64,000 nucleotides of DNA, taken from the NCBI RefSeq assembly GCF_003342675.1, contig NZ_CP031148.1:2356001-2420000 (forward strand). The letters run 5' to 3'. A program made the translations under genes and the position numbers. The notes beneath the pieces are model-generated. The model was not told the DNA's origin and searched no databases. It worked only from the letters and a program-made list of their open reading frames with translations. Each line of letters opens with the position of its first letter. Position 1 is the first letter of the stretch. Shown here one piece after another: positions 1 through 64,000 of the stretch. Source of the stretch: Haloplanus rubicundus. GTDB lineage: Archaea; Halobacteriota; Halobacteria; Halobacteriales; Haloferacaceae.

Positions 1-743
1 CGCAGTCGTGGCTCGACTGGGGCTTTCTCACCAGCGCCCACAGCGGGACGGCAGCCGACGCTGGCCTCTACCCCGCCATCGGCGGCTCCATCCTCCTGAT
101 GGTCACCGTCGCCGCGCTCTCCTTTCCCCTCGGCGTCGGCGCCGCGGTGTATCTGGAGGAGTACGCGCCGGATAACCGCTTCACCCGCTTCATCGACGTG
201 AACATCTCCAATCTCGCTGGCGTCCCCTCCGTCGTGTACGGGCTGCTCGGCCTCGGCGTGTTCGTCACCTATCTCGGCCAGCCGACCGGGACGGTGTTGA
301 TCGGGGGGGCGACGCTCGCGCTCCTCATTCTCCCCATCGTCATCATCTCCGCCCGCGAGGCGCTCCGGAGCGTCCCGAACGAGATGCGACAGGCCTCCTA
401 CGGGATGGGCGCGACGCGGTGGCAGACGATCAAAAACGTCGTCCTCCCCCGGGCCTTCCCGGGGATTCTGACCGGGACGATCCTGGCGCTCGGCCGCGCC
501 ATCGGCGAGACGGCGCCGCTCATCATGATCGGCGCGCCGAACGTCCTCTTCTCCCTGCCGACGGCCCTCTCCTCGAAAGTGAGCGCGATGCCCCTGCAGG
601 TGTACGCCTGGGCGAGCCTCTTCGCCAGCGAACCCTTCTACCAGGCGGCCGTCCCCGCGGGCGTCGTCGTGTTGCTCATCGTCCTGCTCAGCATGAACTC
701 CGTCGCCATCGTGCTGCGCAACAAGTACCAGAACAACCAGTGA
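1..743 (+). CDS. pstA: Phosphate ABC transporter permease PstA (5' partial)
   Basis: The reading frame is open from the window edge (first full codon at base 3), so the true start lies upstream. The protein is one of the two membrane permeases of the high-affinity phosphate importer PstSCAB. Several hydrophobic membrane segments are visible, and the cytoplasmic EAA-type loop follows the pattern YGMGATRWQTIKNVVLP, ending in GRAIGETAPL, which is typical of PstA. It ends 6 bp before pstB on the same strand, as expected for a pst operon. The missing part is probably the first membrane segment and the preceding pstC and pstS genes. The family assignment is firm. Confidence 0.93.
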   Translation, partial: QSWLDWGFLTSAHSGTAADAGLYPAIGGSILLMVTVAALSFPLGVGAAVYLEEYAPDNRFTRFIDVNISNLAGVPSVVYGLLGLGVFVTYLGQPTGTVLIGGATLALLILPIVIISAREALRSVPNEMRQASYGMGATRWQTIKNVVLPRAFPGILTGTILALGRAIGETAPLIMIGAPNVLFSLPTALSSKVSAMPLQVYAWASLFASEPFYQAAVPAGVVVLLIVLLSMNSVAIVLRNKYQNNQ

Positions 744-749
744 TCACCA

Positions 750-1625
750 ATGACAGATAATCCGGAGCAGGAGTACGCGACCGAGGAATCGACCGACGAT
801 CCGACGACCGACGACATGCTCGTCGAAACCGACGTGAGCGGGAGCGTGGAGTCGTCGGGGCCGACGATGCAGGCGAACACCGTCGTCCGCGCCGAGAACG
901 TCGACGTCTGGTACAACGACGAGCAGGCGCTTCGGGACATCAGCCTCGAAATCCCGGAGAATCAGGTGACGGCCATGATCGGGCCGTCGGGCTGTGGGAA
1001 GTCCACCTTCCTCCGGTGTATCAACCGGATGAACGACCTCATCGACGCCGCCCGCGTCGAGGGTGACCTCTACCTGCGCGGGAAGAACGTCTACGACGAC
1101 GACGTAGACCCCGTCGCGCTCCGCCGCCGGGTCGGCATGGTGTTCCAGTCGCCGAACCCCTTCCCCAAGAGCATCTACGACAACGTCGCGTACGGCCTGA
1201 AGATCCAGAACAAGGAGGGCGACTACGACGAAATCGTCGAGGAGTCGCTGAAACGGGCGGCGCTGTGGGACGAGGTGAACGACCGCCTCGACGAATCCGG
1301 GTTGGAACTCTCCGGCGGGCAGCAACAGCGGCTCTGTATCGCCCGCGCCATCGCCCCCGACCCCGAGGTCATCCTGATGGACGAACCGGCGTCCGCGCTC
1401 GACCCCGTCGCCACCTCACAGATCGAGGACCTCATCTCCGAACTCGCCGAGGAGTACACCGTCGTCATCGTCACCCACAACATGCAACAGGCGGCGCGCA
1501 TCTCCAACAAGACGGCCGTCTTCCTCACCGGCGGCGAACTCGTCGAGTTCGACGACACCGAGAAAATCTTCGAGAACCCCGAGAGTCAGCGCGTCGAGGA
1601 CTACATCACCGGCAAGTTCGGCTAG
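750..1625 (+). CDS. pstB: Phosphate ABC transporter ATPase PstB
   Basis: This 291-residue ATPase powers PstCA phosphate import at the inner face of the membrane. Visible motifs are Walker [10 protein letters not shown] (about residues 78-86), Q-loop [11 protein letters not shown], signature LSGGQQQR, Walker [13 protein letters not shown] and the H-loop VTHN. The Q-loop sequence with NPFP is characteristic of PstB. The first 45 or so residues are an acidic, low-complexity extension that bacterial PstB lacks; this is common in haloarchaeal proteins. The ATG lies 6 bp after the pstA stop, so the two are probably co-transcribed. No other annotation fits as well. Confidence 0.96.
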
Positions 1626-1628
1626 CGG

Positions 1629-1668
1629 CTATAGAGTTCCTCGCAAGGAACTATAGATCTCTCTATAG
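1629..1668. promoter_or_regulatory. CTATAG-rich inverted repeat between pstB and phoU
   Basis: Three copies of the palindrome CTATAG lie at 1629-1634, 1651-1656 and 1663-1668. The first two flank GTTCC/GGAAC arms, so 1629-1656 can form a hairpin. The stretch sits after the pstB stop and about 25 bp upstream of a TTTAGG-like box A for phoU. It could be an operator or a 3' hairpin of the pst transcript. The arrangement is seen directly; the function is inferred. Confidence 0.45.
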
Positions 1669-1720
1669 TCAACAGTAGACATGGGGCAACGCTTTAGGGT
1701 AACCGTATCCTGACGACGGT

Positions 1721-2404
1721 ATGGCGCGAACGGACTATCAGTCGTCGCTGGAGGAGCTCCGCGACGACGTTCTCTACATGAGCGAGCTGGTCGCGGAGCG
1801 GCTCCGGACGGGACTCGACGCCCTCGAACGGAAGGACGAACGACTCGCACAGGAGGTGATCGAGGGTGACGACGAGATCAACCAAATGTATCTCGAACTG
1901 GAAGGGGAGTGTGTCGATCTGATCGCGCTCCAACAGCCCGTCGCGAGCGACCTGCGGTTCATCGCGGCGTCGTTCAAGATCATCACGGACCTCGAACGCA
2001 TCGGCGACCTGGCGGTCAACCTCGGCGGCTACACCCTCGACGCCGAGCGTGACCTCTTTCCCGACGTCGACATGCAGCGCATCGGGATGACGACTCTCGA
2101 GATGCTCGAGGACGCGATGAACGCCTACGCCGACGAGGACGTGGACGCGTGTTACGCCGTCGCCGAACGCGACGACGAGGTGGACGCGATGTGTGAGGCC
2201 GCGAGCGAAGTCGTCGTCCGTGACCTCATCGAGGGCGACTACCTCGCCGACGAGGAGGACGACGCCGAGACGAAATCGCTGATGCAGGACGTCTCCCGCC
2301 TCCTGCTCACCATCCGTGACCTCGAACGTGTGGGCGACCACGCCGTCAACATCGCCGCCCGCACGCTCTACATGGCCGAGAACGACGACGAACTACTCTA
2401 CTAG
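1721..2404 (+). CDS. phoU: Phosphate transport regulator PhoU
   Basis: This 227-residue cytoplasmic protein is built from two copies of the PhoU three-helix repeat. Each contains the conserved metal-binding pattern: LRFIAASFKIITDLERIGDLAVN near residue 90 and LLLTIRDLERVGDHAVNIA near residue 198 (E/D-R-x-GDxAVN). PhoU links Pst transporter activity to phosphate signalling. It follows pstB by 95 bp. A TTTAGG element about 27 bp before the ATG suggests its own leaderless promoter in addition to read-through. Its 3' end overlaps the convergent HTH gene by 12 bp. Confidence 0.94.
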   Translation: MARTDYQSSLEELRDDVLYMSELVAERLRTGLDALERKDERLAQEVIEGDDEINQMYLELEGECVDLIALQQPVASDLRFIAASFKIITDLERIGDLAVNLGGYTLDAERDLFPDVDMQRIGMTTLEMLEDAMNAYADEDVDACYAVAERDDEVDAMCEAASEVVVRDLIEGDYLADEEDDAETKSLMQDVSRLLLTIRDLERVGDHAVNIAARTLYMAENDDELLY

Positions 2405-3046
2405 ACGACTCATCACCGTCGCCTCCGCCTTCCGGAGGTGTTCGGCGGCCGTCCCCGGCGCGACGCCCAGCGTGGCGGCCACCTCTTCGACCGTCCCGCC
2501 CCGCGGCGAGTCGTAGTACCCACAGTCGACGGCGGTCGCGACGGCCGCACGCTGGCAGTCGGTGAGTCGAGGCGTCGTCGGCCCCGCCCGTCGCCGGTAC
2601 GGCCCGACCGAGCGCACCGTCGCCCGGAGCCCGTCGGGCAACCCCTCGACGGCAGCGTCGACGTCCGCGGGCGTCCCGACGAGCGTCAGGTCCGTCGTCC
2701 CGTCGGGGTTAAACTCGACCGGCGGTACCACCACGAGCGTCCCGCGGGCAAAGGCCGCGATGTAGTTCCGGTCCGCGTCGGTCGCCCGGTCACGGACACA
2801 GCAGTAGAAGACGCCGTCTTCGGCGTCGGTGAGGCTGTATTCCACCGTCGCCTCGCGGGCGTCGAGTTTCGCCCGGAACGGGTCCGGATCGCCCCGAATC
2901 CGGAACACCATCGTGTTCGTCTCGTCGAACACCGTGTTCCAGTGGAGCAGCGCCGCGCCGTCGATTTCGTCGTGGCGCATCTCGAAGGCGTGCATCGGGT
3001 GGAGCGATCCCGCCTCGTGGTGGATTCGCAGGTCCACGTACTTCAT
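2393..3046 (-). CDS. HTH_10 (bacterioopsin-activator type) transcriptional regulator
   Basis: The 217-residue protein has a roughly 150-residue N-terminal sensing region of unknown ligand and a C-terminal helix-turn-helix of the HTH_10 family (LTDCQRAAVATAVDCGYY, then TVEEVAATLGVAPGTAAEHL). These are single-component haloarchaeal transcription factors related to Bat. The reading frame stays open far upstream, but ATG at 3046 (MKYVDLRIHHE) is chosen because a TTTTATTTAAG box A lies about 25 bp before it. It is convergent with phoU and divergent from the methyltransferase. The target genes cannot be read from the sequence. Confidence 0.85.
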   Translation of the reverse strand: MKYVDLRIHHEAGSLHPMHAFEMRHDEIDGAALLHWNTVFDETNTMVFRIRGDPDPFRAKLDAREATVEYSLTDAEDGVFYCCVRDRATDADRNYIAAFARGTLVVVPPVEFNPDGTTDLTLVGTPADVDAAVEGLPDGLRATVRSVGPYRRRAGPTTPRLTDCQRAAVATAVDCGYYDSPRGGTVEEVAATLGVAPGTAAEHLRKAEATVMSRLVE

Positions 3047-3065
3047 CGGGACGCCGTTGACACGG

Positions 3066-3076
3066 CTTAAATAAAA
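3066..3076 (-). promoter_or_regulatory. Box A of the HTH_10 regulator gene
   Basis: On the minus strand this reads TTTTATTTAAG, centred about 25 bp upstream of the ATG at 3046. That is the spacing expected for a leaderless haloarchaeal transcript, and it decides the start chosen for that gene. Confidence 0.6.
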
Positions 3077-3130
3077 GCCTCGGGAGTGAGGCAGTTCGGA
3101 CTCGGGCGCTCGCGGAGAAGGCAATCCCGT

Positions 3131-3724
3131 ATGACACCGACGCAACTCGCGTTCGGGGCGGGCCTCGTCGCCGCCGCGGGCGTCTACGGCATCGTCTGCG
3201 GGACGCTCCTGACCGACCACGAGTGGTGGCCACCGGGCGACCGGACGCCCGCGTACTACTGTCACTGGACGCTCGTCGGCGTCTTCGACGTGGCGCTTTT
3301 CGCCACTGCAGTCCTCGATTTCGGCGGGTGGGGGCTGCCGGCCCCGGCGTCGTCCGTCGGCCTCGTCGCCGCACTCCTCGGCACCGCCGTCTTCGTCCGG
3401 AGCGCGCGGGCGATGGACTCCGCGGAGACGATGGGCGTGACCGGTGACCTCTACACCGACGGCCCGTACGCCTACAGCCGCAACCCGCAGTACGTGGGCA
3501 TGATCGTCGGCGTGAGTGGGTTCGCGCTGGCGGTCGATTCGGCGCTCGTGGCGGCCCTCGCCGCCGCGCACGTCGGCTGGGTGCTCCTCCTCCCCCGCGC
3601 CGAGGAGCCACACCTGCGCGCCGCGTTCGGCGACGCCTACGACCGCTACGCCGCCCGCGTCCCGCGGTTCGTCGGCATCCGTACGCTCTACGGACGCGGG
3701 GACGACGAGGAACTCCCCCACTGA
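3131..3724 (+). CDS. Isoprenylcysteine carboxyl methyltransferase-like membrane protein
   Basis: The 197-residue integral membrane protein has four or five predicted membrane helices. It carries the SAM-binding signature of the ICMT/phospholipid methyltransferase superfamily: YAYSRNPQYVGM near residue 114, and the C-terminal EEPHLRAAFGDAYDRY...VPRF pattern. The family methylates small or lipid substrates at the membrane; the substrate here is unknown. An upstream ATG at 3086 is possible but would add a basic, non-conserved segment, so 3131 is preferred. It is followed after 11 bp by nuoCD, with no clear functional link. Confidence 0.8.
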   Translation: MTPTQLAFGAGLVAAAGVYGIVCGTLLTDHEWWPPGDRTPAYYCHWTLVGVFDVALFATAVLDFGGWGLPAPASSVGLVAALLGTAVFVRSARAMDSAETMGVTGDLYTDGPYAYSRNPQYVGMIVGVSGFALAVDSALVAALAAAHVGWVLLLPRAEEPHLRAAFGDAYDRYAARVPRFVGIRTLYGRGDDEELPH

Positions 3725-3735
3725 CCCTCGCTCCC

Positions 3736-5385
3736 ATGACCGCACAGCAACTGCCGCCGCGACCCGAATCGACGACCGACCGCTCGCTCGCCGACCTGCT
3801 CTCCCCGTACGCCACCGACCGCGACGACCACCTGAACGCCCCGGCGTTCGTCGTCCGTCCCGACGAGGTGGCGGCGGCGCTGTCGACGCTCCGCGACGAG
3901 GCTGGATTCGATCACTGCGCCTGCGTCACTGCACAGGAATACGCGGACCGCTACGAGACGATCTATCACCTCCGGCGGTACGACGACCCGACCGACGAGG
4001 TGAGCGTCGTCGTTCCGGCGCCGAAGGCCGATCCGACGTCGGAGAGCGCCACCTCCGTCTACGAGACGGCAGCCTGGCACGAACGCGAGGCCTACGACCT
4101 CGTTGGCATCGAATACGCCGACCACCCGGACCTCCGTCGCATCCTCCTCCCCGAGACGTGGCAGGGGCATCCCCTCTCGCTCGACTACGACCAAAATCGT
4201 CCCCAGGTCGTCCGTTACGACGAGAACGCGAATCCCGTCGCCGCCGACGACAGTCACGGCGAGACGATGTTTCTCAACATCGGGCCCCACCATCCGGCGA
4301 CACACGGCGTTCTCCACCTCGAAACCGTCCTCGACGGCGAACAGGTTGTCGACGTCGACCCGGATATCGGCTACATCCACCGCTGTGAGGAGCAGATGGC
4401 ACAGTCCGGCACGTACCGCTACCAGATCATGCCCTACCCCGACCGCTGGGACTGGGGCGGTGCCGGCCTGCTGAACGAGTGGGCGTACGCCCGCGTCGCG
4501 GAGGATCTCGCGGACGTCGACGTGCCCGAATACGCGCAGGTCGTCCGGACGATGAGCGCGGAACTCTCGCGAATCCTGTCGCACCTGCTCGCGGTCGGGA
4601 CCTACGCCCTCGACGTGGTTGGCGACTTCACCGCGACGTTCATGTACGCGATCAACGACCGCGAGACGGTCCAGAACATCCTCGAAGACCTCACCGGGCA
4701 GCGTCTGATGTTCAACTACTTCCGTCTCGGCGGGGTGGTCTGGGACCTCCCCGACCCCCGTGAGGACTTCTTCGAGGGAGTCCGTGCGCTCCTCGACAAC
4801 CTCCCCGAACGGCTGGAGGAGTATCACGACCTCCTCACGTCGAACGAAATCCTGCAGGTTCGCACCGTCGATACGGGCGTCCTGTCGCCGGAGGTGGCCA
4901 AACAGTACGGCTGTACCGGTCCCGTGGCCCGCGGGTCGGGGATCGACTACGACCTCCGCCGGGACGACCCCTACGGGTACTACGACGAACTCGACTGGGA
5001 TGTCGTCACGGCGGACGGCTGTGACAACTACGCACGGTTGCTCGTCCGCCTGCAGGAGATGGAGGAGTCGGCGAAGATCATCGAGCAGTGCGTCGACCTG
5101 CTGGAAGACTGGCCCGAGGACGACCGGACGATACAGAGCAACGTCCCGCGGACGATCCGACCCGACGACGACACGGAAGTGTATCGCGCCGTCGAGGCCG
5201 CGAAGGGCGAACTCGGCATCTACGTTCGGGCGGACGGCACGGAGAAGCCGGCCCGCTTCAAGATCCGTGGGCCGTCGTTCTCCAACCTCCAGGCACTCCC
5301 CGAGATGGCCGAAGGCGAGTACGTCCCCGACCTGATCGCGTCGCTCGGAAGCCTCGATACGATCATGGGTGAGGTCGATCGCTGA
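3736..5385 (+). CDS. nuoCD: NADH dehydrogenase-like complex I subunit C/D fusion
   Basis: This 549-residue protein fuses a NuoC-like domain (residues about 1-165, with HEREAYDLVGI) to a NuoD/49-kDa domain (residues about 175-549, with NIGPHHPATHGVLHL, RCEEQMAQSGTYR, YGCTGPVARGSG and ending in SLGSLDTIMGEVDR). In complex I or the Fpo-type complex these subunits form the quinone-site connecting module. Haloarchaea normally carry this fusion inside a nuoABCDHIJKLMN operon. Here the neighbours are a methyltransferase and a SnoaL-like gene, with no nuoB or nuoH. The sequence is full length with no frameshift, so it looks functional, possibly as a second copy. Confidence 0.92.
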   Translation: MTAQQLPPRPESTTDRSLADLLSPYATDRDDHLNAPAFVVRPDEVAAALSTLRDEAGFDHCACVTAQEYADRYETIYHLRRYDDPTDEVSVVVPAPKADPTSESATSVYETAAWHEREAYDLVGIEYADHPDLRRILLPETWQGHPLSLDYDQNRPQVVRYDENANPVAADDSHGETMFLNIGPHHPATHGVLHLETVLDGEQVVDVDPDIGYIHRCEEQMAQSGTYRYQIMPYPDRWDWGGAGLLNEWAYARVAEDLADVDVPEYAQVVRTMSAELSRILSHLLAVGTYALDVVGDFTATFMYAINDRETVQNILEDLTGQRLMFNYFRLGGVVWDLPDPREDFFEGVRALLDNLPERLEEYHDLLTSNEILQVRTVDTGVLSPEVAKQYGCTGPVARGSGIDYDLRRDDPYGYYDELDWDVVTADGCDNYARLLVRLQEMEESAKIIEQCVDLLEDWPEDDRTIQSNVPRTIRPDDDTEVYRAVEAAKGELGIYVRADGTEKPARFKIRGPSFSNLQALPEMAEGEYVPDLIASLGSLDTIMGEVDR

Positions 5386-5431
5386 CGACGGCGTTGAAAG
5401 AGTTAACCCCTATCGGGGCGACGGGTTGCGC

Positions 5432-5827
5432 ATGAACGCGGCGGCAACCATCCGCGACTACTACGAGGCGCTCCGGCGGGGCGAGCCGCTCTACCCCTAC
5501 TTCGCGGAGCGCCCGGACGTGGTGAAGTTCGGCGTCGGCGAACGACTCGTCGGCTACGACGCCATCGCCGAGGGCCTGCGCGAGCAGACCCGGACGACCG
5601 AGGACTGGACGGTCGAGAGCGACGACCTGCGGGTCACCGAGCGCGACGGCTACGCCTACTTCTCCGACTCGGTGTTCATGTCGTGGACGGACCGCGAGGT
5701 CGACCACGAGTACGCCCTCACCACGCGGTGGAGCGGGACGATGGAACGCCGTGCGGTGGGGGACGAAGACGACGAGGCCGAGTGGCTGTTCGTCGGCATG
5801 CACGTCAGCACGCCATACGTCGACTGA
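5432..5827 (+). CDS. SnoaL-like (NTF2-fold) protein
   Basis: The 131-residue acidic protein resembles the NTF2/SnoaL-like fold. It has an N-terminal helix IRDYYEALRRGEPLYPYF, a central FGVGERLVGYDAIAEGLREQ and a beta-rich C-terminus. In haloarchaea such proteins are usually annotated as nuclear transport factor 2 family, of unknown function. ATG at 5432 is chosen because the sequence before it is not conserved-looking. The stop overlaps the next gene by 1 bp, so the two are probably co-transcribed. Confidence 0.7.
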   Translation: MNAAATIRDYYEALRRGEPLYPYFAERPDVVKFGVGERLVGYDAIAEGLREQTRTTEDWTVESDDLRVTERDGYAYFSDSVFMSWTDREVDHEYALTTRWSGTMERRAVGDEDDEAEWLFVGMHVSTPYVD

Positions 5828-6054
5828 TGGTCGGGCCCAGCCTCTCCGAGGAGGACCGAGCGGTCGCCTCGCGGCGCCTCAAACTCGGCTTCGTCGCGCT
5901 CGTCGGCTGTTCGGGCGGACTGGTCGCCCTCGCGGCCGGCGCCACGCCACTGCAGGCGCTCGTGGCGGTCGTCGTCGGCCTCCTCGCCGGCGGGGCGCTG
6001 ATGGCGTATCTCGGCTACGTCGGGCGGCAGTGGCGCGCGAAGCGCCGGCGCTGA
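5827..6054 (+). CDS. Small two-helix membrane protein, unknown
   Basis: The 75-residue protein has two predicted membrane helices (LGFVALVGCSGGLVALAAG and LVAVVVGLLAGGALMAYLGY) and a basic C-terminal tail. Its ATG overlaps the stop of the SnoaL-like gene (TGATG), which indicates translational coupling. I do not recognise the family. The hydrophobicity and overlap support a real gene. Confidence 0.65.
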   Translation: MVGPSLSEEDRAVASRRLKLGFVALVGCSGGLVALAAGATPLQALVAVVVGLLAGGALMAYLGYVGRQWRAKRRR

Positions 6055-6133
6055 TTCGCGCCATCGGGCGACCGTCCACCCGCCGGCCGCACTCGACCGA
6101 ACCCTTATCGGTACCGAGGGGCAGCGTCCGGCA

Positions 6134-6964
6134 ATGTCCCCTACGACACTCACGCCGCGTCGACGCGACGCGCTCCGTGCGCTCGTCGCGGTCCTCCTGC
6201 TCGTCGGGCCGGTCTGGATTCCCGCCCTCCATCTCGACGACCCGACCTACCAGTACGAGCGGACACGGGTCGTCGTCGACGGGGGCGGCGTGGCCCTCGT
6301 GAACGGGTCCGAGGCTCCGCCTCGAACGACGCCGAGTGACAGGATCGTCTGCGCGGGCACCGCCTCCCGCGCGTGTGCCTTCGAGCGACACCTGACCCGG
6401 AACCACACCGTTCTCACGGGGATCTACGCCAGCACCCCCGGCGAGCGGACGGACACGTTCGCCGTCGGTCCCGACCGATACGACTACGTCCAGATCGACG
6501 GCACGATCTACGAACCCGTCACGCTGGCGAACCGCTCCCGGACGTACGTCGTCGCGAACGGCACCGTCTATCGACGAGGAACGGCACCGGACGGGGTCGC
6601 CACCAGCGGCACCCTGTACCGGAGCGAGCTGTCGCTCAGACGGGCGTCGGCGACCGAGGCGCTGGCCGACGTGTCCCGGGATCCCGACGCGGTTCCGGCA
6701 CCCATCGGCCGAGCCGCCGAGACTGGTGTCGGGACCAGCCACACCAGACTGGACGTCCCCCAGACACCGATCCGAACCGATGACGGGACGTACTCCCGGG
6801 TCTATCTCGCCGAGTGGCGCGGACCGGTCGTCGAGAGCGGCTGGATCGAGACGCTGCTCGTGGTCGGGTCCTCGATAGCGGGGCTGGTTACGCTGTACCG
6901 GCTTCGTCGTCGCGTCGAGATCACGTACGTCGGTCCGCGGGAGGAGCACGACTCCGAGCCCTGA
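6134..6964 (+). CDS. Membrane-anchored exported protein, unknown
   Basis: The 276-residue protein has an N-terminal hydrophobic segment (about residues 15-32), a long extracytoplasmic region rich in NxT/S sites, and a second membrane helix near residue 240 (LLVVGSSIAGLVTLYRL) followed by a short basic tail. Two cysteines in the exported part (IVCAGTASRACAF) might form a disulphide. No enzymatic motif is visible. It is probably a haloarchaeal conserved hypothetical surface protein. It is convergent with the metalloprotease gene. Confidence 0.65.
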   Translation: MSPTTLTPRRRDALRALVAVLLLVGPVWIPALHLDDPTYQYERTRVVVDGGGVALVNGSEAPPRTTPSDRIVCAGTASRACAFERHLTRNHTVLTGIYASTPGERTDTFAVGPDRYDYVQIDGTIYEPVTLANRSRTYVVANGTVYRRGTAPDGVATSGTLYRSELSLRRASATEALADVSRDPDAVPAPIGRAAETGVGTSHTRLDVPQTPIRTDDGTYSRVYLAEWRGPVVESGWIETLLVVGSSIAGLVTLYRLRRRVEITYVGPREEHDSEP

Positions 6965-6980
6965 GCTTCGGGCGTGTCAT

Positions 6981-7062
6981 ACTGTTTATTGTAACTGTTT
7001 ACCGGTGGTTCGCCGAGACGGTCCGGCGAATCACCGGTACCGACTTACAGTAATCCGTATCA
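6981..7062. repeat. Dispersed palindromic element, copy A
   Basis: A near-perfect 16-bp inverted repeat (7000-7015 with 7024-7039, core ACCGGTGGTTCGCCG) is flanked on both sides by AT-richer arms, one containing ATTGTAACTG and the other ACAGTAATCCGTA. It fills the gap between two convergent genes, and the metalloprotease stop codon lies at its right end. Related copies occur at 29728-29763, 32231-32310 and 33170-33206. The role is unknown; a terminator or MITE-like origin are both possible. Confidence 0.75.
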
Positions 7063-8022
7063 GACCCGCGCCAGCCACCGCTCGGGGTGGTCGAGTTCCG
7101 CGTCAGTCGGGAGGTTCTCCGGGCGCTCCCACACGGCGCTCGCCCCCTCTAACCCCCGCTCGTCGGCGACGGTGCGGAAGAAGGCCGCTCCGCGTTCGTA
7201 CTGCCGGCGCTTCAGGCCGAGGCCGAGCAGTCGCCGAGCGAGTCGGGCGACGGGACCGCCACCCTGCCGTCGCGCGTCGAGTTTCGCCCGCAGGTCGGCG
7301 TAGTCGTCGTCGAACGCCCGGTCCATCAGGAGTTCGGCGTACCCCTCTACCGCCGTCATCGCCGTGTCGAGTTCGGCGAACGCCTCGCGGTCCAACTCGC
7401 CCGTCGCGAGGGCGTCGACGCCGCGTTCGAGGCGGGTTTCGAGATGATCGGAGAGCCACGGGGCCGCGCCGAACTCGGCGGCGTGGGACACCTCGTGGAA
7501 CGCGATCCACCGGCGGAAGCGGGCCTCCTCCACGTCGAGTGTCTCGGCCACGGCCGAGATGTTCGGGTGGACGAAATAGAGCGCGTGGTCCCGGTCCCCG
7601 GGTGCCGCCTCCGCCAGCAGGAGCGGGTCGTACTGGCCGAGGACGTTGCGGCCGAGGAAGGCGAGCATGAAGGAGAGGGTACCGGTGTTGACGACGCGGG
7701 TGATGCCGGGGAAAATCGCGTTCGGCGCCTCGCGTTCGACGGGCGCCATCACGCGCCGGAAGGTGTCGACGTTGGCGTCGATCCAGTGGTGGCGGTTCTG
7801 AATCTCGACCGTGTTCGGGAGGTCGAACGCGACGCCGCCGAGCGAGCGGAGGCGGTCCCGCGCGTCCCGAACGTCGGCCGCGTAGCCCGCCCGCTCGGCG
7901 TCGGTCAGGTCGAGGCGTCCGGCGTCCGTGCTGGCCTTGGCCGCCTCGGCGACCGCCTGCCAGTCGACGTGGCCGTCGCCGGAGGCGTTCGTGACGGTGC
8001 GGACGCTCCGGAAGAGGTTCAT
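7060..8022 (-). CDS. DUF2342-type zinc-dependent metalloprotease
   Basis: The 320-residue protein belongs to the zinc-dependent metalloprotease family (DUF2342) that actinobacterial annotations call coenzyme F420 biosynthesis-associated. The HExxH-like motif is FHEVSHAAEF near residue 165, with a downstream acidic residue in the segment VEGYAELLMD. The substrate is unknown. ATG at 8022 overlaps the stop of a 25-residue mini-ORF (8019-8096) whose sequence duplicates this protein's own first 20 residues. It lies on the strand of the ribosomal operon, downstream of rpsB. Confidence 0.82.
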   Translation of the reverse strand: MNLFRSVRTVTNASGDGHVDWQAVAEAAKASTDAGRLDLTDAERAGYAADVRDARDRLRSLGGVAFDLPNTVEIQNRHHWIDANVDTFRRVMAPVEREAPNAIFPGITRVVNTGTLSFMLAFLGRNVLGQYDPLLLAEAAPGDRDHALYFVHPNISAVAETLDVEEARFRRWIAFHEVSHAAEFGAAPWLSDHLETRLERGVDALATGELDREAFAELDTAMTAVEGYAELLMDRAFDDDYADLRAKLDARRQGGGPVARLARRLLGLGLKRRQYERGAAFFRTVADERGLEGASAVWERPENLPTDAELDHPERWLARV

Positions 8023-8096
8023 CGCTGCCTCCCGCTGTCGACGTGGCCGTCACCGGACGCGCTCGTGACGGTTCGGACGCTCCGGAAGCAGTGCAT
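7963..8096. repeat. Imperfect 60-bp tandem duplication at the metalloprotease start
   Basis: Bases 7963-8022 (first 20 codons of the metalloprotease) and 8037-8096 match at 53 of 60 positions, separated by 14 bp. The encoded peptides differ at only three of 20 residues. This is a segmental duplication seen directly in the sequence. Confidence 0.9.
8019..8096 (-). CDS. Possible 25-residue upstream mini-ORF
   Basis: ATG at 8096 opens a 25-codon frame, MHCFRSVRTVTSASGDGHVD followed by SGRQR and TGA. The stop overlaps the metalloprotease ATG as ATGA. Seventeen of its first 20 residues equal the metalloprotease N-terminus. Most differences between the two copies are silent, which hints that the frame may be translated. 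It could be a leader peptide coupling translation, or simply a remnant. No independent function can be assigned. Confidence 0.35.
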   Translation of the reverse strand: MHCFRSVRTVTSASGDGHVDSGRQR

Positions 8097-8186
8097 ACCG
8101 AGTGGAGTGCCGGCCGACGGAAAACGTTTCCGCGCGGACGCACCGCTACGCCGTCAGGATCGAGACGAAAAGTTCCGTGCGCCGCG

Positions 8187-8969
8187 TTAGATGCCCGCCT
8201 CGAAGTCGTCGAGGGCGTAGCCGGGTTCGGCGCCGCGGCGGTCGAGCGTCTCGTTGGCCAGCAGCCAGTAGACGACCGACAGGGCACGTCGACCCTTGTT
8301 GTTCGTCGGGATGACGAGGTCGACGTTGCTGAGCTGGTTGTTCGAGTCGCACATGGCGATGACGGGGATGCCGACCGTGATGGCCTCCTTGACCGCCTGC
8401 GAGTCGCCGATGGGGTCGGTGACGACCACCACGTCCGGCTCGATGTAGCCGTCGTAGTCCGGGTTCGTCAGCGTGCCCGGAATGAAGCGCCCGGTGCGGG
8501 CGCGGGCGCCGATGGCCTCCGCGAACTTCTCGGCCGGGAACCGGCCGTACTGGCGCGAGGAGGTCACGAGAACCTGCTCGGGCGCGTAGTTCGCGAGGAA
8601 GTCCGCGGCCGTGCGGATGCGCTGGTCGGTCTGGCTCACGTCCAGCACGTACAGGCCGTCGTCACGGACGCGGTGGATGAACCGCTCCATGTCCTCGGTC
8701 TTCTGCTGGGTACCGATGTGGACGCCGGCGCCGAGGTAGTCCTCCACGGGAATGAGGAGGTCCGCCTCGTCGTCGGGCATCACGTCGTCGTCGAACGGGG
8801 TGGCGTCCTCTTCGGCTGCCTCTTCGTCGGCCTCGGCCGCCTCGTCGGCCGCCTCGGCGGTCGGTTCCTCAGTGTCCGCGGGGGCGGCGTCTTCGGGGGC
8901 CGCGGCCTCCTCGGCCGCCGCCTCCTCGTCACCGTCCGGGGTTTCGAGTTCGTTGTCGTTGTCTGTCAT
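8187..8969 (-). CDS. rpsB: 30S ribosomal protein S2
   Basis: This 260-residue uS2 protein has the archaeal core from about residue 70 ([56 protein letters not shown]). It is preceded by a 60-residue Glu/Ala/Asp-rich extension typical of halophiles. It binds the small-subunit head-platform junction. Its ATG overlaps the enolase stop by 4 bp, so it is translationally coupled in the rpoK-eno-rpsB tail of the operon. Confidence 0.97.
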
Positions 8970-10171
8970 ACAGCGTCCTCCGCGATGCGGATGAGTTCGT
9001 TGAGTTTGGCGGTTCGCTCGCCGCCGACCGTCCCCGTCTTGATGAACGGAGCGTCGGTCGCCACGGCGAGGTGTGCGATGGTCGCGTCCTCCGTCTCGCC
9101 CGAACGGTGGGAGACGACGGCCTGCAGACCGTTCCGGGTCGCCAGCTCCACCGCGTCCACGGCGTCGGAGAGCGTCCCGATCTGGTTGGGCTTGACGAGG
9201 ATGGCGTTGCCCGCCCCCTCGTCGATGCCGCGCTGCAGGCGGTCGACGTTCGTGACGAACAGGTCGTCGCCACAGAGCACCGTCCGGTCGCCGACCCGAG
9301 CCGTCAGGTCGGCGAACCCGTCGAAGTCGTTCTCCTCGACGGGGTCCTCGACGTACGCGAGGTCGTACTCGGAAACGAGGTCGGCGACGTAGTCGACCTG
9401 TTCCGCGGGCGTCCGCGCGACGTCGCCGTAGCGGTAGACCTCGTCGGCGGCGTCGTACAGCTCCGACGCCGCCACGTCGAGGCCGATGCCGATGTCGAAG
9501 CCCACGTCGTCAGCCACGTCGTCGGTCGCCTCGGCGACGAGTTCGAACGCCGTCGCGTCGTCGACGGGGGGCGCCCACGCGCCCTCGTCACCTTTCCCCG
9601 CGGCGACCCCGCGCTCGTCCAGCAACGCCCCGATCCGGTCGTGGACCGCGGCGTTGGCGAAGACGGCCTCCGAGACGCTCGGTGCACCCACGGGGGCGGC
9701 GAGGAACTCCTGAATGTGGGTGGCCTCCTTGGCGTGTTCGCCGCCGCCGACGACGTTCCCGAGCGGAATCGGGAAGTTGTCGCCGCGGAAGGTGCCGCCC
9801 AGGTGTTGATAGAGCGGCGCGCCGAGCACGTCGGCGCCGGCCTTGGCGGCCGCCATCGAGATGGCGACGGCGCTGTTGGCACCGATTGCCGAGAAGTCGT
9901 CGGTGCCGTCCGCGGCGTGGAGGGCGGCGTCGACCTCGCGCTGGTTGCCCGCGTGGACTTCGCCGACCAGTCTGGGGACGGCGTGCTGACGGGCCGCCGC
10001 GATGGCCTCGCCCGTCGGCAGTTCGATCGCCTCGTACTCGCCGGTGGAGGCACCGCTCGGTGCGGCCGCGCGGCCGAAGCCGCCCGACTCGGTCAACACG
10101 TCCGCCTCGACCGTCGCATTACCGCGCGAGTCGAGGACGCGGCGCAGACTCACCGAGCGAATCAGCGTCAT
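8966..10171 (-). CDS. eno: Enolase
   Basis: This 401-residue cytosolic enzyme interconverts 2-phosphoglycerate and phosphoenolpyruvate. Visible hallmarks are [18 protein letters not shown] at the N-terminus, [11 protein letters not shown] (mobile loop), [16 protein letters not shown] and [10 protein letters not shown] (Mg ligands), the catalytic Lys in [12 protein letters not shown], and [10 protein letters not shown]. Placement between rpoK and rpsB is a conserved archaeal arrangement. It overlaps both neighbours by 4 bp. Confidence 0.97.
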
Positions 10172-10347
10172 TTGCCCTCCCGCCTCACGGTGAAGGGGAG
10201 CACGCCGGCGTCGTACTCCTCGGCCGCGACGAGGATCGGTTCGCTCTGGTCCGTCTCGACGAGCACCGGGGCGCCGTAGGACACCTGCAGGGCTCGCGCC
10301 CCGAGGATACGCGCCTTCTCGTAGCGGTTGTAGCGTCCCTGACTCAT
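10168..10347 (-). CDS. rpoK: RNA polymerase subunit K (Rpb6/omega homologue)
   Basis: The 59-residue protein [20 protein letters not shown]... contains the omega/Rpb6 core ([20 protein letters not shown]), which clamps the C-terminus of the largest subunit. The reading frame extends upstream, but ATG at 10347 overlaps the rpoN stop by 4 bp and matches the usual subunit length. It is part of the coupled rpsI-rpoN-rpoK-eno series. Confidence 0.95.
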
Positions 10348-10535
10348 TGGTAGGGGGAGACCACGTCCACGAGGTCCTTGTGCGAGACGAACATCCGCCG
10401 ACAGCAGTGCCGGGTCACGCCCAGGTCGTCGAGCACCTCCGCGGGGTCCTCCCCCGCGTCGAGACGAGCCTGGTACTCCTCCCAGTGCTCGCCGATGACC
10501 TTGCCGCACGTGAAACACCGGACTGGGATCATCAT
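10344..10535 (-). CDS. rpoN: RNA polymerase subunit N (Rpb10 homologue)
   Basis: The 63-residue zinc protein [18 protein letters not shown]... has the Rpb10 zinc-binding pattern CFTCG near the start and the adjacent CC in RHCCRRM. It helps anchor the RpoD-RpoL assembly platform. Initiation may use either of the two tandem ATGs (10535 or 10532). It lies 12 bp after rpsI and overlaps rpoK by 4 bp. Confidence 0.96.
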
Positions 10536-10547
10536 GGGTGGGTCACC

Positions 10548-10946
10548 TCAGCGGTAGGACTTCTGGTAGCGGGCCCGCGCGCCGGGACCGCCCCACTTCT
10601 TGGGTTCGGACTGCCGGACGTCGTTGACCAGCAGCGACCGGTCGAACTCCATGAACGCGTCGCGGAGTTCGGCGTCGTTGTGATACTGCACCAGCCCGCG
10701 GGCGATGGCCGTCCGGACGGCGTCTGCCTGTCCGGCGAAGCCGCCACCCGAGACGGTCACGTCGATGTCGACGGTGTCGCGCAGGTCGTCGCCGGCGATG
10801 CGGAACGGCTCCAGCATCTTCAGCTTCGAGAGCTCCGGTTCGACCAGTTCGACTGGCTGGGAGTTGATGCGCACGCGACCCTCACCCTCGCGCACCGTGG
10901 CGCGGGCGACGGCCGTCTTCTTCTTGCCGCTCGTGTTGGTTACCAT
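10548..10946 (-). CDS. rpsI: 30S ribosomal protein S9
   Basis: This 132-residue uS9 protein begins [15 protein letters not shown] and has the central [21 protein letters not shown]. It ends in the basic tail [11 protein letters not shown] that reaches toward the P-site tRNA. Its ATG overlaps the rplM 3' end by 7 bp in the L18e-L13-S9-RpoN-RpoK series. Confidence 0.97.
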
Positions 10947-11377
10947 GTGACGTTCGCACCCAGTTCTTCGGAGACGTCTCCGAGGGAGACGAATTTGATG
11001 TTCGAGAGGCGATCCAGCGACGTCCCGTCGAGCACCTCGCCGTCCTCGTCGAAGGGGTTGCCGACGTAGACGCGGACGTTCTCGAACGCCTCGCGGCCAC
11101 GCGGACTCTTGTAGGGCACCATCCCGCGGACGGCCCGCTTGAAGATGCGGTCCGGGCGCTTGGGGTAGTACGGCCCGCTGTCGGAGCCGAGTTCCGCGCG
11201 CTTGCGGTAGGTGTCCATCGTCGATTCCTCGTTGCCGGTGATGACCGCGTCCTCGGCGTTGATGATGGCGACACGGTCGCCGGCGAGGGCGCGCTGGGCC
11301 ACCTCGCTGGCGACCCGACCCATGATGCAGTCACGGGCGTCGACCACCACGTCGGCGTCGAATTCGGCGAGACTCAT
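10940..11377 (-). CDS. rplM: 50S ribosomal protein L13
   Basis: The 145-residue uL13 protein starts [20 protein letters not shown] and contains [21 protein letters not shown], both archaeal L13 signatures. It overlaps rpl18e upstream and rpsI downstream by a few bases, showing translational coupling. Confidence 0.97.
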
Positions 11378-11724
11378 CGAATCACCCGGACGTTTGCCCC
11401 TTCGGGGTTGTTCTCGGCGACCTGTGCCAGCTGCTGGGCGTCGCCGACCTGTTCGATCTTCGTCCGCGCCGTCGACGAGAAGTCGACGGCCGCGACGGTA
11501 ACTTCCTTTTCGAGCACACCGCTGCCCAGCACCTTGCCGGGCACGACGACGGTCTCGTCCTCACGGGCGTATCGTTCGATCTGCCCGAGGTTGACCTCCG
11601 CGTGGGTGCGCCGTGGCTTCTCCAGGCGGTCCGCGACGTCCTGCCAGACACCGGCGCCGGACTCGCGCGAAACCGCCTTCAACTCGGCGATGAGACTATT
11701 GAGTCTCGGATTCGTCTTACTCAT
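11374..11724 (-). CDS. rpl18e: 50S ribosomal protein L18e
   Basis: This 116-residue eL18 homologue ([20 protein letters not shown], then [20 protein letters not shown]) has no bacterial counterpart. It follows tRNA-Leu on the same strand, 20 bp downstream, and starts the L18e-L13-S9 block that is conserved in Archaea. Confidence 0.97.
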
Positions 11725-11744
11725 TGTCTTCCTCCAGAAGGGAG

Positions 11745-11829
11745 TGCAGGGAGCAGGATTTGAACCTGCGGACCCCTATGGGACAGCGCCCTGAACGCTG
11801 CGCCGTTGGCCTGACTTGGCTATCCCTGC
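11745..11829 (-). tRNA. tRNA-Leu (anticodon CAG)
   Basis: The 85-nt gene on the minus strand has a 7-bp acceptor stem GCAGGGA/TCCCTGC, a long variable arm, a T-arm with GGTTCAAATCC and an anticodon stem CAGCG/CGCTG enclosing loop TTCAGGG. It decodes CUG. It is embedded between rpoD and rpl18e, a known archaeal arrangement, and is presumably processed from the operon transcript. No CCA is encoded and no intron is visible. Confidence 0.95.
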
Positions 11830-11959
11830 ACGCATTGCGCAGTATCCGTCGCCCCTTCAAACCACTTTCGGTCCCCGCGTCGTCGCGGGCCGAGCCGACG
11901 CCGTCGCTTGCGACCGCGGCGAGCGTCGGCGTGGGTGGGGTTCGGGGCATCGTGGGGTC

Positions 11960-12709
11960 TTAAACTGCGGCTTTCGTTTCCAGTTCCGCCGCGCGGTCGC
12001 CGATGGATTCGACGGCGCGCGTGACCAGTTCCTCGACGCTGAACGACCCGTCCGTCTCCACGTGGAAGACGAACGCGTCGGGGACGTCGTGTACCTCGAT
12101 TTCCTTGCCGGGGTATCGGTTCGTGAGGTCGTGATCGAACTCGCTCGTCGGAACGAGTTCGCCGTCCTCCGTCTCGATGACCCCGCGCAGGATGTTCGGC
12201 TCCTGTTCGTCGAACTCTCCGGCGTCGTCGACGACCTCGACGCGCTGGAGGTGTCGGTAGCCGACGGCCACGCCGCCCTGATGTTTGGCGTGGTCGCGGC
12301 CACGGTCCAGCACGGCGTCGGCCTCGAGTTCGATCCGCTGTTGCTCTTTGAGTTCGATGATCGGAATGTTGTCGTCGGCCGGCTGGACCATCTCGTCGGA
12401 CGTCTCGATGTCGCCCGAGTAGGCCGTCGCCGGGCCCTCCACGTCCAGCGCCAGCGTCACTTCGTCGCCCACCTCGAAGTCGTCGAGGGGGGTCGAAAGC
12501 GGCACCAGCCCCAGGCGGAGGCCGATCATCTCGTCGAACATGACCGACGAGTTCTCGACGAACCGGACGGTGTCGATGGAGAACGTCGGCACGTCGGCGA
12601 TCATCGCCCGGCGGATGCCGTTGGCGAAGGCCGGCGTCGCTCCACGGACCAGGAACCGTGCGTTCCGGTCGTCGCGTTCGATGAACTCGACGTCGAAGTC
12701 GGCTACCAT
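11960..12709 (-). CDS. rpoD: RNA polymerase subunit D (Rpb3/alpha homologue)
   Basis: This 249-residue platform subunit has the alpha-motif [20 protein letters not shown] near residue 28 and a dimerisation helix at the C-terminus. Some archaeal RpoD proteins bind an Fe-S cluster through four cysteines in the middle domain; this sequence contains no cysteine at all, so it cannot. It lies 4 bp after rpsK and is followed by tRNA-Leu. Confidence 0.97.
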
Positions 12710-12713
12710 GATG

Positions 12714-13106
12714 TTAGAGGCGGCTGTTCTTCGGCGCGCGCGTGCCGTCGTGCGGGATCGGCGTCACGTCCTCGATACGACCGATCTCCAGGCCGGCGCG
12801 GGCGAGCGCTCGGATCGTCGCCTGCGCGCCCGGGCCGGGGGACTTGTTGTCGTTCCCGCCGGGACCGCGCACGCGAACGTGGACGCCCTCGATACCGGCC
12901 GCGAGGACCTCCTCGGCGACGACTTCGGCCATCTGCATGGCCGCGTACGGCGACGCCTCGTCGCGGTTCTGTTTCACGACCGTCCCGCCGCTCGATTTGG
13001 CGATGGTCTCCGCCCCCGTCTGATCCGTGATCGTGATGAGGGTGTTGTTGAACGACGCGTGGACGTGGGCGATGCCCCACTTGCTCTCTTGTTCGTCGGC
13101 GCTCAT
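12714..13106 (-). CDS. rpsK: 30S ribosomal protein S11
   Basis: The 130-residue uS11 protein has [19 protein letters not shown], a central [19 protein letters not shown] and the C-terminal [16 protein letters not shown]. Its ATG overlaps the rpsD stop by 4 bp (ATGA). Confidence 0.97.
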
Positions 13107-13630
13107 TCTTGGGCCTCCGCGCGTTCGGGGTGGAGGTCGTCCGCGAGCGGACTCGTCTCGTCGAAGGCGACCGAGGCCTGCTCGTCGGCCTCCACTTTCT
13201 TCGACGGCGTCTGGACGCGCGCGCCGTCGACCGTGACGTGTCCGTGCGAGACGAACTGGCGAGCCTGCTGGGGCGTGTGTGCCAGCCCCTTCCGGTAGAC
13301 GACCGTCTGCAGCCGTCGTTCGAGCAGGTCCGTCACTTCCAGCGACAGCACGTCGCTGATGTCGTCCTCGCCGCCGAGGATGCCGAGTCGCTGGAGCCGA
13401 GCGACGAACTCGCCGCCCGCCTCCGCGGCCGCCTCGACGTCACCCTGTGCGTCGCCGAGCAGTCGTCGCGCCTCGCGGCGCATCTCGCGGAGTTCGGACT
13501 GGGCACGCCAGAGCTCTTCTTTGTTCTTCAGGCCGTAGCGCCCGAGGAGATCGGCCTCCTCGGCGATGCGCTCGCCCTGATACGGGTGGTTCGGCGTCTC
13601 GTAGAACTTGGTGTTCTTGCCGGTTGTCAT
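13103..13630 (-). CDS. rpsD: 30S ribosomal protein S4
   Basis: This 175-residue uS4 protein has the archaeal N-terminus [20 protein letters not shown] and an S4 RNA-binding domain at about residues 105-150 ([18 protein letters not shown], then [18 protein letters not shown]). It starts directly next to the rpsM stop and overlaps rpsK by 4 bp. Confidence 0.97.
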
Positions 13631-14155
13631 CTATCCTTCCTCCTCCTCGGCGGCTTCCTCGGCCATGTCTTCCTTGATGGCCTCGACGTTGACGCCGATG
13701 GTGCCCTCGGTACGGCCGGTGGACTTGGTCCGCTGGCCGCGCACCTTCTGTCCGCGCTTGTGTCGGACGCCACGGTAGGAGTCGATCATCTTCATCCGGT
13801 TGATGTCCTGCGTGCGCGTCTGACTGAGGTTCGAGCCGACGATGTGGTCGCTCTCGCCGGTGTAGAAGTCGTTTCGCCGGTTGACCATCCACTCGGGGAC
13901 TTCGTCGGCGAAGTGCTCCACCACCTCGATCACGCGGTCGATTTCGTCGTCGTCGAGGCGCCCGAACGTGGCGGTTCGATCCACGTCGGCCGCGTCGGCG
14001 ACGATGCGCGCCGTGCGCTTGCCGATGCCGTTCATGTCGGTGAGGCTCCGCTCGACGGCCTTCGTCCCGTCGAGGTCGGTCTGGCCGATTCTGACGAAGT
14101 ACCGAAGGTCCTCGTCGTCCTCGGGGGAGCCGTCCTGTGGTTCTTCTGCACTCAT
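13631..14155 (-). CDS. rpsM: 30S ribosomal protein S13
   Basis: The 174-residue uS13 protein (MSAEEPQDGSPEDDEDLRYF...) includes the tRNA-contacting region GIGKRTARIVADAADVD, and SYRGVRHKRGQKVRGQRTK near the C-terminus. The open frame runs back into the tRNA-Ser gene; ATG at 14155, 16 bp after the tRNA, gives the normal length. It heads the S13-S4-S11-RpoD series. The acidic termini are halophilic adaptations. Confidence 0.96.
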   Translation of the reverse strand: MSAEEPQDGSPEDDEDLRYFVRIGQTDLDGTKAVERSLTDMNGIGKRTARIVADAADVDRTATFGRLDDDEIDRVIEVVEHFADEVPEWMVNRRNDFYTGESDHIVGSNLSQTRTQDINRMKMIDSYRGVRHKRGQKVRGQRTKSTGRTEGTIGVNVEAIKEDMAEEAAEEEEG

Positions 14156-14170
14156 TGGTATGGGTGTGAG

Positions 14171-14255
14171 CGTTGCGGCGGGGATTCGAACCCCGGAGGC
14201 TTGACGCCACAGAGTTAGCAACCCTGCGCCTTGGGCCAGGCTTGGCTACCGCAAC
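14171..14255 (-). tRNA. tRNA-Ser (anticodon GCT)
   Basis: The 85-nt minus-strand gene has acceptor stem GTTGCGG/CCGCAAC, a long variable arm typical of tRNA-Ser, T-arm GGGTTCGAATCCC and anticodon loop TTGCTAA, decoding AGC/AGU. It precedes rpsM by 15 bp and is probably co-transcribed with the ribosomal operon. Confidence 0.95.
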
Positions 14256-14280
14256 CCTCGCGTTCTGTATCGTCGCCCTC

Positions 14281-14328
14281 GCAAATCCATTCGGATTTGC
14301 TGGCAGATGATTCGGCGTCCGAATCATC
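14281..14328. promoter_or_regulatory. Two adjacent perfect hairpins upstream of tRNA-Ser/rpsM
   Basis: An 8-bp stem with 4-nt loop (14281-14300, GCAAATCC/GGATTTGC) is followed by a 10-bp stem with 3-nt loop (14306-14315 with 14319-14328, GATGATTCGG/CCGAATCATC). Both lie between the likely box A at about 14390 and the tRNA 5' end at 14255, so both would be in the leader RNA. They may guide pre-tRNA processing or form a regulatory leader. Confidence 0.6.
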
Positions 14329-14389
14329 GCGCTTCCGGACTCGGGGCCGGGCGCCCCTGCAGCATGCATTCGAGAGAACCCGGGGGCGA

Positions 14390-14397
14390 TACTTAAA
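14390..14397 (-). promoter_or_regulatory. Box A of the tRNA-Ser/ribosomal operon
   Basis: The minus strand reads TTTAAGTA, a strong haloarchaeal TATA element. Transcription would start near 14365, giving about 110 nt of leader before tRNA-Ser. The same AT-rich patch may also serve the divergent SLC13 gene. Confidence 0.55.
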
Positions 14398-14460
14398 CAT
14401 CACGAAAGGCCCCCGGCCGGAGTCGGCAACGATATCTTCCTCCGGGCGGGCGGGAACGGT

Positions 14461-15885
14461 GTGAGCCGCCGACAACATCTCCCGCAACTCGTCGGACTCG
14501 GCGTGGCCGCCGTCGTCCTCGTCGGTGGCACCCTCGGCCCGCCGGTCGGCGGCGTCGACGGCACGGTCCGGACCGTCCTCGCCGTGTTCGCGGCGACGCT
14601 GGTGCTCTGGATCACGAAACCGGTCCCCTACGCCGTCTCGAGCGTGCTCTGTGTCGCACTCCTCCACGCCCTCGGGACGGTCCCGACGTTCGCCGACGCC
14701 GCGAGCGGCTTCGCCTCGACGCTCGTGTTCTTTTTCGTCGTGCTGTTGCTCGTCGGCCGGAGCGTCGCGAACGTCGACCTCGACGACTGGGTGGCCGCCC
14801 GACTGGTCGCCGCCCGAGACACCCCGCGGCGCTCGGTCCGCCGGCTCTCGGTGATGGTGTTGCTGCTCGCGTTCGTCCTCCCGTCCGGGCTGGCTCGCGG
14901 CGTGACGTTCATGCCCATCATCGACCGCATCAACGCCTCGTTCGGCGCCCCGGCGGACAGCCAGTTCCGCCGACTGGCCTACTACGTGATCGGCCACCTG
15001 AACCCGGTGGCGTCGCTCGCGCTCATGACCGGCGGGAGCATGGCCGTCGCGACGGCGGAACTCGTCAACGCCTCGGTCCGGCCGCTGACGTGGGTCGAGT
15101 GGGCGCTGTACATGGCGCCGCCCACGGTGCTCCTGTTCGCCTGCTGTACCGTTCTCGGCGCGCTCTACTACAACGTGTCCGGCGAGGTCCCGACGGGCGC
15201 GTCGACGGGGACCGACGCCGATTCCGAGGCCGACGACCCTACGCTCCGAGCGCTCGGTCGTGACCAGCGACTCGTGCTCGGGGGCCTCGGTGGCGCCATC
15301 GTCATGTGGGTCGTCGGGTCGTTCGTCGGGATTCCGACGCTCGTCCCGGCGGTGCTGATCGTCGTCCTGTTTTCGCTGCCGGGTGTCGGAGTCCTCGACG
15401 CGTCGGACGTCCGCGCGATCAACTGGGGCATCGTCTTCCTCGTCGGAGCCATGCTGTCGCTGCTGGACGTGATGCGGACGGTCGGCGCGTTCGACCTGGT
15501 GGTGGAGGCGTTCGGCGTCGTCGTTCCCCCCGGAGCGCCCGACGCCGTCGTCGTGGCGGCCGTCTTCGCCGTCGCCGTGCTGGTGCGCGGGACGTTCTCG
15601 TCGGTGTCGGCCTCGTTCGTCGTGCTCTTTCCCGTCGTGCTCGAAGGCCTGTCCACGACGGGCGTGACGCCGCTGTACGTCTCCTTCGGGCTGACGACGA
15701 TCCTGATGGCGGCGACGTTCCTGCCGTTCAACAACCCCGCGGTTCTGGTCGCCTACGACCGCGGTCCGCTCGACGCGACCGACGTGTTCCGGTTGGGGCT
15801 GCTCACGCTGGCCGTCGCCGTGGTGGTGGTCGTCCTCAGCTGGACCGTCTACTGGCCGTTCGTCGACAGTGTCGTCACGATCTGA
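14461..15885 (+). CDS. SLC13-family (DASS) anion permease
   Basis: The 474-residue integral membrane protein has about eleven hydrophobic segments. It resembles divalent anion:sodium symporters (SLC13): early LVLWITKPVPYAVSSVL matches the 'W..EP.P' family pattern, there is LARGVTFMPIID in the middle, and the C-terminal half repeats the fold with FLPFNNPAVLVAYDRG. The substrate (dicarboxylate, sulfate or other anion) cannot be deduced. The start is GTG at 14461, 64 bp past the divergent box A. A polar insertion (TGTDADSEADD, near residue 250) separates the two halves. Confidence 0.8.
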   Translation: MSRRQHLPQLVGLGVAAVVLVGGTLGPPVGGVDGTVRTVLAVFAATLVLWITKPVPYAVSSVLCVALLHALGTVPTFADAASGFASTLVFFFVVLLLVGRSVANVDLDDWVAARLVAARDTPRRSVRRLSVMVLLLAFVLPSGLARGVTFMPIIDRINASFGAPADSQFRRLAYYVIGHLNPVASLALMTGGSMAVATAELVNASVRPLTWVEWALYMAPPTVLLFACCTVLGALYYNVSGEVPTGASTGTDADSEADDPTLRALGRDQRLVLGGLGGAIVMWVVGSFVGIPTLVPAVLIVVLFSLPGVGVLDASDVRAINWGIVFLVGAMLSLLDVMRTVGAFDLVVEAFGVVVPPGAPDAVVVAAVFAVAVLVRGTFSSVSASFVVLFPVVLEGLSTTGVTPLYVSFGLTTILMAATFLPFNNPAVLVAYDRGPLDATDVFRLGLLTLAVAVVVVVLSWTVYWPFVDSVVTI

Positions 15886-15922
15886 GCGGCAGGACGTATT
15901 CCGAAGGGCGTTCGGACCGCGG

Positions 15923-16930
15923 TTACGCCGTCGGCGCGCCGATGTACTCGTCGTTGATCTCCCACTCGCCCTCGTCGTTTTTGACCATGTACTCGCCGTA
16001 GTAGGGGACGCGGTTGGCGACGGTCTCTCTGAACGTCTCGCGAATCTCGTCTTTGGTCATCTCGCCCATCGACCGCAGGTCGTCGTTGCGGTTGAGACAG
16101 CCCTTCAGATACCCTTCGTGGGTGACCCGGACCCGGTGGCAGTTGGCACAGAACGTGGGGTTCTCCACGGGGTCGACGATTTCGACCATCCCCCGTTTGG
16201 ACGGGTCCGCGGCCGGGGCGTCCGGGTCGGTCCCGCTCACCCAGTAGCGTTTCCGGTCGTGCATCTCCCGGTGCTCCACCTCGTCGGCGATGTCGGCCAG
16301 CCAGTCGTGGACGCGCTGGATATCGATGTTCCACTCCGGCTTCCCCGTCAGTTCGGGCATGTACTCGATCAGCTGGAGCTGGAGCCCGTCGTTCTCGGCG
16401 ACGTGGTCCACCATGTCCTCGACGTAGCCCGCGGTGTGCTCGAAGACGACCATGTTCAGCTTGACGGGGTCGAGTCCCGCGTCGAGCGCCGCCTCGACGC
16501 CCTCCATCACCTTGTCGTAGGCACCCGACTTCGTGATCTCCGCGAACGCCTCGGGGTCGAGGGCGTCCTGCGAGACGTTGACGCGTTCGAGACCGGCGTC
16601 GACGAGTCCCTCCGCGCGGCCGGGGAGGTACGTGCCGTTGGTCGTCATCGACACCTCCATCGAGTCGGGCGTCCGGCGGATGATCTCCTCTAGGTCGTCC
16701 CGGAGCATCGGCTCGCCGCCGGTGAACTTCACGCTGTCCACGTCGAACTCCGCGGCGACTTCGAGGAACCGAACGATGTCGTCGGCCGACATCTCGTCGT
16801 CTTGGGCCTCCATCGGCCCACGCGTGTCACCGAGTCCCTCGTTGTGACAGTAAACACAGTCGAAGTTACAGCGGTCGGTGAGTGAGACGCGAACCCCCGT
16901 CACCTCACGACCGAAATCGTCCTCCAGCAT
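15923..16930 (-). CDS. moaA: GTP 3',8-cyclase MoaA
   Basis: The 335-residue radical SAM enzyme makes the first intermediate of molybdenum cofactor from GTP. The N-terminal SAM cluster motif is CNFDCVYC (residues 22-29), followed by [11 protein letters not shown]. The C-terminal substrate cluster ligands are [18 protein letters not shown]. The protein ends in APTA rather than the C-terminal Gly-Gly described for bacterial and human MoaA. The cofactor is needed by the nitrate reductase encoded at 41491-44388, though the genes are 24 kb apart. Confidence 0.92.
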
Positions 16931-17091
16931 TCTATTCGATCCTTCGTCCGGAGACGCTTAAATTGGCGTCATCGAAACCCGTCGACGTAACCATACGACG
17001 TTACGTTCCGACACCGGAGTGGCCCCCGCCGGTTTCGTTCGGCGGGGGTGACGACAAAACCCTTATCCGATCCTCACACCCACGCTACGCC

Positions 17092-18120
17092 ATGGACGAA
17101 GCCGACGTACGGGAGTTGCTCGGCCGGGTCGAGGACCCTGATCTCGGTGACGACATCGTGTCGCTCGGACTGGTCAACGGTGTCGAGATCGAGGACGGGG
17201 TGGCGAAGGTGTCGCTCGCCCTCGGGGCGCCCTACGCGCCGACCGAGAGCGCCATCGCCGCGGACGTGCGGGAGGTACTGGCCGACGCTGGCCTGGAGGT
17301 CGAACTCACGGCCAAGCGGCCCGCCGCCATCCGCGACGACGAGGTGTTACCGGGCGTGAAAAACGTCGTCGCCGTCGCCTCCGGGAAGGGGGGCGTCGGG
17401 AAGTCGACGGTCGCGGTCAACCTCGCCGCCGGGCTGTCGAAACTCGGCGCGAAGGTGGGCCTGTTCGACACGGACGTGTACGGCCCGAACGTACCCCGGA
17501 TGCTCGATTCCCAGGACCCGCCGACGGCGACGGACGACGACACCATCATTCCGCCCGAACGCTACGGAGTGAAGCTCATCAGCATGGCGTTCATGGTCGG
17601 CGAGGACGACCCCGTCATCTGGCGCGGCCCGATGGTCCATCAGGTCCTCACCCAACTCGTCGAGGACGTGGAGTGGGGCGAACTCGACTACCTCGTCCTC
17701 GACCTGCCGCCGGGGACGGGTGATACGCAGTTGACCATCCTCCAGACGCTCCCGCTCGCCGGTGCCGTCATCGTCACGACGCCGGAGGAGGTGGCCGTCG
17801 ACGACGCCCGCAAGGGCATCCGGATGTTCGGCCGCCACGACACGAACGTCCTCGGCCTCGTCGAAAACATGAGTTCCTTCGTCTGTCCCGACTGCGGCGG
17901 CCAACACGACATCTTCGGCTCCGGGGGCGGCCGCGAACTCGCGGAGGCGAACAACCTCCCCTACCTCGGCGGCGTCCCCCTCGATCCCGAGATCCGGAGC
18001 GGCGAGGAGCCGATGGTACTGAAAGACGACAACCCGACCGCCGACGCCTTCCGCGTCATCACCGAGGACGTCGCCAACAACGTCGGCGTCGTCAACCGGC
18101 GGCGCGTCTCGGACCGGTAG
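17092..18120 (+). CDS. Mrp/NBP35-family Fe-S cluster carrier ATPase
   Basis: This 342-residue P-loop protein has an N-terminal MIP18/DUF59 domain (residues 1-85, GRVEDPDLGDDIVSLGLV) and an ATPase domain with deviant Walker A ASGKGGVGKST near residue 97. It also has LFDTDVYGPNVPRML, LDLPPGTGDTQLT and the cluster-binding pair CPDCGG near residue 268. It probably inserts or transfers Fe-S clusters. ATG at 17092 is preferred over upstream starts because it begins the conserved DUF59 domain. A second, different member lies at 48705-49970. Confidence 0.93.
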   Translation: MDEADVRELLGRVEDPDLGDDIVSLGLVNGVEIEDGVAKVSLALGAPYAPTESAIAADVREVLADAGLEVELTAKRPAAIRDDEVLPGVKNVVAVASGKGGVGKSTVAVNLAAGLSKLGAKVGLFDTDVYGPNVPRMLDSQDPPTATDDDTIIPPERYGVKLISMAFMVGEDDPVIWRGPMVHQVLTQLVEDVEWGELDYLVLDLPPGTGDTQLTILQTLPLAGAVIVTTPEEVAVDDARKGIRMFGRHDTNVLGLVENMSSFVCPDCGGQHDIFGSGGGRELAEANNLPYLGGVPLDPEIRSGEEPMVLKDDNPTADAFRVITEDVANNVGVVNRRRVSDR

Positions 18121-18158
18121 GACCGACCCCTTTTGTCTCCGGCGGGCGAGGTGCGCAC

Positions 18159-18800
18159 GTGAACCCAGCACAGGACTCCCCCGACAATCCGTTCGGCATG
18201 GACGAGGACTGCCGGAACTGTTCGGATCTCTGTGACGCACGCACGAACGTCGTCCACGGCTACGGCGACGTCGCCGCGGACTTCCTGTTCGTCGGCGGCC
18301 GGCCGGGACCGGGTGCGGACCGCACCGGGGTCCCCTTCACCGGCGACGACGCCGGCCGTCGCCTCCAGCGAATCCTCGGCGCCCTCGACCTCTCGGCGTC
18401 GCCGCCCGACGCCGACCGCCCCGAACTCGAGGGGGCGTATCTCACCTACCTCACCCGGTGTCGCCACCCGGACCGCGGCCCGACCGACGAGGAGGTGGCG
18501 ACCTGCGATCCCTACCTCACCGCCGACCTGCGCATGATCAACCCGGAGATCATCGTCCCCGTCGGGACGCGAGCGCTCCGGGGCGTCGCCACCGAACACA
18601 CGACCCGCGATCCCGCGGAACTCGACGCCGCGGAGCAGCACGCGACGACGATCCGTGGCCGTGGCTTCGAACTCGTCCCGATGCGCGCCCTCGACGACCA
18701 GACCGACGCCGCAACCGAGGCCTTCGTCGAGTACTTCGCCGAGTCGGTGCTCGGACGGGACTACCGGCAGACGAAGGGACGGAGCGGCGCGCACGACTAG
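18159..18800 (+). CDS. Uracil-DNA glycosylase superfamily protein (Fe-S type)
   Basis: The 213-residue protein shows the family 4/5 uracil-DNA glycosylase layout. Motif 1 appears as GGRPGPGADRTGVPFTGDDAG (split: GGRPGPGAD near residue 46), and four cysteines (CRNC near the start, and C-x13-C in the segment RCRHPDRG to ATC) match the 4Fe-4S cluster pattern. The expected catalytic acidic residue is replaced or shifted, so activity on uracil is inferred from family only. The start is GTG at 18159, 39 bp after the Mrp gene. Confidence 0.75.
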   Translation: MNPAQDSPDNPFGMDEDCRNCSDLCDARTNVVHGYGDVAADFLFVGGRPGPGADRTGVPFTGDDAGRRLQRILGALDLSASPPDADRPELEGAYLTYLTRCRHPDRGPTDEEVATCDPYLTADLRMINPEIIVPVGTRALRGVATEHTTRDPAELDAAEQHATTIRGRGFELVPMRALDDQTDAATEAFVEYFAESVLGRDYRQTKGRSGAHD

Positions 18801-18845
18801 ACACGGACCGGCGCGTTCAAGGGCGCGCCGCCACGACCCGGAGGT

Positions 18846-19601
18846 ATGACCACCATCGCCGTGCTGGCCGATCCCCCGCGGGACGGGCTCGTCGCGACCG
18901 ATCTCGCGGCGACGAGCCCACTGACCGAGGCCGAGGCCGCGGAGTGGTACGCCGCGGTCCTCAAAGACGTCCTCGTCGCCGTCGACCGCTCCGGCGGCGA
19001 CCTCCTCGTCAACTACCGTCCGGACGACCTCCTGCCCGACGAACACGTCACGGAGACGGCGTCTGAGGCGGCCGTGCGGGCGGTGGCGGCGTCGGCGCTC
19101 GACGACCTCGGCGACGTTCGCTTCGAACCGCAAGTCGGCTCGAATATGGCCGCCCGCGCCGGCAACAGCGTCACTCACCTCCTCCGCGAGGAGGGTGTCG
19201 TCTCCGCCGCAGTCGTGGAACCGACCATCCCCTTCCTGACGCGGCCGATCGTCGACAACGCGGCGATGAAACTCCGGCGCTCCGAAGTCGTCCTCGGCAC
19301 CTCGACCCGGGGGCGCGTCTACTACGCCGGCTTCACCGACCCGATCGACTTCACCGACGCCTTCGCCGACCCGTCGCTGGAGACGCTGACCGCGCGGGGC
19401 CGCGACGAGGGCCACGACGTCGACTTCCTGCCGGTCCAGCCGGTCGTCGAGACTGGGTCGGATCTGCTCGACGCGCTCCCCCTCCTGAACGCACGGGTCG
19501 ACGCCGAACGGATCGTCCCCGTCCACACCGCCACCGTCGTCGACGAACTCGGCCTTCGGATCGACTACGACGGGGCGGAGCCGCGGCTGGTTCGGGACTG
19601 A
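18846..19601 (+). CDS. DUF2064-like (nucleotide-sugar-transferase-like) protein
   Basis: The 251-residue acidic protein begins MTTIAVLADPPRDGLVATDL, as in haloarchaeal DUF2064/TIGR04282-like proteins, which have a glycosyltransferase-A-type fold. A central QVGSNMAARAGNSVTHLL and the segment VEPTIPFLTRPIVDNAAMKL could form the nucleotide pocket. No typical DxD metal motif is obvious. It follows the UDG gene by 45 bp on the same strand. The family placement is moderate and the substrate unknown. Confidence 0.55.
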   Translation: MTTIAVLADPPRDGLVATDLAATSPLTEAEAAEWYAAVLKDVLVAVDRSGGDLLVNYRPDDLLPDEHVTETASEAAVRAVAASALDDLGDVRFEPQVGSNMAARAGNSVTHLLREEGVVSAAVVEPTIPFLTRPIVDNAAMKLRRSEVVLGTSTRGRVYYAGFTDPIDFTDAFADPSLETLTARGRDEGHDVDFLPVQPVVETGSDLLDALPLLNARVDAERIVPVHTATVVDELGLRIDYDGAEPRLVRD

Positions 19602-19669
19602 TACCGCCGGCCACAAGTTTCAACCGACCTACGTCTTTTTGTAGTGCGACCGACAACTTTTCCCCGACC

Positions 19670-20428
19670 ATGAACGGAATCCGGGATTCGGTGGCGGTCG
19701 TAACGGGTGCGAGCAGCGGTATCGGCCGGGCGGCAGCGATGCGATTCGCCGCGGAGGGTGCGAGCGTCGTCGCGGCGGACGTGGACGCGGCCGGCGGGGA
19801 GGAGACCGTCGACGCGATCCACGAGGCCGGTGGCGAGGCGACGTTCGTCGAGACGGACGTGAGCGACCGGGACGACGTCGAGGCGATGGTCGCCACGGCC
19901 GTCGAGCGCTACGGCGGTCTCGACTTCGCGTTCAACAACGCCGGTATCGAGGGGCACAACGACTCGTTGGTCGATCAGTCGGACGACGACTGGGAGCGCG
20001 TCGTCGACATCAACCTCAAGGGCGTCTTTCTGGGACTGCAGGCCGAGATCCCCGCGATGATCGAGGACGGCGGCGGCGCCATCGTGAACACCTCCTCCAT
20101 CGCGGGCGTCGTCGGCTTTCAGGGCGTCAGCCCCTACGTCGCGAGCAAGCACGGCGTGATCGGGTTGACCAAGACCGCCGCGCTGGAGTACGGCCGGGAC
20201 GGCGTGCGGGTAAACGCCATCTCGCCGGGGGTGATCGAGACGCCGATGGTCGAACGGGCGTCGACGGCGAACCCGGAGATGATCGAGGGCGTCAGCGAGG
20301 CGACGCCGATGGGTCGCATCGGCGAGCCCGAGGAAATCGGCGACGCCGCGGTGTGGCTCTGCTCGGCCGACGCGTCCTTCGTGACCGGCGAGACGCTGGT
20401 GATCGACGGCGGGTACGTAAGTCAGTGA
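19670..20428 (+). CDS. SDR-family NAD(P)-dependent oxidoreductase
   Basis: The 252-residue classical short-chain dehydrogenase has the nucleotide-binding TGASSGIG (residues 12-19), NNAG near residue 88, catalytic Ser in NTSSIAG, YVASK near residue 160, and ends ETLVIDGGYVSQ. The Asp at the end of beta-2 (VVAADVD) suggests NAD preference. The substrate is unknown; FabG-like or glucose dehydrogenase-like annotations are both usual. It is monocistronic, between the DUF2064-like gene and tRNA-Ser. Confidence 0.9.
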   Translation: MNGIRDSVAVVTGASSGIGRAAAMRFAAEGASVVAADVDAAGGEETVDAIHEAGGEATFVETDVSDRDDVEAMVATAVERYGGLDFAFNNAGIEGHNDSLVDQSDDDWERVVDINLKGVFLGLQAEIPAMIEDGGGAIVNTSSIAGVVGFQGVSPYVASKHGVIGLTKTAALEYGRDGVRVNAISPGVIETPMVERASTANPEMIEGVSEATPMGRIGEPEEIGDAAVWLCSADASFVTGETLVIDGGYVSQ

Positions 20429-20480
20429 GCGTCGGCCGAACCGACAGGCCTTAGCCCGCCGCGACGGAACGTCGGGACGT

Positions 20481-20564
20481 GGTGGGATGGCAGAGCGGCC
20501 TATTGCGCCTGCCTTGAAAGCAGGTAGCCTCACGGCTTCCTGGGTTCGAATCCCAGTCCCACCG
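20481..20564 (+). tRNA. tRNA-Ser (anticodon TGA)
   Basis: The 84-nt gene has acceptor stem GGTGGGA/TCCCACC with discriminator G, a long variable arm, T-arm CTGGGTTCGAATCCCAG and anticodon stem CCTGC/GCAGG around loop CTTGAAA. It decodes UCA. No intron or encoded CCA is seen. Copies of its 3' end continue downstream for nearly 450 bp. Confidence 0.95.
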
Positions 20565-21040
20565 CTTCTCCGCGAACGCCAGTGAGCGGAGAGCGGCCGC
20601 TGGGATTCGAATCAGGGAGGGCGCGCGCAACGGAGTGAGCACGTCCGACCGTGGTTCGAATCCCAGTCCCACCGATGGCCGTCGCGCCCTGTTCTGGCGC
20701 GACGGACGAGTACGACTGGCGATTCGAGCCCGACCAGTCGCGCGCAGCGAGCGACGCGAGCGAGCACGTCTGGTTCCGGTTCGAATCCCAGTCCCACCGG
20801 TTTTCACGAGCGCTAGCGAGAGAAAAGCGACCGCTGGCGATTCGAATTCCAGTCCCACCGACTTCTCTCGACTCGCTTCGCTCGTCTCGATCAGTCGGTG
20901 ACCTCCCGCTCGCTCCGCTCGCGGGAGTCCCACCGACGTCTCCCGACGCCCTTCGCTCGTCTCGATCAGTCGGTGACCTCCCGCTCGCTCCGCTCGCGGG
21001 AGTCCCACCGACGTCTCCCGACGCCCTTCGCTCGTCTCTG
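20565..21040. repeat. Ladder of tRNA-Ser 3'-end copies
   Basis: The final 22 nt of the tRNA (20543-20564) recur exactly at 20653-20674 and 20778-20799, and with two differences at 20839-20860. Only the terminal AGTCCCACCG recurs at 20926-20935 and 21001-21010. A degraded T-arm copy lies at about 20598-20616. The last two units form a near-exact 75-bp tandem repeat (period from 20891 to 20966). Spacers contain short inverted repeats such as CGCTCGCTCCGCTCGCG. The 563 bp from 20565 to 21127 hold no convincing protein gene. Repeated integration at the tRNA end is the simplest explanation. Confidence 0.85.
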
Positions 21041-21096
21041 CCGGAACTTCACGTCAACAGTTATCGCGACACACGTCAGCCCACAACAATAATAAT

Positions 21097-21106
21097 CGTT
21101 ATACAT
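21097..21106 (+). promoter_or_regulatory. Box A of the small zinc-finger gene
   Basis: CGTTATACAT lies about 27 bp upstream of the ATG at 21128, inside an AT-rich patch, which fits a leaderless transcript for the small zinc-finger protein. Confidence 0.5.
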
Positions 21107-21127
21107 CTGGATACAAACCATACGTGT

Positions 21128-21247
21128 ATGTCGACAGGCCAGTCGATGACGGCGGCTTCGCACCGGTGTGGCTGCGGCGAAACCTTCGATACGACGGAGG
21201 CGCTCGTCCGGCACGCCCGAGAGGTACACCGGTTCTCCCCGCTGTAG
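21128..21247 (+). CDS. Small C2H2-type zinc-finger protein
   Basis: The 39-residue protein has a single C-x-C...H-x4-H zinc finger (HRCGCGETFDTTEALVRHAR, then EVH). Single-finger microproteins of this type are common in haloarchaea and probably bind nucleic acid or a protein partner. ATG at 21128 lies at leaderless distance from a TATA-like element; a second ATG (MTAASHR) is seven codons in. It stands alone after the tRNA repeat ladder. Confidence 0.7.
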   Translation: MSTGQSMTAASHRCGCGETFDTTEALVRHAREVHRFSPL

Positions 21248-21311
21248 GCTGTCGGCGACGTTCTCCGGTTTCGAACGTAACGGCTTTGAGCCACGCGACT
21301 AACGGTCGGAC

Positions 21312-21608
21312 ATGGATTGGCCACACGACCCGGACGGCGAGGAGGGCAGCGAGGGCGGCCGCAAGTACGGCCACGCCGTCATCGCCAAGAAAGTCGACGA
21401 AGACCAGGACTTCCCCCTCGAGGTCGCGGCCTTCGTCGACCAGTACGGCGACGACCCCGTTCGGATCGACCACGAGACGGTCGTCTCCCTCCGGGACATC
21501 TTCGAGGGCGTCGACGCCGAGGAGTTCGGCGACTTCGTCGAGATGCACCGCGCGCTCGGCAAGGCGATGCGGGCGAACGGCTACTGGTTCTATCAGGAAT
21601 CGTCGTAA
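21312..21608 (+). CDS. Conserved haloarchaeal small protein, unknown
   Basis: The 98-residue very acidic protein (MDWPHDPDGEEGSEGGRKYG..., ending HRALGKAMRANGYWFYQESS) is mostly helical in appearance and has no cysteine or catalytic motif. I recognise it only as a haloarchaeal conserved hypothetical. Strong acidic bias and clean boundaries support a real gene. It has its own start 64 bp after the zinc-finger gene. Confidence 0.7.
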   Translation: MDWPHDPDGEEGSEGGRKYGHAVIAKKVDEDQDFPLEVAAFVDQYGDDPVRIDHETVVSLRDIFEGVDAEEFGDFVEMHRALGKAMRANGYWFYQESS

Positions 21609-21702
21609 GGGTCAGCTCCCGTCGTGACCGTCCGGCGAGAGCCGGCGGCGACGTACTGTCTGAGGGTGCTGACGCCCGACGGGACCCCGATTTTGCGGAA
21701 GA

Positions 21703-21710
21703 GTTTATCA
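21703..21710 (+). promoter_or_regulatory. Box A of the substrate-binding protein gene
   Basis: GTTTATCA is centred about 27 bp before the ATG at 21734, which supports a leaderless start and rules out the longer upstream reading frame. Confidence 0.55.
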
Positions 21711-21733
21711 ATTCTGCGGCCATTCGTGTTTGT

Positions 21734-23077
21734 ATGGTACGTGATATCGGACGACGCGAGTTGCTCGTCGGGGCCGGAACGGCCGGTGCCGTCGGATTAG
21801 CGGGCTGTATCGGCGGTGGCGGCGACGGTGGCGACGGTGGCGGTGGCGACGGTGGCGGTGGCGGCGGTGGCGGCGACGGTGGCCCCGACATGCTCGTCGT
21901 CATCGGCTACCCCGAGAGCGGGATCCAGCTGTTCCGCGACTACTACTCCATGGCGAGCGGCGAACACGACATCCTCGTGCCGGACGGCCTCCGCGACGGC
22001 GCCATGCCCGGACAGGTCGGCAACGACATGGAGAACGTTATCGGGACGGCGCCCGCCGCAGGCGGGCCGAATCAGGAGGCGTTCACGTCGATGTTCCAGG
22101 ACCAGTACGGCGCGGAACCAGGGGTGTTCACCTCCCAGTCGTACGACTCGGTCGCTCTCCAGATTCTCGCGAACGCGGCGGCGGGCGAGAACGACGGGAC
22201 GGCCATCCGCGACCAGATGCGTCGTATCGCCAACCCCGGCGGCACCGAGTACGGCCCCCAGAACTTCCTCGACGCCGTCGAGGCGGCGGCCAACGGCGAG
22301 GACATCAACTACCAAGGCGCCTCCAGCGCGACCAACTTCAACCAGGCCGGCGATCCGGCGTCCGCGGCGTACGCCATCTGGGAGTTCCGAGGAGCCGATC
22401 AGGAGGGGACCAGCCAGGTCGAGGTGCAGAACTTCGAGGGCGCGAACCCGTCGGGTGGTGGCGCGATGGCCGACAGCGGCCCCGGCGGCATGGGCCGCAC
22501 CATCGACGTGGGCATCCTCCTGCCGGAGACGGGTGACCTCGCGTCCGTCGGCGGCCCGATGATCCAGGCGGCGCAGTTGCCGGCGCGGCAGGTCAACAAC
22601 TCCGATCTGGATCTGGAGGTGAACGCGCAGGTCGAGGACACCCAGACGTCGCCCTCGGCGGGCGTGACGGCGGCGGAAGCCCTCGTCAACGCCGGGATGC
22701 CGAGCGTCTGTGGCTCCGCGTCCTCCGGCGTGAACGTCCCCGTCTCACAGGAGGTGTTCATCCCCAACCAGATCGTCGGCTGTTCGCCGTCCAGTACCGC
22801 CCTCTCGGTCACGAGCCTCGACGACGACGACTACATCTTCCGGACCGCACCATCCGACCAGTTGCAGGGCCGCGTGATGGCACAGGTCGCGTCCGAACGC
22901 CTCGAGAACACGTCGGCGGCGACGCTGTACGTCAACAACGACTACGGCCAGCAACTCTCGAATCGCTTCACCGAAGTGTTCCAAGACGAGTTCGGCGGCA
23001 CCGTGACGAATCAGGTGGCGTTCAACATCGGCGAGTCGTCGTACACGTCGGTGCTCGAGACGGCGCTGTCGGCCTAA
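21734..23077 (+). CDS. Circularly permuted LivK-type branched-chain amino acid binding lipoprotein
   Basis: The 447-residue exported protein starts with a Tat-type signal (GRRELLVGAG) and lipobox LAGC (Cys25), then a Gly/Asp linker to residue 50. Residues 51-238 (PDMLVVIGYPESGIQLFRDY onward) match what is normally the C-terminal half of LivJ/LivK proteins. A second Gly-rich linker (about 239-255) leads to residues 256-447, which match the normal N-terminal half (IDVGILLPETGDLASVGG, ending SYTSVLETALSA). In LivJ the order is the reverse, and the segment ending ALSA is followed directly by the strand like DMLVVIGY. So both halves are present once, in swapped order. The stop overlaps livF (convergent) by 4 bp. 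Confidence 0.85.
   Translation: MVRDIGRRELLVGAGTAGAVGLAGCIGGGGDGGDGGGGDGGGGGGGGDGGPDMLVVIGYPESGIQLFRDYYSMASGEHDILVPDGLRDGAMPGQVGNDMENVIGTAPAAGGPNQEAFTSMFQDQYGAEPGVFTSQSYDSVALQILANAAAGENDGTAIRDQMRRIANPGGTEYGPQNFLDAVEAAANGEDINYQGASSATNFNQAGDPASAAYAIWEFRGADQEGTSQVEVQNFEGANPSGGGAMADSGPGGMGRTIDVGILLPETGDLASVGGPMIQAAQLPARQVNNSDLDLEVNAQVEDTQTSPSAGVTAAEALVNAGMPSVCGSASSGVNVPVSQEVFIPNQIVGCSPSSTALSVTSLDDDDYIFRTAPSDQLQGRVMAQVASERLENTSAATLYVNNDYGQQLSNRFTEVFQDEFGGTVTNQVAFNIGESSYTSVLETALSA
21812..21884 (+). repeat. GGTGGCGAC-type low-complexity tract
   Basis: Iterated GGTGGC/GACGGT units encode the Gly/Asp linker after the lipobox of the substrate-binding protein. Such tracts slip and recombine easily and may have taken part in the rearrangement of this gene. 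Confidence 0.8.
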
Positions 23078-23778
23078 CCGCCGAGGAACTGCTGGCGGAC
23101 CTCCTCGTCGTCGAGGAGCGTCCGGCCGTCGCCCTCGAACCGATTCTGGCCGTTCGCGAGGACGTACCCCCGATCACAGCGCCGGAGCGCCTCCTTCGCG
23201 TTCTGCTCGACCATCAGGATCGCCGTGCCGGCGTCGTTGATCTCGTCGATCCGGTCGAACATCTCGTCGACGAGGTCGGGCGCGAGACCGGCGCTCGGTT
23301 CGTCCAGCAGGAGGAGCGCGGGGTCGAGCATCAGCGCCCGGCCCATGGCGAGCATCTGTCGTTGCCCGCCGCTCATCGTCCCCGCCGTCTGGCTCTGGCG
23401 CTCCTCGAGGACCGGGAACCGCTCGAACACCTCCCGGAGTCGGTCTTCGGGCAGGTCGTCGAGGATGTACGCACCCATCTCCAGGTTCTCCCGGACCGAC
23501 AGCGACGCGAACACGTTGTCGGACTGTGGCACGTATCCGATCCCCTCGTGGATGATCTCCTCGGGGGGACGGCCGGTGATGTCCCGGCCGTCGAAGGTCA
23601 CCTCCCCACCCATGTAGGTGGTGAGGCCGAAGACGGACTTCATCACGGTCGACTTGCCGGCGCCGTTCGGGCCGACGATGGTGACGTACTCCTCGTCGCC
23701 GACGTCCATGTCGACGCCGCTCAGGATCTGGAGGTCGCCGTAGCCGGCGTCTAAGTCGCGGACGGTCAGGAGGCTCAT
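23074..23778 (-). CDS. livF: Branched-chain amino acid ABC transporter ATPase LivF
   Basis: The 234-residue ATPase has Walker A VGPNGAGKST, Q-loop GYVPQSDNVFASLSV, signature MSGGQRQMLAMGRAL and Walker B LLLLDEPSAGLAP, the LivF pattern. It energises uptake through LivHM with LivG. Its start overlaps livG by 4 bp. The operon reads livH-livM-livG-livF from right to left, and its 3' end meets the convergent substrate-binding gene. Confidence 0.95.
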   Translation of the reverse strand: MSLLTVRDLDAGYGDLQILSGVDMDVGDEEYVTIVGPNGAGKSTVMKSVFGLTTYMGGEVTFDGRDITGRPPEEIIHEGIGYVPQSDNVFASLSVRENLEMGAYILDDLPEDRLREVFERFPVLEERQSQTAGTMSGGQRQMLAMGRALMLDPALLLLDEPSAGLAPDLVDEMFDRIDEINDAGTAILMVEQNAKEALRRCDRGYVLANGQNRFEGDGRTLLDDEEVRQQFLGG

Positions 23779-24581
23779 ACGTCGCCTCCCAGATACGCCT
23801 CGATGACCTCCTCGTTCGATTTGATCTCCGCGGGCGTCCCTTCGGTCAGAATCTGCCCCTGGTGCATCACGATCACGTGCCGGCAGTTGTTCATGATGAG
23901 ATCCATGTCGTGTTCGACCAGGAGGAAGGTGTACCCCTGATCGCGGAGTTCGTGGATGTGTTCGAGGAGCCGTTTCTCCAGCGTCGGGTTGACGCCGGCG
24001 AACGGTTCGTCGAGGAGGAGCATGTCGGGGTCGGTCAGGAGCGCCCGTGCCATCTCCAGCAGTTTGCGCTGGCCGCCAGAGAGGTTGCCCGCGTACTCCT
24101 CGGCGAGGTGTTCGATGTCGAAGAAGTCAAGCGTCTCCCACACCCGGTCGAGGAGTTCGGCTTCCTGCTTTCGGACGCTCCCGCGGGCGCCGGGGAGGAC
24201 CGACCGCCAGAGATGTTCGCCACGCTGGCCCTTCGGCGCGAGCATCATGTTCTCGAGGACGGTCATCTCGCCGAGTTCGCGGGCGATCTGGAAAGTCCTG
24301 ACCAGCCCGCGATTGGCGATTTCGTAGGGTTCGTGCCCGGTGATGTCGTCGCCGTCGAAGGTGATCGTCCCCGTGTCGGGCGAGAGCATGCCGGTAATGA
24401 GGTTGAACGTCGTCGACTTGCCGGCGCCGTTCGGGCCGATCAGCCCCGTGAGCGTCCCGCGTTCGACCTCGAAGCTCGCGCCGTCGACGGCCGTGATGCC
24501 GCCGAAGCGTTTCGTCAGCCCCTCGACCCGGAGCGGCGTCTCGCTCACGTCGGGCCGGGACTGGGTGATCGACTTACTCAT
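23775..24581 (-). CDS. livG: Branched-chain amino acid ABC transporter ATPase LivG
   Basis: The 268-residue ATPase has Walker A IGPNGAGKSTTFNLITG, the LivG-typical LVRTFQIARELGEMTVLENMM, signature LSGGQRKLLEMARAL, Walker B LLLDEPFAGVNP and LVEHDMD. ATG at 24581 overlaps the livM stop region; the reading frame continues upstream but without conserved sequence. It is the partner of LivF. Confidence 0.95.
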   Translation of the reverse strand: MSKSITQSRPDVSETPLRVEGLTKRFGGITAVDGASFEVERGTLTGLIGPNGAGKSTTFNLITGMLSPDTGTITFDGDDITGHEPYEIANRGLVRTFQIARELGEMTVLENMMLAPKGQRGEHLWRSVLPGARGSVRKQEAELLDRVWETLDFFDIEHLAEEYAGNLSGGQRKLLEMARALLTDPDMLLLDEPFAGVNPTLEKRLLEHIHELRDQGYTFLLVEHDMDLIMNNCRHVIVMHQGQILTEGTPAEIKSNEEVIEAYLGGDV

Positions 24582-25980
24582 CGGTCGCACCTCCGGAGCC
24601 GTCGCCGTCGGTCCCCGGCGTCGGGGCGGCGTCAGGGTCCGAGCCGCCGCCACGGCCCGCGCCGCCGCCCGGCCGCCCGAGCGGGATGGCCGCGGCCGTC
24701 TCCTTGCGGTGGCCGAGCATTCCCTCCGGCCGATTGTGCATCAACCAGACGAGCGCGACGCCCATGACGACCAGCTGGAGCTGGCGCACCGAATCGAGCG
24801 TGTATAGCAGGAAGGGGAACGGATCGACGTTGGAGATGAGCGGCGAAATCGCCGGCCCGAAACTGCTCGGCGCCTCGCCGGGTTGGAAGACGGAGGTGAC
24901 GACGTTCTGGAAGTAGAGCGGCCCCTGATAGAGGACGGCGGCGAAGACGGCCCCACCCATGACGCTGCCGGTATTGGACCCGGCGCCCCCGATGATGAGC
25001 GCGATCCAGACGAAGAAGGTGAGCCGCGGCCGGAAGAAGTTGGGCGTCACCGCGCCCTGGCCCATCAGCCAGAGGATACCGGCCAGCCCCATCAGCGCAC
25101 AGCCGAGCATGAACGAGACGATTTTGAAGCGGTCGGTGTTCTTGCCGAGGGCGCGGGCCACGTCCTCGTCCTCGCGGATGGCCTTCAGGACGCGCCCGAA
25201 CGGCGACTCGCCCGTCCGCTTCAGGAGCCAGAAGTAGGCGGCGACGACGCCGAGGAGGACCAGCCCGTAGACGAGACTGTGGACGATGGGTTCGGGGTTG
25301 TTCGGAACGACGCCGCCGACGAGGGCGACGAGACCGTCGTACGCCCCCGAGAGCCCGATGGCGTCGATGAACGCGAGGAGGGGGTCGGGGAAATCGAGGA
25401 TGAGGCCGCTCCCGCCGCCGAAGCCGACGCGGGTGGTGTCGCCGGCGAGGTTGTACGGGAACTGGAACCGCTGGAAGGTCGACGAGAGGAAGGAGAAGCG
25501 GACGATTTCGGACATCGCGATGGTCACGATGGCGAGGTAGTCGGCGCGAAGCCGAAGCGCGGGGAGGGCAACGACGAAGCCGAGCACCGCAGCGGCGACC
25601 ATCCCGGCGAGGATGCCGACCGGGATTGGGAGGCCGAGGCCGCCGACCTGCGCGGCACCCCCGGAGCCGTACAGCGGCTTGGAGACGAAGGCCATCACGT
25701 AGATGCCGACGGCCATGAAGCCGACGACGCCGATGTTGAACAGGCCGGTGTACCCCCAGTGGAGGTTCAAGGCGAGCGCGAGGGTGGCGAAGACGCCGAT
25801 GTAGAAGGTGAGTGAGGCGAGCGAGTTCAACTGGCCGCGGACGCTGTAGCCGAGGACGAGGCCGCTGACGAGATACGCCCCGTAGATGACGAGCAGGAGG
25901 GCGGCGATTTTGACCGCGTCCTGTGCCCAGAGGTGGCGGAGCGTCCCGGCCGCGGATTCGTCGGTCTCGCTCTCGCTCAT
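24574..25980 (-). CDS. livM: Branched-chain amino acid ABC permease LivM
   Basis: The 468-residue membrane protein has about ten hydrophobic segments. The conserved LivM region is LALNLHWGYTGLFNIGVVGF (near residue 70), followed by ADYLAIVTIAMSEIVRF and RVLKAIREDEDVARALGKN (ATPase contact). A hydrophilic C-terminal tail of about 45 residues rich in Gly, Pro and Asp is an extra. ATG at 25980 overlaps the livH stop by 4 bp. It pairs with LivH to form the channel. Confidence 0.94.
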   Translation of the reverse strand: MSESETDESAAGTLRHLWAQDAVKIAALLLVIYGAYLVSGLVLGYSVRGQLNSLASLTFYIGVFATLALALNLHWGYTGLFNIGVVGFMAVGIYVMAFVSKPLYGSGGAAQVGGLGLPIPVGILAGMVAAAVLGFVVALPALRLRADYLAIVTIAMSEIVRFSFLSSTFQRFQFPYNLAGDTTRVGFGGGSGLILDFPDPLLAFIDAIGLSGAYDGLVALVGGVVPNNPEPIVHSLVYGLVLLGVVAAYFWLLKRTGESPFGRVLKAIREDEDVARALGKNTDRFKIVSFMLGCALMGLAGILWLMGQGAVTPNFFRPRLTFFVWIALIIGGAGSNTGSVMGGAVFAAVLYQGPLYFQNVVTSVFQPGEAPSSFGPAISPLISNVDPFPFLLYTLDSVRQLQLVVMGVALVWLMHNRPEGMLGHRKETAAAIPLGRPGGGAGRGGGSDPDAAPTPGTDGDGSGGATDE

Positions 25981-27110
25981 GCGGTCGACCTCCCGGAGAA
26001 CAGCCCCTGCGGACGCACGAGCAGGATGACGATCATGACGACGAAGGCGGCGGCGCGGGAGAACGCGGAGGGGATCCAGATGACGGACACCGACGCCGCG
26101 ATGCCGATGACGAGGCCGCCGGCGATGGCGCCGTAGATGGAGCCGATGCCGCCGAGGATGACCGCGGCGAAGATGAGCAAGAGGAGGAGCCAGCCGTCGT
26201 TGAAGCCGAGCGTCCCCTTCCAGAGGATGAACACGTAGCCGGCGACGCCGGTCAGGGCGCCGCCGATGATCCACGTCGCGCGGACGACGCGTTCGGTTGG
26301 AATCCCGGTCACGCGCGCGAGGTCCTCGTTGTCCGACATGGCGCGCATCGCCTTGCCGAGCTTCGTCGTCTGGAGGAGGAGGTGGACGGCGACCATGAGT
26401 CCGCCGGCGACGACGAAGAGCGTGGCGTCGTGGGCGTCGACCCGGACCACGCCGTCGACGAAATACAGCGACAGTTGTGGGACCGACCCGGCGGCTGTCG
26501 TGCCGCGGACGCTGGAGCCGAAGACGAACTGGATCAGGTAGCGAAGGGCGAACGCCACCCCGATGCTGGTGATCAGCAGGGTGATCCCGCTCTCGTCGCG
26601 GATGGGTCTGTAGACGACGCGGTCGATGGCCAGCGCCAGCAGCACCGTCGTGACGCCCGCGACGGCGATGCCGGCGACGACGGCGACGGGCGTCGTCGTC
26701 ACGCCGATGCCGAGCGCACCGCCGAAGACGGAGCCGCCGGCGCCGACGAGGAGGAGCGAGCCGATGTCGGCCCGCCCCAACCCGGCGACGACGTACGTCG
26801 TTGCCCACCCGGCGAAGGCCCCGCTCGTGATGTAGTCGCCGTGTGAGAAGTTCGCGAAATTCAGAATGCTGTAGGTCATCGACAGACCGACCCCGGCGAG
26901 GCCGATCACGAGGCCGCGCATCACGCCGTCCCAGACGAGCGAGCCGAGACGCGAGAACGTGACCGCCCCGGAGACCAGCAGCCCCCAGGCGAGGGAGCCG
27001 AGAAGTACCACCCCGACCGCGGCGAAAGCGACCGTCAGGGGGCGGTCGACCGCGAACTCCAGCCACTCGCCCGGCGGTTTCGTAACGTCAGCTTCAGTTC
27101 CCGATGCCAT
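25977..27110 (-). CDS. livH: Branched-chain amino acid ABC permease LivH
   Basis: This 377-residue permease has about nine membrane segments, GVGLSMTYSILNFANFSHGD near residue 55, and the ATPase-contacting loop KLGKAMRAMSDNEDLARVTG, the LivH hallmark. It is first in the livHMGF operon. A box A-like GGTTTATG (27143-27150, minus) lies about 35 bp upstream, and an IS6-family element inserted at 27187 sits just behind it. Confidence 0.94.
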   Translation of the reverse strand: MASGTEADVTKPPGEWLEFAVDRPLTVAFAAVGVVLLGSLAWGLLVSGAVTFSRLGSLVWDGVMRGLVIGLAGVGLSMTYSILNFANFSHGDYITSGAFAGWATTYVVAGLGRADIGSLLLVGAGGSVFGGALGIGVTTTPVAVVAGIAVAGVTTVLLALAIDRVVYRPIRDESGITLLITSIGVAFALRYLIQFVFGSSVRGTTAAGSVPQLSLYFVDGVVRVDAHDATLFVVAGGLMVAVHLLLQTTKLGKAMRAMSDNEDLARVTGIPTERVVRATWIIGGALTGVAGYVFILWKGTLGFNDGWLLLLLIFAAVILGGIGSIYGAIAGGLVIGIAASVSVIWIPSAFSRAAAFVVMIVILLVRPQGLFSGRSTA

Positions 27111-27142
27111 ATCTCTCGTGCTGTGTGCGGACGTGACGCAGG

Positions 27143-27150
27143 CATAAACC
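27143..27150 (-). promoter_or_regulatory. Probable box A of livHMGF
   Basis: GGTTTATG on the minus strand, about 35 bp before the livH ATG. The IS6 element ends only 37 bp further upstream, so BRE and box A appear intact, but any activator site beyond about -60 has been displaced. Confidence 0.45.
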
Positions 27151-27186
27151 TTTCTTCCGCCTCGGTGCCGAGCGCGGCCAGCGACC

Positions 27187-27881
27187 TTCGTGTTTAGTTT
27201 GGAGCATTGTGCCAGCGAGCGAAACTCTGCAACCAGTTTTCAGCTGTTGCTGGTTCGACGTGGCTAAAACAGTTTGAAAACGAAGAGGTTCGTCGTTTTA
27301 CTTCTCTAAAGATACGTTCAATGGCATTCCGATTTCCGTGGCGTTCTGTCTGAAATCGGAGCCCCGATCGGTCGAGTGCAGTTTGGAGATGTTTGGCGCC
27401 ATCGACGAGAAACAGGGCGGATTCGACATCGTGTTTCTCCCGCAGTTCGTTGAGAAAGAGTTCGGTGAGACCGATTGTAGTGGTCGAAAACAGCCGTAGA
27501 TGGAGTAATTCGTTCGTCTGTGGATCCGCGGCGGCGTACAGCCAGAACTGCTGATCGTTGATTCGAATCACGGTTTCGTCAACCGCAACCTGATTCGGAG
27601 CCTTTCCGCTGACCGGCTGTGGATCGGCCTTCTGTACCCAATCGTGAACCGCTTTTCGAGAACGTTCGACACCCAAACTATCAAGAGCAGAGACGGTATT
27701 CGAAAGTGATAGTCCAGCCAGATGCATCTGAATACCGAGCTTCATCGCCGGCTCGGGTGTCCGCTCTCGCTCCACAAAATCCAAATCAATCCAGTCGTTA
27801 TTCCCGCTGAGGCGTGTGATTTCTGCCATAGACCAGCAAGAAATTCACTCGCCTCACTCTTCATCGTTAACTAAACACGAA
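27187..27881. mobile_element. IS6-family insertion sequence
   Basis: The 695-bp element has perfect 13-bp terminal inverted repeats TTCGTGTTTAGTT (27187-27199) and AACTAAACACGAA (27869-27881). It is flanked by the direct repeat GCCAGCGACC at 27177-27186 and 27882-27891; IS6 elements usually duplicate 8 bp, so two bases may match by chance. It encodes one transposase and looks intact and recent. It lies between livH and the GNAT gene. Confidence 0.92.
27194..27829 (-). CDS. IS6-family DDE transposase
   Basis: The 211-residue protein is a full-length haloarchaeal IS6-type transposase: HTH-like N-terminus (SNTVSALDSLGVERSRKAVHDW) and a DDE core with Asp in VAVDETVIRI, Asp in ALFLVDGAKHLQ and Glu in NRNAIERIFREVKRRT. 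Its codon use is less GC-rich than its neighbours, consistent with transfer. No frameshift is visible, so the element may be active. Confidence 0.95.
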   Translation of the reverse strand: MAEITRLSGNNDWIDLDFVERERTPEPAMKLGIQMHLAGLSLSNTVSALDSLGVERSRKAVHDWVQKADPQPVSGKAPNQVAVDETVIRINDQQFWLYAAADPQTNELLHLRLFSTTTIGLTELFLNELREKHDVESALFLVDGAKHLQTALDRSGLRFQTERHGNRNAIERIFREVKRRTSSFSNCFSHVEPATAENWLQSFARWHNAPN

Positions 27882-27930
27882 GCCAGCGACCGGGGGAACT
27901 GACTTACGACGCGTGCCACTACCCCTCCGC

Positions 27931-28416
27931 ATGGTCACGGTCGAACCGGCGGCGCCCGCCGAGGCCGACGCCGTCGCCGACCTCTGGGTGGCGCTCGCGA
28001 CGGACGGGCGGCGGCACGGCTCCCACCTTCGCCCGGCGGCGAGCCGCGACGCAGTCCGGGAGTCGCTGGCTCGACACGCTGCCGACGGCGGCCTCACGGT
28101 AGCCCGCTCGGACGGGGAGCTCGTGGGGTTCGTCCGGTTCGACGTGGAGCGTGGCCCGCTGACGCAGGACTGCACTCGCGGCGTCGTCCGCGACCTGTTC
28201 GTCACCCCCGCCGCCCGCGACGACGGCGTGGGGACGCGCCTCCTCGACGCCGCCGAGGCGGCGCTCCGGGACCGCGGCGTCGACGTCGTCGCCGTCGAGG
28301 CGCTCGCCCGCAACGCGGACACGATCCGGTTCTACGAACGTCGGGGGTACCGACCCCACCGGATCGAGTTCGAACGGGAGGTCGAAAACGATAAACGTCC
28401 ACGCAGGGACCGGTAA
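27931..28416 (+). CDS. GNAT-family N-acetyltransferase
   Basis: The 161-residue protein has the GNAT fold: beta-4 DGELVGFVRFDVERG, acetyl-CoA pyrophosphate loop RDLFVTPAARDDGVGTRLLDA (V-x5-R/D-x-G-x-G/A variant), and C-terminal NADTIRFYERRGYRPHRIEF. It probably acetylates a small molecule or protein N-terminus. ATG at 27931 is chosen over 27913 as it starts the fold. It is the only gene between the IS element and tRNA-Thr. Confidence 0.88.
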   Translation: MVTVEPAAPAEADAVADLWVALATDGRRHGSHLRPAASRDAVRESLARHAADGGLTVARSDGELVGFVRFDVERGPLTQDCTRGVVRDLFVTPAARDDGVGTRLLDAAEAALRDRGVDVVAVEALARNADTIRFYERRGYRPHRIEFEREVENDKRPRRDR

Positions 28417-28427
28417 TCTGCCGCCGT

Positions 28428-28501
28428 GCCAGGGGAGCATGGGTGGTGCATGCACTCGACTTGTAATCGAGATTTCGTGGGTTCAAATCCCACCCCTGGC
28501 T
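28428..28501 (+). tRNA. tRNA-Thr (anticodon TGT)
   Basis: The 74-nt gene has acceptor stem GCCAGGG/CCCTGGC with discriminator T, anticodon stem CTCGA/TCGAG around loop CTTGTAA, and T-arm GTGGGTTCAAATCCCAC. It decodes ACA. It is followed by an inverted repeat (GCTCTTC...GAAGAGC, 28499-28532) and a degraded T-arm copy near 28539-28555. Confidence 0.95.
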
Positions 28502-28560
28502 CTTCTGACGGAACGAAGTGGAGTCGAAGAGCCACGAGTGGGATTCGAATCGGGGAGCAG
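28499..28560. repeat. Hairpin and T-arm remnant downstream of tRNA-Thr
   Basis: GCTCTTC and GAAGAGC form the arms of a hairpin that begins in the last bases of the tRNA. About 6 bp later, GTGGGATTCGAATC resembles the T-arm of the preceding tRNA-Thr. The layout parallels that after tRNA-Ser(TGA). Confidence 0.55.
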
Positions 28561-28604
28561 CTTGCTGCGGCCGGGAGCCGACGGCGTCCCGCGTGCCGGC
28601 CCAT

Positions 28605-28991
28605 CTACTCGACGGCTACCGTGCGAAAGTACTCGAAGCAGTCCTCCAGGTCGGCCATCGTCACGTCGCCGGTCCGATCGATCGTCGCGAGATAGCCCGA
28701 CTTCCGGGAGTCCGGGTCGGCCTGCACGACGACGAACGCTTCGTCGAAGAGGTGGAGGGTTCCGGTGAGACGGCCACATTTGAACTCGGTTTCGAGCCGC
28801 TCGGAGAGGAGCTGTCCGAGGGTGATTTCGTCGACGACGCGCTGATCGTCTCGGTCGGTGTAGAGGGCTCGAACGTCGTCGCGCATCCGGGTCTCGAACT
28901 GTCCGTTCCGAAACCGCGTGACGGCACGGAGCGCGTCGCCGTATTGCGCGACCAGATGCTCCCACACCTCGTCGACCGTCACATCAGTCAT
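28605..28991 (-). CDS. Conserved haloarchaeal protein, unknown
   Basis: The 128-residue acidic protein (MTDVTVDEVWEHLVAQYGDA..., ending ADLEDCFEYFRTVAVE) appears alpha/beta with no recognised motif. The segment LTGTLHLFDEAFVVVQADPD followed by GYLATIDRTG resembles a small beta-sheet sensor domain. Its ATG overlaps the TrkA-N gene stop by 8 bp, so it is probably co-transcribed with it. I do not recognise the family. Confidence 0.65.
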   Translation of the reverse strand: MTDVTVDEVWEHLVAQYGDALRAVTRFRNGQFETRMRDDVRALYTDRDDQRVVDEITLGQLLSERLETEFKCGRLTGTLHLFDEAFVVVQADPDSRKSGYLATIDRTGDVTMADLEDCFEYFRTVAVE

Positions 28992-29646
28992 CGGTGGCGC
29001 CGCGTAGCTGCGTGAGCACCTCGTCGACGACTTCGTGGTCGGCGGCGACGATGTAGCGCCGGCCGGCGACGAGCGTGGTCGAGTGCTGGACAGCCACGTC
29101 CCCGCTGGCCTGTGAGATGACGAGCGAGCCCTCGGGGAGGGCGTCGGCGACGACTTCGCCCGCGGCGGGCGCGTCGTAGCCCACCCGCACGTCGAACAGT
29201 TCGAGGTCGCCGGTGACGCCTTCGAGCGTGCGGATATCGCTCCCGGCGAGGGCGTTGACGGCCGCCTTGATGCTCGCCCGCTCGGGGAAGTACACCCGGT
29301 CGACGAACTCGGTGTACTCGTCGCCGTCCTCGACTTGGATGCGCGCGACGGTTTCGAGATCCGGAAAGAGCTGTTTGGCCGCCATGCAGACGGCGAGGTT
29401 GGTCGACTGGTCGCCTGTCAGCGCGCCGACTACGTCCGTCTCGTCGGTGATTGCCCGTTTGAGCATCGAGGGACGCGTGGCGTCGCCCTCCAGATACGTT
29501 ACGCGGTCGTCCGCGTCCGCGGCGTCGATCCGACTCGCGTCCCGTTCGACGATGGTCACGTCGGTGCCGCGGTTGACGAAGTCCTCCGCCACCCGCCGCC
29601 CGACTCGGCCGCCGCCGGCGATGACGATGTGGTCCCGTTCGGCCAT
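28984..29646 (-). CDS. TrkA-N (RCK) domain protein
   Basis: The 220-residue cytoplasmic protein has a Rossmann-type RCK N domain (HIVIAGGGRVGRRVAEDFVN, acidic end of beta-2 in VTIVERD, YLEGDATRPSMLKRA) and a C-terminal TrkA-C-like domain ending in RRYIVAADHEVVDEVLTQL. Such subunits gate K+ uptake systems by binding nucleotide. No membrane partner is adjacent. ATG at 29646 is the last start before the Rossmann fold. Confidence 0.9.
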   Translation of the reverse strand: MAERDHIVIAGGGRVGRRVAEDFVNRGTDVTIVERDASRIDAADADDRVTYLEGDATRPSMLKRAITDETDVVGALTGDQSTNLAVCMAAKQLFPDLETVARIQVEDGDEYTEFVDRVYFPERASIKAAVNALAGSDIRTLEGVTGDLELFDVRVGYDAPAAGEVVADALPEGSLVISQASGDVAVQHSTTLVAGRRYIVAADHEVVDEVLTQLRGATDD

Positions 29647-29727
29647 ACTGTGTGCTACCACACCCCGTCCGTTAAGTGTAGGGACCGCGGGAAATGTGGC
29701 CACGCGGTCGAGCCGGTTGCTCGGGGT

Positions 29728-29763
29728 CGTACAGGTTATTGTGAGTCGGTACCGGCGGTTCGT
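29728..29763. repeat. Dispersed palindromic element, copy C (one arm)
   Basis: ACAGGTTATTGTGAGTCGGT followed by ACCGGCGGTTCG matches the left arm of copy A (6981-7013); the matching right arm is missing. The last codons and stop of the PPOX-family gene lie inside this copy. Confidence 0.6.
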
Positions 29764-30179
29764 CGCCCGATCACGGACTCCATCTCGAGTTCGTACAGCG
29801 TGAACGCCACGTCCTCGACGGCTTCGTCGAACAGTCGGAACGGCGGGAACCACTCGTTGAGCGTCGCCTCGTCGACGGCGCCCGACCACTCCGTGATCGG
29901 CCCGCGAACGTGGATGCTCCACGACTCGTCGGTGCCGGCAGCGAAGGGGACGAACGTCGCCGTCTCGGTCGTCTCGAGGTAGCGTCGCTTCTCGCCGTCG
30001 TCGTCGTGGGTACTGACGCGGAGGAGGAGTCGGTCGCCGTCGTAGTGGTAGCTCAGCGGTACTGCGTAGGCGTCGTCGCCGTCGGCGAGGGCGAGGACGC
30101 CGTGGGAGCCGGCGCGGAGGTAGTCGTCCAGCTCGGCGGCGTCCATGCCGACGGTGTAGACGTACTCGACGTGGTCCAT
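29736..30179 (-). CDS. Pyridoxamine 5'-phosphate oxidase-family flavoprotein
   Basis: The 147-residue protein has the split-barrel FMN-binding fold: HGVLALADGDDAYAVPLSYH near residue 25, DGDRLLLRVSTHDDDG, then WSIHVRGPITEWSG. It is haloarchaeal PPOX-like, and the substrate is unknown. ATG at 30179 is preferred over 30203. The C-terminal ten residues are encoded within a copy of the dispersed palindromic element, so the tail may be derived from it. Confidence 0.85.
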   Translation of the reverse strand: MDHVEYVYTVGMDAAELDDYLRAGSHGVLALADGDDAYAVPLSYHYDGDRLLLRVSTHDDDGEKRRYLETTETATFVPFAAGTDESWSIHVRGPITEWSGAVDEATLNEWFPPFRLFDEAVEDVAFTLYELEMESVIGRRTAGTDSQ

Positions 30180-30224
30180 GCGGAGCCTACGCCGCGCGAA
30201 CACAAATACCCGACAGCCGGTCGA

Positions 30225-31217
30225 TCAGTCCGCTTCGATGCCACAGGGGCCGTCCATGGCGTCGGTCGAGGTGTCGGCGGTCGACGGGGAGAGGCGTGCA
30301 CGAAGTCGGCAGAGCGTCACGCGAACGTCTAGGGACTCGCTGCCGATCACGGCGAAGCCGGCGAAGATGGTCACGAATCCGCCGACGGCGAGCGTCGAGA
30401 CGAGTTCGCCGAGGAGCGCCCAGCCACCCACCGCGGCGACGACGGGCACGGCGTAGAAGACGAGGTTCGCCCGAATCGCCCCCGCGGCGTCGAGGAGGCC
30501 GAAGTAGGCGATGTAGGCGACGGCGCCGGCCAGCAAGCCGACGTACGCCAGTGCGGCGATGGCCTCGGGGTGCCAGACGACCGCGTCCGGCGACTCGCCG
30601 GTCCACCAGCTGAGCAGGTGCGTGAGTGCCGCCGCGAAGGGGAGTCCCCACGCGGTCCGGACGGTACTCGACAGGGAGTCGCCGCTCCAGCGGATGAGGA
30701 CGCTCCCGACCGCGCCGGTGATCGCTCCGGCCAGCAGGATGGCCTTGCCGACCCCGAGGTCGAGGAGGGTCGCGGGGTCGGGGTTGACCACGAGGGCGAC
30801 GCCGACGAAGCCGAGGGCCATGCCCGCGACGCCGCGCCGGGAGAGGCGCTCGTCGGCCAACAGGAGCGCGGCGAAGATGGGCGTCAGGATGGGGTTGAGG
30901 CTGAAGACGATGGCGGCGACGGCGCTGGTGGTGTACCCCTGCCCCACGAACAGGAGGGCGTTCGTCAGGCCGATGGCGAGGACGCCAGTTGCGAGGATGC
31001 CGGCGGCGTCGTGTCGGGTACGTGGCAGGAGTCGGTCACGCGGCGTCGTGGCGACGGCGTACGCGCCGAGCGCGACGGCCGCCACGTCGAAGCGGAGCGC
31101 GACGAAGAGGAGGGGCGGGAAGTAGTCGAGACCGGCCTTCGCCGCGACGAAGGTGCCGCCGAAGAGGATGCCCGCGACCGCGAACGCGGCCAGCGCGCGA
31201 CGGTCTGCCGAGGTCAC
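30225..31217 (-). CDS. EamA/DMT-family transporter
   Basis: The 330-residue membrane protein has ten hydrophobic helices formed by two EamA repeats (each with a pattern like GGTFVAAKAGLDYFPPLLFV and, in the second, AITGAVGSVLIRWSGDSL). These are metabolite exporters or permeases of the 10-TMS drug/metabolite transporter type. A hydrophilic tail of about 35 residues with Ser/Thr/Asp ends the protein. The substrate is unknown. It is divergent from the wHTH regulator at 31433. Confidence 0.9.
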   Translation of the reverse strand: MTSADRRALAAFAVAGILFGGTFVAAKAGLDYFPPLLFVALRFDVAAVALGAYAVATTPRDRLLPRTRHDAAGILATGVLAIGLTNALLFVGQGYTTSAVAAIVFSLNPILTPIFAALLLADERLSRRGVAGMALGFVGVALVVNPDPATLLDLGVGKAILLAGAITGAVGSVLIRWSGDSLSSTVRTAWGLPFAAALTHLLSWWTGESPDAVVWHPEAIAALAYVGLLAGAVAYIAYFGLLDAAGAIRANLVFYAVPVVAAVGGWALLGELVSTLAVGGFVTIFAGFAVIGSESLDVRVTLCRLRARLSPSTADTSTDAMDGPCGIEAD

Positions 31218-31432
31218 TCCGCACCCTCGCCGCCGTACCGTTCGAGAGCCGTTCCGAAAGCCGAAATACGCGAGTAGTGAGTCATCGAGTAGGTGTAGGG
31301 TACGGAGCTACTTAGTTTAATTCGTGAAATATTGCACGCTAAGAAAGGCACTCGATCCGGGTTCCGGCGCGCACGGGGTGCAACGCTTTCACGGGGCGAA
31401 AGTGGTTTCCGGTCACGGGGAGGACGGTCGGT

Positions 31433-32227
31433 ATGGAGTCCGCACTCGCGGAGATCGAGTTCCTCGCGCGCTCGCCGAATCGGGTGGCGGTGCTCCGCCG
31501 CCTCGCCGAGGGGCGGCATACGCGCACGGACCTCGTGGTGGCGACCGGCGCCTCGCAGGCGACGCTCGGGCGGATTCTCCGCGACTTCGAGGAGCGTTCG
31601 TGGATCAGACGCGTCGACGGCGGCTACGTCGCCACCGCGACGGGCGAACTCGTCGCCGACGGCTTCTTCGACCTGCTCGACATCGTGGCGACGGAGACGG
31701 AGCTCCGGCCGATCCTGGACTACCTCCCGACGGACGCCATCGACGTCGACCTCCGGCGGTTCGGCGACGCGACCATCACCGTCCCGAGCGGAACGAAACC
31801 GAACGCGCCGGTCGGGCGCGTCCTCGACCTGCTCGGCGGGGCGTCGTCGGTCCGGGCGTTCTCCCACGCGTTCAACGAGGGGAGCCTCGGCGTCGTCGAG
31901 CGGCGCGTGACCGCCGGGGAGATGACGTTCGAAGGAGTGTTCTCCCGGGACGCCATCGACGCCGTGGCCGACGACGAGGGGCTGCGGCGGCGCCTCGAAT
32001 CCCTCCTCGACGCGCCGGGCGCGAGCCTCCGGGTCCGGCCGGCCGAGATTCCGGTGGCCGTGACCGTCGCCGACGAGCGGGTCCATCTCCTCCTCCGGGA
32101 CGCGAACGGCGTGTTACAGGCCTCGGTCGACACCGACGATCCGGTCGTCCGCGACTGGGCCGACGAGCGGTTCGAACGGTACTGGCAGGAGGCGTCCGCG
32201 CTCGGATACGACGACATCGACGCCTGA
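31433..32227 (+). CDS. Winged-helix transcriptional regulator (haloarchaeal DUF1724-like)
   Basis: The 264-residue protein has an N-terminal winged helix (EIEFLARSPNRVAVLRRLAE, TRTDLVVATGASQATLGRIL) and a C-terminal regulatory domain of about 180 residues (FSRDAIDAVADDEGLRRRLE, then IPVAVTVADERVHLLLRD). This layout is common in Halobacteria. It is divergent from the DMT transporter across 215 bp, so it may control that gene. The 215-bp gap holds an AT-rich patch (around 31310-31325) with TATA-like sequence but no gene. Confidence 0.87.
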   Translation: MESALAEIEFLARSPNRVAVLRRLAEGRHTRTDLVVATGASQATLGRILRDFEERSWIRRVDGGYVATATGELVADGFFDLLDIVATETELRPILDYLPTDAIDVDLRRFGDATITVPSGTKPNAPVGRVLDLLGGASSVRAFSHAFNEGSLGVVERRVTAGEMTFEGVFSRDAIDAVADDEGLRRRLESLLDAPGASLRVRPAEIPVAVTVADERVHLLLRDANGVLQASVDTDDPVVRDWADERFERYWQEASALGYDDIDA

Positions 32228-32230
32228 GAC

Positions 32231-32310
32231 GGGTTGTCGTGAGCCATACCGATGGTTCGCCGGGACAGATCGGCGAACCACCGATACACAGTCACAATGA
32301 TCCGTACGGG
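32231..32310. repeat. Dispersed palindromic element, copy B
   Basis: Arms 32247-32262 and 32271-32286 (TACCGATGGTTCGCCG and its near complement) form a hairpin. The right flank ACAGTCACAATGATCCGTA matches, in inverse orientation, the flank of copy A. It follows the winged-helix gene stop by a few bases and lies 18 bp from the 3' end of the zinc-ribbon gene. Confidence 0.75.
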
Positions 32311-32327
32311 ACGCTACGCGTTGCCGA

Positions 32328-32441
32328 TCAGGAACGGGAGCGTCGGTAGTTCGCGAGGCGACCGCCACAGGTCGGACAGGTCATCCGAAACGGCCCCGCT
32401 TCCAGTTCCCGGTCACAGCCCGGACAAACGTAGCGCGCCAT
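32328..32441 (-). CDS. 37-residue zinc-ribbon microprotein
   Basis: The short frame encodes MARYVCPGCDRELEAGPFRM followed by TCPTCGGRLANYRRSRS. Two CPxC pairs 13 residues apart form a rubredoxin/rubrerythrin-like zinc ribbon. Many haloarchaeal genomes encode such microproteins. The gene sits between the winged-helix regulator and the CxxC protein at 32594, with an AT-rich upstream region (32460-32550) that could provide promoters for both directions. Confidence 0.7.
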   Translation of the reverse strand: MARYVCPGCDRELEAGPFRMTCPTCGGRLANYRRSRS

Positions 32442-32593
32442 CACATCTGCGTCATTGCACCGGTCCTAATTAAATATTTTCGTGATAGTGTTACCGTATC
32501 GTTTTGTTTTTCCGCGCATTTATTCGTATTTTCTAATTCATCGTGGCGGTCCGGAGGGAAAACACTTAGCGGACGCCCGCCGCAGGGTTCGGT

Positions 32594-33166
32594 ATGCCCC
32601 AGTTGCGGTCCTGTTACTTCTGTGGTTCCGTCGGCGACTCGCTCCGGGAGTACGAAGTCGTCCCCGAGCGGCTGGTCGCGTCGGGCGAGTCACGGTCGGC
32701 GGTGCTCTGTTCGGACTGTCGGGAGAAACTCCGGCGCGTGCTCGAACCGCTGGTCGAGGCGGCGGAGTCGTCGGCCGGCGGCGGTCCCGAACCGGGCACG
32801 GCCGCCATCGGCGAAGTCACGTTCGAATCCGGCGACGCGACGCCCGACGACGAGGCGGCGACGGACGGCCGGGACGGCGACGACGACGAGACGGTGACGG
32901 TGACCGAACGCGACGCCGACGGCGACGGGAGCGGAACCGACGATAGCGAGAGCGGAACCAACGAGTCCGACGTGCCGGACGGCTACCACAAGGTCCTCCG
33001 TCTACTCCAGAACCGCGAGTTCCCGATGGAGCGGGCCGACCTGACCGCGCTGGTGACCGGCGCGTACGACGTCTCCGAGCCACAGTGCGAGCGCATCCTC
33101 GAGACGGCTATCGAACGCGGCGTGTTGGTCGAGGACGGCTCGACGCTCGACATCGGTCGGAACTGA
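32594..33166 (+). CDS. Zinc-finger / acidic linker / winged-helix-like protein, unknown
   Basis: The 190-residue protein has an N-terminal zinc-binding domain (CYFCG and CSDCR, residues 7-45), a very acidic Asp/Gly/Thr linker (about 65-125) and a C-terminal helical domain with HTH-like spacing (YHKVLRLLQNREFPMERADL, then GAYDVSEPQCERILETAIER). It might be a nucleic-acid-binding regulator. I recognise it only as a haloarchaeal conserved protein. A decayed copy of the dispersed palindrome follows its stop. Confidence 0.75.
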   Translation: MPQLRSCYFCGSVGDSLREYEVVPERLVASGESRSAVLCSDCREKLRRVLEPLVEAAESSAGGGPEPGTAAIGEVTFESGDATPDDEAATDGRDGDDDETVTVTERDADGDGSGTDDSESGTNESDVPDGYHKVLRLLQNREFPMERADLTALVTGAYDVSEPQCERILETAIERGVLVEDGSTLDIGRN

Positions 33167-33169
33167 TAG

Positions 33170-33206
33170 GGGTTGTCGTACCTCTCCAGCGATTCTCGCC
33201 GGACCG
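33170..33206. repeat. Dispersed palindromic element, copy D (decayed)
   Basis: GGGTTGTCGT is shared with copy B, and GATTCTCGCCGGACCGTCT resembles the reverse complement of the core of copy A (GATTCGCCGGACCGTCT). It lies just after a stop codon, like the other copies. Confidence 0.45.
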
Positions 33207-33318
33207 TCTAAGCCCCTGTGTCCCGGACTGCCGGCGCCGCGGGCGTCGAATCTGTCGATACCTCGAAGACACGAACAATTATGAACGAGAGTCGATAACG
33301 TGCGTTCGGTGGTAGCGA

Positions 33319-33525
33319 ATGAGCCTCATGGACAAGGTGAAGGAACTACTGGCCCCGGACGAGGAGGAGACGGTCCTGTACGACTACGAGTGCCAGGACT
33401 GTGAGAAAACGATCACGTCCAGCGACGAGCCCGAAACCGCCACGTGCAAGAACTGTGGCTCGTCGAACCTGGAGCAAGTCGGGAAGATGTACGCCGGCGG
33501 CGGCGGTGGCGGCGGCGCCGGGTGA
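33319..33525 (+). CDS. Small CxxC zinc-ribbon protein
   Basis: The 68-residue protein has a helical acidic N-terminus (MDKVKELLAPDEEETVLYDY), a CQDC...CKNC zinc ribbon (residues 25-47) and a Gly-rich tail. Proteins of this type are frequent in Halobacteria and may act in transcription or redox regulation. Initiation could also be at the Met codon three positions in (33328). It lies 150 bp after the previous gene, with a plausible own promoter near 33290. Confidence 0.75.
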   Translation: MSLMDKVKELLAPDEEETVLYDYECQDCEKTITSSDEPETATCKNCGSSNLEQVGKMYAGGGGGGGAG

Positions 33526-33588
33526 CGGGGGCGACACCACACCGAATTCTTTCGAGCGCGACGCGTCGAGCGGCGTCGCCGTCGGCCG

Positions 33589-34770
33589 TTACGCTCCCCG
33601 ACTCGATCCGCCCGGCAGCCGTTCCGGGTCGCCGGAGCGGAGGATGTACTCGATGGCGATGCCGTTGAGCGGCGAGTCCGCCGCCTCGGCGTGTTCCCGC
33701 GCCAGGTCGAAGTAGTCCATCGTGATCGAGACGACGTTGTCGTAGGCCGCCGCGTCGCTGTCGGCGAGGACGTACTCGGCGGTGACGGGGGTGAGTTGCC
33801 CCTCCGCCACGTCGTCGTGGTAGTCGTCCACGTCGTCCAGCCAGATCTGGGCGCCGATGATGGCGAGGACGATGGAAGTGCCGAAGGCCTCGGGAATCTC
33901 GAAGCCGACGCCGCGGTAGGCGTCGAGCATCCCCTTGTAGATGACGCCCACGCGGTCGTACTGCGTCTTGAGATATGGCAGGTCGCGTTCGTGGGAGCCG
34001 AACGGGGCGTCGTCGGGGACGGGAGCGTACTTGTACTCGTCCTCGATGCTCGCTTTCGCCGCCGCGTCGCCCTCGAGGGCGGCCGCGAGCAGGTCCCGGA
34101 AGCCCTCGTCCTGCGCTTGATGCGCCTCGGAAATCTCGACGGCCGCGTCGTAGGCGTCCCGAACCGCGTCGGGCGCCCGGTCGAAGGCGTCCTCGACGAC
34201 GCCCTGCAGGTACGACTGGGCGCACTCGGCGACCCGGCGCCGATCCGGATCTGGGTCGCCGACGAGTTCGACCTCGAAGTCCTCGAACTCGTCGTCGTTG
34301 ATGGCGTCGCGCATGTCGCCGTCGAGCAACGCCTGCACGATGAGCGCCGTCGCCTCCTCGGCCATCTCGACGTACTCGCGGGCCTCGCGGTTGGCGGAGG
34401 ACGACGGGTCGCCGCGGAAGGGGAGCCGACCGGCCTCGTCCGTGATCGGATCGTATCCGCCCGTCGCGCGGGCGAGCGCCCGGCGATAGAGGTAGCCGAG
34501 GGTGAGTTCCGCGGGGAGGGTGAGCTTCGTCTCGTAGGCGAAGGTGACGTCCTCGACGCCGAGAGCGGCGGCGATTTCCGATTCGATTTCGCCGTACACC
34601 GACTCGAGGATGGTATCGAGGGTGTCGTCGACGGCCGATTTGATCCGGAGCGCCCGGTAGTCGAGGCGGCCGGTCTCGGCGTAGTAGCCGAGGATCGCCC
34701 GCTGGGCGGTCGGCAACCGGTCGAGTCCGGCGAGACGGGCGGCGACGGCCCGCGGCGGCGACCGGCTCAT
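33589..34770 (-). CDS. Conserved haloarchaeal protein with an Asp-rich DDxxD-like motif
   Basis: The 393-residue all-helical protein has the segment IWLDDVDDYHDDVAEGQLTP near residue 315, which resembles the metal-binding DDxxD region of class I isoprenoid synthases. Other features include TLGYLYRRALARATGGYDP and GVIYKGMLDAYRGVGFEIPE. A second Asp-rich motif is not evident, so an isoprenoid-synthase-like fold is only a suggestion. ATG at 34770 is chosen; the open frame beyond it is low complexity and Pro/Gly-rich. It is divergent from the aspartoacylase-like gene. Confidence 0.7.
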   Translation of the reverse strand: MSRSPPRAVAARLAGLDRLPTAQRAILGYYAETGRLDYRALRIKSAVDDTLDTILESVYGEIESEIAAALGVEDVTFAYETKLTLPAELTLGYLYRRALARATGGYDPITDEAGRLPFRGDPSSSANREAREYVEMAEEATALIVQALLDGDMRDAINDDEFEDFEVELVGDPDPDRRRVAECAQSYLQGVVEDAFDRAPDAVRDAYDAAVEISEAHQAQDEGFRDLLAAALEGDAAAKASIEDEYKYAPVPDDAPFGSHERDLPYLKTQYDRVGVIYKGMLDAYRGVGFEIPEAFGTSIVLAIIGAQIWLDDVDDYHDDVAEGQLTPVTAEYVLADSDAAAYDNVVSITMDYFDLAREHAEAADSPLNGIAIEYILRSGDPERLPGGSSRGA

Positions 34771-34924
34771 CGGTCGGGACGGTCCGCCGCGGCCGCCGCC
34801 CTCACCTCCCACCGGGGGTTTCGGGTGCGCATTGGGGGGAGGTGCCCGGCGACGGCCATCAACCTTGCCATCGGCTCCGCGCCGATGAGTTAGACTTTCG
34901 GTCGTGGACCCCCCAGACCGTCCC

Positions 34925-35740
34925 ATGCAGGTCCACACGGTCGGTGAGGGGACCCCCGAGGTGGCAGTCGTCGGCGCGGTCCACGGGGACGAACCCTGTG
35001 GCGCCCGCGCCATCGAGCGCTTCCTCGCGTCCGACCCCGAGGTCGACCGCCCGGCGAAGTTGATCATCGCGAACGAACGCGCGCTGGAGCGGGGGGTCCG
35101 CTACGTCGAGACGGATCTGAACCGCGCGCTCCCCGGCGACCCCGAGAGCGACCTGTACGAGGAACGCCTCGCCCACGACCTGGCGACGGCGGTCGAGGGC
35201 TGTCTCTCGCTCGGCATCCACTCGACCGTCTCCTACGACGAAGCCTTCGCCAACGTCGCCTACCTGAACGACCGCAAACGCGAGATTGCGGCCCACCTCC
35301 CCGTCACCGGCATCGTCGACTTCACCGCCGTCTCCGACGGTCGCTCCGTCGAACTCCCCGGATTCGTCGACATCGAGGCCGGCTACCAAGGCTCGGACGC
35401 GGCCGTCGACAACGCCTACGACTGCATCGTCGCCTTCCTCCAGACCACGGGCGTCCTCCCCGGCGACCCGCCGGCCCAGGACCCCGGTTTCTACGAGGTG
35501 ACCGAGGCCATCTACAAGGAACCCACCCGAACCTACCGCGTCCGCGCCCGGAACTTCGAACGCGTCGCGCCGGGGGAGACGTTCGCCACCGTCGACGGCG
35601 ACCCCCTCGTCGCCGACGACGAGTTCTGGCCCGTCCTCATGTCCGCCGAGGGCCACGACAAACTGCTCGGCTACCGCTCTACCTACCACGGCCCGTTCTC
35701 GACGGTTCCGGGGGCCCAGGCCGACGCGACGGACGACTAG
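34925..35740 (+). CDS. Aspartoacylase/succinylglutamate desuccinylase-family zinc hydrolase
   Basis: The 271-residue metal hydrolase resembles the M14-like AstE/AspA family. Zinc ligands are in VHGDEPCGARAIE (HxxE) and the later His of LGIHSTVSYDEA; ETDLNRALPG is the conserved substrate-binding strand. The C-terminal part (TRTYRVRARNFERVAPGETF) is a beta domain typical of the family. ATG at 34925 follows a GTG at 34904 in the same frame. The physiological substrate is unknown. Confidence 0.85.
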   Translation: MQVHTVGEGTPEVAVVGAVHGDEPCGARAIERFLASDPEVDRPAKLIIANERALERGVRYVETDLNRALPGDPESDLYEERLAHDLATAVEGCLSLGIHSTVSYDEAFANVAYLNDRKREIAAHLPVTGIVDFTAVSDGRSVELPGFVDIEAGYQGSDAAVDNAYDCIVAFLQTTGVLPGDPPAQDPGFYEVTEAIYKEPTRTYRVRARNFERVAPGETFATVDGDPLVADDEFWPVLMSAEGHDKLLGYRSTYHGPFSTVPGAQADATDD

Positions 35741-35818
35741 AGTCGCGTTTGAAAGCCATCGTCCATCCGAGCGCACGACATCGTTCGATCGGGTGTGCAG
35801 ACAGTTTCAAACGCGACT
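35741..35818. repeat. 14-bp perfect inverted repeat between convergent genes
   Basis: AGTCGCGTTTGAAA (35741-35754) and TTTCAAACGCGACT (35805-35818) are perfect inverse copies 50 bp apart. They span the gap between the aspartoacylase-like gene and kptA; the right arm overlaps the kptA stop codon. They could act as a bidirectional terminator or be the ends of a tiny mobile remnant. Confidence 0.8.
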
Positions 35819-36440
35819 ATCGACGCGTCAGATACGCCGGCGGCACGCGGTCGATCGTGTACGTCTCGCGCCCGCGCTTCGTGATGCGGTACTCGTCCAG
35901 CAACGACGCCGCGTCGATCAGGAAGACGACCGGATCGGCCGCGTGCCGCCGACCCACCGCGCGAGCCTCGTCGACCGACGCCGACAGATGCACCTGCTGG
36001 CGACCCATCGGCCGCAGTCCCTCGTGCTCGATGGCCGCGACGTTCCCGGGCGCGGTGCCGTGGTAGAGTCGGTCGGGCACCGGCGCGTCGGTCGGTTCGA
36101 TATCGACGGCGACGGAGTGGCCGTAGGCGGCGCGGACGCGGCCGTCGCTCCGCTCGAACCGCCCCTTCGGATCGGTCACGACGACGGCTTCGACGGCCGC
36201 CTCGTCGGCCCACGGGTAGCGCTCCGTCGCCGCGGCCACGAGGTCGGCCCACGCCACCCAGCCCCGGTCGTCGAGCGAGAGGCCGGCGTCCCCGGGGAAG
36301 TGTCGGAGCGCGCCGCTGAGGAATTTGGAGAGGCGCGTGCGGCGCGCGGCCGACAGCACTTCGTCGCCGACGGTCCCGCAGTCGGGACACGCGCCGGCGA
36401 CGAGGTCGTGGTCCGGACAGCGACGAACGGGGTCGGTCAC
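35817..36440 (-). CDS. kptA: RNA 2'-phosphotransferase (Tpt1/KptA)
   Basis: The 207-residue enzyme removes the splice-junction 2'-phosphate from RNA using NAD+. The N-terminus carries a zinc-like cluster (RRCPDHD, ACPDCG) seen in archaeal versions. The core has [38 protein letters not shown] and [19 protein letters not shown], the conserved Arg-His-Arg-Arg site region. GTG at 36440 is chosen because the next upstream ATG (36506) would overlap sucD. It lies 37 bp downstream of sucD. Confidence 0.9.
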
Positions 36441-36477
36441 GGTTGCGGGCCGACGTACGCGGCCCGCCCCGAAGAAG

Positions 36478-37347
36478 CTAAAGGAAGCCCTCGATGTGGT
36501 CGGCAACCTCCTCGGGCGTGTCGCCGACGGGGACGCCCGCGTCGTTGAGCGCCTCGATCTTGCTCTCGGCGGTGCCCGTCCCGCTCCCGGAGACGATGGC
36601 GCCGGCGTGGCCCATGCGCTTGCCCGGCGGCGCCGTCCGCCCGGCGATGAAGCCCGCGACCGGCGTGTCCATCTCGGTCGCGATGAACTTCGCGGCCTGT
36701 TCCTCGTCCTCTCCGCCGATTTCGCCGCACATGGCGACCGCCTCGGTGTCGGGGTCGGCCTCGAAGAGTTCGAGGGCGTCGATGAAGGAGGTCCCGATGA
36801 TCGGGTCGCCGCCGATGCCGATGGCGGTGGTCTGCCCGATACCGCGCTTGGTCAGGTTGTCGACCACCTGGTAGGTGAGGGTGCCCGACCGGGAGACCAG
36901 CCCCACGTTGCCCGCGGAGAAGATGTTGCCCGGCAGGATGCCGAGTTTCGCCTCGCCGGGCGTGATGACGCCGGGGCAGTTCGGTCCCACGAGGTGCGTA
37001 TCGGTCTCCGAGAGCCGGCGGTTCACCGTCATCACGTCCTGGGTCGGGATGCCCTCGGTGATGGCGACCACGAGGTCCAGCGAGGTGTCGAGCGCCTCGA
37101 ACAGGGCGTCGGCCGCGAACGCGGGCGGGACGAAGACGACGGAGGCGTCGGCGTCCTCGCGGCGAACCGCCTCGTGGACCGTGTCGTAGACGGGGACGCC
37201 GTCGACTTCCTGGCCGCCTTTGCCCGGCACCGCGCCGGCGACGACGTTCGTCCCGTACTCGATCATCTGCCCGGCGTGGAACTTGCCCTCGCCGCCGGTG
37301 ATGCCCTGCACGACCACTCGGGTGTCTTCGTCGACTAGTACACTCAT
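36478..37347 (-). CDS. sucD: Succinyl-CoA synthetase alpha subunit
   Basis: The 289-residue TCA-cycle subunit has a CoA-binding Rossmann domain ([20 protein letters not shown]) and the phosphorylated active-site His in [14 protein letters not shown] near residue 245. It forms a heterotetramer with SucC and couples succinyl-CoA cleavage to NDP phosphorylation. Its ATG overlaps the sucC stop by 4 bp. Confidence 0.97.
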
Positions 37348-38489
37348 AGATTGCCCTCCTCGGCGTTCGCGACCGCACGTTGCACCGCTTCTTCGAGCGT
37401 CCGTTCGACCTGAACGAGTTCCGTGTTCAGAATCTCCATGCCCTCCTCGGCGTTGGTGCCGGCGAGGCGGACGACCACGGGCTTGGGAATCTCGTCGAAC
37501 TGTGCGAGGGCGTCGTTGATGCCGCGGGCCACCTCGTCGCCGCGGGTGATGCCCCCGAAGATGTTGAACACGACCGAGTCGACGTTGGGGTCGGAGAACA
37601 CCATGTCGAGCGCGTTGGCGACGCGTTCGGCCTTGGCACCACCACCGATGTCGAGGAAGTTCGCCGGTTCGCCACCGTAGTAGTCCACCAGGTCGAGCGT
37701 CGTCATCACCAGTCCGGCGCCGTTGCCGATGATGCCGACGTTGCCCGACAGGCGGACGTAGTCGAAGCCGTACTCGCCGGCCTTGCGCTCCAAGTCGTCG
37801 GTGTAGGACTCCTCTTCCATCTCGGCGAGGTCCGGGTGCCGGAAGAGCGCGTCGTCGTCGACGTTCATCACGGCGTCGGCGGCGACCACGTCACCCTCGC
37901 TCGTGACCATCAGCGGGTTGATCTCCGCCTCGCTGGCGTCGTTGTTCTCCCAGAGGTCGTACAGCGTCTCCAGAACGCTCGACACCGCGCGGGCCACGTC
38001 GCCGGGGACGCCCGCCTCGTACACCGCCTTCCGCGCCTGGAACGGGTGGAGGCCGTACGCCGGGTCGACGCCCTCGCGGGCGATAGCCTCCGGCGTCTCG
38101 GCGGCGACTTCCTCGATGTCGACGCCGCCCTCGGAGGAGACCATGACGACGGGTTCGCCCTCGCCGCGGTCGAGGGTCACGCCGAGGTAGAGTTCGTTCG
38201 TGAAATCGACCGCCGACTCGACGAGGACCCGATCCACGTGGTAGCCCTTGAGATCCATGCCGATGATCGACTCGGCGGCCTCGCGGAGTTCGTCCTCGTC
38301 GGTCGCAATCTCGATGCCACCGGCCTTGCCGCGCCCGCCGACGTGGACCTGCGCCTTGACCGCGACGGGGTAGCCCATGTCGCGGCCGGCGTCGACCACC
38401 TCGTCGACGCTCGTCGCCAGCCGGGAGTCGGGTGTCGGAATCCCGGCGTCGGCGAAGAGCCCCTTCGCCTGATACTCGTGCAGTCGCAT
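37344..38489 (-). CDS. sucC: Succinyl-CoA synthetase beta subunit
   Basis: The 381-residue protein begins [20 protein letters not shown] and contains [15 protein letters not shown] (ATP-grasp domain), [20 protein letters not shown] (Mg ligands), [12 protein letters not shown] and NFLDIGGGA. It is the first gene of sucCD. A box A-like AATTTAAGTA at 38601-38610 (minus) suggests a leader of about 85 nt. Confidence 0.97.
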
Positions 38490-38600
38490 GGTCGGGGATT
38501 CCCCCGAATGGGTGTTAGTAGTATCGGTCGGAGCGGTCGCCGTCGAGGCGACGACCGAAACGCCACGGGACGGTCGAGTGACGACCGGAACGACACGAGA

Positions 38601-38610
38601 TACTTAAATT
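38601..38610 (-). promoter_or_regulatory. Probable box A of sucCD
   Basis: AATTTAAGTA on the minus strand, about 110 bp before the sucC start. The 238-bp divergent gap to the nitrate reductase operon also contains two related segments, GACGACCGAAACGCCACG and GACGACCGGAACGACACG (between 38549 and 38597), which could be a regulator site. Confidence 0.45.
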
Positions 38611-38727
38611 CACCCCCGAACATCGTTCTTAGTTTTTTGTAACGGGCGGGTGAACTACGATAGCCAAGGTGGCACCTGCAACTATGAACAGACCGGCACC
38701 ACCGACCAGCCGACCGACCGTCGAACC

Positions 38728-39318
38728 ATGAGACGGAATACGGTCATCATCGGCGCGCTGATCGTCACCGTGTTGCTGCCGATGTGGTACGTCGCGCTCC
38801 ACGGCGAACCGCCGTCGGAGGAGGTGGCCATCGACGAGAGCGTCACGGACCTCCGCCCGCTGGACGGCTTCGTCGACACGCCGAACAAGCTCTCGCCGAG
38901 TCAGGTCGGCGTCGTCGTCTGGGTCGCGCTGTTCGGCCTCGTCGGCGTCCTGACCGCAGTGCACCGCTTCATGAACGACGCCGTCAGACCACCCGACGAC
39001 GCGTCGTCGGCGGTGAGCGCCGACGGCGGTGCCAGGACCGTCTCGCTCCCGTGGCTGGAGACGGACCACCGCTGGGTCGTCGAGTACCACGACGCCTCAG
39101 ACGCCATCGAAGGGTTGGTCGCCATGGGTGGGCTGACCGTCCTCGCCATCGTCTTCGCCGCGCTGTTTACCGGCGAGTACCTCACGCTGGGCCGGACGCA
39201 GTATTTCGGCATCTACGCCACGGGGATGTTCGTCTCGCTGGCGCTCTCGACGGTGGCGTACTACGCGTGGTTCATGCCACACATCGAAGTCGCGGAGCAA
39301 CGGGGGCACGAATCGTGA
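38728..39318 (+). CDS. Membrane protein heading the nitrate reductase operon
   Basis: The 196-residue protein has an N-terminal membrane helix (TVIIGALIVTVLLPMWYVAL), an exported loop, then three more membrane segments (VGVVVWVALFGLVGVLTAVH; AMGGLTVLAIVFAALFTGEY; GIYATGMFVSLALSTVAYYA). It resembles the subunit-II-like first gene seen in haloarchaeal nar operons. It may help anchor the electron-transfer module. A GTG at 38650 in frame is an alternative start. It overlaps the Rieske gene by 4 bp. Confidence 0.75.
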   Translation: MRRNTVIIGALIVTVLLPMWYVALHGEPPSEEVAIDESVTDLRPLDGFVDTPNKLSPSQVGVVVWVALFGLVGVLTAVHRFMNDAVRPPDDASSAVSADGGARTVSLPWLETDHRWVVEYHDASDAIEGLVAMGGLTVLAIVFAALFTGEYLTLGRTQYFGIYATGMFVSLALSTVAYYAWFMPHIEVAEQRGHES

Positions 39319-39950
39319 CCGACGGCGACTGTGAGGACTGTCCCTGCGACGGCTCGGCGGTCCGGCCGAGCATCTACACCGACCGCCGGGCGCGGATGGC
39401 GGTCCAACGGCGTGACGTCGCGAAACTCCTCGCGACGGTCGGCGGCCTGACGGCCGTCGGGAGCCTCACCGCACCCCTCGCCGGCCTGACGCAGGTGTTC
39501 GAGCGGGGGTACAGCGGCCCCGTCTACTCCGACGGCGTCCACCTCGTGGACGGCGACGGGGAGCGCATCGGCGAGGACCGACTCGCGGAGGGCGATCAGC
39601 TCACCGTCTTCCCCGAACCCCGCCCGGGCATCGAGGACGCGCCGACGCTGCTCGTGCGCTACCCCGAGAGCGCGTACGGCGGCGGGACGAACATGGCCTT
39701 CACCGTGAGCGGCTACGCGGCCTACTCGAAGGTGTGTACGCACGCGGGCTGTATGGTCTCGGACCGCGAGGGCGACACCCTCGTCTGTCCCTGTCACTTC
39801 GGGAAGTTCGACCCGCGCTCGGGCGCATCCGTCGTCGGCGGACCGCCGGGGCGACCCCTCCCCCAGCTCCCGATCACCCTCAGCAGCGACGGCTTCCTCG
39901 TCGCGACGGGTGACTTCGAGGGCGCCATCGGTCCGGGAGGTGGAGAATGA
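39315..39950 (+). CDS. narB: Rieske iron-sulfur protein of the nitrate reductase complex
   Basis: The 211-residue protein has a Rieske 2Fe-2S domain: cluster-binding loops CTHAGC (near residue 143) and CPCHFGKFD. An N-terminal hydrophobic segment ([20 protein letters not shown]) preceded by QRRDVAKLL suggests Tat export and a membrane anchor. Together with the adjacent cytochrome b it probably forms a bc-like quinol oxidase that feeds NarGH on the outer face. GTG at 39315 overlaps the preceding stop (GTGA). The symbol follows Haloferax mediterranei usage. Confidence 0.9.
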
Positions 39951-41323
39951 GCCGCGGCAAGCGCCTCTACGACTGGTTCGACAGCCGCCTCGGCGTCGAG
40001 GAGGGCCAGGAGTTCCTCGGCAAGGCGTTCCCCGCCGAGGACTCCTTCCTCCTCGGCGAGGTGGCGCTGTTCTGCTTTCTGTTCCTCGTCCTCTCGGGGG
40101 TCTTCCTGGGCTTTTTTTACGAGCCCTCAACCTCCGACGTGGAGTACGACGGCAGCGTCGCGGAGTACCAGGGTGAGGAGATGCCCGAGGCGTTCGTCTC
40201 CGTCCTCCACATCACCTACACCGTCCCCTTCGGGATGTTCATCCGGCGGCTCCACCACTGGGCGGCCCACCTCTTCGTCGCCTCCATCGGCTTGCACATG
40301 TTACGGGTGTTTTTCACGGGGGCGTACCGCAACCCCCGCGAGCCGAACTGGGTGGTCGGCACCGGGCTGGCCGTGCTGGCGATGGGCGCCGCCTACACCG
40401 GCTACGCCCTCCCCTTCGACGAGTTCGCGGCTACCGCGACGAGCATCGGCTACAACCTCACCGTCTCGGTGCCGCTGATCGGCGATTTCCTCGGGGCCAT
40501 CGTCTTCGGCGGGCAGTTCCCCACGAGCGCGACCATCCCGCGGCTCTACTTCCTGCACGTCCTCGTCATCCCCGCGGCCATCGCGGTGGGGCTGGCGGTC
40601 CACATGGCCATCCTGATCCGGCAGAAACACACCGAGGCGCCGCGCGACGGCGACGTGCGCGCGGGCGGCCGGACGGTCGACGAGGACGACGACAGCGTGA
40701 TCGTCGGCCTCCCGGCCGTTCCGAACCAGACCGCGGTGAGCGCCGTCGTCTTCTTCCTCACCGCCGCCACGCTGTCGGCGCTCGCCGGCTTCCTCCCCGT
40801 CCACAACGTCGCGGAGTACGGCCCGAACGACCCCGCCGCGACGCCCGAACTCATCATGCCCGACTGGTTCCTGATGTGGGTGTACGGCTTCCTGAAGCTC
40901 CTGCCGACCTGGCTCTCCTTCTCGGTCGGCCCGGTCCACGTCAGCACGGAGTTCATCGGCGGCATCGTCCTCCCCGGACTGGTCTTCGCCGCCGTCGTCG
41001 CGTGGCCCTTCGTCGACCGGACCGAGGAGATACACTTCACGGCCGACCCGCTCGACCGCCCCCTCCCGACCGCCGTCGGCGTCGCCGCCGTCGCGTTCAT
41101 CATGATCGCCTCCATCGCGGGCATGAACAACATCCTGGCGTCGCAGGTGCTCGGGACGACCACGAACGTCGTCAATCCGATCCTGACCGCGGCGCTGCTC
41201 GGTGTCCCGCCGCTGTTCGGGGCGGTCACGTACCTCCTGTTGCGCGGGGACGCGTCCGGTCCGGAGTCGGGCCGCGAATCATCCCCGACGGCGGCCGACG
41301 CCGGAGGTGGTGGCGATGACTGA
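39947..41323 (+). CDS. narC: Cytochrome b of the nitrate reductase complex
   Basis: The 458-residue membrane protein combines a cytochrome b6-like N-terminal half and a subunit IV-like C-terminal half. Haem ligands are likely the His residues in [20 protein letters not shown] and the pair in helix D ([21 protein letters not shown]). [16 protein letters not shown] corresponds to the PEWY-type quinol site (here PDWF). It starts within the Rieske gene (ATGA overlap). Confidence 0.92.
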
Positions 41324-41498
41324 CGCCCCGACCCTCAGCGCTCGCCAGTACCGCCTGCTAGATACGACGACCAAACTGGTCGGTCTCGCCCTCGTCGCCA
41401 CCGGTCTCGACGCCGGCGGCGCCACGCCGACCGGCTTCGCGCTCGCCGTCGCCGGCGCAATCTGTGCGACCGCGACGGTGTTCATCTCCCATGAGTGA
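41316..41498 (+). CDS. Small two-helix membrane protein of the nar operon
   Basis: The 60-residue protein has two hydrophobic helices ([15 protein letters not shown] and [20 protein letters not shown]). It overlaps the end of narC by 8 bp and the start of narG by 8 bp, so it is very likely translated as part of the operon. A small gene is found at this place in other haloarchaeal nar operons; the role is unknown. Confidence 0.75.
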
Positions 41499-44388
41499 CA
41501 ACACGACGAACGGACGGACGGACGGCGGCATCGGCAGACGCGACTTCGTGAAGGGACTCGGGGTGGCCTCCCTCATCGGGGCGACCGGCCTCTCCTTCGC
41601 GGACGACGGCATGAACGGGTTGCAGGTCGTCGACGACCCCATCGGCGACTACCCCTACCGTGACTGGGAGGACCTCTACCGCGAGGAGTGGGACTGGGAC
41701 TCGGTGGCTAGATCCACTCACAGCGTCAACTGCACCGGGTCGTGTTCGTGGAACGTCTTCGTCAAGGACGGGCAGGTGTGGCGCGAGGAGCAGGCCGGGG
41801 ACTACCCCACCTTCGACGAGAGCCTCCCGGACCCCAACCCGCGGGGCTGTCAGAAGGGGGCCTGTTACACCGACTACGTCAACGCCGACCAGCGCGTCCT
41901 CCACCCGCTCCGCCGCACCGGCGAGCGCGGATCGGGACAGTGGGAGCGCATCAGCTGGGACGAGGCGCTGACCGAAATCGCCGACCACGTCATCGACGAG
42001 GTGCAGGCGGGGCGCTACGACGCCATCTCCGGGTTCACTCCCATCCCCGCGATGAGCCCCGTCTCCTTCGCCTCGGGCAGCCGGCTGATCAACCTGCTCG
42101 GCGGCGTCTCCCACAGCTTCTACGACTGGTACTCCGACCTGCCCCCCGGCCAACCGATCACGTGGGGGACCCAGACCGACAACGCCGAGTCCGCGGACTG
42201 GCACAACGCCGACTACATCGTCGCGTGGGGATCGAACATCAACGTCACGCGCATCCCCGACGCGAAGTACTTCCTCGACGCGGGCTACGAGGGCGCCAAG
42301 CGCGTGGGCGTCTTCACCGACTACTCCCAGACGGCCATCCACACCGACGAGTGGCTGGCGCCCGAGGGCGGCACCGACACCGCGCTCGCGCTCGGCATGG
42401 CCCGCACCATCGTCGACGAGGGCCTGTACGACGAGGCCCACCTGAAAGAGCAGACGGACATGCCCCTGCTCGTCCACGAGGACACGGGCAAGTTCCTGCG
42501 GGCGAGCGAGGTTGGTCTCGCCGGCGACGCCGACGACCCCGAGAAGGTGTTCGTGATGGTCGACGCCGACGGGACCCTGCGTCCGGCGCCCGGGTCGCTC
42601 GGCGAACGCGACGGCCAGCACGACCCCGAGGCGAGCATCGAACTCGACTTCAACCCCCAGTTGGCGGTCGAGCGATCGGTCGAGGCCGAGGGCGGGGCCG
42701 TCGAGGTGCGCTCCGTCTGGGCGAACCTGCGGGACGAACTCGCGGGGTACACGCCGGAGTTCGTCCACGAGGAGACCACCGTCGGCGAGGATACCTACCA
42801 GCGCGTCGCCCGCGAGTTCGCCGAGGCTGACGCCGCGAAGATCATCCACGGCAAGGGCGTCAACGACTGGTACCACAACGACCTGGGGAATCGGGCGATC
42901 CAACTGCTCGTGACGCTGACCGGCAACCTCGGCGACCCCGGCACGGGGCTCGATCACTACGTCGGTCAGGAGAAAATCTGGACGTTCCACGGCTGGCAGG
43001 TGCTCTCGTTCCCGACCGGGAGCGTCCGCGGCGTCCCCACCACCCTGTGGACCTACTTCCACGCCGGCATCCTCGACAACACGGACCCAGACACCGCGGC
43101 GAAGATCAGGGAGTCCATCGAGAAGGGGTGGATGCCCGTCTACCCCAGCGAGCGCGAGGACGGCTTCCGACCGAACCCCTCCACCCTCTTCGTCTGGCGG
43201 GGCAACTACTTCAACCAGGCCAAAGGCAACGTCGCCGTCGAGGAACAACTCTGGCCGAAACTCGACCTCGTCGTCGACGTCAACTTCCGGATGGATTCGA
43301 CGGCGATGTACTCGGATATCGTCCTCCCGGCGGCCAGCCACTACGAGAAGTACGACCTCTCGGAGACGGACATGCACACGTACGTCCACCCGTTCACCCC
43401 GGCGGTGGAGCCGCTGGGGGAGGCGAAGACGGACTGGGCCATCTTCCGCGACCTGGCCGAGACGATTCAGGAACGGGCGCGAGAACGCGGCGTCGACCCC
43501 GTCGAGGACCGGAAGTTCGACCGTACCATCGACCTCACGACGATATACGACGACTACGTCCGCGACTGGGAGACGGGCGAGGAGGGCGGTCTCGTCGATG
43601 ACCGCGCGGCCGCGGAGTTCATCCTCGACCACTCCGAGGAGTCGAATCCGAGCGACCGCGACGAGCGGATCACGTTCGAGGACACCGTCGATCAGCCCCA
43701 GCGACTCCTCGAGGCCGGCGACCACTGGACCTCCGACATCGAGGACGGCGAGGCGTACGTCCCGTGGCAGCGGTACGTCCACGACAAGGAGCCGTGGCCC
43801 ACCTTCACCGGCCGCCAGCAGTACTACATCGACCACGACTGGTTCCTCGAACTCGACGAGGAACTCCCGACCCACAAGGAGGGACCGGCGTCGACTGGCG
43901 GGGAGTACCCCCTCTCGTACAACACGCCCCACGGTCGGTGGTCGATCCACTCGACGTGGCGGGACAACACCAAGATGCTCCGCCTCCAGCGGGGCGAACC
44001 CGTCGTCTACCTCAACCCCGAGGACGCGGAGGCGCGGGGCATCGAGGACGGCGACACGGTCGAGGTGTTCAACGACCTGGCGAACGTCGAGGTGCAGGCC
44101 AAAATCTACCCGTCGGGCGAACCGGGGACGCTCCGGCAGTTCTTCGCGTGGGAGAAGTTCCAGTACCCCGACCGGGACAACTTCAACTCCCTCGTCCCGA
44201 TGTACATGAAGCCGACGCAACTGGTGCAGTACCCCGAAGACACGGGCGAGCACCTCTACTTCTTCCCCAACTACTGGGGACCGACCGGCGTCAACAGCGA
44301 CGTGAACGTGGACGTGCGGCCCGCGGACGGTGCCGACGGTGAGTCGGCAGCACGTCGGTCGCAGTCCGACGGAGGTGATTCCGAATGA
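41491..44388 (+). CDS. narG: Respiratory nitrate reductase catalytic subunit NarG (exported)
   Basis: The 965-residue molybdo-bis-MGD enzyme reduces nitrate to nitrite. A Tat signal is present (GIGRRDFVKGLGVASLIGAT, residues 10-29), so it acts outside the membrane, unlike bacterial NarG. The FS0 cluster site reads HSVNCTGSCSWNVFV (His as first ligand), and the expected Mo ligand is the Asp in YDWYSDLPPGQPITWGTQTD. The C-terminal MopB domain has YNTPHGRWSIHSTWRDN and a molydopterin-dinucleotide binding barrel. It overlaps both neighbours by 4-8 bp. Confidence 0.96.
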   Translation: MSDNTTNGRTDGGIGRRDFVKGLGVASLIGATGLSFADDGMNGLQVVDDPIGDYPYRDWEDLYREEWDWDSVARSTHSVNCTGSCSWNVFVKDGQVWREEQAGDYPTFDESLPDPNPRGCQKGACYTDYVNADQRVLHPLRRTGERGSGQWERISWDEALTEIADHVIDEVQAGRYDAISGFTPIPAMSPVSFASGSRLINLLGGVSHSFYDWYSDLPPGQPITWGTQTDNAESADWHNADYIVAWGSNINVTRIPDAKYFLDAGYEGAKRVGVFTDYSQTAIHTDEWLAPEGGTDTALALGMARTIVDEGLYDEAHLKEQTDMPLLVHEDTGKFLRASEVGLAGDADDPEKVFVMVDADGTLRPAPGSLGERDGQHDPEASIELDFNPQLAVERSVEAEGGAVEVRSVWANLRDELAGYTPEFVHEETTVGEDTYQRVAREFAEADAAKIIHGKGVNDWYHNDLGNRAIQLLVTLTGNLGDPGTGLDHYVGQEKIWTFHGWQVLSFPTGSVRGVPTTLWTYFHAGILDNTDPDTAAKIRESIEKGWMPVYPSEREDGFRPNPSTLFVWRGNYFNQAKGNVAVEEQLWPKLDLVVDVNFRMDSTAMYSDIVLPAASHYEKYDLSETDMHTYVHPFTPAVEPLGEAKTDWAIFRDLAETIQERARERGVDPVEDRKFDRTIDLTTIYDDYVRDWETGEEGGLVDDRAAAEFILDHSEESNPSDRDERITFEDTVDQPQRLLEAGDHWTSDIEDGEAYVPWQRYVHDKEPWPTFTGRQQYYIDHDWFLELDEELPTHKEGPASTGGEYPLSYNTPHGRWSIHSTWRDNTKMLRLQRGEPVVYLNPEDAEARGIEDGDTVEVFNDLANVEVQAKIYPSGEPGTLRQFFAWEKFQYPDRDNFNSLVPMYMKPTQLVQYPEDTGEHLYFFPNYWGPTGVNSDVNVDVRPADGADGESAARRSQSDGGDSE

Positions 44389-45449
44389 GCACGAACGAGG
44401 AGACGAACATCAACGTGGCAGAGGGGGTCGACCACCAGGTGGCGATGGTGATGGACCTCAACAAGTGTATCGGCTGTCAGACGTGTACCATCGCGTGCAA
44501 GGACCTCTGGACGGAGGGCGGCGGCACGGATTACATGTACTGGAACAACGTCGAGACCAAGCCCGGCGAGGGCTACCCCCGCGGCTGGGAGGAGTCGGGC
44601 GGCGGGTGGCAAGGGGAGCAAGGCGAGGCCCACACCGACCGCCAGCCCGGCGAGATTCCGTCCCGCGAGGACTACGGCCGCCCCTGGGAGTTCAATCACT
44701 CCGACATCATGTACGAGGGGAGTGACGAACCGCTCCGCCCCCGCGAGGGTGCGGAGTGGGGCCCCAACTGGGACGAGGATCAGGGCGCCGGCGAGTACCC
44801 CAACAGCTACTACTTCTACCTGCCCCGCATCTGCAACCACTGCACCCACCCCTCCTGCGTGGAGGCGTGCCCGCGACAGGCACTCTACAAGCGCGAAGAG
44901 GACGGCATCGTCCTCGTCGACCAGGAGCGGTGTCGGGGCTACCGGTACTGCGTCGAGGGCTGTCCGTACAAGAAGGTGTACTACAACACTGTCTCGAAGA
45001 AATCGGAGAAGTGCATCTTCTGTTACCCGCGCCTGGAGGGCGAGGGGCCGGACGGGGAGACGTACGCCCCCGCGTGCGCGGAGGAGTGTCCGCCCCAGTT
45101 GCGGCTGGTCGGCTTCCTCGACGACGAGGACGGCCCCATCTACAAGCTGGTCGAGGAGTACGAGGTGGCCCTGCCCCTGCATCCGGAGTTCCGCACCCAG
45201 CCGAACGTCTACTACATCCCGCCGTACGCCCCCGGCCAGCACACCGAGGACGGGGAGACGGTGGACGTCGACCGCATCCCGCGGGGCTATCTCCGTGACC
45301 TGTTCGGCGAGGGCGTCGACCAGGCGCTCGACACCATCGAACGGGAGCGCCAGCGCGCCCGGCAGGGCGACGACAGCGAGCTGATGGAACTGCTCCAGCA
45401 CAAGAATCCCGCGAAACAGTACCGACTGGGCGTGTTCGACGATGACTGA
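44385..45449 (+). CDS. narH: Nitrate reductase iron-sulfur subunit NarH
   Basis: The 354-residue electron-transfer subunit has four cysteine groups: CIGCQTCTIAC (residues 27-37), CNHCTHPSCVEACP, CRGYRYCVEGCP and CIFC...CAEECP. The Tyr in CRGYRYC-type group 3 corresponds to the position where NarH carries a 3Fe-4S site. It has no signal peptide and is presumably exported with folded NarG by the Tat system. ATG overlaps the narG stop by 4 bp. Confidence 0.96.
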   Translation: MSTNEETNINVAEGVDHQVAMVMDLNKCIGCQTCTIACKDLWTEGGGTDYMYWNNVETKPGEGYPRGWEESGGGWQGEQGEAHTDRQPGEIPSREDYGRPWEFNHSDIMYEGSDEPLRPREGAEWGPNWDEDQGAGEYPNSYYFYLPRICNHCTHPSCVEACPRQALYKREEDGIVLVDQERCRGYRYCVEGCPYKKVYYNTVSKKSEKCIFCYPRLEGEGPDGETYAPACAEECPPQLRLVGFLDDEDGPIYKLVEEYEVALPLHPEFRTQPNVYYIPPYAPGQHTEDGETVDVDRIPRGYLRDLFGEGVDQALDTIERERQRARQGDDSELMELLQHKNPAKQYRLGVFDDD

Positions 45450-46281
45450 GGACAACGTGCGTGCGCTGGCGACGGCGCTCGTCGTCGGCGCGCTGGTGCT
45501 CACGTCGACGGTGGCGCTCGCGTCGCCGCTCGTCGACGCCCGCCCGGCCCACGAGATACCGGTGATCGAGCGGACGGACGCCGACCTCGGGAGTCCGACC
45601 GCCGACGGCTGGTCGTCGGTGCCGGCGTCGGACGTGGCGCTGTCGAGCGCGCCGAGTAGCGTCCCGAACGCCGCCGATACGTCCGTCGAGCGGGTGCACG
45701 TCCAGGCCGTCCGGAGCGACGGCGAGTTCTACGTCCGCCTCCAGTGGGCGGATCCGTCGCGGAACGTCTCCGCGGACGGCACGCGGCCGTTCGTCGACGC
45801 CGTCGCCGTCCAGTTCCCGGCGAACACGAGTTCCCGGCCGCCAATCGCCATGGGCGGCCGTGACAACCGGGTGAACGTCTGGTACTGGAGCGGCGGGGTC
45901 GGCCCACAGGAACTGCTCGCGGGCGGCGCGGGCACGACGACGCCGTTTACTTCCACCACCATCGACGCGAACGCCACCTACGAGAGCGGGACGTGGACGG
46001 TCGTCTACTCCCGGTCGGTGGACGCCGAGGGGGAAAACCGGACGGATCTCGACTCGGCCGACACCCTCGACGTGGCCTTCGCGGTGTGGAACGGTGGCAA
46101 CGGCGAACGCGCGGGGCGGAAGGCGGTTAGCGAGTGGCACTACTTCCCGACCGGCTCCGGGACGCAGGGACCGCCCTACCAGACGCTCCTGTGGACCGTC
46201 GCCGGCGTCGCCATCGTCGGCGTCGTCGCCGTGACGGCCTTCGGCGTCCTCCGGACCCGCAGCGGGGGAGGTGGGGGCTGA
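45442..46281 (+). CDS. Haem-binding gamma-like subunit of the nitrate reductase
   Basis: The 279-residue protein has a Sec-type N-terminal helix (LATALVVGALVLTSTVALAS), an exported beta-rich domain similar to the gamma subunits of ethylbenzene dehydrogenase and DMSO-reductase type II enzymes (EFYVRLQWADPSRN, VAVQFPANTSSRPPIAMGG), and a C-terminal membrane helix. In that family the domain binds one haem b through Met and Lys ligands. It probably connects the Rieske/cytochrome b module to NarH. It overlaps narH by 8 bp. Confidence 0.82.
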   Translation: MTEDNVRALATALVVGALVLTSTVALASPLVDARPAHEIPVIERTDADLGSPTADGWSSVPASDVALSSAPSSVPNAADTSVERVHVQAVRSDGEFYVRLQWADPSRNVSADGTRPFVDAVAVQFPANTSSRPPIAMGGRDNRVNVWYWSGGVGPQELLAGGAGTTTPFTSTTIDANATYESGTWTVVYSRSVDAEGENRTDLDSADTLDVAFAVWNGGNGERAGRKAVSEWHYFPTGSGTQGPPYQTLLWTVAGVAIVGVVAVTAFGVLRTRSGGGGG

Positions 46282-46967
46282 TGTCGAGAACCGACGCCGG
46301 CGACGCCGGACTGGACGATCTGGACCCGGACGCCGCGGCGCGCGGCACCGTCTACGCGACCCTAGCCGTCGCCTTCCAGCACCCGACCGAGGCGTTCCAC
46401 GAGGCGGCCGCGACGGGGCGCCTCGGCGCCGACCTGTCGCGCTGTCTGGAGCGCACGACCCTCGACGTGTCCGTCCCCGACCTCCGGACCGCGGACGACT
46501 ACGAGACGCTGGCGGCCCGGTACAACGACCTGTTCGAACTCGGGTTCGGCGAGTACGAGGACCGGACGGACGGAAAGCTCTCCTCGGAGGGGCCGCCGGT
46601 GCCGCTCTACGAGTCGAAGTACCGCCCCGACCAGTCGTGGAACGACGTGAACCTCGACCTGGCGCGGGCGTACGACTACTACGGGCTCGAAGTCGACGCC
46701 GACGAGCGCGACAACCACGACGCGCTCCGGTACGAACTGGAGTTCGTAGGCTATCTCGCGCGCCGAGAGGCGGCGGTCGGCTCGGACGCCGCCGCGGCCC
46801 GCCTCGATTTCCACGACCGCCACCTCGGCCACGCCGCGGCGGGAGTCGCCGACCGCCTCGACGACGAGCCGGGCACCGACGTGTACGGCGCCCTCGGAAC
46901 GCTGCTCGAGGCGTTCGTCCGCGCCGACCGGAACGACCTGGCAGCGCGACTGGAGGGCGACGGATGA
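46281..46967 (+). CDS. narJ: NarJ/TorD-family assembly chaperone
   Basis: The 228-residue acidic, all-helical protein has the TorD/NarJ core: YNDLFELGFGEYEDRTDGKL, VPLYESKYRPDQSWNDVNLD and the C-terminal LDFHDRHLGHAAAGVADRL. Such chaperones bind the signal and cofactor site of the catalytic subunit before export. The ATG overlaps the previous stop (TGATG). Confidence 0.88.
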   Translation: MSRTDAGDAGLDDLDPDAAARGTVYATLAVAFQHPTEAFHEAAATGRLGADLSRCLERTTLDVSVPDLRTADDYETLAARYNDLFELGFGEYEDRTDGKLSSEGPPVPLYESKYRPDQSWNDVNLDLARAYDYYGLEVDADERDNHDALRYELEFVGYLARREAAVGSDAAAARLDFHDRHLGHAAAGVADRLDDEPGTDVYGALGTLLEAFVRADRNDLAARLEGDG

Positions 46968-47788
46968 TGGCGACGCTGACCCGCCGCTGGCGGGCGCCGC
47001 TCCCGACCGGCCGTCGGGACGCCGTCGTCGCAGTCGCCGCCGCCGCGCTCCTCGCGCGAACGCTGGCGACGGCGGTCGTCAACGCGCCGGGCGGGGTCGT
47101 TGGCGTCGGGGTCGAGCCGCTGCTCGCCGTCTCGACGGCCGTCACCGCGCTCGCGGCCGTCGGCGTGGCGCTGACGGTCGACGATCCGGTCGCGGGCGTC
47201 GGCCTCCTCTTCGTCGGCGTGTTCGGCCTGCTCTCGACGCTCACCGGAGCCGTCGCCCTGCCCGCGGCCGTCGCCGTCGGCGGGGGAACGGCCGCCGTCG
47301 CCGCCGCCGTCGCGTCCCGGCGGTCGCTCCCGCCGGCGACGACGGCGGCCGGCGGCCTCCTGCTCGTCGCGCTGGTCGTGAGCCTCGTCGGCGGCGTCGG
47401 CGGCGTCGCGTCGGTCCGTGCCCCCGCGTCGACGCTGGCGCTGCTCGGCGTCGCGGGCACGCCCGTCTTCGCGGCGACCACGGGGCGGACGACCCTCGCC
47501 GGGACGCTCGCGTTCGCCGCCGTCCTCGCCGTCGGCCTCGCGAACCCGTTCGTGACCGGCGCGGTGACGCTCGTCGGCGGGGGCGTCGTCGGCACGTCGC
47601 TGCCGGTCGTCGCGCTCGCAGCCGGCGGCGCGGTGACGGCGGCCAGTGCCGCCGCCCGGCGCGGGGAGTGGAGCCTGCTCGCGGGCGTGACGCTGGTCGC
47701 GCTCGCCGGTGTGCCCGCGACGCTCGGCCGGGGCGTCCCCTTCGCCCTCGGCGTCGCCGTCCTCGGACTCCGGGAGGCGGAGCGATGA
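46964..47788 (+). CDS. Polytopic membrane protein of the nar operon
   Basis: The 274-residue protein is extremely hydrophobic (Ala/Val/Gly-rich) with about eight to nine membrane segments and short loops. No metal or haem ligand pattern is evident. It starts with tandem ATGs overlapping the narJ stop and ends overlapping the HEAT-repeat gene by 4 bp. A membrane assembly factor is possible, but function is unknown. Confidence 0.75.
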   Translation: MMATLTRRWRAPLPTGRRDAVVAVAAAALLARTLATAVVNAPGGVVGVGVEPLLAVSTAVTALAAVGVALTVDDPVAGVGLLFVGVFGLLSTLTGAVALPAAVAVGGGTAAVAAAVASRRSLPPATTAAGGLLLVALVVSLVGGVGGVASVRAPASTLALLGVAGTPVFAATTGRTTLAGTLAFAAVLAVGLANPFVTGAVTLVGGGVVGTSLPVVALAAGGAVTAASAAARRGEWSLLAGVTLVALAGVPATLGRGVPFALGVAVLGLREAER

Positions 47789-48708
47789 CCTGCCGCGACG
47801 ACGACTGTGGCTGCGGCGACGACGAGGAGTTCCAGAAACACCTCGAGGAGGAGCCCGACCCACAGCTCGATCCGGCGAAGAGCCCGGGCATCGGGAGCGA
47901 CATCGAGGCACTGGAGGACATCGAGGTGAGCCGCGAGGACGTGACCATCGGCGAGGCTGACCCGGCGGAGCTGGCGGCGGCCGACACCGAACCCGTCGCG
48001 GACGACGGGACGGCGTCGCTGCTCGCGGACCTCGGTTCGGGCGACCCGGTCGACCGGCGGCGGGCCGCCCTCGCGCTGAAGGAGGAGACGACGACCGACG
48101 CCGTCGTCGCTGGCCTCGCGCAGGCCGCGACGCGTGACGACGACGCCGACGTGCGACAGTTCGCGGTGGAGGCGCTGACGGCGCACGGGGGTGGGGCGTC
48201 CGCTGACGCCGGATCGGGGGCAGCCGCCGACGCCGACGCCGACGCCGACGAACGCGCGGCCGCCGTCGCCGTGACGCTCCTCGACGACGACGACCCGTGG
48301 GTGCGTGCCGAGGCAGTCGTCGCGCTCGACAACATCGACCGCGAGGCCCACGAGAGCGACATCGCGGCCGCGCTGGAGGACGACCACCACGCTGTGCGCC
48401 GGAACGCCGCCGTCTCGCTGTTCAAGTTGCGCGGGGAGGAGATGGAGGAGCGCCTGCTCGCCCTCTCCCGGGACGACAGCGAGCGAGTCCGCGAGTGGGC
48501 GGCGCACATGCTCGGCGGGGTCGACTCGGCGGACGCCCGCGGTCGGTTGCGCGACCTGACCGACGACCCCGCGACGGTCGTGCGACAGACCGCCGAGCGC
48601 GCACTGGAGGCGGAGCCGGACCGGTTCCGCCGACAGTTTGGCGCGCTGGAGAACGACGCTCGCCTGCTGCCCGGCGAGGACCGACTCAACCGGATGCCCG
48701 ATCTATGA
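47785..48708 (+). CDS. HEAT-repeat (PBS lyase-like) protein of the nar operon
   Basis: The 307-residue acidic protein begins with a Cys-rich tip (MTCRDDDCGCGDD) and then carries four or five HEAT/PBS-lyase type repeats from about residue 85 (DPVDRRRAALALKEETTTDA; DDPWVRAEAVVALDNIDREA; DDHHAVRRNAAVSLFKLRGE; DSERVREWAAHMLGGVDSAD). HEAT scaffolds hold partner proteins. The Cys-x4-Cys-x-Cys tip may bind metal. Overlaps of 4 bp on both sides place it in the nitrate reductase operon. Confidence 0.85.
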   Translation: MTCRDDDCGCGDDEEFQKHLEEEPDPQLDPAKSPGIGSDIEALEDIEVSREDVTIGEADPAELAAADTEPVADDGTASLLADLGSGDPVDRRRAALALKEETTTDAVVAGLAQAATRDDDADVRQFAVEALTAHGGGASADAGSGAAADADADADERAAAVAVTLLDDDDPWVRAEAVVALDNIDREAHESDIAAALEDDHHAVRRNAAVSLFKLRGEEMEERLLALSRDDSERVREWAAHMLGGVDSADARGRLRDLTDDPATVVRQTAERALEAEPDRFRRQFGALENDARLLPGEDRLNRMPDL

Positions 48709-49970
48709 CCGACACGACGGAGTCCACGACCGACGCACCGCCCGACGACGAACTCGCCGACCGCGTGGAGGCGGCGCTCAGGAACGTCCGCGACCCGGCG
48801 GCGGACCTCTCCGTCTTCGAGGCGGGGTTCGTCGAGGACGTGTCGGTGAGCGACGGCGACGTGCGGATCGAGGCCGACCTGCACGCCCTCGACGACGACA
48901 CCGGACAGGGGGTGATCGACGCGATGCTCCGCGCCGTCGACGACGTCGAGGGCGTCGCGGGCGTCCACGTCGAACGCGCGTCACCCGCGGCGTCGGCCGA
49001 GGGACGCGCGAGCGTCGACGCGTTCGATCACGTCGTCGCCGTCGCCAGCGCCAAGGGCGGCGTCGGCAAGTCGACGGTGGCGACCCACCTCGCCTGCGCG
49101 CTCGCCGCCGAGCGCGAGGTGGCGCTGTTCGACGCCGACATCCACGGCCCGAACGTGCCGGCGCTCGTCGACGCGAGCGGACCGATCCACGCCACCGACG
49201 AGGGCGACCCCCTGCCCGTCCGCCGGCGGGGCATGGACGTGATGAGCGTCGGCCTGATGGAAGACGGCGCCCCCCTCGCGTGGCGGGGGGCGATGGCCCA
49301 CGACGCGCTCTCCGATCTCTTCGAGAACACGGCGTGGGAGAACGACGAGGTACTGGTGATCGACCTGCCGCCCGGCACCGGCGACGTGGTGCTCACCACG
49401 CTCCAGGACGTGCGCGTCGACGGCGTCGTCGTCGTCACGACACCGTTTCACGCCGCCGTCAGCGACACCGGGCGGACCGTCGAACTGTTCCGCGACAACG
49501 ACGTACCCGTCCTCGGCGCCGTCGTCAACATGGCCGAGTACGTCTGTGACTGCTGTGGCGAGCCGAACGACCTGTTCGAGGCGGCGGGGCCGGAGCTCGA
49601 CGCGCCGGTGCTCGCGGAACTCCCCTTCAGCCGGGAGCTACAGGGGACGCCGGAACCGGGTGACGTGCCCGACCCGGTCGCGGATCTGGGCGAGCGCACC
49701 CTCGACACCCTCGACGGTGCGGGGACGGTCGACGCCCCCGACGACGCCGTCGATATCCGGGGCCTCCAGCCCGAAAAGCGCAAGGCGCGCGTCCGAGAGC
49801 GGTTCGAGGCGCTCGATTCGGGGCAGGAGTTCGTCCTGATCAGCGACCGCGACCCGACGCCGGTGGGGAGCTTCCTGAGTCGTCTCGCGGAGACGCCGCG
49901 CTCGGCGTTCGACGTCGAGGTGCGTCGCGCGACGCCCGACGCCTGGGTGCTGGAGACGACGAAGCCGTAG
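48705..49970 (+). CDS. Mrp-type ATPase with C-terminal DUF2249 domain
   Basis: The 421-residue protein has a DUF59-like N-terminal domain (about residues 20-95), an Mrp ATPase domain (ASAKGGVGKST near residue 115, LFDADIHGPNVPALVD, IDLPPGTGDVVLT, and CDCCGEP as the cluster pair), and a C-terminal DUF2249 domain (about 345-421, DIRGLQPEKRKARVRERFEA). DUF2249 proteins often accompany nitrate/nitrite respiration genes. The fusion at the end of the nar operon suggests a dedicated Fe-S cluster carrier for this complex. Confidence 0.9.
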   Translation: MTDTTESTTDAPPDDELADRVEAALRNVRDPAADLSVFEAGFVEDVSVSDGDVRIEADLHALDDDTGQGVIDAMLRAVDDVEGVAGVHVERASPAASAEGRASVDAFDHVVAVASAKGGVGKSTVATHLACALAAEREVALFDADIHGPNVPALVDASGPIHATDEGDPLPVRRRGMDVMSVGLMEDGAPLAWRGAMAHDALSDLFENTAWENDEVLVIDLPPGTGDVVLTTLQDVRVDGVVVVTTPFHAAVSDTGRTVELFRDNDVPVLGAVVNMAEYVCDCCGEPNDLFEAAGPELDAPVLAELPFSRELQGTPEPGDVPDPVADLGERTLDTLDGAGTVDAPDDAVDIRGLQPEKRKARVRERFEALDSGQEFVLISDRDPTPVGSFLSRLAETPRSAFDVEVRRATPDAWVLETTKP

Positions 49971-49978
49971 GTCGGGCA

Positions 49979-49986
49979 GCTTTATT
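49979..49986 (+). promoter_or_regulatory. Box A of the quinone reductase gene
   Basis: GCTTTATT lies about 28 bp before the ATG at 50011, as expected for a leaderless transcript independent of the nar operon. Confidence 0.55.
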
Positions 49987-50010
49987 CGGCCGCTTCGCGT
50001 ACCACCGTCC

Positions 50011-50967
50011 ATGCGCGCAGTCCGCTATCACGACTACGGTGGTTCCGAGGTACTGCAAGTCGACGATGTCGACCGGCCCGAACCGGCCGACGACGAGGTG
50101 CTGATCGAGGTAGCGGCGGCGGGGATCAACCCCGTCGACACCTACTTCGTCGCGGGGTCGTACGAGCCGTTCACGCTCCCGATGATCCCCGGCGTCGATG
50201 CCGCGGGCGACGCGGTCGAGGTCGGGGCCGCCGTCGAGGGCGTGAGCGAGGGCGACGCCGTCGTCGCCACCGGCTTGAGCAAGGACCACTACGGCGCCTG
50301 CGCGGAGTACGTCGCGGTGCCGAGCGACCGACTCGCGGTCCTGCCGGCGGGCGTCGACGTCGTCGAGGCCGGCGGCGCGGGCGTCGCCGCGGTGACGGCG
50401 TGGCGCGCGCTGATCGACCACGCGGGCCTCGAACCCGCCGAAACCGCGCTGATCCACGGCGGAAGCGGGGGCGTCGGCCACGCGGCCGTCCAGATAGCGA
50501 GCGTCGCCGGGGCCCGGGTCGTCACCACCGCCGCGCCGGCGTACCACGACCGACTCCACGAACTCGGCGCCGACGTCGTCCTGGATTACGGCCGCGACGA
50601 CCTGCGGGACGCGGTGGCCGGCGCCGGCGCCCCCGACGTGATCCTCGATCACCGCCTCGACGACTACCTGCAGTTCGACGCCGACGTGGCCGCGCACGAC
50701 GGTCGGATCGTGGGCATCGGCGAGAACGATCCCGAAATCGGGTTCACGAACGACGGCGTCGCCCGCGGGAAGGACCTCACATACCAGTTCATGAGCATGT
50801 TCAACACGCCACGGCTGGCCGACCCGCTCGAACGCGTCGCGTACCTGCTCGGCGAGGGTGACCTCGAAATCGAGGTGGCTCCCACCTACGGCTTGGACGA
50901 GGTGGCCACCGCCCACGAGGACGTGATGGCCGACAGCTTCCTCGGAAAGCTGGTCGTGACGCCCTAG
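50011..50967 (+). CDS. Zinc-independent quinone reductase (MDR family)
   Basis: The 318-residue medium-chain dehydrogenase lacks zinc-ligand cysteines and resembles NADPH:quinone oxidoreductase (QOR). It has MRAVRYHDYGGSEVLQVDDV, NPVDTYFVAGSY, a nucleotide loop IHGGSGGVGHAAVQIASVAG near residue 150, and the C-terminal ATAHEDVMADSFLGKLVVTP. It probably performs NAD(P)H-dependent reduction of quinones or enones in the cytosol. Confidence 0.9.
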   Translation: MRAVRYHDYGGSEVLQVDDVDRPEPADDEVLIEVAAAGINPVDTYFVAGSYEPFTLPMIPGVDAAGDAVEVGAAVEGVSEGDAVVATGLSKDHYGACAEYVAVPSDRLAVLPAGVDVVEAGGAGVAAVTAWRALIDHAGLEPAETALIHGGSGGVGHAAVQIASVAGARVVTTAAPAYHDRLHELGADVVLDYGRDDLRDAVAGAGAPDVILDHRLDDYLQFDADVAAHDGRIVGIGENDPEIGFTNDGVARGKDLTYQFMSMFNTPRLADPLERVAYLLGEGDLEIEVAPTYGLDEVATAHEDVMADSFLGKLVVTP

Positions 50968-51011
50968 ACGACCGGTCCTCATCGAACGGCTGATCGAAGA
51001 CGGTCGCGACG

Positions 51012-51713
51012 CTAGGCCTCGCCGTAGACGGGGACGGCGGCCCCGCTGGTCACGGTGGCGGCGTCCGAACAGAGGAACAGCACCACGTCGGCGATGTCGG
51101 CCGGATCGACCCACGACTCGTCGGGCGTCATCATCTCCCGGTTCATCGGGGTGTCGATGACGCTCGGCATGACGGCGTTGGCCCGGACCGTCCCCAGGTT
51201 CTCCGTGGCGATGGTCTCGGTCAGGAGGCGCACGCCCGCCTTGCTCGCGCGGTAGATGCCGTCGCCCTCGCCACCCTCCAGCGACGACCGGGCTGACACC
51301 GAGACGACGGCTCCCTCCGTCTCCTGGAGGTGGGGCAGGGCGTGTTTCGAGGCGAGGAACATGGTCTTCAGGTTCACGTCGAAGAGGAAGTCGAACAGGT
51401 CGGCGTCCGTCTCGTGGATGGGATCGCCGCCACGCCAGGTCCCCGCGACGTTCACCAGCGCGTCCAGCCGACCGTGGTCGTCGACGACCGCGTCGACGAC
51501 CCGTTCTACGTCCGCCTCGTCGGTGAAATCACCCCGATAGAACTCGATGGTCTCCGCGTCGACCTGTGCGTCCTCGTCGTCGGGCGAGACGATGTCGGTG
51601 CCACAGACCGTCGCCCCCGCGTCGGCGAAGGCCGCCGCGACGGCGCTCCCGAGGGCGCCACAGGCCCCCGTCACGAGCGCGACGTTGCCCGAGAAGTCGA
51701 ACGAAGCGTCCAT
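51012..51713 (-). CDS. SDR-family oxidoreductase
   Basis: The 233-residue short-chain dehydrogenase has TGACGALGSAVAAAFADAGA near residue 15, NVAG, VSVSARSS with the catalytic Ser, and IYRASK (Tyr-x3-Lys). Asp at the end of beta-2 (CGTDIV) suggests NAD. The C-terminus SGAAVPVYGEA is the usual end. The substrate is unknown. It is divergent from the MEDS sensor kinase, which might regulate it. Confidence 0.88.
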   Translation of the reverse strand: MDASFDFSGNVALVTGACGALGSAVAAAFADAGATVCGTDIVSPDDEDAQVDAETIEFYRGDFTDEADVERVVDAVVDDHGRLDALVNVAGTWRGGDPIHETDADLFDFLFDVNLKTMFLASKHALPHLQETEGAVVSVSARSSLEGGEGDGIYRASKAGVRLLTETIATENLGTVRANAVMPSVIDTPMNREMMTPDESWVDPADIADVVLFLCSDAATVTSGAAVPVYGEA

Positions 51714-51806
51714 GTGGGTCCCCTGGGTCGGCGACCTCATAAGCGTACGCCCGGTACGCGGCGGTGTCGACAGTTGTTTGGTACTGCGGCTGGAAATGTC
51801 GAATAC

Positions 51807-53174
51807 GTGACCGAATCGTACTCGCTGAGCGAAGCGTGGGAGTCGGACGCGAGAACGGTCGATACCCTCCGGAGTGAACTCGCACGCGAGGACCTGGCGC
51901 GGCATCTCGCGCTCTTCTATCAGTCGCCACAGAATCAGCTCGAAGTGGCGGCGACGTTCGTCAAACACGGACTTCGGACGGGAAATCGCTGCCTCTACTT
52001 CGTCGACACCAACGCGCGGTCGACGGTCGAACGCGCGTTTCGGACGGCCGACATCGACGTGGAGCGCCGGGTGGAGAACGGTGACCTGCTGATCGAAAAC
52101 GGCCAGGACGCGTACCGTCAGGCGAACTTCGACCCCGACGAACTGATCACGTTGCTCGCGGACGCGTGCCACGAGAGCGTCGCCGACGAGTACGACGGCC
52201 TCTGGGTGGCGGGCGAACTCTCGTGGTGTTTCCACACCGACCTCACCTACGACCACGTCGTCGGCTTCGAGGCCGACTTCGACGCAGCGTGTCCGGACCT
52301 CCCCGTCACGGCGCTGTGCCAGTACGACCTGAACCAGTTCAACGACGAGTCGGTCGCCAAGGCGCTGTGGACCCACGAACAGATCATCTACCGCTACCGG
52401 CTCTGTGAGAACCCCTACTACATCCCTCCGAACGAGTACCGTTCGGATGGGGGCGGGCTGTTGAACGCCCGGCTGATGCTGGAGCAGATGTACGACCTTG
52501 CCCACGCCCGCAGTCAAGTGACACAGCGCGAACAGCGGCTGTCGGTCGTCAACCGCATCCTTCGACACGACATCCGCAACGACCTGAACGTCGTCCGGGG
52601 GATACTGTCCCTCGTCGCCGACCGAGCGGACCTCGACGACGTGCTTGCGGTGCGGCTCGACACCGCCATCGACCACGTCAACGACATCTTCGAGGTGGCC
52701 GACAAGGCCCGGTACGTGGAGCGGACGATCAGCCGCTCGACGGTCGAACGAACGTCGCTCGCGCCGTTCGTCGCCCGCGCGGTGGAGCGGGTCGAAACGA
52801 CGTTCCCGGAGGCGGATATCGCCGTCTCGGGCGTGAACGACGTCGAAGTGGTGGCGGATACGAATCTCGACGTAGCGCTTACCGAACTCATCGAGTACGC
52901 GATTCGAAACCAGGACGCCGATCCGCGGGTCTCGCTCACCGTCTCGGATCGACCGCCCGAGCGAGTCGTGATCGACGTGGGCTACGACGGCCAACCCGTC
53001 TCGCGGGGGGATCGTCGGGTGCTCGACGACGGCGTCGAGACGCCGCTGCAACACTGCCGTGGGCTGGAACTGTGGCTGGCCAAGTGGGTCGTCGAGAACG
53101 CGCACGGTCGACTCGACTTCCCGCAGGGGGAGGAGTCGTCGATACGGGTCGAGCTGTACCGGTGTCTCGCCTGA
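51807..53174 (+). CDS. MEDS-domain sensor histidine kinase
   Basis: The 455-residue soluble protein has an N-terminal MEDS (DcmR-like sensory) domain at about residues 25-210 (HLALFYQSPQNQLEVAATFV, GNRCLYFVDTNARSTVERAF, LWVAGELSWCF). This is followed by a kinase domain with phosphoacceptor His in NRILRHDIRNDLNVV near residue 250 and a degenerate HATPase segment (TELIEYAIRNQDADPRVSLT). The ATP lid lacks a clear GxGxG, so catalysis may be weak. GTG at 51807 is the start that yields the full MEDS domain. No response regulator is adjacent. Confidence 0.85.
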   Translation: MTESYSLSEAWESDARTVDTLRSELAREDLARHLALFYQSPQNQLEVAATFVKHGLRTGNRCLYFVDTNARSTVERAFRTADIDVERRVENGDLLIENGQDAYRQANFDPDELITLLADACHESVADEYDGLWVAGELSWCFHTDLTYDHVVGFEADFDAACPDLPVTALCQYDLNQFNDESVAKALWTHEQIIYRYRLCENPYYIPPNEYRSDGGGLLNARLMLEQMYDLAHARSQVTQREQRLSVVNRILRHDIRNDLNVVRGILSLVADRADLDDVLAVRLDTAIDHVNDIFEVADKARYVERTISRSTVERTSLAPFVARAVERVETTFPEADIAVSGVNDVEVVADTNLDVALTELIEYAIRNQDADPRVSLTVSDRPPERVVIDVGYDGQPVSRGDRRVLDDGVETPLQHCRGLELWLAKWVVENAHGRLDFPQGEESSIRVELYRCLA

Positions 53175-53255
53175 TACAACCGTGCGTCACGGCACCGATA
53201 CCCACGCTCGTAGCCGGATCGTGACCCTTTTTTCCGGGCTGAGGGTAGCCGGCGC

Positions 53256-54599
53256 ATGGTCCAACAACAGCGAGAGACGTGGGCGACGCGTCTCGGGTTC
53301 ATCCTCGCGGCCGTCGGGAGTGCCGTCGGACTCGGTAACGTCTGGCAGTTCCCGTTCCAGACGGGCGCGAACGGCGGCGCGGCGTTCATCGTCGTCTACC
53401 TCCTCGCCGTCTTCCTGATCGGCTTCCCCGCAATGCTCTCGGAATTCGTGGTCGGCCGGCGGGCCGAGCGCAATCCGATAGACGCCTTCGCCCGCCTCGG
53501 GCACCGCAACTGGAAGGTGGTGGGCGTCCTCGGAACCGTCTCGGCGTTCTGGATCCTCTCGTTCTACAGCGTCGTCGGCGGCTGGGTCATTCGGTACGTC
53601 CTCGGGAGCGCCACCGGCGCCTACTTCTCCGGATCGGAGGCGTACTTCGGCGCCATCGCCGCCGGCCCCGAGGCGGTCGGCTTCCACGCCGTCTTCATGG
53701 CGTTGACCGTCGGCGTCGTCGCCTTCGGCGTCACGGACGGCATCGAACGCTCGACCAAGCTGATGGTGCCGAGCATCGTCCTCTTGCTGGGCGGCCTCGC
53801 CGTCTGGGCCGGGACGCTTCCGGGTGGTGCGGCCGGCTACGCGTACTACCTCTCGCCCGATATCGACGCACTCGTCTCGAATCTCGGCTCCATCCTTCCC
53901 GCCGCCGTCGGGCAGGCCTTCTTCACCCTCTCGCTCGGGATGGGCGCGATGATCACCTACGCCTCCTATCTCGGCCGCGACGACTCCCTGCCGACCGACG
54001 GTGGGACCATCGTGATCCTCAACACGTTCGTCGGCCTGCTGGCGGGGCTGGTGGTCTTTCCCATCCTCTTCTCGCTCGGCATCGATCCCGGGAGCGGTGG
54101 CCTCGGCGCTGCGTTCATCACGCTCGCCGGCGCGTTCGCACAGCTCCCCGCGGGGCGACTCCTCGGCGTCGCCTTCTTCGTCGTCCTCCTCTTGGCGGCG
54201 CTGTCCTCCGCGATTAGCCTCCTCGAAGTCGTCACCTCCTACCTCGTCGACAACACCGACCGCTCGCGGCGCTCCATCGCCGTCGCCCTCGGTCTCGGCA
54301 TCTTCCTCCTCGGCGTGCCGAGCGCGTTCGGCGTACCGATTCTCGCTTGGTACAACGCCGTCGCGTACAACCTGCTGCTCCCGCTCTCGGTGCTTGCCCT
54401 CCTCCTGTTCGTCGGGTGGGTCGACGCCGGCGACGCCGTCGCGGAACTCCGGCGCGGCACCGGCCTGAGCGAGTCGGGCGCCGTCGCGTGGCTCTGGTTC
54501 GTCCGCACCGTCGTGCCGCTGGGCGTCCTCGTGACCCTCTTGCTCGGCCTGCAGAGCCTCGCCGTCCGCGCGGGACTGCTCGCCGAGGCCATCGTGTAG
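53256..54599 (+). CDS. Sodium-dependent SNF-family symporter (first of two)
   Basis: The 447-residue transporter belongs to the neurotransmitter:sodium symporter family (LeuT fold). TM1 carries the hallmark AVGSAVGLGNVWQFPFQTGA, followed by NGGAAFIVVYLLAVFLIGFP. About eleven to twelve helices are visible. The substrate is probably an amino acid. A paralogue follows after 63 bp. Confidence 0.93.
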   Translation: MVQQQRETWATRLGFILAAVGSAVGLGNVWQFPFQTGANGGAAFIVVYLLAVFLIGFPAMLSEFVVGRRAERNPIDAFARLGHRNWKVVGVLGTVSAFWILSFYSVVGGWVIRYVLGSATGAYFSGSEAYFGAIAAGPEAVGFHAVFMALTVGVVAFGVTDGIERSTKLMVPSIVLLLGGLAVWAGTLPGGAAGYAYYLSPDIDALVSNLGSILPAAVGQAFFTLSLGMGAMITYASYLGRDDSLPTDGGTIVILNTFVGLLAGLVVFPILFSLGIDPGSGGLGAAFITLAGAFAQLPAGRLLGVAFFVVLLLAALSSAISLLEVVTSYLVDNTDRSRRSIAVALGLGIFLLGVPSAFGVPILAWYNAVAYNLLLPLSVLALLLFVGWVDAGDAVAELRRGTGLSESGAVAWLWFVRTVVPLGVLVTLLLGLQSLAVRAGLLAEAIV

Positions 54600-54662
54600 G
54601 CTCACCGAGAGACCGCGGGCGACTCGAAACCCACTTGAGCCGCGTTCGCCGACCGAGGAACA

Positions 54663-56072
54663 ATGACACGAGAGACGTGGGCGACACGGACGGGTTTCAT
54701 CCTCGCCGCCGCCGGGAGCGCCGTCGGCCTCGGGAACATCTGGCGGTTCCCCTGGATGACCGCGGAGAACGGCGGCAGCGCCTTCCTGCTCGTCTATCTG
54801 GTCATCGTCCTGGGGGTGGGCGTCCCCGGGCTCCTCGGCGAGTTCGTGATCGGTCGGCGGGCGCGGCGGAACCCGGTCGGCGCGCTCCGTGACCTCTCCG
54901 GGTCGCGGGTCTGGGCCGCCGTCGGCGGCATCTCCGCGATCACGGGCGTCGCGCTCCTCTCCTTTTACAGCGTCGTCGGCGGCTGGATCCTCCGATACCT
55001 GCTGGTCTCGCTGGCCGGTCCCTTCACCGGCGGCGCGGCCTACCTCGCCGACCCGGGCGCGTACTTCGGGAGCGTCTCCTTCGGCGTCGGCGCCGCGGGC
55101 TATCACCTCCTCTTTCTCGCGCTCACCGGCCTGATCGTCCTCGGGGGCGTCCGCCGCGGCATCGAACTGGGGACGAAAGTGATGATGCCCGCCGTCCTCG
55201 CCTTGCTCGTCGGGATGGCCGTCTGGGTCTCCACGCAGTCGGGCGCGGGCGCCGGCTACGACTTCTTTCTCACCTTCGACCTCGAAACGATCCGCGCGAA
55301 CTTCTTCTCGATCCTCGGCCCGGCGGCCGGGCAGGCGCTCTTTACGCTCTCGGTCGGCGCCGGCACCATGATCACCTACGCCTCCTACATCGACGAGGAT
55401 CGGTCGCTCCCGTTCGACGGGTCGGTCATCGCCCTGCTCAACACGGGCGTGGGCGTCCTCGCCGGGCTGGTGGTCTTCCCGCTCCTGTTCTCGCAGGGGA
55501 TCGACCCCGGGAGCGGCGGCCCGGGTACCCTCTTCGTCGGCATCGCGGGCGCGTTCGGCGCCCTGCCCGGTGGAGGCGTGCTGGCCATCCTGTTTTTCGG
55601 CGTCGTCGCCTTCGCGGCGCTGTCGAGTTCGATCAGCATGCTCGAGATTCCGGTCGCCGTCCTCGTCGACGAAGTCGGCTGGTCGCGCCGGCGAGCCGTC
55701 GGCACGCTCCTCGCGCTCATCGCGACGACGGGGACGATCACCGCGTTCCAGCCCGCGCTGTTCGGGTTCGTCTCCGGAACGCTGGTCGACTTCCTGCTCA
55801 CCGGCGGCCTCCTCGCGTTCCTCCTCTTTGCGGGGTGGGTGCTCGGCCGCGACGCGGTGGCGGAGTACGTCACCGGCGCCGGTCCGATCGCGACCCGGCT
55901 GGCGACGCCGTGGCTGTTCGCCGTCGGCGTCGTCATCCCCGTCTTCCTCACCTTCACGCTGCTGACGACGGCGGGCGTCGACGCCCGACTGGGCTTCTGG
56001 CCCACCGTCGTCGCCGCCGTCGTCGCCGTCGCCGTCGTCCTCGCCGGACTGCGGCGGCGGGCGGCGGTTTGA
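54663..56072 (+). CDS. Sodium-dependent SNF-family symporter (second of two)
   Basis: The 469-residue paralogue of the preceding gene has TM1 AAGSAVGLGNIWRFPWMTAE, then NGGSAFLLVYLVIVLGVGVP, and about twelve helices. TM1 differs at substrate-facing positions (WRFPW against WQFPF), which suggests a different substrate. It is convergent with the amidohydrolase gene, 26 bp away. Confidence 0.93.
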   Translation: MTRETWATRTGFILAAAGSAVGLGNIWRFPWMTAENGGSAFLLVYLVIVLGVGVPGLLGEFVIGRRARRNPVGALRDLSGSRVWAAVGGISAITGVALLSFYSVVGGWILRYLLVSLAGPFTGGAAYLADPGAYFGSVSFGVGAAGYHLLFLALTGLIVLGGVRRGIELGTKVMMPAVLALLVGMAVWVSTQSGAGAGYDFFLTFDLETIRANFFSILGPAAGQALFTLSVGAGTMITYASYIDEDRSLPFDGSVIALLNTGVGVLAGLVVFPLLFSQGIDPGSGGPGTLFVGIAGAFGALPGGGVLAILFFGVVAFAALSSSISMLEIPVAVLVDEVGWSRRRAVGTLLALIATTGTITAFQPALFGFVSGTLVDFLLTGGLLAFLLFAGWVLGRDAVAEYVTGAGPIATRLATPWLFAVGVVIPVFLTFTLLTTAGVDARLGFWPTVVAAVVAVAVVLAGLRRRAAV

Positions 56073-56098
56073 GACGGTCCTCGCCGTCCCGGGCCCGA

Positions 56099-57271
56099 TC
56101 AGTCCCGGACGACCGCGCCGTCGGCGACGACCACCGACGGCGATCCGGTCGCGCCGATGTCGTCGAACGGGTCGGCGTCGAACCCGACCACGTCGGCGGG
56201 CGTGCCGGAGGCGAGCACGCCGAGCCCGGGCCGGTCGAGACACTCGGCGGCCGTCCGCGTCGCCGCGGTCAGCGCCGCCGCCTCGGTCATCCCTCCGGCC
56301 ACGAGGCGGCCGAGTTCGAGGTGGACCGCCGGATGTGGGACATTCGGCGACCCGGCGTCGCTGCCGGCCGTGATGGTGATGTCGCGTTCCAGCGCGGCCT
56401 CGAACACCTCGTGGTGGCGCTCGGCCACCCGCTGTGCGTTCTCGTGGGCGTACGCCGGCACGGTCGGTCCCCCCTTCGCGACCGTCTCGTAGATGAACAG
56501 CGTCGGCTCGTAGACGATGTCCGACCCGTCCAGCTTCTCCAGCGTCTCGTCGGCCATCAGGTTCCCGTGTTCGATGGTGTCGGCGCCCGCCTCGACGGCG
56601 GCGTCGATGCCGTCCGTGCCGACGGCGTGGACCGCGACCGGCAGCCCGAAGCGGTGGGCCTCGTCGACGGCCGCCTCGACTTCGGCGGGCGATAGCTCCG
56701 AGACGCCCGGGTCCTCGCCGACGGCCTGCCCGTAGACGCCGCCGGTGGCGCTGATCTTGATGAGATCGGCGCCCTTGCTCCGCTGGGCCCGGACGGTCGA
56801 CCGAACCGCGTCGACCCCGTCGCTCGGGATGCCCCAGAACGGGTCGTGGCCCCCGGTGATGATCACCGTCTTCCCGCTGGCGTGGATCCGGGGGCCGACG
56901 ATCCGTCCCCGCCGGGCCGCGTCGGCGACGGCGATGGCGATGTCGTGGGTGCTGCCGAGATCGCGGATCGTCGTCACGCCACCCTCGACCTGTCTGCGGG
57001 CCATCTCCACCGCGTGGATCGTCTGTTCTTGCTCCGACTGTCGGCGAAGCGTCGCCACCGGATCGCCGCTCCCGTCCCACACCAGATGGACGTGGAGGTC
57101 GATCAGTCCCGGCGTGAGCAGATCGGCCGACAGTTCCCGCTCCCCGTCGCCGGGTTTGTCGTCGTAGACGCCCGTGATCTCGCCGCCGTCGACTGCGAGC
57201 CAAGAATCCGGGCGGCGACCCCGGGCAGCGTCCCACAGGTCGCCGTGTAGGAGAACGTCGTGATCGCTCAC
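56099..57271 (-). CDS. Amidohydrolase-superfamily metal-dependent hydrolase
   Basis: The 390-residue enzyme of the imidazolonepropionase/prolidase-like amidohydrolase group has the metal motif DLHVHL near residue 62, a probable carboxylated Lys in LIKISATGGVYG, then HAVGTDGI, IEHGNLM and the catalytic Asp in AGSDAGSPNVPHP. It likely cleaves a cyclic amide or Xaa-Pro-type bond. GTG at 57271 is chosen since the sequence before it is basic and unconserved. Confidence 0.88.
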   Translation of the reverse strand: MSDHDVLLHGDLWDAARGRRPDSWLAVDGGEITGVYDDKPGDGERELSADLLTPGLIDLHVHLVWDGSGDPVATLRRQSEQEQTIHAVEMARRQVEGGVTTIRDLGSTHDIAIAVADAARRGRIVGPRIHASGKTVIITGGHDPFWGIPSDGVDAVRSTVRAQRSKGADLIKISATGGVYGQAVGEDPGVSELSPAEVEAAVDEAHRFGLPVAVHAVGTDGIDAAVEAGADTIEHGNLMADETLEKLDGSDIVYEPTLFIYETVAKGGPTVPAYAHENAQRVAERHHEVFEAALERDITITAGSDAGSPNVPHPAVHLELGRLVAGGMTEAAALTAATRTAAECLDRPGLGVLASGTPADVVGFDADPFDDIGATGSPSVVVADGAVVRD

Positions 57272-57439
57272 GGCCTCGCGCCCTCCCGGCGTCCGCCGTC
57301 GGCCGGCCGTCCGTGCCCACCCGTGTGCGTTCGTACCATGTGTCGTTGGCACACGGCAGCCACCTAACTGTTTCGTCAGTCCGGCGGAATCCTTTTGCCA
57401 GTCCTCGAACCTTTAGTGGATAATGAAAGGTGGTCGCCC

Positions 57440-58990
57440 ATGACCATGGAAGATCGGATCGAGGAGCTCCGGGAGAAACGGGAGCGGGCGCTCCTCGGTG
57501 GGGGCGAAGACCGGATCGAGTCCCAGCACTCGAAGGGGAAGATGACCGCCCGGGAGCGGGTCGACTACTTCCTCGACGACGGGACCTTCCGCGAGTTCGA
57601 CCAGTTCCGTACCCACCGAACCAGCAAGTTCGGAATGGAGGAGCGCAAGCTCCCCGGCGACGGCGTCGTGACGGGGTACGGCGAGGTGAACGGCCGAAAG
57701 ACGTTCGTCTTCGCCCACGACTTCACGGTCTTCGGCGGATCGCTCGGCGAGGTGATGTCCGAGAAGATCTGCAAGGTGATGGACAAGGCGATGGACGTGG
57801 GCGCGCCCATCGTCGGCCTCAACGACTCGGCGGGCGCGCGCATCCAGGAAGGGGTGCGGAGCCTCGCGGGCTTCACCGACATCTTCCACCGCAACGAGCA
57901 AGCCAGCGGCGTCGTCCCCCAGATTTCGGGGATCATGGGCCCTTGCGCCGGCGGCGCCGTCTACTCGCCCGCCATCACCGACTTCATCTTCATGGTGAAA
58001 GACACGAGCCACATGTTCATCACCGGCCCGGACGTGATCAAGACCGTCACGGGCGAGGAGGTGAGCTTCGAGGAACTCGGCGGAGCGACCACCCACGCTT
58101 CTCGCACCGGCGTCGCCCACCGCGCCTTCGAGGACGAGGAGACGGCACTCGACAACATCCGCCGGCTACTCTCCTATCTCCCGCAGAACAACGTCGAGGA
58201 CCCGCCGCGGGTCGACCCGTGGGACGACCCCGAGCGCTCGGCGGACGAACTGAAGACCGTCGTCCCGGATCAGCCCCAGAAACCGTACGACATGATCGAC
58301 GTGATCGGCGGCACCGTCGACGAGGGCTCCTTCTTCGAGGTCCACGACAGCTGGGCGAAAAACGTCGTCGTCGGCTTCGGCCGCCTCGACGGCCACTCGG
58401 TCGGCGTCGTCGCCAACCAGCCCCGGTCGAACGCCGGGACGCTGACCGTCGACGCGAGCATGAAGGCCTCGCGGTTCGTCCGCTTCTGTGACGCCTTCAA
58501 CGTGCCCATCCTCACCTTCGTCGACGTGCCCGGCTACATGCCGGGGACCGAACAGGAACATCGCGGGATCATCCGTCACGGGGCGAAACTGCTCTACGCC
58601 TACTCGGAGGCGACCGTTCCCCTGCTGACGGTCATCACGCGGAAGGCCTACGGCGGCGCCTACTGCGTCATGGCGTCGAAACATCTCGGCGCCGACGTGA
58701 ACTACGCGTGGCCGACCGCCGAACTCGCCGTCATGGGGCCGGAAGGCGCCGTGAACGTCCTCTACAGCGACGAACTGGCGGACGCGGACGACGCGGACGC
58801 CCGACGGGCGGACCTCGTCGAGGAGTACCGCGAGGAGTTCGCCAACCCCTACACCGCCGCCGACCGCGGGTTCATCGACGACGTGATCGAACCGCAGGAC
58901 ACCCGGGCGCGCCTCGTCGACGATCTGCACATGCTGAAGACGAAACGCGAGAGCAACCCGGAGAAGAAACACGGCAACATCCCGATATGA
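57440..58990 (+). CDS. pccB: Acyl-CoA carboxylase carboxyltransferase (propionyl-CoA carboxylase beta)
   Basis: The 516-residue carboxyltransferase moves CO2 from biotin to propionyl- or acetyl-CoA. It has [74 protein letters not shown] and [18 protein letters not shown], the two acyl-CoA/biotin oxyanion regions. The next gene encodes the small PccX subunit. The biotin carboxylase/BCCP subunit is not in this window. Confidence 0.95.
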
Positions 58991-59247
58991 ACCTGAACGT
59001 TCCCGACGACGCCGACGACGCGGAGGCGGCCGCCATCGCCGCCGCCGTAGGTGCCCACCTCACCGACCGGGACCGCGCCGTGGCCGCCGCGGCCGCCGCG
59101 GCCGCCGCGGGCGACGAGGAGTCGTGGCGGGGGCGCAAGTGGGCCTTCGCCGGCCGGATCGACGGTCTACAGGGGCGATCGATCCGCGTCCCCGAGACGG
59201 CACCGACCGACGGGTGGACGGCGTCGGGCCGAACGGATCGGTTCTGA
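58987..59247 (+). CDS. pccX: Small subunit of acyl-CoA carboxylase (PccX-like)
   Basis: The 86-residue acidic protein ([20 protein letters not shown]..., then [20 protein letters not shown]) resembles the PccX small subunit reported for haloarchaeal propionyl-CoA carboxylase. An Ala-rich stretch precedes a [12 protein letters not shown] motif that probably contacts the carboxyltransferase. Its ATG overlaps the pccB stop (ATGA). Confidence 0.85.
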
Positions 59248-59273
59248 GTCCGGCGCAAGGCGCCGTCCAGTAG

Positions 59274-59281
59274 GCATATAC
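59274..59281 (+). promoter_or_regulatory. Box A deciding the start of the PAS sensor kinase
   Basis: GCATATAC lies about 28 bp before GTG at 59306, supporting that start for a leaderless transcript over GTG at 59291. Confidence 0.5.
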
Positions 59282-59305
59282 GTACCCCACGTGTACGCGA
59301 GCGTC

Positions 59306-60877
59306 GTGAGCGGAGAACACGGCCGGACCGACGAGGTACGCGTCGGCCCCACCGTCGCCGAGGGATACGGGAGCGGGCGCGCGGGATTGGTCGGCTGGAT
59401 CGATATCGTCGGATCGCAACTCTCCCCGGCCTGGCGACGACGACTCGGAAGCGGAATCGTCGCCGGCGTCGGCGGCCTCCTCGTCGGAATTCCGTTCTAT
59501 CACCTGTCCCGACACGCCCTCTCGGCCGAGGCGCTCGCCGGGGACGCGTTGCCGCTCCTATTCGGTGTCGTTCTGCTCGGCGTCGGAGCGTGGCTGGGCT
59601 GGCTGAGCGACGACGACCTGGCGCCGCTTGTGACGGCGTTCTGGGTCACCGTCGGCCTCGGCGTTACGGTGCTCGTCACGCTCTATTTCCTCACCCTCCA
59701 CGTCGCGCACGGCCACGTCGTCGAGTCGCAGTGGTTTCTCGTCTACGACGTGGGTGCCACCGGCGCAGTCGCCGGCCTCCTCATCAGCCGGTACGACGTT
59801 CGCTCGCGGCGTCGGAATCGGCGGCTGAGCCAGCAGGAGCGTCGCTTTCGAGCGGTGTTCGAGGGGACGCTCGACGCCCTCGTCGTCGTCGACGACGAGG
59901 GGCGGTATCTGGAGGCGAATCCGGCGGCTGCCGATCTGTTCGGCCTGCCGCGGGAGGAGTTGATCGGGAAACACGTCGCCGAGTTCACACCCGACGACCT
60001 GGCGGTCGAGGAGAACTGGTCGGCGTTCCTCGATGGTCCCGGCCAACGTGGCGAGTACGAACTCGTCCGAGCGGACGGCGAGACGCGGACCATCGCCGTC
60101 GCCGCCACCCCGAACGTCCTCGCTGGCCGCCATCTGGCGGCGCTACGTGACGTGACCGAGCGGGTCGAACGCGAAGCCGACCTCGACCGCGAGCGCGCCC
60201 GCGTCGAGTTCCTCAATCGCCTTCTCAGACACAACGTCCTCAACGGCATGAACCTCGTGTTGGCGAAACTCGACGCCGTCGAACCGTCCGTGCCGGCCGA
60301 CTGCCGCGACGACGTCGCGGCGGCGCGTCACCGGGGCGAGGAAATCGTCGATCTGATCCAGACGGCCAGACGGCTCGCGACTGACGTATCGACCGACGGC
60401 ACCGACCGACGGATCGACGTGCGCGAACCGCTGACCGAGGCCGTCGCGGACCTGCGAACGGCCTCTCCGGAGGCGACAGTCGAGTGCGACGTGTCCGACC
60501 AGGCGGTGTGGGTCCGCGCCGACGGCATGGTCGGGACGGTGTTCGAGCACCTCCTGACGAACGCGGTCCAGCACAACGACCCGGCGTCGGTCCGCGTCAC
60601 GGCGACGGTGTCGGTCGATCCGGAGACGGTCACGGTCACCGTCGCCGACGACGGCGAGGGGGTGCCGCCCGAACGGCTGGCGCAACTGTTCGACGAGGAG
60701 GTGTTCGCCCACACGCGCGACTGGGGTGGGTTCGGCCTCTCCATCGTGCAGGCGCTCGTTCAGGAGTACGACGGCTGCGTGTGGGCCGAGACCAACGACC
60801 CGAGCGGGATGGTCGTCCACGTCGAACTCCCGCGTGCCGCGGAGCCGGACGGCGACGGTCGCGACTCGTCGGCGTGA
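59306..60877 (+). CDS. Membrane PAS sensor histidine kinase
   Basis: The 523-residue kinase has four membrane helices (about residues 40-150), a PAS domain (about 175-285; VFEGTLDALVVVDDEGRYLE, FGLPREELIGKHVAEFTPDD), a His-box FLNRLLRHNVLNGMNLVLAK and a HATPase domain with N-box HLLTNAVQHND, DDGEGVPPERL and GFGLSIVQALVQEY. It probably senses a membrane or redox cue. No partner regulator is adjacent. Confidence 0.9.
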   Translation: MSGEHGRTDEVRVGPTVAEGYGSGRAGLVGWIDIVGSQLSPAWRRRLGSGIVAGVGGLLVGIPFYHLSRHALSAEALAGDALPLLFGVVLLGVGAWLGWLSDDDLAPLVTAFWVTVGLGVTVLVTLYFLTLHVAHGHVVESQWFLVYDVGATGAVAGLLISRYDVRSRRRNRRLSQQERRFRAVFEGTLDALVVVDDEGRYLEANPAAADLFGLPREELIGKHVAEFTPDDLAVEENWSAFLDGPGQRGEYELVRADGETRTIAVAATPNVLAGRHLAALRDVTERVEREADLDRERARVEFLNRLLRHNVLNGMNLVLAKLDAVEPSVPADCRDDVAAARHRGEEIVDLIQTARRLATDVSTDGTDRRIDVREPLTEAVADLRTASPEATVECDVSDQAVWVRADGMVGTVFEHLLTNAVQHNDPASVRVTATVSVDPETVTVTVADDGEGVPPERLAQLFDEEVFAHTRDWGGFGLSIVQALVQEYDGCVWAETNDPSGMVVHVELPRAAEPDGDGRDSSA

Positions 60878-60901
60878 GCTATCGTCGAGAAGAGCTCCGT
60901 C

Positions 60902-61096
60902 TCAGGCGTTGGCGGCCGCGCTCGCCTTCTTGCGCGTGATGTAGCCCGCGATGCGGTTGCGGACGCCCTTCGACTCCACGTTCGTCAGCTTCGTGACGCT
61001 GTCCTTGTTGGTCTCGAAGTCGGTGTTGAACGCCTCCGGATACCGCTCCAGGAGGATGCCCCCGAGCTGTTTGACGTATTTGGGTTTGATGGCCAT
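60902..61096 (-). CDS. rps17e: 30S ribosomal protein S17e
   Basis: The 64-residue eS17 protein (MAIKPKYVKQLGGILLERYP, then NKDSVTKLTNVESKGVRNRI) is specific to archaea and eukaryotes. It lies 25 bp downstream of the DUF447 gene on the same strand. Confidence 0.97.
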   Translation of the reverse strand: MAIKPKYVKQLGGILLERYPEAFNTDFETNKDSVTKLTNVESKGVRNRIAGYITRKKASAAANA

Positions 61097-61121
61097 ATCC
61101 GTACGTTCCGCCGCTGGGCCA

Positions 61122-61733
61122 CTAAAACGATTCGTTCCGTTCGCGCCACCCCGTCAGGTCGTCGATGCGGGCGAACGCCTCGCGCTCCGCCGGGCCGCCA
61201 CAGCGCTCGACCGTCTCCGCGAAGTAGTCGAGGCGGTCGAGCAGCGTCTCGGTGTCGAAGGTGGGCACGTCCAGCCGTGACGCGGCGACCGTCGCGTCGA
61301 CGACGGCGTAGAACCCGCGGTTGATCGTCGGGACGGTGCGCTCGCGGACGGTCGCGGACCGTGGCGCGAGCGCCCAGCGGACCCACTCGGTGCCCCCGTC
61401 CTCGCCCGCCTCGATCCGGCGGGCGTCCACCTCGACCCACGCGGCGGCCCCCTCCCGAACCGGCTCGTCGGTTTCGGTCACGTCGAGGGCCGCGTCGACG
61501 AACTCGCGGGGGTCGGTCGTGAACTGGATCACGCCCCCGCCCCGGCGCTCGAAGTTGCCGCGGGTCCGGGTTCGTCCCCACGTCACCGCGGTCACGGGGT
61601 CGTCCGCGTCGTCGGGGGCGTGGAGACCGAGCGCCGCCTGATTCCAGCGGTCGTTCGGCCCGAGCGTCGCGACGACGGACTCGGTGACGCCGCGGAGGGG
61701 AACGGGCCAGTCGGCCTGACTGCCGCCGCTCAC
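61122..61733 (-). CDS. DUF447-family flavin-binding-fold protein
   Basis: The 203-residue protein has the DUF447 pattern: TESVVATLGPNDRWNQAALG at the start, GVIQFTTDPREFVDAALDV, and the C-terminal FYAVVDATVAASRLDVPTFD. Family structures show an FMN-binding split barrel. GTG at 61733 overlaps the upstream stop (GTGA); a GTG at 61748 is also possible. In archaea it is often next to the COG1767 gene, as here, but its reaction is not known. Confidence 0.82.
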   Translation of the reverse strand: MSGGSQADWPVPLRGVTESVVATLGPNDRWNQAALGLHAPDDADDPVTAVTWGRTRTRGNFERRGGGVIQFTTDPREFVDAALDVTETDEPVREGAAAWVEVDARRIEAGEDGGTEWVRWALAPRSATVRERTVPTINRGFYAVVDATVAASRLDVPTFDTETLLDRLDYFAETVERCGGPAEREAFARIDDLTGWRERNESF

Positions 61734-62641
61734 AGCGGCACCCCCCACTCGAGGGCGACGAACGCGGCGGCCGCGGTGAGGTCCGCGGTCGTGCCGGGGT
61801 TGATCCCCTCCTCGAGGAAGCGCTCGGCCAGGTCCTCGGCGGCAGCGAGGTCACCGCACACCGCAGCGGCCTCGCGACTCACGGCTGCGGCCCGTTCGCT
61901 TCCGTGTTCGACGGCGACGAGCGTGTCGGGGCGCTCGGCCAGCAGATCGAGGAAGGCGCGCGCGAGGCGGTCGGTGACCGGTCCCTCGTCGTCGAGCACT
62001 CCCTCGGCGGCGGCGAAGACCCGCTCGAAGCCGTTCGCCCACTCGGCGGCGTTGCCGTCGCGGTCGGCGCTCAACTCCATCACGTCCGCGAGCGTCAGTT
62101 TCCGATCCCGGAGCGTCGGCACCGCGTCGGCGCCGCGGCGCACGTCCAGGTCGGGAACGTCCTCCGGCGGGTCGTCGACCGCCACGTCGACGTGTTCGAA
62201 CGCGCGGTAGAAGCCGGCGGCGTCGTCGACGGTCGTCGCGGCGGTGATCGCCCGAAGGCCGTCGGGCGAGAGGCGATCCGTCGCCGCGGCGCGGACGAGG
62301 GGGACGAGGAGGAGCAGACAGCCGAACTGCGTGTTGCCGCCCGACTGCTGGCTCATGCCCCGGACCGCGCGCTCGAAGGCGTCGCCGAGCGACGGTGGGT
62401 CGTCGCCGACGGTCCCGGCCAGTTCCAGTCCCGGCCGCGCCCCCACCGCGCCGGTCAGGAAGTGTTCGAACCGCAGGTCGTCGTGGTCGCGGTGGCGGTC
62501 CACGTTGCCCGGTTTGGGCGTGCTCGCCACCTCCAGCGTGAGCGCGAGTTCGGCGTGGTCGGGAGGCGACATGTGAGGGCGTGGGTGCGTCGGCGGGCGC
62601 GGTGCGTCACCGCCCGAGGAGCGCGGCTCTTCCCCACTCAT
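61730..62641 (-). CDS. Triphosphoribosyl-dephospho-CoA synthase-like protein (COG1767)
   Basis: The 303-residue CitG/MdcB-like protein has LALTLEVASTPKPGNVDRHR near residue 35, SQQSGGNTQFGCLLLLVPLV and the C-terminal EEGINPGTTADLTAAAAFVA. Bacterial relatives make a CoA-derived prosthetic group for citrate lyase, which is not expected here, so a different nucleotide-transfer role is likely. ATG at 62641 overlaps the upstream stop (ATGA) and is preceded by a strong GGGGAGGT Shine-Dalgarno; ATG at 62572, where the conserved domain begins, has none. Confidence 0.85.
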   Translation of the reverse strand: MSGEEPRSSGGDAPRPPTHPRPHMSPPDHAELALTLEVASTPKPGNVDRHRDHDDLRFEHFLTGAVGARPGLELAGTVGDDPPSLGDAFERAVRGMSQQSGGNTQFGCLLLLVPLVRAAATDRLSPDGLRAITAATTVDDAAGFYRAFEHVDVAVDDPPEDVPDLDVRRGADAVPTLRDRKLTLADVMELSADRDGNAAEWANGFERVFAAAEGVLDDEGPVTDRLARAFLDLLAERPDTLVAVEHGSERAAAVSREAAAVCGDLAAAEDLAERFLEEGINPGTTADLTAAAAFVALEWGVPL

Positions 62642-63396
62642 CCCGGTACCTCCCCGTCGCGGCCGGCGTCCCGCCCGCGACGCTCCCAGTCCGCCACCGC
62701 CCGGGCGACCCGTTCGAGGACCGCCGGGTCGTCGCTCGGGCGGCCGACGCTGACGCCGTCGGCGCCGTAGGCGAGGTACTCCCACGCAGTGGCCCGGTCG
62801 CGGACGCCGTTGTTGGCGAGGACGAAGGCGTCGCTCGCGGCTGCGACGTCGGCGATCAGGGGTTCGGAGTCCATCGCGTCGACGTGGATCACGTCGGCGC
62901 CCGCATCGGTCAGCGCGCGGGCCGTCGCCGGGAGGGCCACCCCGTCGACTTCGGCTCGCACCTTCACGCTCACCGTCGCGCCGGCGTCGACGGCCGCGGC
63001 GACGAAGGCGGCGAGGCGCTCGGTGTCGCGGAGCAACGTCTCGCCACAGCCGACGGCGCACAGTTCGTCCTGCCGGCAGTGGGCGTTGATCTCCAGAACG
63101 GCGTCGTGATCGGCACAGATCGACGCGGTCTCGCGGATCGGGGCGACAGTCGCGCTCCGGACGTTCATCCCGGCGCGGATCGGCGCGTCGTCGAGGGCGG
63201 CGAGCTGGGCGTCGACGAAGGCGAGCGGATCGTCGGGGAGGAACTCCTCGCGCCCGCGGGCGACGAGTTCGCGGGCGGCGCCCCGCGAGTCGGCGTCGAG
63301 TGCAATCCCCCCGAGGAGAGCGAGGTCGGCGTAGGGGGCACCGGCCCGCGCCCAGTCGGCGTCGGCGGCGCCGCTGAGGCTGGCGAGCGCGAGCAT
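62638..63396 (-). CDS. TIM-barrel flavin oxidoreductase-like protein (Dus-like, COG0042)
   Basis: The 252-residue protein resembles archaeal dihydrouridine-synthase-like TIM-barrel proteins: EINAHCRQDELCAVGCGETL near residue 112, VSVKVRAEVDG, ADVIHVDAMDSEP and ANNGVRDRATAWEYLAYGAD followed by GVSVGRP (FMN phosphate site). The usual Dus catalytic context is altered and there is no RNA-binding domain, so tRNA modification is unlikely. It overlaps cofD and the COG1767 gene by 4 bp each, suggesting a shared pathway. Confidence 0.78.
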   Translation of the reverse strand: MLALASLSGAADADWARAGAPYADLALLGGIALDADSRGAARELVARGREEFLPDDPLAFVDAQLAALDDAPIRAGMNVRSATVAPIRETASICADHDAVLEINAHCRQDELCAVGCGETLLRDTERLAAFVAAAVDAGATVSVKVRAEVDGVALPATARALTDAGADVIHVDAMDSEPLIADVAAASDAFVLANNGVRDRATAWEYLAYGADGVSVGRPSDDPAVLERVARAVADWERRGRDAGRDGEVPG

Positions 63397-64000
63397 CAGG
63401 CCACCTCGAACGCGTCCGCGACGGCGCGGACGACTCGGCGAGCGTCGTCGGGGCCGTCGATCCGGGTGTCGGTGCGGACGATCGGGCGGTCGAGGTCGGT
63501 GCCGTCGTCGGCATCGAGGACGAACGCGTCGGCGAAGGGGTAGGCGTCGGCGACGCCGGCGGTCGAGGGGTCGAGGCCGACGCCGCGCATGAGGGCGGGG
63601 GCGGGGCCGGAGAAGGCTTCGTCCTCGACGAACGGCGAGACGGCGACGACGGGCGTCTCGGCGAGGGCGTCGTCGACGCCGGGGAGCGCGCGGATGGGGC
63701 CGACGCTCGTCACCGGGTTGGAGGGGCCGATGACGACCGGGGCGTCGAGGGCGTCGCGGACGGCCGGCGTCGACTCGGCTGTTCCCGAGCCGCGGAACTC
63801 CACGTCCTCGACGGTCGGGTCGGCACGGCGGGCGACCCAGTACTCCTGGAAGTGCATCGCGCCCTCCTCGGTGTGGACGATGGTGGCGACGGGGTCGTCG
63901 CTCATCGGGAGGAGTTCGGCGTCGAGGTCGAAGGCGTCGGCGAGGATGCGGGTCACCTCGGTGAGCGTTCGGCCCTCGTCGAGGAGGCTGGTGCGCGTGA
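63396..64000 (-). CDS. cofD: 2-phospho-L-lactate transferase CofD (5' partial)
   Basis: The reading frame runs off the right edge, so the N-terminus with the GGTGxxK-type loop is missing. The visible 200 residues match CofD of coenzyme F420 synthesis: [40 protein letters not shown] and [20 protein letters not shown]. The enzyme transfers a phospholactyl-type group to Fo. It is coupled by ATGA to the downstream TIM-barrel gene. Confidence 0.93.

Follow-up and report, generated by a model that had tools for sequence, protein, structure and literature searches.

The ladder of tRNA-Ser(TGA) ends in Haloplanus rubicundus as part of an apparently undescribed, class-wide family of hairpin repeats at haloarchaeal tRNA 3' flanks

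The ladder of partial tRNA copies behind tRNA-Ser(TGA) in the window (the whole 64-kb stretch of DNA analysed here) appears, on comparison with other genomes, to belong to an undescribed, class-wide family of tRNA-tail hairpin repeats. Structurally, each unit has the same order: a first hairpin (hairpin 1), which begins immediately 3' of the tRNA, is followed by a left arm, then by a variable tip, and last by positions 53-73 of the tRNA, copied in direct orientation. We give an even chance to the reading that the ladder represents a class-wide family of non-coding palindromic elements of ~70-130 bp at tRNA 3' flanks, which are gained by insertion with a 21-bp target duplication. No published description of the haloarchaeal units was found in a search of the open-access literature.

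The tRNA-Ser(TGA) gene lies at 20481..20564 on the plus strand, as do all ladder features given below; it was called by ARAGORN (which ends it at 20565, one base too long) and by RF00005 at 57 bits. The duplicated stretch, positions 53-73 of this tRNA, is 20544-20564. Unit 1 opens with hairpin 1 (20565..20593; fold z=-3.8) at the first base 3' of the tRNA, and the congener alignment shows this hairpin to be kept with paired changes. It continues with the left arm CTGGGATTCGAA (20600..20611), a 12/12 reverse complement of the T-loop and T-stem of the tRNA, and with the type-A tip TCAGGGAG...CGACCGTG(G) at 20612..20653, the core of which is conserved class-wide, and it ends in copy 1 of positions 53-73 (20654..20674; 21/21, or 22/22 with the preceding G). 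Upon folding, hairpin 2 of this unit reaches -46.9 kcal/mol, with z -5.6 as RNA and z -3.5 as DNA. Unit 2 (20675..20778) consists of a spacer hairpin, an imperfect left arm (8/12) and a type-B tip (CCCGACCAGTCGCGCG...CGTCTGGTTCCG), with z=-5.6 for 20714-20799, and is followed by copy 2 (20779..20799; 21/21); in the congener G008, the sequence of unit 2 stands directly 3' of tRNA-Ser(TGA). Unit 3 (20800..20839) contains a spacer hairpin and a left arm (palindrome CTGGCGATTCGAATTCCAG), its tip having apparently been lost, and copy 3 (20840..20860) matches at 19/21. The ladder closes at 20861..21037 with short-type units, 75-bp direct repeats, each terminated by the final 10 nt of the tRNA (AGTCCCACCG, at 20926-20935 and 21001-21010). 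These two terminal units are of a different, shorter kind, made of a small GC-rich hairpin, alone not significant (z = -0.94), and then only the last ~10 nt of the tRNA. Short-type ends resembling them were seen elsewhere behind Arg(TCT) and Arg(CCT).

Most of what the first-pass annotation had described here stands. The last 22 nt of the tRNA (20543-20564) recur exactly at 20653-20674 and 20778-20799, the altered third copy (20839-20860) carries 2-3 changes, the shortened ends start at 20926 and 21001, and the spacings are 110, 125, 61, 75 and 75 bp as claimed. One correction concerns the inverted, T-arm-like GATTCGAA, which is not incidental, being the left arm of a long hairpin of which the T-arm copy is the right arm. 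Long spurious open reading frames cross the ladder (20451-21008 on the minus strand, reading for example WDWDSNPGS, and 20651-21247 on the plus strand) because of its repeats and T-arm sequences, and they could be misannotated as genes.

The copy within the units is sharply bordered and local in origin. Over 163 units from many tRNAs, identity is 0.10-0.33 at positions 49-51, rises to 0.83-1.00 at 53-73 and falls to 0.55 at 74, and the borders at 53 and 73 are sharp with tips other than type A as well. The nine acceptor-side bases agree with the local tRNA at 9/9 in 121/190 units and with other tRNAs in about 0, and the source of a copy was never clearly another tRNA. Units carrying the end of another tRNA were looked for, and none was convincing; the one odd case (L194, which matches Met) probably has an uncalled Met tRNA in between. 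The left arm is reverse-complementary to the T-stem and T-loop of the local tRNA, as with GTTCGATTCTC and GAGAATCGAA at His, or with the arm and copy GTTCAACTCC and GGAGTTGAA of a Lys unit. Among 154 type-A units, an arm pairs with its own copy at 75.6% over positions 57-66, as opposed to at most 65.1% with shuffled partners, and the match between arm and copy weakens with distance from the tip (0.91-1.00 at 54-58, 0.43 at 65). The arm mismatches of the same units are about equally G.T (98) and A.C (95), as expected of a process acting at the DNA level and unlike selection on sense RNA. The tips fall into several families (A-D are labels of this analysis), the commonest being type A, CAGGGAG...CGACCGTGG. 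Tips switch at a single locus while hairpin 1 and the left arm stay unchanged, and hairpin 1 and the tip vary independently. The outer ends of the insert differ between units and are not conserved, unlike those of ordinary transposons.

Units of this kind are frequent behind tRNA genes. We read the flanks of all 45 Rfam tRNA matches of the window's genome and of nearly all in two congeners, genome-wide here meaning all Rfam tRNA matches with loci taken individually, and searched positions 53-73 of each tRNA against its flank of up to 1 kb at a threshold of at least 17/21. A copy of its own 3' end follows 22/45 tRNA genes in the window's genome, and 18/41 and 21/44 in the congeners. The control with the ends of other tRNAs gave 6/1818, 6/1518 and 4/1736 matches in the three genomes (0.2-0.4%), and the ratio of 22/45 to 6/1818 excludes chance. 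The three genomes together hold 80 units. In a set of loci enriched for units, the median distance between the tRNA end and the first copy is 89 nt. When the window's genome (3.77 Mb, 3 contigs) was searched with the ladder, similar sequence turned up 3' of tRNA-Gly(GCC), Arg(TCG), Glu(CTC), Leu(TAA) and other tRNAs; the interior is common to these loci, and each bears the end of its own tRNA.

The family extends through the class. The exact type-A core followed by the start of the T-arm occurs in 217/391 Halobacteria genomes and 67/86 genera, including Natrialba, Halorubrum, Natrinema, Haloarcula, Haloferax, Halobellus, Natronococcus and more, and the reversed pattern, used as a control, gave 0 matches. 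Among 111 examined matches, 104 follow a same-strand tRNA at a distance of 35-300 nt, and the remaining 7 are mostly at contig ends or behind uncalled tRNAs. The type-A core had 0 matches outside Halobacteria in all sampled genomes of the phylum, and a search of 2.9 million viral contigs with the full core also gave 0; half patterns matched these contigs 24 times, at the level of chance and never in the context of a unit. In an Rfam scan, only tRNA reached the cut-off.

Comparison between relatives supports the repeated gain and loss that the first-pass annotation had proposed, as well as its in-place amplification. Across 12 congeners, tRNA-Ser(TGA) has no unit in G002 and G010, a single one with tip A or C in several others, and 3 in the window's genome, and the sequences are joined exactly at the copies. 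In G002, the tRNA is joined directly to the tail that follows copy 3 in the window. Exact pairs of occupied and empty sites were found at Ser(TGA), Gly(CCC) and Arg(GCG), and at Arg(TCG) within 2 nt. Such pairs are what target duplication would leave, but deletion between the 21-bp repeats gives an identical picture, so insertion can only be inferred from them. One locus (L095) has an extra type-D unit exactly within its ladder, and the ladders of three relatives (L101, L103, L110) are without that unit. Exact tandem copies of units are present at Leu(TAA), Glu(TTC) and Val(CAC), and the proximal copies are nearer to the tRNA sequence than the distal ones at 39 loci vs 7 (p=1.8e-6), a gradient that gene conversion with the tRNA could also produce. 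Certain units are old and have remained stable, as at Leu(CAA) in Halorubrum and at Arg(CCT) in several genera. The first-pass annotation had named, as evidence against its own reading, an identical ladder kept across distant genera that never show an inserted element. Half of this is seen: the architecture is found in distant genera, but within a genus the same tRNA may be occupied or empty.

In the insertion reading, a unit would enter at the 3' end of a tRNA gene and duplicate its 21-bp end, leaving the tRNA intact and pushing older copies outward. Tandem duplication would then lengthen the ladder and recombination between the 21-bp repeats would shorten it, and the left arm would be kept matched to the copy by hairpin-templated correction. 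A mobile element with an attachment site of its own cannot account for the presence of one tip over some 46 tRNA types, since the copy always comes from the target; this spread can be explained by target duplication, or by a template switch that re-copies the tRNA end. As to the mobilising agent, our guess is an enzyme that works on single-stranded DNA in its folded state. All 12/12 genomes checked have Y1 (HUH) transposases, which is weak evidence because these are common in haloarchaea.

The stability of some units across a genus or family would also be explained by a function. The two hairpins and the T-arm copy would then form a conserved RNA module of the pre-tRNA that acts in 3' processing, shields the precursor, or serves as a switch by letting the left arm pair either with the T-arm of the tRNA itself or with the copy further downstream. 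The strong folds (z about -5.6 for hairpin 2) are consistent with such a trailer, as are the position of the units, always behind tRNAs and in their orientation, the covariation of the arms with the local tRNA, which at one locus (L148) includes a compensatory change in copy and arm, and the Leu(CAA) unit of Halorubrum, which is kept while the sequence beyond it diverges. We nevertheless hold this function to be unlikely, in view of the fact that about half of the tRNAs have no unit, that occupancy of the same tRNA differs among congeners, and that tips are interchangeable. Moreover, G.T is not favoured over A.C, contrary to selection on a tRNA-sense RNA, and hairpin 2 does not need an exact duplication of the acceptor strand. 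The units could also be produced by replication or repair without a dedicated enzyme, if DNA synthesis at the tRNA 3' end changed its template for a unit elsewhere and returned by way of the universal T-arm sequence GGTTCRAATCC, so that a tip was copied and positions 53-73 were copied again, with the arms matched by quasi-palindrome correction. Such switching agrees with a 5' border of the copy inside the universal T-arm sequence, with arm complementarity that decreases outward from the tip, with tips shuffled between tRNAs, and with the same architecture on unrelated sequence at tyrT of E. coli. Alone, it leaves unexplained both the sharp 3' border at 73 and the class-wide persistence of an exact tip sequence, and we regard it as rather improbable.

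The first-pass annotation had also suggested that the ladder was left by integrative elements that use tRNA 3' ends; these would be viruses, plasmids or islands whose tyrosine integrase takes the tRNA 3' end as attB. A duplication of about 20-22 nt from the T-loop to the 3' end is typical of tyrosine-integrase integration, and the identity block of the units (borders 53-73) does resemble it. This origin has become very improbable, as the spacing is constantly ~90 bp and always within ~70-130 bp, the insert is a class-wide conserved hairpin with neither cargo nor integrase, one insert is common to different tRNAs and never one end, and none of the 2.9 million viral contigs carries it. The one ordinary integrase element that was compared, at Arg(TCT) in Halostagnicola sp. 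A56 (L193), leaves a shorter 13-nt end, lies between tRNA and unit, and parts the one from the other. The earlier statement that no integrase remains at the ladder is upheld, a 70-130 bp insert being too short for one.

More broadly, no transposase, integrase or autonomous partner of the units was found. Cas1-type (casposon or CRISPR-like) integration was considered and rejected, Cas1 being present in only 2/12 genomes and absent in 10/12 that are rich in units or vary in them, including the window's. An intron of the splicing-endonuclease (BHB) type was set aside, as hairpin 2 shows no bulge-helix-bulge by eye; the substrates listed in a study of the H. volcanii splicing endonuclease are only tRNA, rRNA and one 5' UTR (PMC7714728). 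Simple slippage duplication would give an end unit without a copy, and none was seen. In L193 (2042-2900), an integrase-like gene ends just before the 13-nt tRNA-Arg end, which is followed by the unit with no tRNA nearby; an integrative element at Arg(TCT) seems to have separated the tRNA from an old unit. In G002 (L333, C7:1912200-1931800), a ~17-kb element lies between the 5' part of tRNA-Ser(TGA), with its original upstream sequence, and a complete tRNA-Ser(TGA); it has a tyrosine integrase near its right end and genes resembling type I restriction-modification, named from reading translations only. The same congener carries about ten tRNA genes in 1.5 kb on a 429-kb secondary contig (L332, C1:401628-403110), as on large viruses or plasmids.

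In each of three haloarchaeal genomes, roughly one tRNA gene in two is followed by units, and their commonest kind is present in most genera. If mobile, they represent a non-coding element that targets an essential gene and leaves it intact; if functional, they add a new layer to the biology of tRNA precursors. They also offer a possible general context for the long-known, isolated RtT repeats of E. coli, and they can mislead the annotation of att sites, tRNAs and genes.

Compared with known systems, the sites of tyrosine recombinases in tRNA genes (reviewed in PMC8371274) share with the haloarchaeal units the duplication from T-loop to 3' end, and a 22-nt tRNA duplication marks a prophage of Haloquadratum (PMC3119063). 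The units differ in having no integrase or cargo, and in being one type of insert at many tRNAs with an end that is always local. The nearest described small repeats of haloarchaea are the PATEs and SMRs of Haloquadratum, which are transposase-free, palindromic, short mobile repeats, the SMRs being 80-110 bp; SMR-A elements insert into palindromes, and repeat-mediated deletions are known in Haloquadratum (PMC3119063). PATEs and SMRs make no target duplication, and the targets of SMR-A are IS605-type elements and PATEs rather than tRNA genes (PMC3119063), whereas the units described here have an exact, tRNA-specific duplication of 21 bp. IS605-type palindromic ends or terminal inverted repeats are a further mark of PATEs and SMRs. 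The architecture itself has a counterpart in the RtT repeats of E. coli tyrT (Rfam RF00391, rttR), which in K-12 read as 178-bp tandem units behind the tRNA, each ending in a 19-nt copy of its 3' end. As in the haloarchaeal units, an inverted arm, set off from the tRNA end by a spacer, matches the copy (9-10/11 nt), 89 nt before it, with structured sequence in between. The RtT repeats differ in being shown here at one tRNA locus (tyrT-tyrV), in a copy that starts later in the T-loop and includes CCA, and in their unrelated sequence. The RtT covariance model (RF00391) detected no haloarchaeal unit, having no match in L036, L037, L031 and L073 even at E up to 1, and gave 4 matches in E. coli (L316) as the positive control. 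The haloarchaeal units thus appear to work like RtT without being members of RF00391 by sequence. It is possible, if doubtful, that both belong to a new category of element or process common in principle to archaea and bacteria, in which non-coding hairpins enter nearly any tRNA 3' end, duplicate exactly the stretch from T-arm to discriminator of the tRNA concerned, and keep their own inverted arm matched to it.
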